Assembly (NCBI GenBank): GCA_002189035.1 | Contig: NEEC01000188.1 | Coordinates: forward strand, 1-27,022 | DNA from: Utricularia gibba | Lineage: Eukaryota; Streptophyta; Magnoliopsida; Lamiales; Lentibulariaceae | Length of the DNA stretch: 27,022 nt | Direction: 5' to 3' | Shown here: one piece after another, positions 1 through 27,022 of the stretch | How the letters are laid out: each line of letters opens with the position of its first letter | Numbering within the stretch: position 1 is the first letter of the stretch | Notes under the pieces: generated by a model | Database searches by the model: none | What the model was told of the DNA's origin: nothing | Seen by the model: only the letters and a program-made list of their open reading frames with translations | Program-made: the position numbers and the translations under genes

Positions 1-3000
1 CCACAAAACGAGAAGCGGTTCCTTGAAAAACCCATGTAGGCAGCCCCCGAAAACCGAACGATAAAAAATACATCACTTTATTTGCCGGGCTACAACTAAC
101 TCTCGCCGCAAGCCAAACCTTACCTTTGTCCGTTCCAGCTGCACCCCAAGACCGCCTCCTCAAGTATAAAGTAAGTTGTTGAAAAAATCATGTGGGGGTG
201 CACATGATATCGCAATTTAAACAAATGCATCATTTTTTTTAATCGATTTGCATCCGGTTGACCTCATGAGCCATACAGAATCGGGGTCAAGGACCAAGTT
301 CCCAGCGAGACTGGCCGCCACAAAACGAGAAGCGGTTCCTTGAAAAACCATGTAGGCAGCCCCCGAAAACCGAACGATAATAAATACATCACTTTATTGT
401 GGGGCTATAACTAACTCTCGCGCAAGCCAAACCTTACCTTTGTCCCGTTCAAGGTGCACCCCAAGACCGCCTCCCCAAGTATAAAGTAAGTTGTTGAAAA
501 AATCATGTGGGGTGCACGTCATATCGCAATTTAAACAAATGCATCATTTTTTTAATCGATTTGCATCCGGTTGACCTCATGAGCCATACAGAATCGGGTC
601 AAGGACCAAGTTCCCAGCGAGACTGGCCGCCACAAAACGAGAAGCGGTTCCTTGAAAAACCATGTAGGCAGCCCGAAAACCGAACGATAATAAATACATC
701 ACTTTATTTGTCGGGCTACAACTAACTCTCGGCGCAAGCCAAACCTTACCTTTGTCCGTTCAGGTGCACCCAAGACGCCTCCTCAAGTATAAAGTAAGTT
801 GTTGAAAAAATCATGTGGGGTGCACGTGATATCGCAATTTAAACAAATGCATCATTTTTTTAATCGATTTGCATCCGGTTGACCTCATGAGCCATACAGA
901 ATCGGGGTCAAGGACCAAGTTCCCAGCGAGACTGGCCGCCACAAAACGAGAAGCGGTTCCTTGAAAAACCATGTAGGCAGCCCCGAAAACCGAACGATAA
1001 TAAATACATCACTTTATTTGTCGGGCTACAACTAACTCTCGGCGCAAGCCAAACCTTACCTTTGTCCGTTCCAAGGTGCACCCAAGACCGCCTCCTCAAG
1101 TATAAAGTAAGTTGTTGAAAAAATCATGTGGGGTGCACGTGATATCGCAATTTAAACAAATGCATCATTTTTTTTAATCGATTTGCATCCGGTTGACCTC
1201 ATGAGCCATACAGAATCGGGGTCAAGGACCAAGTTCCCAGCGAGACTGGCCGCCACAAAACGAGAAGCGGTTCCTTGAAAAACCATGTAGGCAGCCCCCG
1301 AAAACCGAACGATAAAAAATACATCACTTTATTTGTCGGGCTACAACTAACTCTCGCAAGCCAAACCTTACCTTTGTCCCGTTCCAGCTGCACCCCAAGA
1401 CCGCCTCCTCAAGTATAAAGTAAGTTGTTGAAAAAATCATGTGGGGTGCACATGATATCGCAATTTAAACAAATGCATCATTTTTTTTAATCGATTTGCA
1501 TCCGGTTGACCTCATGAGCCATACAGAATCGGGGTCAAGGACCAATTTCCCAGCGAGACTGGCCGCCACAAAACGAGAAGCGGTTCCTTGAAAAACCATG
1601 TAGGCAGCCCCGAAAACCGAACGATAATAAATACATCACTTTATTGTGGGCTACAACTAACTCTCGCGCAAGCCAAACCTTACCTTTGTCCCGTTCAAGG
1701 TGCACCCCAAGACCGCCTCCTCAAGTATAAAGTAAGTTGTTGAAAAAATCATGTGGGGTGCACGTGATATCGCAATTTAAACAAATGCATCATTTTTTTT
1801 AATCGATTTGCATCCGGTTGACCTCATGAGCCATACAGAATCGGGGTCAAGGACCAAGTTCCCAGCGAGACTGGCCGCCACAAAACGAGAAGCGGTTCCT
1901 TGAAAAACCATGTAGGCAGCCCCCGAAAACCGAACGATAATAAATACATCACTTTATTTGGGGCTACAACTAACTCTCGGCGCAAGCCAAACCTTACCTT
2001 TGTCCCGTTCAAGGTGCACCCCAAGACCGCCTCCTCAAGTATAAAGTAAGTTGTTGAAAAAATCATGTGGGGTGCACGTGATATCGCAATTTAAACAAAT
2101 GCATCATTTTTTTTAATCGATTTGCATCCGGTTGACCTCATGAGCCATACAGAATCGGGGTCAAGGACCAAGTTCCCAGCGAGACTGGCCGCCACAAAAC
2201 GAGAAGCGGTTCCTTGAAAAACCATGTAGGCAGCCCCGAAAACCGAACGATAATAAATACATCACTTTATTTGTCGGGCTACAACTAACTCTCGGCGCAA
2301 GCCAAACCTTACCTTTGTCCGTTCCAGTGCACCCAAGACCGCCTCCTCAAGTATAAAGTAAGTTGTTGAAAAAATCATGTGGGGTGCACGTGATATCGCA
2401 ATTTAAACAAATGCATCATTTTTTTTAATCGATTTGCATCCGGTTGACCTCATGAGCCATACAGAATCGGGGTCAAGGACCAAGTTCCCAGCGAGACTGG
2501 CCGCCACAAAACGAGAAGCGGTTCCTTGAAAAACCATGTAGGCAGCCCCCGAAAACCGAACGATAATAAATACATCACTTTATTTGCGGGCTACAACTAA
2601 CTCTCGGCGCAAGCCAAACCTTACCTTTGTCCCGTTCAGGTGCACTCCTCAAGTATAAAGTAAGTTGTTGAAAAAATCATGTGGGGTGCACGTGATATCG
2701 CAATTTAAACAAATGCATCATTTTTTTTAATCGATTTGCATCCGGTTGACCTCATGAGCCATACAGAATCGGGGTCAAGGACCAAGTTCCCAGCGAGACT
2801 GGCCGCCACAAAACGAGAAGCGGTTCCTTGAAAAACCATGTAGGCAGCCCCCGAAAACCGAACGATAATAAAATACATCACTTTATTTGCCGGGCTACAA
2901 CTAACTCTCGCCGCAAGCCAAACCTTACCTTTGTCCCGTTCCAGACCCAAGACCGCCTCCTCAAGTATAAAGTAAGTTGTTGAAAAAATCATGTGGGGTG

Positions 3001-5923
3001 CACGTGATATCGCAATTTAAACAAATGCATCATTTTTTTTAATCGATTTGCATCCGGTTGACCTCATGAGCCATACAGAATCGGGGTCAAGGACCAAGTT
3101 CCCAGCGAGACTGGCCGCCACAAAACGAGAAGCGGTTCCTTGAAAAACCATGTAGGCAGCCCCGAAAACCGAACGATAATAAATACATCACTTTATTTGT
3201 CGGGCTACAACTAACTCTCGCGCAAGCCAAACCTTACCTTTGTCCCGTTCAGGTGCACCCAAGACCGCCTCCTCAAGTATAAAGTAAGTTGTTGAAAAAA
3301 TCATGTGGGGTGCACGTGATATCGCAATTTAAACAAATGCATCATTTTTTTTAATCGATTTGCATCCGGTTGACCTCATGAGCCATACAGAATCGGGGTC
3401 AAGGACCAAGTTCCCAGCGAGACTGGCCGCCACAAAACGAGAAGCGGTTCCTTGAAAAACCATGTAGGCAGCCCCGAAAACCGAACGATAATAAATACAT
3501 CACTTTATTTGGGGCTACAACTAACTCTCGGCAAGCCAAACCTACAACACCCCAAGACCGCCTAAGTATAAAGTAAGTTGTCATGTGGGGTGCACGTGAT
3601 ATCGCAATTTAAACAAATGCATCATTTTTTTTAATCGATTTGCATCCGGTTGACCTCATGAGCCATACAGAATCGGGGTCAAGGACCAAGTTCCCAGCGA
3701 GACTGGCCGCCACAAAACGAGAAGCGGTTCCTTGAAAAACCATGTAGGCAGCCCCGAAAACCGAACGATAATAAATACATCACTTTATTTGCGGGCTGCA
3801 CCCCAAGACCGCCTCCTCAAGTATAAAGTAAGTTGTTGAAAAAATCATGTGGGGTGCACGTGATATCGCAATTTAAACAAATGCATCATTTTTTTTAATC
3901 GATTTGCATCCGGTTGACCTCATGAGCCATACAGAATCGGGGTCAAGGACCAAGTTCCCAGCGAGACTGGCCGCCACAAAACGAGAAGCGGTTCCTTGAA
4001 AAACCATGTAGGCAGCCCCCGAAAACCGAACGATAATAAATACATCACTTTATTTGTCGGGCTACAACTAACTCTCGCGCAAGCCAAACCTTACCTTTGT
4101 CCCGTTCCAGCTGCACTCCTCAAGTATAAAGTAAGTTGTTGAAAAAATCATGTGGGGTGCTGATATCGCAATTTAAACAAATGCATCATTTTTTTTAATC
4201 GATTTGCATCCGGTTGACCTCATGAGCCATACAGAATCGGGGTCAAGGACCAAGTTCCCAGCGAGACTGGCCGCCACAAAACGAGAAGCGGTTCCTTGAA
4301 AAACCATGTAGGCAGCCCCCGAAAACCGAACGATAATAAATACATCACTTTATTTGTCGGGCTACAACTAACTCTCGCGCAAGCCAAACCTTACCTTTGT
4401 CCCGTTCCAGCTGCACCCCTTAAGACCGCCTCCTCAAGTATAAAGTAAGTTGTTGAAAAAATCATGTGGGGTGCACATGATGCAATTTAAACAAATGCAT
4501 CATTTTTTTTAATCGCATCCGGTTGACCTCATGAGCCATACAGAATCGGGGTCAAGGACCAAGTTCCCAGCGAGACTGGCCGCCACAAAACGAGAAGCGG
4601 TTCCTTGAAAAACCATGTAGGCAGCCCCGAAAACCGAACGATAATAAATACATCACTTTATTTGTCGGGCTACAACTAACTCTCGGCGCAAGCCAAACCT
4701 TACCTTTGTCCCGTTCAGTGCACCCAAGACCGCCTCCTCAAGTATAAAGTAAGTTGTTGAAAAAATCATGTGGGGTGCACGTGATATCGCAATTTAAACA
4801 AATGCATCATTTTTTTTAATCGATTTGCATCCGGTTGACCTCATGAGCCATACAGAATCGGGGTCAAGGACCAAGTTCCCAGCGAGACTGGCCGCCACAA
4901 AACGAGAAGCGGTTCCTTGAAAAACCATGTAGGCAGCCCCCGAAAACCGAACGATAAAAAATACATCACTTTATTTGTCGGGCTACAACTAACTCTCGCG
5001 CAAGCCAAACCTTACCTTTGTCCCGTTCGGGCACCCCAAGACCGCCTCCTCAAGTATAAAGTAAGTTGTTGAAAAAATCATGTGGGGTGCACGATATCGC
5101 AATTTAAACAAATGCATCATTTTTTTTAATCGATTTGCATCCGGTTGACCTCATGAGCCATACAGAATCGGGGTCAAGGACCAAGTTCCCAGCGAGACTG
5201 GCCGCCACAAAACGAGAAGCGGTTCCTTGAAAAACCATGTAGGCAGCCCCGAAAACCGAACGATAATAAATACATCACTTTATTTGTCGGGCTACAACTA
5301 ACTCTCGGCGCAAGCCAAACCTTACCTTTGTCCTTCAGGTGCACCCAAGACCGCCTCCTCAAGTATAAAGTAAGTTGTTGAAAAAATCATGTGGGGTGCA
5401 CGTGATATCGCAATTTAAACAAATGCATCATTTTTTTTAATCGATTTGCATCCGGTTGACCTCATGAGCCATACAGAATCGGGGTCAAGGACCAAGTTCC
5501 CAGCGAGACTGGCCGCCAAAAACGAGAAGCGGTTCCTTGAAAAACCATGTAGGCAGCCCCCGAAAACCGAACGATAATAAATACATCACTTTATTTGTCG
5601 GGCTACAACTAACTCTCGGCGCAAGCCAAACCTTACCTTTGTCCCGTTCCAGCTGCACCCAAGACCGCCTCCTCAAGTATAAAGTAAGTTGTTGAAAAAA
5701 TCATGTGGGGTGCACGTGATATCGCAATTTAAACAAATGCATCATTTTTTTTAATCGATTTGCATCCGGTTGACCTCATGAGCCATACAGAATCGGGGTC
5801 AAGGACCAAGTTCCCAGCGAGACTGGCCGCCACAAAACGAGAAGCGGTTCCTTGAAAAACCATGTAGGCAGCCCCCGAAAACCGAACGATAATAAATACA
5901 TCACTTTATTTGTCGGGCTACAA
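1..5923 (+). repeat. Regular array block 1
   Basis: Anchor starts are 1, 318, 630, 939, 1253, 1566, 1878, 2192, 2504, 2806, 3118, 3430, 3710, 3974, 4274, 4583, 4895, 5205, 5516 and 5830. The mean step is about 307 bp, with most steps at 309-314. Shorter steps reflect internal deletions: the copy at 3430 lacks much of the variable segment and part of TTGTTGAAAAAA; the copy at 3710 jumps from GCGGGC straight to TGCACCCC; copies at 2504 and 3974 share a deletion of about 13 bp that joins TGCAC to TCCTCAAG. Apart from such deletions the copies are nearly identical outside positions 78-160. The unit at 5830 runs normally to GGGCTACAAC and then enters a rearranged zone. Confidence 0.95.
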
Positions 5924-6503
5924 CCCCAATCCTCAACATGTGGGGTGCACGTGATATCGCAATTTAAACAAATGCATCATTTTTTTTAATCGATTTGCAA
6001 GCCAACACCTTACCTTTCCTTGAAAAACCATGTAGGCAGCCCCGAAAACCGAACGATAATAAATACATCACTTTATTTGGTGCACCCCTTAAGACCGCCT
6101 CCTCAAGTATAAAGTAAGTTGTTGAAAAAAATCATGTGGGGTGCACGTGATATCGCAATTTAAACAAATGCATCATTTTTTTTAATCGATTTGCATCCGG
6201 TTGACCTCATGAGCCATACAGAATCGGGGTCAAGGACCAAGTTCCCAGCGAGACTGGCCGCCACAAAACGAGAAGCGGTTCCTTGAAAAACCATGTAGGC
6301 AGCCCCGAAAACCGAACGATAATAAATACATCACTTTATTTGTCGGGCTACAACTAACTCTCGGCGCAAGCCAAACACCTTTGTCAAATGCATCATTTTT
6401 TTAATCGATTTGCATCCGGTTGACCTCATGAGCCATACAGAATCGGGGTCAAGGACCAAGTTCCCAGCGAGACTGGCCTTCAAGTATAGTACAGTTAAGT
6501 TGT
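5924..6503 (+). repeat. Rearranged satellite zone 1
   Basis: Units here are stitched from non-adjacent satellite pieces, all in + orientation. After GGGCTACAAC (to 5924) only short scraps, CCCAA and TCCTCAA, remain before CATGTGGGG. At about 5999 monomer position 251 is joined to position 109, and at about 6017 position 125 is joined to position 21. At 6079 position 83 is joined to GTGCACCCC. A fairly complete unit starts at 6261, but at 6385 it jumps from TTTGTC to AAATGCATC. At 6478 GACTGGCC is joined to TTCAAGTATA, followed by about 15 bp (GTACAGTTAAGTTGT) that looks like a corrupted duplicate of GTAAGTTGT. No foreign DNA of any length is present. Confidence 0.85.
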
Positions 6504-6650
6504 GTAAGTTGTTGAAAAAATCATGTGGGGTGCACGTGATATCGCAATTTAAACAAATGCATCATTTTTTTTAATCGATTTGCATCCGGTTGACCTCATG
6601 AGCCATACAGCAATCGGGGTCAAGGACCAAGTTCCCAGCGAGACTGGCCG

Positions 6651-6806
6651 CCACAAAACGAGAAGCGGTTCCTTGAAAAACCATGTAGGCAGCCCCCGAA
6701 AACCGAACGATAATAAATACATCACTTTATTTGTCGGGCTACAACTAACTCTCGGCGCAAGCCAAACCTTACCTTTGTCCCGTTCCAGCTGCACCCCAAG
6801 ACCGCC
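6651..6806 (+). repeat. Half A of the monomer (internal ~156-bp subunit)
   Basis: The first half of the reference monomer aligns to the second half. TTGAAAAACCATGTAGG (6673-6689) matches TTGAAAAAATCATGTGGG (6829-6846) at 15 of 17 aligned bases with one gap. AAATACATCACTTTATTT (6715-6732) matches AAATGCATCATTTTTTTT (6872-6889) at 15 of 18 bases. GTTCCAGC (6782-6789) matches GTTCCCAGC (6947-6955), and AGCCAAAC matches AGCCATAC. A CCGCC closes each half. Offsets drift from 156 to about 165, as expected from small indels. The last ~80 bp of this half form the most variable segment of the whole array. The exact boundary between halves is approximate. Confidence 0.72.
6655..6702 (+). other. Three A-tracts about two helical turns apart
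   Basis: A4 (6655-6658), A5 (6676-6680) and A4 (6699-6702) have centres 21.5 and 22.5 bp apart, close to two turns of B-DNA. A-tracts in helical phase bend DNA in one direction, which is a known feature of many satellites. The tracts are conserved in most units. The spacing is measured from the sequence; the curvature is inferred and has not been calculated. The A6 and T8 tracts of half B are not clearly in the same phase. Confidence 0.5.
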
Positions 6807-6810
6807 TCCT
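6728..6810 (+). repeat. Variable segment of the monomer (positions 78-160)
   Basis: Most differences between copies in the regular blocks fall in this segment. The sites are GTCGGGC (also GGGGC, GCCGGGC, GCGGGC, GTGGGGC), CTCGGCGC (also CTCGCGC, CTCGCCGC, CTCGC), GTCCCGTTC (also GTCCGTTC), CCAGCTGCACCCC (also CAGGTGCACCC, CCAGTGCACCC, CAAGGTGCACCCC) and CCGCCTCCTC (also CGCCTCCTC, CCGCCTCCCC). The flanking sequence, positions 161-316 and 1-77, is nearly constant in the same copies. Variants are length changes inside short C/G runs or around the CAG-TGCAC core. They are useful tags for tracing related copies, but they lie at exactly the kinds of sites where long-read consensus errors accumulate. 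Confidence 0.85.
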
Positions 6811-6814
6811 CAAG

Positions 6815-6826
6815 TATAAAGTAAGT
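6815..6826 (+). promoter_or_regulatory. TATAAA followed by GTAAGT in every monomer (speculative)
   Basis: The sequence AAGTATAAAGTAAGTTG is kept in almost all units. It contains a TATA-box-like TATAAA (6815-6820) and a GTAAGT (6821-6826) that matches the eukaryotic 5' splice-site core. With the AATAAA at 6712-6717 each unit holds, by chance or not, elementary signals for transcription and RNA processing on the + strand. Such short matches are expected by chance in AT-rich DNA, and there is no open frame to go with them. They are recorded only because satellite transcripts are known in many eukaryotes. Confidence 0.2.
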
Positions 6827-6846
6827 TGTTGAAAAAATCATGTGGG

Positions 6847-6919
6847 GTGCACGTGATATCGCAATTTAAACAAATGCATCATTTTTTTTAATCGATTTGC
6901 ATCCGGTTGACCTCATGAG
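6847..6919. other. Palindrome-rich conserved core of the monomer
   Basis: Seven self-complementary sites lie in 73 bp: GTGCAC (6847-6852), CACGTG (6850-6855) and GATATC (6855-6860), which overlap one another; TTTAAA (6865-6870); ATGCAT (6874-6879); ATCGAT (6891-6896); and CTCATGAG (6912-6919). About one six-base palindrome would be expected by chance in this length. The block is retained in nearly every unit of the regular array, and even in most truncated units. A protein-binding or DNA-structure role is possible but is inference; palindromes are also common by-products of satellite amplification. Confidence 0.8.
6882..6902. promoter_or_regulatory. T8 tract followed by octamer-type ATTTGCAT motif (speculative)
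   Basis: A run of eight T (6882-6889; seven in many copies, nine in a few) is followed by ATTTGCAT (6895-6902). The reverse complement of ATTTGCAT is ATGCAAAT, the classical octamer bound by POU-domain proteins in animals. It is present in almost every unit, giving dozens of regularly spaced copies. Nothing shows that the host has a factor binding it, or that it is used. CAAAT (6871-6875) and ATTTG (6895-6899) could pair around the T8 loop, but five base pairs is a weak stem. Confidence 0.25.
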
Positions 6920-8228
6920 CCATACAGAATCGGGGTCAAGGACCAAGTTCCCAGCGAGACTGGCCGCCACAAAACGAGAAGCGGTTCCTTGAAAAACCAT
7001 GTAGGCAGCCCCGAAAACCGAACGATAATAAATACATCACTTTATTTGTCGGGCTACAACTAACTCTCGGCGCAAGCCAAACCTTACCTTTGTCCGTTCA
7101 GACCTCCTCAAGTATAAAGTAAGTTGTTGAAAAAATCATGTGGGGTGCACGTGATATCGCAATTTAAACAAATGCATCATTTTTTTTAATCGATTTGCAT
7201 CCGGTTGACCTCATGAGCCATACAGAATCGGGGTCAAGGACCAAGTTCCCAGCGAGACTGGCCGCCACAAAACGAGAAGCGGTTCCTTGAAAAACCATGT
7301 AGGCAGCCCCCGAAAACCGAACGATAAAAATACATCACTTTATTTGTCGGGCTACAACTAACTCTCGTTTATTCCTCAAGTATAAAGTCATGTGGGGCAC
7401 GTGATATCGCAATTTAAACAAATGCATCATTTTTTTTAATCGATTTGCATCCGGTTGACCTCATGAGCCATACAGAATCGGGGTCAAGGACCAAGTTCCC
7501 AGCGAGACTGGCCGCCACAAAACGAGAAGCGGTTCCTTGAAAAACCATGTAGGCAGCCCCGAAAACCGAACGATAATAAATACATCACTTTATTTGGGGC
7601 TACAACTAACTCTCGCGCAAGCCAAACCTTACCTTTGTCCACCCCAAGACGCCTCCTCAAGTATAAAGTAAGTTGAAAAAATCATGTGGGGTGCACGTGA
7701 TATCGCAATTTAAACAAATGCATCATTTTTTTTAATCGATTTGCATCCGGTTGACCTCATGAGCCATACAGAATCGGGGTCAAGGACCAAGTTCCCAGCG
7801 AGACTGGCCGCCACAAAACGAGAAGCGGTTCCTTGAAAAACCATGTAGGCAGCCCCCGAAAACCGAACGATAATAAATACATCACTTTATTTGTCGGCTA
7901 CAACTAACTCTCGGCGCAAGCCAAACCTTACCTTTGTCCCGTTCAACCCAAGAAAGTATAAAGTAAGTTGTTGAAAAAATCATGTGGGGTGCACATGATA
8001 TCGCAATTTAAACAAATGCATCATTTTTTTTAATCGATTTGCATCCGGTTGACCTCATGAGCCATACAGAATCGGGGTCAAGGACCAAGTTCCCAGCGAG
8101 ACTGGCCGCCACAAAACGAGAAGCGGTTCCTTGAAAAACCATGTAGGCAGCCCCCGAAAACCGAACGATAATAAATACATCACTTTATTTGCGGGCTACA
8201 ACTAACTCTCGCGCAAGCCAAACCTTAC

Positions 8229-9360
8229 AGACCTCCTCAACCTCGGCATCATTTTTTTTAATCGATTTGCATCCGGTTGACCTCATGAGCCATACAGAAT
8301 CGGGGTCAAGGACCAAGTTCCCAGCGAGACTGGCCGCCACAAAACGAGAAGCCTTGAAAAACCATGTAGGCAGCCCCGAAAACCGAACGATCATCACTTT
8401 ATTTGTGGGCTACAACTAACTCTCGCGCAAGCCAAACCTTACCTTTGTAGATCCTCAAGTATAAACAACATATAATAAACAAATGCATCATTTTTTTTAA
8501 TCGATTTGCATCCGGTTGACCTCATGAGCCATACAGAATCGGGGTCAAGGACCAAGTTCCCAGCGAGACTGGCCGCCACAAAACGAGAAGCGGTTCCTTG
8601 AAAAACCATGTAGGCAGCCCCCGAAAACCGAACGATAATAAATACATCACTTTATTGTCGGGCTACAACTAACTCTCGCAAGCCAAACCTTACCTTTGTC
8701 CCGTTCCACCTGCACAAGCCAAACCCGGGGTCCTCAAGGAATTCAAGTTCCCAGCGAGACTGGCCGCCACAAAACGAGAAGCGGTTCCTTGAAAAACCAT
8801 GTAGGCAGCCCCCGAAAACCGAACGATCATGTCGGGGTTAAGTTGTATAAAGTCATGTGGGGTGCACGTGATATCGCAATTTAAACAAATGCATCATTTT
8901 TTTTAATCGATTTGCATCCGGTTGACCTCATGAGCCATACAGAATCGGGGTCAAGGACCAAGTTCCCAGCGAGACTGGCCGCCACAAAACGAGAAGCGGT
9001 TCCTTGAAAAACCATGTAGGCAGCCCCGAAAACCGAACGATAATAAATACATCACTTTATTTGCCGGGCTACAACTAACATCTCGGCGCAAACCATTATT
9101 TGTTCCCGTTGCTGCACCCCTTAAGACCGCCTCCTCAAGTATAAAGTAAGTTGTTGAAAAAATCATGTGGGGTGCACGGATATCGCAAGAGCCATACAGA
9201 ATCGGGGTCAAGGACCAAGTTCCCAGCGAGACTGGCCGCCATTTTTTTTAATCGATTCATCCGGTTGGCACCTCATACCGAACGAATAATAAATACATCA
9301 CAAGGACCAAGTTCCCAGCGAGACTGGCCGCCACAAAACGAGACTAACTCTTGAAAAACC
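8229..9360 (+). repeat. Shuffled satellite zone 2 (truncated, reordered units)
   Basis: Five anchors (8337, 8576, 8767, 8982, 9331) lie 191-349 bp apart. Junctions include AGACCTCCTCAACCTCG to GCATCATTTT (about 8245); TATAAACAACATATAAT to AAACAAATG (about 8475); TGCAC to AAGCCAAACCCGGGGTCCTCAA and then AAGTTCCCAG (8715-8750); and GATCATGT to CGGGGTTAAGTTG (about 8832). In 9188-9360 the order is most scrambled. Pieces from monomer positions about 231-247, 250-266, 52-74, 288-316 plus 1-13, 95-101 and 23-32 follow one another, ending at AAGCCAAACC. All pieces keep + orientation. Deletion alone cannot give this order; repeated unequal exchange, template switching or misassembly could. Confidence 0.85.
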
Positions 9361-10296
9361 AAGCCAAACCTTACCTTTGTCCCGTTCCAGGCACCCAAGA
9401 CGCCTCCTCAAGTATAAAGTAAGTTGTTGAAAAAATCATGTGGGGTGCACGTGATATCGCAATTTAAACAAATGCATCATTTTTTTTAATCGATTTGCAT
9501 CCGGTTGACCTCATGAGCCATACAGAATCGGGGTCAAGGACCAAGTTCCCAGCGAGACTGGCCGCCACAAAACGAGAAGCGGTTCCTTGAAAAACCATGT
9601 AGGCAGCCCCCGAAAACCGAACGATAATAAATACATCACTTTATTTGTCGGGCTACAACTAACTCTCGGCGCAAGCCAAACCTTACCTTTGTCCCGTTCC
9701 AGTGCACCCCAAGACCGCCTCCTCAAGTATAAAGCATCATTTTTTTTAATCGATTTGCATCCGGTTGACCTCATGAGCCATACAGAATCGGGGTCAAGGA
9801 CCAAGTTCCCAGCGAGACTGGCCGCCACAAAACGAGAAGCGGTTCCTTGAAAAACCATGTAGGCAGCCCCGAAAACCGAACGATAATAAATACATCACTT
9901 TATTTGTCGGGCTACAACTAACTCTCGGCGCAAGCCAAACCTTACCTAAACAAGTATGCATCAATATTTTAAACAAATGCATCATTTTTTTTAATCGATT
10001 TGCATCCGGTTGACCTCATGAGCCATACAGAATCGGGGTCAAGGACCAAGTTCCCAGCGAGACTGGCCGCCACAAAACGAGAAGCGGTTCCTTGAAAAAC
10101 CATGTAGGCAGCCCCCGAAAACCGAACGATAATAAATACATCACTTTATTTGCCGGGCTACAACTAACTCTCGGCGCAAGCCAAACCTTACCTTTGTCCC
10201 GTTCCAGCTGCACCCCAAGACCGCCTCCTCAAGTATAAAGTAAGTTGTTGAAAAAATCATGTGGGGTGCACGTGATATCGCAATTTAAACAAATGC
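9361..10296 (+). repeat. Array block 3 with two short junctions
   Basis: Anchor starts are 9565, 9825 and 10070, with steps of 260 and 245 bp. At about 9734 AAGTATAAAG is joined directly to CATCATTTTTTTT, removing about 58 bp. At 9948-9972 CCTTACCT is followed by AAACAAGTATGCATCAATATTT, a garbled stretch containing pieces of TTTAAACAAATGCATCA, before TAAACAAATGCATC resumes. The remaining sequence of these units is close to the reference. The block ends after AAACAAATGC at 10296. Confidence 0.88.
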
Positions 10297-10427
10297 GATT
10301 TGCAACCTCATGAGCCATACAGAATCGGGGTCTGCCTTTTTTTGTTGTGCATTAAAGACCTCCTCAAGTGCCAAGAATTTAAACCATCATGAAACAAGGA
10401 ATCCCAAGTTCCCAGCGAGACTGGCCG
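10297..10427 (+). other. Scrambled junction with ~23 bp of non-satellite sequence
   Basis: AAACAAATGC is joined to GATTTGCA and then ACCTCATGAGCC (two deletions), and the unit runs to CGGGGTC at 10332. The next ~23 bp (10333-10355, containing CCTTTTTTTGTTGTGC) have no clear match in the monomer. AGACCTCCTCAAG follows, then 10370-10403, which includes AATTTAAACCATCATG and GAAACAAGGAATC and only loosely resembles the satellite. CCAAGTTCCCAGCGAGACTG restores normal sequence. This is one of only two places in the window with sequence that cannot be assigned to the repeat. It is too short to identify. Confidence 0.75.
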
Positions 10428-11795
10428 CCACAAAACGAGAAGCGGTTCCTTGAAAAACCATGTAGGCAGTAATAAATACATCACTTTATTTGTCGGGCTA
10501 CAACTAACTCTCGGCGCAAGCCAAACCTTACCTTTGTCCGTTCCAGCTGCACCCAAGACCGCCTCCTCAAGTATAAAGTAAGTTGTTGAAAAAATCATGT
10601 GGGTGCACGTGATATCGCAATTTAAACAAATGCATCATTTTTTTTAATCGATTTGCATCCGGTTGACCTCATGAGCCATACAGAATCGGGGTCAAGGACC
10701 AAGTTCCCAGCGAGACTGGCCGCCACAAAACGAGAAGCGGTTCCTTGAAAAACCATGTAGGCAGCCCCGAAAACCGAACGATAATAAATACATCACTTTA
10801 TTTGTCGGGCTACAACTAACTCTCGGCGCAAGCCAAACCTTACCTTTGTCCCGTTCAGCTGCACCCCAAGACCGCCTCCTCAAGTATAAAGTAAGTTGTT
10901 GAAAAATCATGTGGGGTGCACGTGATATCGCAATTTAAACAAATGCATCATTTTTTTAATCGATTTGCATCCGGTTGACCTCATGAGCCATACAGAATCG
11001 GGGTCAAGGACCAAGTTCCCAGCGAGACTGGCCGCCACAAAACGAGAAGCGGTTCCTTGAAAAACCATGTAGGCAGCCCCCGAAAACCGAACGATAATAA
11101 ATACATCACTTTATTTGTCGGGCTACAACTAACTCTCGCCGCAAGCCAAACCTTACCTTTGTCCGTTCCAGCTGCACCCAAGACCGCCTCCTCAAGTATA
11201 AAGTAAGTTGTTGAAAAAATCATGTGGGGTGCACGTGATATCGCAATTTAAACAAATGCATCATTTTTTTTAATCGATTTGCATCCGGTTGACCTCATGA
11301 GCCATACAGAATCGGGGTCAAGGACCAAGTTCCCAGCGAGACTGGCCGCCACAAAACGAGAAGCGGTTCCTTGAAAAACCATGTAGGCAGCCCCGAAAAC
11401 CGAACGATAATAAACATCACTTTATTTGGGGCTACAACTAACTCTCGGCGCAAGCCAAACCTTACCTTTGTCCCGTTCCAGGTGCACCCAAGACCGCCTC
11501 CTCAAGTATAAAGTAAGTTGTTGAAAAATCATGTGGGGCACGTGCAATTTAAACAAATGCATGATTTGCATCCGGTTGACCTCATGAGCCATACAGAATT
11601 CAAGGACCAAGTTCCCAGCGAGACTGGCCGCCACAAAACGAGAAGCGGTTCCTTGAAAAACCATGTAGGCAGCCCCGAAAACCGAACGATAATAAATACA
11701 TCACTTTAACAACTAACTCTCGAAGCCAAACCTTACCTTTGTCATGCACCCAAGACCGCCTCCTCAAGTACATGTGGGGTGCACGTCATTTGCAG
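10428..11795 (+). repeat. Array block 4 with truncations at its right end
   Basis: Anchor starts are 10428, 10723, 11035, 11349 and 11631. The copy at 10428 joins TGTAGGCA to GTAATAAATAC, removing about 20 bp that includes GCCCCCGAAAACCG. The copies at 10723 and 11035 are regular. At about 11562 ATGCAT is joined to GATTTGC, losing the T8 tract and its flanks. In the unit starting at 11631 several pieces are missing (TTTGTCGGGCT, CGGCGC and the segment from TATAAAG to AAAATC), and at 11786-11795 GTGCACGTCATTTGCA is joined to GCCATACAG, removing most of the palindrome core. Confidence 0.9.
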
Positions 11796-12157
11796 CCATA
11801 CAGAATCGGGGTCAAGGACCAAGTTCCCAGCGAGACTGGCCGCCACAAAACGAGAAGCGGTTCCTTGAAAAACCATGTAGGCAGCCCCCGAAAACCGAAC
11901 GATAATAAATACATCACTTTATTTGTCGGGCTACAACTAACTCTCGGCGCAAGCCAAACCTTACCTTTGTCCCGTTCCAGTGCACCCCAAGACCGCCTCC
12001 TCAAGTATAAAGTAAGTTGTTGAAAAAATCATGTGGGGTGCACGTGATATCGCAATTTAAACAAATGCATCATTTTTTTTAATCGATTTGCATCCGGTTG
12101 ACCTCATGAGCCATACAGAATCGGGGTCAAGGACCAAGTTCCCAGCGAGACTGGCCG

Positions 12158-12779
12158 CCACAAAACGAGAAGCGGTTCCTTGAAAAACCATGTAGGCAGC
12201 CCCCGAAAACCGAACGATAATAAATACATCACTTTATTTGCCGGGCTACAACTAACTCTCGCGCAAGCCAAACCTTACCTTTGTCCCGTTCCAGTGCACC
12301 CCAAGACCGCCTCCTCAAGTATAAAGTAAGTTGTTGAAAAAATCATGTGGGGTGCACATGATATCGCAATTTAAACAAATGCATCATTTTTTTTAATCGA
12401 TTTGCATCGGTTGACCTCATGAGCCATACAAATCGGGGTCAAGGACCAAGTTCCCAGCGAGACTGGCCGCCACAAAACGAGAAGCGGTTCCTTGAAAAAC
12501 CATGTAGGCAGCCCCGAAAACCGAACGATAATAAATACATCACTTTATTGTGGGGCTACTAACTCTCGGCGCAAGCCAAACCTTACCTTTGTCCCGTTCA
12601 AGGTGCACCCCAAGACCGCCTCCCCAAGTATAAAGTAAGTTGTTGAAAAATCATGTGGGGTGCACGTGATATCGCAATTTAAACAAATGCATCATTTTTT
12701 TTAATCGATTTGCATCCGGTTGACCTCATGAGCCATACAGAATCGGGGTCAAGGACCAAGTTCCCAGCGAGACTGGCCG
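12158..12779 (+). repeat. Linked variant pair (unit A 12158, unit B 12470)
   Basis: The first unit carries GCCGGGC, CACATG in place of CACGTG, GCATCGGTTG (one C lost) and CATACAAATC (G lost). The following unit carries TTATTGTGGGGC, GTTCAAGGTGCACCCC and CCGCCTCCCCAAG. The same combination, with small differences, recurs eight units later at 14576-15127, and parts of it at 1-629 and 1253-1877. Several rare changes shared by two adjacent units indicate copying of the pair as a block. Confidence 0.6.
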
Positions 12780-14575
12780 CCACAAAACGAGAAGCGGTTC
12801 CTTGAAAAACCATGTAGGCAGCCCCGAAAACCGAACGATAATAAATACATCACTTTATTTGTCGGGCTACAACTAACTCTCGCGCAAGCCAAACCTTACC
12901 TTTGTCCCGTTCCAGTGCACCCAAGACGCCTCCTCAAGTATAAAGTAAGTTGTTGAAAAAATCATGTGGGGTGCACGTGATATCGCAATTTAAACAAATG
13001 CATCATTTTTTTTAATCGATTTGCATCCGGTTGACCTCATGAGCCATACAGAATCGGGGTCAAGGACCAAGTTCCCAGCGAGACTGGCAGCCACAAAACG
13101 AGAAGCGGTTCCTTGAAAAACCATGTAGGCAGCCCCCGAAAACCGAACGATAATAAATACATCACTTTATTTGTCGGGCTACAACTAACTCTCGGCGCAA
13201 GCCAAACCTTACCTTTGTCCCGTTTGCACCCCAAGACCGCCTCCTCAAGTATAAAGTAAGTTGTTGAAAAATCATGTGGGGTGCACGTGATATCGCAATT
13301 TAAACAAATGCATCATTTTTTTTAATCGATTTGCATCCGGTTGACCTCATGAGCCATACAGAATCGGGGTCAAGGACCAAGTTCCCAGCGAGACTGGCCG
13401 CCACAAAACGAGAAGCGGTTCCTTGAAAAACCATGTAGGCAGCCCCCGAAAACCGAACGATAATAAATACATCACTTTATTTGCCGGGCTACAACTAACT
13501 CTCGGCGCAAGCCAAACCTTACTTTGTCCGTTCCAGGTGCACCCAAGACCGCCTCCTCAAGTATAAAGTAAGTTGTTGAAAAAATCATGTGGGGTGCACG
13601 TGATATCGCAATTTAAACAAATGCATCATTTTTTTTAATCGATTTGCATCCGGTTGACCTCATGAGCCATACAGAATCGGGGTCAAGGACCAAGTTCCCA
13701 GCGAGACTGGCCGCCACAAAACGAGAAGCGGTTCCTTGAAAAACCATGTAGGCAGCCCCGAAAACCGAACGATAAAAATGTCGGGCTACAACTAACTCTC
13801 GGCGCAAGCCAAACCTTACCTTTGTCCCGTTCATGCACCCAAGACCGCCTACATCACGTGATATCGCAATTTAAACAAATGCATCATTTTTTTTAATCGA
13901 TTTGCATCCGGTTGACCTCATGAGCCATACAGAATCGGGTCAAGGACCAATCCCAGCGAGACTGGCCGCCACAAAACGAGAAGCGGTTCCTTGAAAAACC
14001 ATGTAGGCAGCCCCGAAAACCGAACGATAATAAATACATCACTTTATTTGTCCTACAACTAACTCTCGGCGCAAGCCAAACCTTACCTTTGTCCCGTTCA
14101 GGTGCACCCAAGACGCCTCCTCAAGTATAAAGTAAGTTGTTGAAAAATCATGTGGGTGCACGTGATATCGCAATTTAAACAAATGCATCATTTTTTTAAT
14201 CGATTTGCATCCGGTTGACCTCATGAGCCATACAGAATCGGGGTCAAGGACCAAGTTCCCAGCGAGACTGGCCCACAAAACGAGAAGCGGTTCCTTGAAA
14301 AACCATGTAGCCCCGAAAACCGAACGATAATAAATACATCACTTTATTTGCGGGCTACAACTAACTCTCGCGCAAGCCAAACCTTACCTTTGTCCGTTCC
14401 AGCTGCACCCAAGACCGCCTCCTCAAGTATAAAGTAAGTTGTTGAAAAATCATGTGGGGTGCACATGATATCGCAATTTAAACAAATGCATCATTTTTTT
14501 ATCGATTTGCATCCGGTTGACCTCATGAGCCATACAGAATCGGGGTCAAGGACCAAGTTCCCAGCGAGACTGGCG

Positions 14576-15127
14576 CCACAAAACGAGAAGCGGTTCCTTG
14601 AAAAACCATGTAGGCAGCCCCGAAAACCGAACGATAATAAATACATCACTTTATTTGCGGCTACAACTAACTCTCCGCAAGCCAAACCTTACCTTTGTCC
14701 CGTTCCAGCTGCACCCCAAGACCGCCTCCTCAAGTATAAAGTAAGTTGTTGAAAAAATCATGTGGGGTGCACATGATATCGCAATTTAAACAAATGCATC
14801 ATTTTTTTTAATCGATTTGCATCGGTTGACCTCATGAGCCATACAAAATCGGGGTAAAGGACCAATTTCCCAGCGAGACTGGCCGCCACAAAACGAGAAG
14901 CGGTTCCTTGAAAAACCATGTAGGCAGCCCCGAAAACCGAACGATATCAAATTTATCACTTTATTTGGGCTACAACTAACTCTCGGCGCAAGCCAAACCT
15001 TACCTTTGTCCCGTTCAAGGTGCACCCCAAGACCGCCTCCCCAAGTATAAAGTAAGTTGTTGAAAAAATCATGTGGGGTGCACGTACAGAATCGGGGTCA
15101 AGGACCAAGTTCCCAGCGAGACTGGCG
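14576..15127 (+). repeat. Linked variant pair (unit A 14576, unit B 14886)
   Basis: The unit at 14576 has CAGCTGCACCCC, CACATG, GCATCGGTTG, CATACAAAATC and CCAATTTCCC. The next has GTTCAAGGTGCACCCC and CCGCCTCCCCAAG plus its own ATATCAAATTTATC in place of ATAATAAATACATC. The pair resembles 12158-12779. CCAATTTCCC is shared with the pair at 1253-1877 (position about 1543). The second unit is cut short at 15083. Confidence 0.6.
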
Positions 15128-15743
15128 CCACAAAACGAGAAGCGGTTCCTTGAAAAACCATGTAGGCAGCCCCCGAAAACCGAACGATAATAAATACATC
15201 ACTTTATTTGTCGGGCTACAACTAACTCTCGCGCAAGCCAAACCTTACCTTTGTCCGTTCCAGTGCACCCCAAGACCGCCTCCTCAAGTATAAAGTAAGT
15301 TGTTGAAAAAATCATGTGGGTGCACGTGATATCGCAATTTAAACAAATGCATCATTTTTTTAATCGATTTGCATCCGGTTGACCTCATGAGCCATACAGA
15401 ATCGGGTCAAGGACCAAGTTCCCAGCGAGACTGGCCGCCACAAAACGAGAAGCGGTTCCTTGAAAAAACCATGTAGGCAGCCCCCGAAAACCGAACGATA
15501 ATAAATACATCACTTTATTTGCCGGGCTACAACTAACTCTCGCAAGCCAAACCTTACCTTTGTCCGTTCAGTGCACCCAAGACCGCCTCCTCAAGTATAA
15601 AGTAAGTTGTTGAAAAAATCATGTGGGGTGCACATGATATCGCAATTTAAACAAATGCATCATTTTTAATCGATTTGCATCCGGTTGACCTCATGAGCCA
15701 TACAGAATCGGGTCAAGGACCAAGTTCCCAGCGAGACTGGCCG

Positions 15744-16938
15744 CCACAAAACGAGAAGCGGTTCCTTGAAAAACCATGTAGGCAGCCCCCGAAAACCGAA
15801 CGATAAAAATACATCACTTTATTTGGCTACAACTAACTCTCGGCGCAAGCCAAACCTTACCTTTGTCCCGTTCCAAGTGCACCCACCGCCTCCTCAAGTA
15901 TAAAGTAAGTTGTTGAAAAAATCATGTGGGTGCACGTGATATCGCAATTTAAACAAATGCATCATTTTTTTTAATCGATTTGCATCCGGTTGACCTCATG
16001 AGCCATACAGAATCGGGGTCAAGGACCAAGTTCCCAGCGAGACTGGCCGCCACAAAACGAGAAGCGGTTCCTTGAAAAACCATGTAGGCCCCGAAAACCG
16101 AACGATAATAAATACATCACTTTATTTGGCTACAACTAACTCTCGCAAGCCAAACCTTACCTTTGTCCCGTTCCAATGCACCCACCGCCTCTCAAGTATA
16201 AAGTAAGTTGTTGAAAAAATCATGTGGGGTGCACGTGATATCGCAATTTAAACAAATGCATCATTTTTTTAATCGATTTGCATCCGGTTGACCTCATGAG
16301 CCATACAGAATCGGGGTCACCAAGTTCCCAGCGAGACTGGCCGCCACAAAACGAGAAGCGGTTCCTTGAAAAACCATGTAGGCAGCCCCCGAAAACCGAA
16401 CGATAAAAAAATACATCACTTTATTTGCTACAACTAACTCTCGCGCAAGCCAAACCTTACCTTTGTCCCGTTCCAAGTGCACCCCAAGACCGCCTCCTCA
16501 AGTATAAAGTAAGTTGTTGAAAAAATCATGTGGGGTGCACGTGATATCGCAATTTAAACAAATGCATCATTTTTTAATCGATTTGCATCCGGTTTCATGA
16601 ATCGGGGTCAAGGACCAATTTCCCAGCGAGACTGGCCGCCACAAAACGAGAAGCGGTTCCTTGAAAAACCATGTAGGCAGCCCCCGAAAACCGAACGATA
16701 ATAAATACATCACTTTATTTGCTACAACTAACTCTCGGCGCAAGCCAAACCTTACCTTTGTCCCGTTCCAAGTGCACCCAAGACAAGTATAAAGTAAGTT
16801 GTTGAAAAAATCATGTGGGTGCACGTGATATCGCAATTTAAAAAATGCATCATTTTTTTTTAATCGATTTGCATCCGGTTGACCTCATGAGCCATACAGA
16901 ATCGGGGTCAAGGACCAAGTTCCCAGCGAGACTGGCCG
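15744..16938 (+). repeat. Local four-unit subfamily with alternating tag
   Basis: The units at 15744, 16050, 16344 and 16639 share a shortened TTATTTGGCTAC or TTATTTGCTAC and GTTCCAAGTGCAC or GTTCCAATGCAC, both rare elsewhere. Within the group, ATAAAAA-type sequence replaces ATAATAAA in alternate units: 15744 and 16344, and again in the next unit along at 16939. This pattern looks like recent local amplification with a two-unit rhythm. Length differences in A runs are error-prone, so the alternation needs confirmation from raw reads. Confidence 0.5.
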
Positions 16939-19900
16939 CCACAAAACGAGAAGCGGTTCCTTGAAAAACCATGTAGGCAGCCCCGAAAACCGAACGATAA
17001 AAAAAATCACTTTATTTGCCGGGCTACAACTAACTCTCGCCGCAAGCCAAACCTTACCTTTGTCCCGTTCCAGCTGCACCCCAAGACCGCCTCCTCAAGT
17101 ATAAAGTAAGTTGTTGAAAAAATCATGTGGGGTGCACATGATATCGCAATTTAAACAAATGCATCATTTTTTTAATCGATTTGCATCCGGTTGACCTCAT
17201 GAGCCATACAGAATCGGGGTCAAGGACCAAGTTCCCAGCGAGACTGGCGCCACAAAACGAGAAGCGGTTCCTTGAAAAACCATGTAGGCAGCCCCCGAAA
17301 ACCGAACGATAATAAATACATCACTTTATTTGTCGGGCTACAACTAACTCTCGGCGCAAGCCAAACCTTACCTTTGTCCCGTTCAGGTGCACCCCAAGAC
17401 CGCCTCCTCAAGTATAAAGTAAGTTGTTGAAAAAATCATGTGGGGTGCACGTGATATCGCAATTTAAACAAATGCATCATTTTTTTTAATCGATTTGCAT
17501 CCGGTTGACCTCATGAGCCATACAGAATCGGGGTCAAGGACCAAGTTCCCAGCGAGACTGGCCGCCACAAAACGAGAAGCGGTTCCTTGAAAAACCATGT
17601 AGGCAGCCCCGAAAACCGAACGATATAAATACATCACTTTATTTGGGGCTACAACTAACTCTCGCGCAAGCCAAACCTTACCTTTGTCCCGTTCCAGTGC
17701 ACCCCAAGACCGCCTCCTCAAGTATAAAGTAAGTTGTTGAAAAAATCATGTGGGGTGCACGTGATATCGCAATTTAAAAAAGCATCATTTTTTTAATCGA
17801 TTTGCATCGGTTGACCTCATGAGCCACAGAAGACCAAGTTCCAGCGAGACTGGCCGCCACAAAACGAGAAGCGTTCCTTGAAAAACCATGTAGGCAGCCC
17901 CGAAAACCGAACGATAATAAATACATCACTTTATTTGTCGGGCTACAACTAACTCTCGGCGCAAGCCAAACCTTACCTTTGTCCGTTCCAGTGCACCCAA
18001 GACCGCCTCCTCAAGTATAAAGTAGTTGTTGAAAAAATCATGTGGGTGCACGTGATATCGCAATTTAAACAAATGCATCATTTTTTTTAATCGATTTGCA
18101 TCCGGTTGACCTCATGAGCCATACAGAATCGGGTCAAGGACCAAGTTCCCAGCGAGACTGGCCGCCACAAAACGAGAAGCGGTTCCTTGAAAAACCATGT
18201 AGGCAGCCCCCGAAAACCGAACGATAATAAATACATCACTTTATTTGTCGGCTACAACTAACTCTCGGCGCAAGCCAAACCTTACCTTTGTCCCGTTCCT
18301 GCACCCCAAGACCGCCTCCTCAAGTATAAAGTAAGTTGTTGAAAAAAATCATGTGGGGTGCACCAATTTAAACAAATGCATCATTTTTTTTTAATCGATT
18401 TGCATCCGGTTGACCTCATGAGCCATACAGAATCGGGGTCAAGGACCAAGTTCCCAGCGAGACTGGCCGCCACAAAACGAGAAGCGGTTCCTTGAAAAAC
18501 CATGTAGGCAGCCCCGAAAACCGAACGATAATAAATACATCACTTTATTTCCGGGCTACAACTAACTCTCGGCAAGCCAAACCTTACCTTTGTCCGTTCC
18601 AAGTGCCCCCAAGACCGCCTCCTCAAGTATAAAGTAAGTTGTTAAAATCATGTGGGGTGCACGTGATATCGCAATTTAAACAAATGCATCATTTTTTTTA
18701 ATCGATTTGCATCCGGTTGACCTCATGAGCCATACAGAATCGGGGTCAAGGACCAAGTTCCCAGCGAGACTGGCCGCCACAAAACGAGAAGCGTTCCTTG
18801 AAAAACCATGTAGGCAGCCCCCGAAAACCGAACGATAATAAATACATCACTTTATTTGCGGGCTACAACTAACTCTCGGCGCAAGCCAACCTTACCTTTG
18901 TCCTTCCCTGCACCCAAGACCGCCTTCAAGTATAAAGTAAGTTGTTGAAAAATCATGTGGGGTGCACTGATATCGCAATTTAAACAAATGCATCATTTTT
19001 TTAATCGATTTGCATCCGGTTGACCTCATGAGCCATACAGAATCGGGTAAAGGACCAAGTTCCCAGCGAGACTGGCCGCCACAAAACGAGAAGGTTCCTT
19101 GAAAAACCATGTAGGCAGCCCCGAAAACCGAACGATAATAAATACATCACTTTATTTGCCGGGCTACAACTAACTCTCGGCGCAAGCCAAACCTTACCTT
19201 TGTCCCGTTCCAGTGCACCCAAGACCGCCTCCTCAAGTATAAAGTAAGTTGTTGAAAAAATCATGTGGGGTGCACGTGATATCGCAATTTAAACAAATGC
19301 ATCATTTTTTTTAATCGATTTGCATCCGGTTGACCTCATGAGCCATACAGAATCGGGGTCAAGGACCAAGTTCCCAGCGAGACTGGCCGCCACAAACGAG
19401 AAGCGGTTCCTTGAAAACCATGTAGGCAGCCCCCGAAAACCGAACGATAATAATACATCACTTTATTTGCGGGCTACAACTAACTTCGGGCAAGCCAAAC
19501 CTTACCTTTGTCCGTTCCAGGTGCACCCAAGACGCCTCCTCAAGTATAAAGTAAGTTGTTGAAAAAATCATGTGGGGTGCACGTGATATCGAATTTAAAC
19601 AAATGCAATTTTTTTTAATCGATTTGCATCCGGTTGACCTCATGAGCCATACAGAATCGGGGTCAAGGACCAAGTTCCCAGCGAGACTGGCCGCCACAAA
19701 ACGAGAAGCGGTTCTTGAAAAACCATGTAGGGCCCCCGAAACCGAACGATAATAAATACATCACTTTATTTTGGGCTACAACAACTAAGCCAAACCAACC
19801 TTTGTCCGTTCAGTGCACCCAAGACGCTCCTCAAGTATAAAGTAAGTTGTTGAAAAATCATGTGGGGTGCACGTGATATCGCAATTTAAACAAATGCATC

Positions 19901-20811
19901 ATTTTTTTTAATCGATTTGCATCCGGTTGACCTCATGAGCCATACAGAATCGGGGTCAAACCAAGTTCAGCGAGACTGGCCGCCACAAAACGAGAAGCGG
20001 TTCCTTGAAAAACCATGTAGGCAGCCCCGAAAACCGAACGATAATAAATACATCACTTTATTTGGGCTACAATAACTCTCGGCGCAAGCCAAACCTTACC
20101 TTTGCCAGGTGCACCCAAGACGCCCCTCAAGTAAAAGTAAGTTGTTGAAAAAATCATGTGGGGTGCACGTGATATCGCAATTTAAACAAATGCATCATTT
20201 TTTTAATCGATTTGCATCCGGTTGACCTCATGAGCCATACAGAATCGGGGTCAAGGACCAAGTTCCAGCGAGACTGGCCGCCACAAACGAGAAGCGGTTC
20301 CTTGAAAAACATGTAGGCAGCCCGAAAACCGAACGATAATAAATCATCACTTTATTTGACAACTAACTCTCGGCGCAAGCCAAACCTTACTTTGTCCGTT
20401 TGCACCAAGACAAGTATAAAGTAAGTTGTTGAAAAACATGTGGGTGCACGTGATATCGCAATTTAAACAAATGCATCATTTTTTTTAATCGATTTGCATC
20501 CGGTTGACCTCATGAGCCATACAGAATCGGGGTCAAGGACCAAGTTCCCAGCGAGACTGGCCGCCACAAAACGAGAAGCGGTTCCTTGAAAAACCATGTA
20601 GGCAGCCCGAAAACCGAACGATAATAAATACATCACTTTATTTGCCGCAACTAACTCTCGCCAAGCCAAACCTTACATGCACCAAGACAAGTATAAAGTA
20701 AGTTGTTGAAAAATCATGTGGGGTGCACATGATATCGCAATTTAAACAAATGCATCATTTTTTTTAATCGATTTGCATCCGGTTGACCTCATGAGCCATA
20801 CAGAATCGGGG

Positions 20812-21458
20812 TTTGGCCGCCACAAACGAGAAGCGGTTCCTTGAAAAACCATGTAGGCAAAAATAATAAATACATCACTTTATTTGCTGGCAAGCGAGTG
20901 CTCCTCAAGTATAAAGTAAGTTGTTGAAAAAATCATGTGGGGTGCACGTGAATATCGTTTAAACAAATGCATCATGATTTGCATCCGGTTGACCTCATGA
21001 GCCATACAGAATCGGGGTCAAGGACCAAGTTCCAGCGAGACTTTCCTTGAAAAACCATGTTGAGGCGCAAGCCAAAACCTTAACCCAAGACAAGTATAAA
21101 GTAAAAAAAATCCACCGCAATTGCATCCCATCAGTCGAAGGACCCTGTAAAAACCATGTTGTAGTTAAATGTCGCACCGCGCGATTTGCAACCTCATGAG
21201 CCATACAGACATTTTTCCTTGAAAAACCATGTTCATCACTTTATTTTACAACTAACAAGCCAAACCTTAAAGTGCACCACGTGGGGTGCACGTGATATCG
21301 GATACCTCATGAGCCATAGAATCGGGTTTTTGAAGTGTTTAAGAAGCGAGTTGTACACACGTGATATCCAAATGCAGCAACCTTTCCCAAGTTTTAAATG
21401 TTGACGTAAAGAACACCAGGCAACCGAATTCGGGGTTTTTGATGTTCATTTAAGTGAA
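20812..21458 (+). repeat. Degenerate satellite zone 3
   Basis: This is the most decayed stretch of the window. Recognisable fragments keep monomer order and + orientation but are short: AATAATAAATACATCACTT; CCTCAAGTATAAAG; CGTTTAAACAAATGCATCATG; CCTCATGAGCCATACAG (near 20990 and 21191); CCTTGAAAAACCATGT (near 21043); CAAGCCAAA; and GGGGTGCACGTGATATCG (near 21283). Between them lie stretches of unclear origin, 21101-21180 (A-rich, then CCCATCAGTCGAAGGACC) and 21327-21458. No open frame or RNA gene is apparent. The zone may be an old recombination-poor interior boundary between two arrays, or a poorly assembled join. Confidence 0.8.
21327..21458. other. ~130-bp island with little satellite similarity
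   Basis: After CATAGAATCGGG the sequence stops following the monomer until TCCTCAAGTATAAAG resumes at 21459. Short echoes remain (CACGTGATATCCAAATGC near 21358-21374 resembles the core with a deletion; GAATTCGGGG resembles GAATCGGGG), so much of it may be strongly decayed satellite. AAATGTTGACGTAAAGAACACC (21395-21416) has no evident counterpart. No terminal repeats, target-site duplications or coding frame are visible. It is the longest stretch in the window that the repeat does not explain. Confidence 0.6.
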
Positions 21459-24400
21459 TCCTCAAGTATAAAGTAAGTTGTTGAAAAATCATGTGGGGTG
21501 CACCGCAATTTAAACAAATGCATCATTTTTTTTTAATCGATTTGGTTGACCTCATGAGCCATACAGAATCGGGGTCAAGGACCAAGTTCCAGCGAGACTG
21601 GTTCCTTGAAAAACCATGTAGGCAGCCCCGAAAACCGAACGATAATAAATACATCACTTTATTTGACAACTAACAAGCCAAACCTTACTTTGTCCGTTCT
21701 GCACCCCAAGACGCCTCCTCAAGTATAAAGTAAGTTGTTGAAAAAATCATGTGGGGTGCACGTGATATCGCAATTTAAACAAATGCATCATTTTTTTAAT
21801 CGATTTGCATCACCATGAGCATACAGAATCGGGGTCAACCAAGTTCCCAGCGAGACTGGCCGCCACAAAACGAGAAGCGGTTCCTTGAAAAACCATGTAG
21901 GCAGCCCCCGAAAACGAACGATAATAAATACATCACTATTTGCGGGCTACAACTAACTCAAGCCAAACCTTACCTTTGTCCGTTCCAGGTGCACCCAAGA
22001 CCGCCTCCCAAGTATAAAGTAAGTTGTTGAAAAAATCATGTGGGGTGCACGTGATATCGCAATTTAAACAAATGCATCATTTTTTTTAATCGATTTGCAT
22101 CGGTTGACCTCATGAGCCATACAGAATCGGGGTCAAGGACCAAGTTCCCAGCGAGACTGGCCGCCACAAAACGAGAAGCGGTTCCTTGAAAAACCATGTA
22201 GGGAAAACGAACGATAATAAATACATCACTTTATTTGCGGCTACAACTAACTCTCGAAGCCAAACCTTACCTTTGTCCCGTTCCAGGTGCACCAAGACCG
22301 CCTCCTCAAGTATAAAGTAAGTTGTTGAAAAATCATGTGGGGTGCACGATATCGAATTTAAACAAATGCATCATTTTTTTTAATCGATTTGCATCCGGTT
22401 GACCTCATGAGCCATACAGAATCGGGGTCAAGGACCAAGTTCCAGCGAGACTGGCCGCCACAAAACGAGAAGCGGTTCCTTGAAAAAAGTAGGCAGCCCC
22501 GAAACCGAACGATAATAAATACATCACTTTATTTGTACAACTAACTCTCGGCGCAAGCCAAACTTACTTTGTCCGTTCTGCCCAAGACCGCCTCCTCAGT
22601 ATAAAGTAAGTTGTTGAAAAAATCATGTGGGGTGCACGTGATATCGCAATTTAAACAAATGCATCATTTTTTTAATCGATTTGCATCCGGTTGACCTCAT
22701 GAGCCATACAGAATCGGGTCAAGGACCAAGTTCCCAGCGAGACTGGCCGCACAAAAACGAGAAGCGGTTCCTTGAAAAACCATGTAGGCTAATAAATACA
22801 TCACTTTTTGCAACTAACAAGCCAGTCCCGTTCCAGTGCACCCCAAGACCTCCTCAAGTATAAAGTAAGTTGTTGAAAAAATCATGTGGGGTGCACGTGA
22901 TATCGCAATTTAAACAAATGCATCATTTTTTTTAATCGATTTGCATCCTTGACCTCATGAGCCGATCGGTCAAGGACAAGTTCCAGCGAGACTGGCCGCC
23001 ACAAAACGAGAAGCGGTTCCTTGAAAAACCATGTAGGCAGCCCCGAAAACCGAACGATAATAAATACATCACTTTATTTGCCGGGCTACAACTAACTCTC
23101 GGCCAAGCCAAACCTTACCTTTGTCCGTTCCAGGTGCACCCAAGACCTCCTCAAGTATAAAGTAAGTTGTTGAAAAAATCATGTGGGGCACGTGATATCG
23201 CAATTTAAACAAATGCATCATTTTTTTAATCGATTTGCATCCGGTTGACCTCATGAGCCATACAGAATCGGGTCAAGGACCAAGTTCCAGCGAGACTGGC
23301 CGCCACAAAACGAGAAGCGGTTCCTTGAAAAACCATGTAGGCAGCCCCGAAAACCGAACGTAATAAATACATCACTTTATTTGCCGGGCTACAACTAACT
23401 CTCGGCAAGCCAAACCTTACTTTGTCCGTTCAGTGCACCCAAGACCGCCTCCTCAAGTATAAAGTAAGTTGTTGAAAAAATCATGTGGGGTGCACGTGAT
23501 ATCGCAATTTAAACAAATGCATCATTTTTTTTAATCGATTTGCATCCTTGACCTCATGAGCCATACAGAATCGGGGTCAAGGACCAAGTTCCAGCGAGAC
23601 TGGCCGCCACAAAACGAGAAGCGGTTCCTTGAAAAACCATGTAGGCAGCCCCCGAAACCGAACGATAATAAATACATCACTTTATTTGCCGGGCTACAAC
23701 TAACTCTCGGGCAAGCCAAACCTTACCTTTGTCCGTTCCAGTGCACCCAAGACCGCCTCCTCAAGTATAAAGTAAGTTGTTGAAAAAATCATGTGGGGTG
23801 CACGTGATATCGCAATTTAAACAAATGCATCATTTTTTTTTAATCGATTTGCATCCGTTGACCTCATGAGCCATACAGAATCGGGGTCAAGGACCAAGTT
23901 CCCAGCGAGACTGGCCGCCACAAAACGAGAAGCGGTTCCTTGAAAAACCATGTAGGCAGCCCCGAAAACCGAACGATAATAAATACATCACTTTATTTGC
24001 GGGCTACAACTAACTCTCGGCGCAAGCCAAACCTTACCTTTGTCCGTTCCAGGTGCACCCAAGACGCCTCCTCAAGTATAAAGTAAGTTGTTGAAAAATC
24101 ATGTGGGGTGCACGTGAAATTTAAACAAATGCATCATGATTTGCATTGACCTCATGAGCATACAGAATCGGGGTCAAGGACCAAGTTCCCAGCGAGACTG
24201 GCCGCCAAAAACGAGAAGCGGTTCCTTGAAAAACCATGTAGGCCCCGAAAACGAACGTAATAAATACATCACTTTATTTGCCGGGCTACAACTAACAAGC
24301 CAAACTTACCTTTGAAGTGCACCCAAGACCGCCTCCTCAAGTATAAAGTAGTTGTTAAAAAATCATGTGGGGTGCACGTGATATCGCAATTTAAACAAAT

Positions 24401-27022
24401 GCATCATTTTTTTTAATCGATTTGCATCCGGTTGACCTCATGAGCCATACAGAATCGGGGTCAAGGACCAAGTTCCAGCGAGACTGGCCCACAAAACGAG
24501 AAGCGGTTCCTTGAAAAACCATGTAGGCAGCCCGAAAACAACGTAATAAATACATCACTTTATTTGCCTACAACTAACTCTCGGGCAAGCCAAACCTTAC
24601 TTTGACCCCAAGACCGCCTCCTCAAGTATAAAGTAAGTTGTTGAAAAAATCATGTGGGGTGCACGTGATATCGCAATTTAAACAAATGCATCATTTTTTT
24701 TTAATCGATTTGCATCCGGTTGACCTCATGAGCCATACAGAATCGGGGTCAAGGACCAAGTTCCAGCGAGACTGGCCGCCACAAAACGAGAAGCGGTTCC
24801 TTGAAAAACCATGTAGGCAGCCCCGAAAACCGAACGTAAATAAATACATCACTTTATTTGCCGCTACAACTAACTCTCGGGCAAGCCAAACTACCTTTGA
24901 GTGCACCCAAGACGCCTCCTCAAGTATAAAGTAAGTTGTTGAAAAAATCATGTGGGGTGCACGTGATATCGCAATTTAAACAAATGCATCATTTTTTTAA
25001 TCGATTTGCATCCGGTTGACCTCATGAGCCATACAGAATCGGGGTCAGGACCAAGTAGCGAGACTGGCCGCCGAGAAGCAAAAACCATGTAGGCAGCCCC
25101 GAAGAACGTTAATAAATACATCACTTTATTTGCTACAACTAACTCTCGTTACCTTTGTCCGTTCCAGTGCAAAGACCGCCTCAAGTATAAAGTAAGTTGT
25201 TGAAAAATCATGTGGGGTGCACGTGATATCGCAATTTAACAAATGCATCATTTTTTTAATCGATTTGCATCCGGTTGATCATGAGCCATTCGGGGTGGAC
25301 CAAGTTCCGCGAGACTGGCCGCCACAAAACGAGAAGCGGTTCCTTGAAAACCATGTAGGCAGCCCGAAAACCGAACGTAATAAATACATCCTACAACTAA
25401 CAAAGCCAAACCTTACCTTTGTCCGTTCCAGTGCACCCAAGACCGCCTCCTCAAGTATAAGTAAGTTTTGAAAAACATGTGGGGTGCACGTGATATCGCA
25501 ATTTAAACAAATGCATCATGATTTGCATCCGGTTGACCTCATGATAAGAATCGGGGTCAAGGACCAAGTTCCCAGCGAGACTGGCCGCCACAAACTTGAA
25601 AAACCATGTAGGCATAATAAATACATTTTATTTGCCTACAAGAAGCCAAACCTTTTGTCCGTTCATGCACCAAGACCGCCTCCTCAAGTATAAAGTAAGT
25701 TGTTGAAAAAATCATGTGGGGTGCACGTGATATCGCAATTTAAACAAATGCATCATTTTTTTTAATCGATTTGCATCCGGTTGACCTCATGAGCCATACA
25801 GAATAAAGGACCAAGTTCCAGCAGACTGGCCGCACAAAACGAGAAGCTTCCTTGAAAAACCATGTAGGTAATAAATACATCACTTTTGCCGGCTACAACT
25901 AACTCTCGGCAAGCCAAACCTTCCTTTGTCAGTGCACCCCAAGACGCCTCCTCAAGTATAAAGTAAGTTGTTGAAAAAACATGTGGGGTGCACGTGATAT
26001 AATTTAAACAAATGATCATTTTTTTTAATCGATTTCATCGTTGACCTCATGAGCCATACAGAATCGGGTCAAGGACCAAGTTCCCAGCGAGACTGGCCGC
26101 CACAAAACGAGAAGCGGTTCCTTGAAAAACCATGTAGGGCCCCCGAAAACGAACGATAATAAATACATCACTTTATTTGCACAACTAACTCTCGGCGCAA
26201 GCCAAACTACCTTTGTCCGTTCAGGTGCACCAAAAGTATAAAGTAAGTTGTTGAAAAACATGTGGGGTGCACGTGATATCGCAATTTTAAACAAATGCAT
26301 CATTTTTTTAATCGATTTGCATCCGGTTGACCTCATGAGCCATACAGAATCGGGGTCAAGGACAAGTTCCAGCGAGACTGTTCCTTGAAAAACCATGTAG
26401 GCCCCGAAAACGAACGTAATAAATACATCACTTTATTTGCCGGGCTACAACTAACTCAAGCCAAAACAGGTGCACCCAAGAAAGTATAAAGTAAGTTGTT
26501 GAAAAAATCATGTGGGGTGCACGTGATATTTTAAACAAATGCATCATTTTTTTTTAATCGATTTGCATCCGTTGACCTCATGAGCCATACAGAATCGGGG
26601 TCAAGGACCAAGTTCCAGCGAGACTGGCCGCAAAACGAGAAGCGGTTCCTTGAAAAACCATGTAGGCAGCCCCGAAAACCGAACGATAATAAATACATCA
26701 CTTTATTTGCCGGGCTACAACTAACTCTCGGCGCAAGCCAAACTTACCTTTGTCCCGTTCCAGGTGCCCCAAGACCGCCCTCAAGTATAAAGTAAGTTGT
26801 TGAAAAAATCATGTGGGGTGCACGTGATATCGCAATTTAAACAAATGCATCATTTTTTTAATCGATTTGCATCCTTGACCTCATGAGCCATACGGGGTCA
26901 AGGACCAAGTTCCAGCGAGACTGGCCGCCACAAAACGAGAAGCGGTTCCTTGAAAAACCATGTAGGCAGCCCGAAAACCGAACGTAATAAATACATCACT
27001 TTATTTGCCGGGCTACAACTAA
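21459..27022 (+). repeat. Deletion-rich array block 6
   Basis: Anchor starts are 21863, 22164, 22458, 22750, 22999, 23303, 23607, 23918, 24205, 24489, 24779, 25071, 25322, 25588, 25832, 26100, 26630 and 26928; units near 21600 and 26380 lack the anchor (GAGACTG joined to TTCCTTG). The mean step is about 281 bp, against about 307 at the left end. Small losses occur across the whole monomer, including the normally constant half B. GTTCCAGC replaces GTTCCCAGC in most units, and ACGTAATAAA replaces ACGATAATAAA in eight units, none seen before 23340. Units at 25071, 25588 and 25832 are the most eroded. The last unit is cut by the window edge after CTACAACTAA. Confidence 0.92.

Follow-up and report, generated by a model that had tools for sequence, protein, structure and literature searches.

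The 27,022-nucleotide stretch of Utricularia gibba DNA analyzed here (the window) is, with a probability that we place near 0.9, a plant satellite array built on an ancient dimer that is common to two families, with units of 312 bp and 2.33 kb. Satellites frequently evolve through dimer fixation. In the scenario we favor, a monomer of about 156-160 bp would have been duplicated, its two copies, A and B, would then have diverged, and the A-B pair would thereafter have spread and stayed homogeneous, so that it underlies today no fewer than two families of the genome, those with units of 312 bp and 2.33 kb. The homogenised dimer is an observed pattern; unequal exchange and gene conversion are the process that presumably produced it. 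This gives a readable satellite history within one genome, with a shared old dimer and two daughter families, one of which occurs in both a two-level and a three-level form.

Structure of the array and of its unit

The array fills the entire contig C203 (positions 1-27,022, forward strand) with units of about 312 bp placed head to tail, and TRF found periods of 243-312 bp across most of positions 1-25594. Unit lengths were 305-320 bp in 36 of 88 cases, shorter in 44 and longer in 8, and the exact strings that start A and B were found 83 and 60 times, respectively. The median lengths of the two halves were 151 and 158 bp, as measured on the 69 of 88 A-start intervals that contained exactly one B start and were shorter than 345 bp. 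A consensus of 312 bp, with halves of 152 bp (A) and 160 bp (B), was built from 51 copies, these being the intervals of 285-320 bp chosen among the 77 lying between 78 exact start motifs. The 316-bp unit from which the sequence-only reading had started (6651-6966, forward strand) has 100% matches also on contigs C300 and C260. By motif positions on the same strand, its half A of 156 bp occupies 6673-6828, opening with TTGAAAAACCATGTAGG and closing with AAGTAAGTTG, and its half B of 160 bp occupies 6829-6988, opening with TTGAAAAAATCATGTGGG and ending at the base that precedes 6989, where the following A begins.

Parts of the array are damaged. Scrambled and truncated units were read by eye at 8229-9420 (forward strand), where nearby unit lengths are 191-239 and 583 bp, and further stretches with shuffled pieces and many short deletions lie at about 5920-6480, 20820-21450 and 24100-26500. 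Among the 51 longer copies, substitutions were few (mean of 1.4%) compared with deleted columns (2.5%). The damaged stretches are probably in part errors of assembly or consensus, and an unpolished long-read consensus is a likely cause of the short deletions, so the unit lengths in the window should not be over-read. One internal deletion (AAATGCATCATGATTTGCAT) is present three times in the window, at 20965, 24127 and 25509, and has an exact match nowhere else in the genome.

Relationship between the two halves

The sequence-only reading had proposed that the unit is a fixed dimer of two halves of about 156 bp, on the basis of motif pairs recurring in the same order. The first two pairs are placed as claimed (6673/6829, offset of 156; 6715/6872, offset of 157), and a recount by hand confirmed 30 identical bases out of 35 in these blocks. 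The later motifs do follow in the same order (GTTCCAGC/GTTCCCAGC at 6782/6947 and CCGCC at 6802/6964), but their offsets of 165 and 162 depart from a constant spacing and thus require gaps in the alignment of A with B; the best global alignment leaves two GTTCC blocks unpaired. Gapless circular offsets gave no real peak, the best value being 0.33 at 154/158 against 0.327 at an offset of 1.

Aligned globally, the two halves of the consensus scored 94, outside the range of the shuffled controls with which the earlier reading had proposed to compare them: means were 50.1 for mononucleotide and 46.4 for dinucleotide shuffles, and 0 of 2000 of each kind reached 94. The local score was reached by 3 of 2000 mononucleotide and 1 of 2000 dinucleotide shuffles, and a circular test, independent of the chosen breakpoint, by 1 of 500 and 0 of 500. 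The occasional shuffles that attain the local and circular scores speak for a likeness born of chance or composition (A/T tracts), an explanation that we consider almost certainly wrong, given that no dinucleotide shuffle attains the global score and that the independent 2.33-kb family, the monomer tree and the profile test described below all contradict it. For the two dimers of contig C7, on which the 312-bp family has an additional level, the score of half against half was reached by 0 of 1000 shuffles globally but by 13 and 5 of 1000 locally, the local figures speaking against the dimer. The identity of A with B is 0.73 of the aligned columns, far below that between units (0.993-0.994).

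The likeness is unevenly distributed along the halves, which we cut into 5' and 3' parts after the CATCA-T block. It is strongest in the first 60 bp or so, that is, in the block of A that runs through CATCACTTTATTT (6673-6732, forward strand) and that of B that runs through CATCATTTTTTTT (6829-6889, forward strand), for which 0 of 2000 shuffles did as well. The remaining 97 bp or so of the window consensus were matched by 119 of 2000 shuffles and the 3' part of the C7 b dimer by 260 of 2000, neither being significant alone. Such figures would be expected if a module of about 60 bp (TTGAAAAA..CATG..ATGCATCA) had been duplicated by itself within a longer repeat, the rest being unrelated, so that there would be no dimer. 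We regard a module of this kind as improbable: the halves are nearly equal in length, and the 3' parts proved related once a second family was brought in.

A second satellite family and the age of the duplication

This second satellite was found on contig C258 (L030:1-3000), with a unit of about 2.33 kb whose first 672 bases recur at 98.8%. Contigs C150, C219 and C402 bear more units, with 97-99.5% identity across long matches, and a marker of the family has 215 exact copies in the genome, which corresponds to about 0.5 Mb. The family was also seen on C183, C196, C209, C210, C211, C215, C217, C252 and others. Its unit is laid out as B', A', B', A', B' and a cut A', that is, two to three diverged A'B' pairs, which match A or B with 70-72% identity in full-length matches, the middle B' matching over 57 bp only. 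Between about 1691 and 2590 of L030, the unit further contains a segment full of sub-repeats, both inverted and direct; it looks like a foldback-type element, and neither a coding nor a mobile element was identified in it.

The halves of the A'B' pairs are more alike than A and B of the window. Four full-length pairs each gave 0 of 1000 shuffles, globally and locally, with z of 6.3-12.4, and the fifth, with the cut A', gave 1 of 1000 globally and 0 of 1000 locally. In their 3' parts, 8 of 2000 shuffles did as well for Ap1/Bp1 and 0 of 2000 for Ap2/Bp3, the other two pairs being weak (70 and 203 of 2000). Profiles were then made from 6 A-type and 6 B-type rows, dropping columns less than half filled; profile A matched profile B better than all 200 column shuffles over the whole length, the 5' part and the 3' part (z of 11.9, 8.4 and 6.4, respectively). 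It is only because the second family and the profiles were added that the likeness over the 3' part became significant, and these same results argue against the duplication of a module alone.

In a tree of the same 12 monomers, a single branch with 100/100 support divides A-type from B-type sequences, and either side contains members of both families; 5 of the 9 inner forks of the tree are unresolved, its C7 rows are 2-3 bases out of register, and B_7a and B_7b end in 7 bases that come from the other dimer. Together, tree and profiles imply that the duplication spans the full length of the monomer and predates the split of the families. The comparisons thus support the view that A and B are homologous along their full length, 3' part included, and likewise that their separation is older than the divergence of the 312-bp and 2.33-kb families. 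The original proposal is supported on both counts, the fixed dimer of A and B as the present unit and its origin in a monomer of about 156-160 bp.

Higher-order organization and search for monomeric arrays

The sequence-only reading had also allowed for multi-unit blocks above the dimer. This level is absent from the window, where the identity of dimers is flat at 0.993-0.994 from lag 1 to lag 8, but it exists on contig C7, where dimer identity over positions 1-10000 was 0.898 at lag 1 and 0.986 at lag 2, and in the other three pieces 0.890-0.904 and 0.976-0.995. C7 is thus mainly made of a unit of about 625 bp, a dimer of dimers, with some same-type neighbours and stretches of odd length. A comparable lag-2 peak was absent from the other 24 array loci, some of which are short or noisy and one of which (L007) has no lag-2 pair. 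At the 36 sites that separate the two dimers of C7, the window consensus matches one at 20, the other at 13 and neither at 3, and it follows them in blocks with 3 switches (0 of 50,000 shuffles had as few). When C7 is cut at the switch, a point picked after the switch had been observed, it yields a window-like dimer, M (0.981 identity with the window consensus), and another one, X (0.887). X is a second dimer of the 312-bp family, M and X alternating on C7 as the higher-order unit of about 625 bp. The window unit may be a recombinant cut from the C7 pair, and M and X joined inside B fits the data equally well. Compared with one A'B' pair, the identities were 0.754 for the window consensus, 0.730 for M and 0.777 for X.

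Arrays of the simple form of about 156 bp, which the earlier reading had suggested looking for, did not turn up: exact matching over 100,091,633 bases on 516 contigs gave 0 junctions of the A-A and 0 of the B-B kind, though exact patterns would miss a monomeric array that has diverged. Junctions with at most 2 edits, counted in 197,136 bases, amounted to 528 from B to A and 515 from A to B. The 48 approximate junctions that looked like A to A all end in CATGTGGG of B after a short A-run, and the 2 that looked like B to B both end in CCATGTAGG of A, so all of them are ordinary junctions. The order of BLAST pieces gave 24 AA and 17 BB neighbours across 11 loci, which we take as split matches within damaged stretches; 13 stretches longer than 60 bp matched neither half, in 5 of the 11 array loci (L006, L007, L011, L012 and L017). 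The arrangement in the array loci is a head-to-tail tandem in which A and B alternate, and an old dimer does not require that monomer arrays survive.

Abundance and genomic placement

The exact core of B has 2,947 copies in the genome (1,547 forward and 1,400 reverse; control 0) and that of X has 991 (626 and 365; control 0). The 3,938 exact matches represent about 1.2 Mb, if one 312-bp dimer is assumed per exact core and exact matches only are counted. Among the matches listed, whose contig order begins at C7, the exact core is absent from C1-C6, C8 and C9, C1 being at least 5.68 Mb long. The internal deletion described above was tried as a probe for sampling the genome and rejected, its 3 sites all lying in the window contig; the T9 variant, used instead, gave 92 sites on 37 contigs, every one below position 60,000, and the contigs for which lengths were available are all under 45 kb. 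Twelve contigs of the 312-bp family were read whole or at both ends (C7, C139, C203, C204, C238, C259, C260, C296 and C298-C301), and 0 of the 12 had non-satellite DNA at the ends, which means that none of these is anchored.

This lack of anchoring is also what a contaminant foreign to the plant would give. Such an origin is highly improbable, since the related 2.33-kb family ends a 2.63-Mb contig, C402, where its array runs from 2,605,372 to the contig end at 2,629,907 (L042, L039 and L040). In the flank that precedes this array, some pieces have Nop and NOP5NT domains and others Integrase_H2C2 and zf-H2C2 domains, and there are rve and SH3_Tf2-1 matches below the Pfam cut-offs; the integrase pieces presumably belong to a Ty3/gypsy-type element. 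The array starts a few kb from the gene with the Nop domain.

Where the 312-bp arrays reside can be proposed only tentatively. Their abundance, their monomer length and the existence of a centromere-associated repeat of 161 bp in the sister genus Genlisea point to (peri)centromeric heterochromatin, a setting to which we give somewhat less than even odds. The repeat in question, Gn7c161 of Genlisea nigrocaulis, is described in the excerpt of PMC4542322 as the most abundant tandem repeat of its genome, and its monomer length is near that of A and B. We also considered it as a relative: over its two primers, 49 bases in total, the matches to A, B, Ap2 and Bp2 were no better than those of shuffles (255 and 380 of 500).

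Instead, the satellite may belong to heterochromatin at interstitial or subtelomeric sites and serve nothing but its own spread, which we hold to be close to an even chance. It would agree with the large contigs devoid of the exact core among the matches listed, with the 0 of 92 sampled sites past position 60,000, with the proximity of the related 2.33-kb array to the Nop-domain gene, and with the excerpt of PMC8333044, which states, citing another paper, that the putative centromeric regions of U. gibba lack satellite repeats. The total of about 1.2 Mb and the monomer length close to that of the Genlisea repeat (PMC4542322, in excerpt) argue against it, as does the absence of other DNA at the ends of the array contigs, which is what one expects of unassembled centromeres. 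It is because the putative centromeres were described in that excerpt as being without satellites that a dimer satellite matters in U. gibba. That this plant does have a centromere satellite, made of the 312-bp family and its 2.33-kb sister and left on small contigs, seems to us possible but on the whole doubtful; if true, the idea that new, satellite-free centromeres arose after genome shrinkage would rest on missing sequence. The stated absence and centromeric arrays can be compatible, if the arrays were simply unplaced in the assembly, and the 312-bp and 2.33-kb repeats provide probes for testing directly the published statement (PMC8333044, in excerpt).

Two other ideas were considered. 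As to an rDNA origin, no Rfam match was obtained in 6 loci (18,827 bases). The remark of the sequence-only reading that 156 bp is close to nucleosome-scale satellite lengths stands for the length itself, but the WW signal at about 10 bp lies within mononucleotide shuffles (557 of 2000), and nucleosome positioning was rejected.

Relation to known satellites

Doubled satellites whose halves are weakly related and plant AB higher-order repeats are already known, and that of U. gibba is a well-resolved new example. A close likeness outside plants is found in New World monkeys, whose 343-bp satellite is, according to the excerpt of PMC4053949, a doubled 171-bp unit: in both cases a doubled unit with weakly related halves has taken over from the single one as the main repeat. 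Unlike the monkey case as excerpted, U. gibba has a second family that retains the dimer, and the search for a monomeric form found none; we do not propose that the two satellites are related in sequence. Among plants, the AB higher-order repeats of satellites such as that of Sorghum bicolor (PMC4053949, in excerpt) similarly have A and B in separate groups of the tree, and relative to them C7 has an extra level, the dimer of dimers. Recent higher-order repeats have copies that differ by SNPs, whereas A and B of U. gibba are much more diverged (0.73 of aligned columns). Satellites can also arise from tandem repeats within mobile elements (PMC7004042, in excerpt), and the 2.33-kb unit recalls them in that a segment with abundant inverted repeats is coupled to its A'B' pairs; it differs from the excerpted cases in that no element was identified in this segment.

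In the excerpts searched, neither a 312-bp nor a 2.33-kb repeat of U. gibba was named. The genome paper, reportedly that of Lan et al. in 2017, was outside the search, so this absence is unproven.

Other observations on the genome

Telomere repeats of the TTTAGGG type are present in the genome, and the telomere at C2:1-2415 (L001) consists mainly of CCCTAAA, among which CCCTAA and CCCTGAA units are scattered. Chlamydomonas- and Genlisea-type repeats are mentioned as lying near telomeres of U. gibba in the excerpt of PMC6982007.

On C515, the cox1 match falls into two pieces separated by about 1 kb, as though an intron lay between them. It reads ...LLLLCCSALVE..., with a contiguous Cys-Cys which we take to be the cysteine pair already reported for this protein; to our knowledge, other plants do not have it at that position of cox1. 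In Utricularia and part of Genlisea, cytochrome c oxidase is described as having two contiguous cysteines (PMC3141634, in excerpt). The Cys-Cys of cox1 and the TTTAGGG telomere repeats speak for U. gibba as the host. Five short cox1-like matches of 31-35 bits (C213:3237076, C409:1464362, C505:2133606, C244:121055 and C1:5683662), each with internal stop codons, are perhaps nuclear copies of mitochondrial DNA or due to chance.
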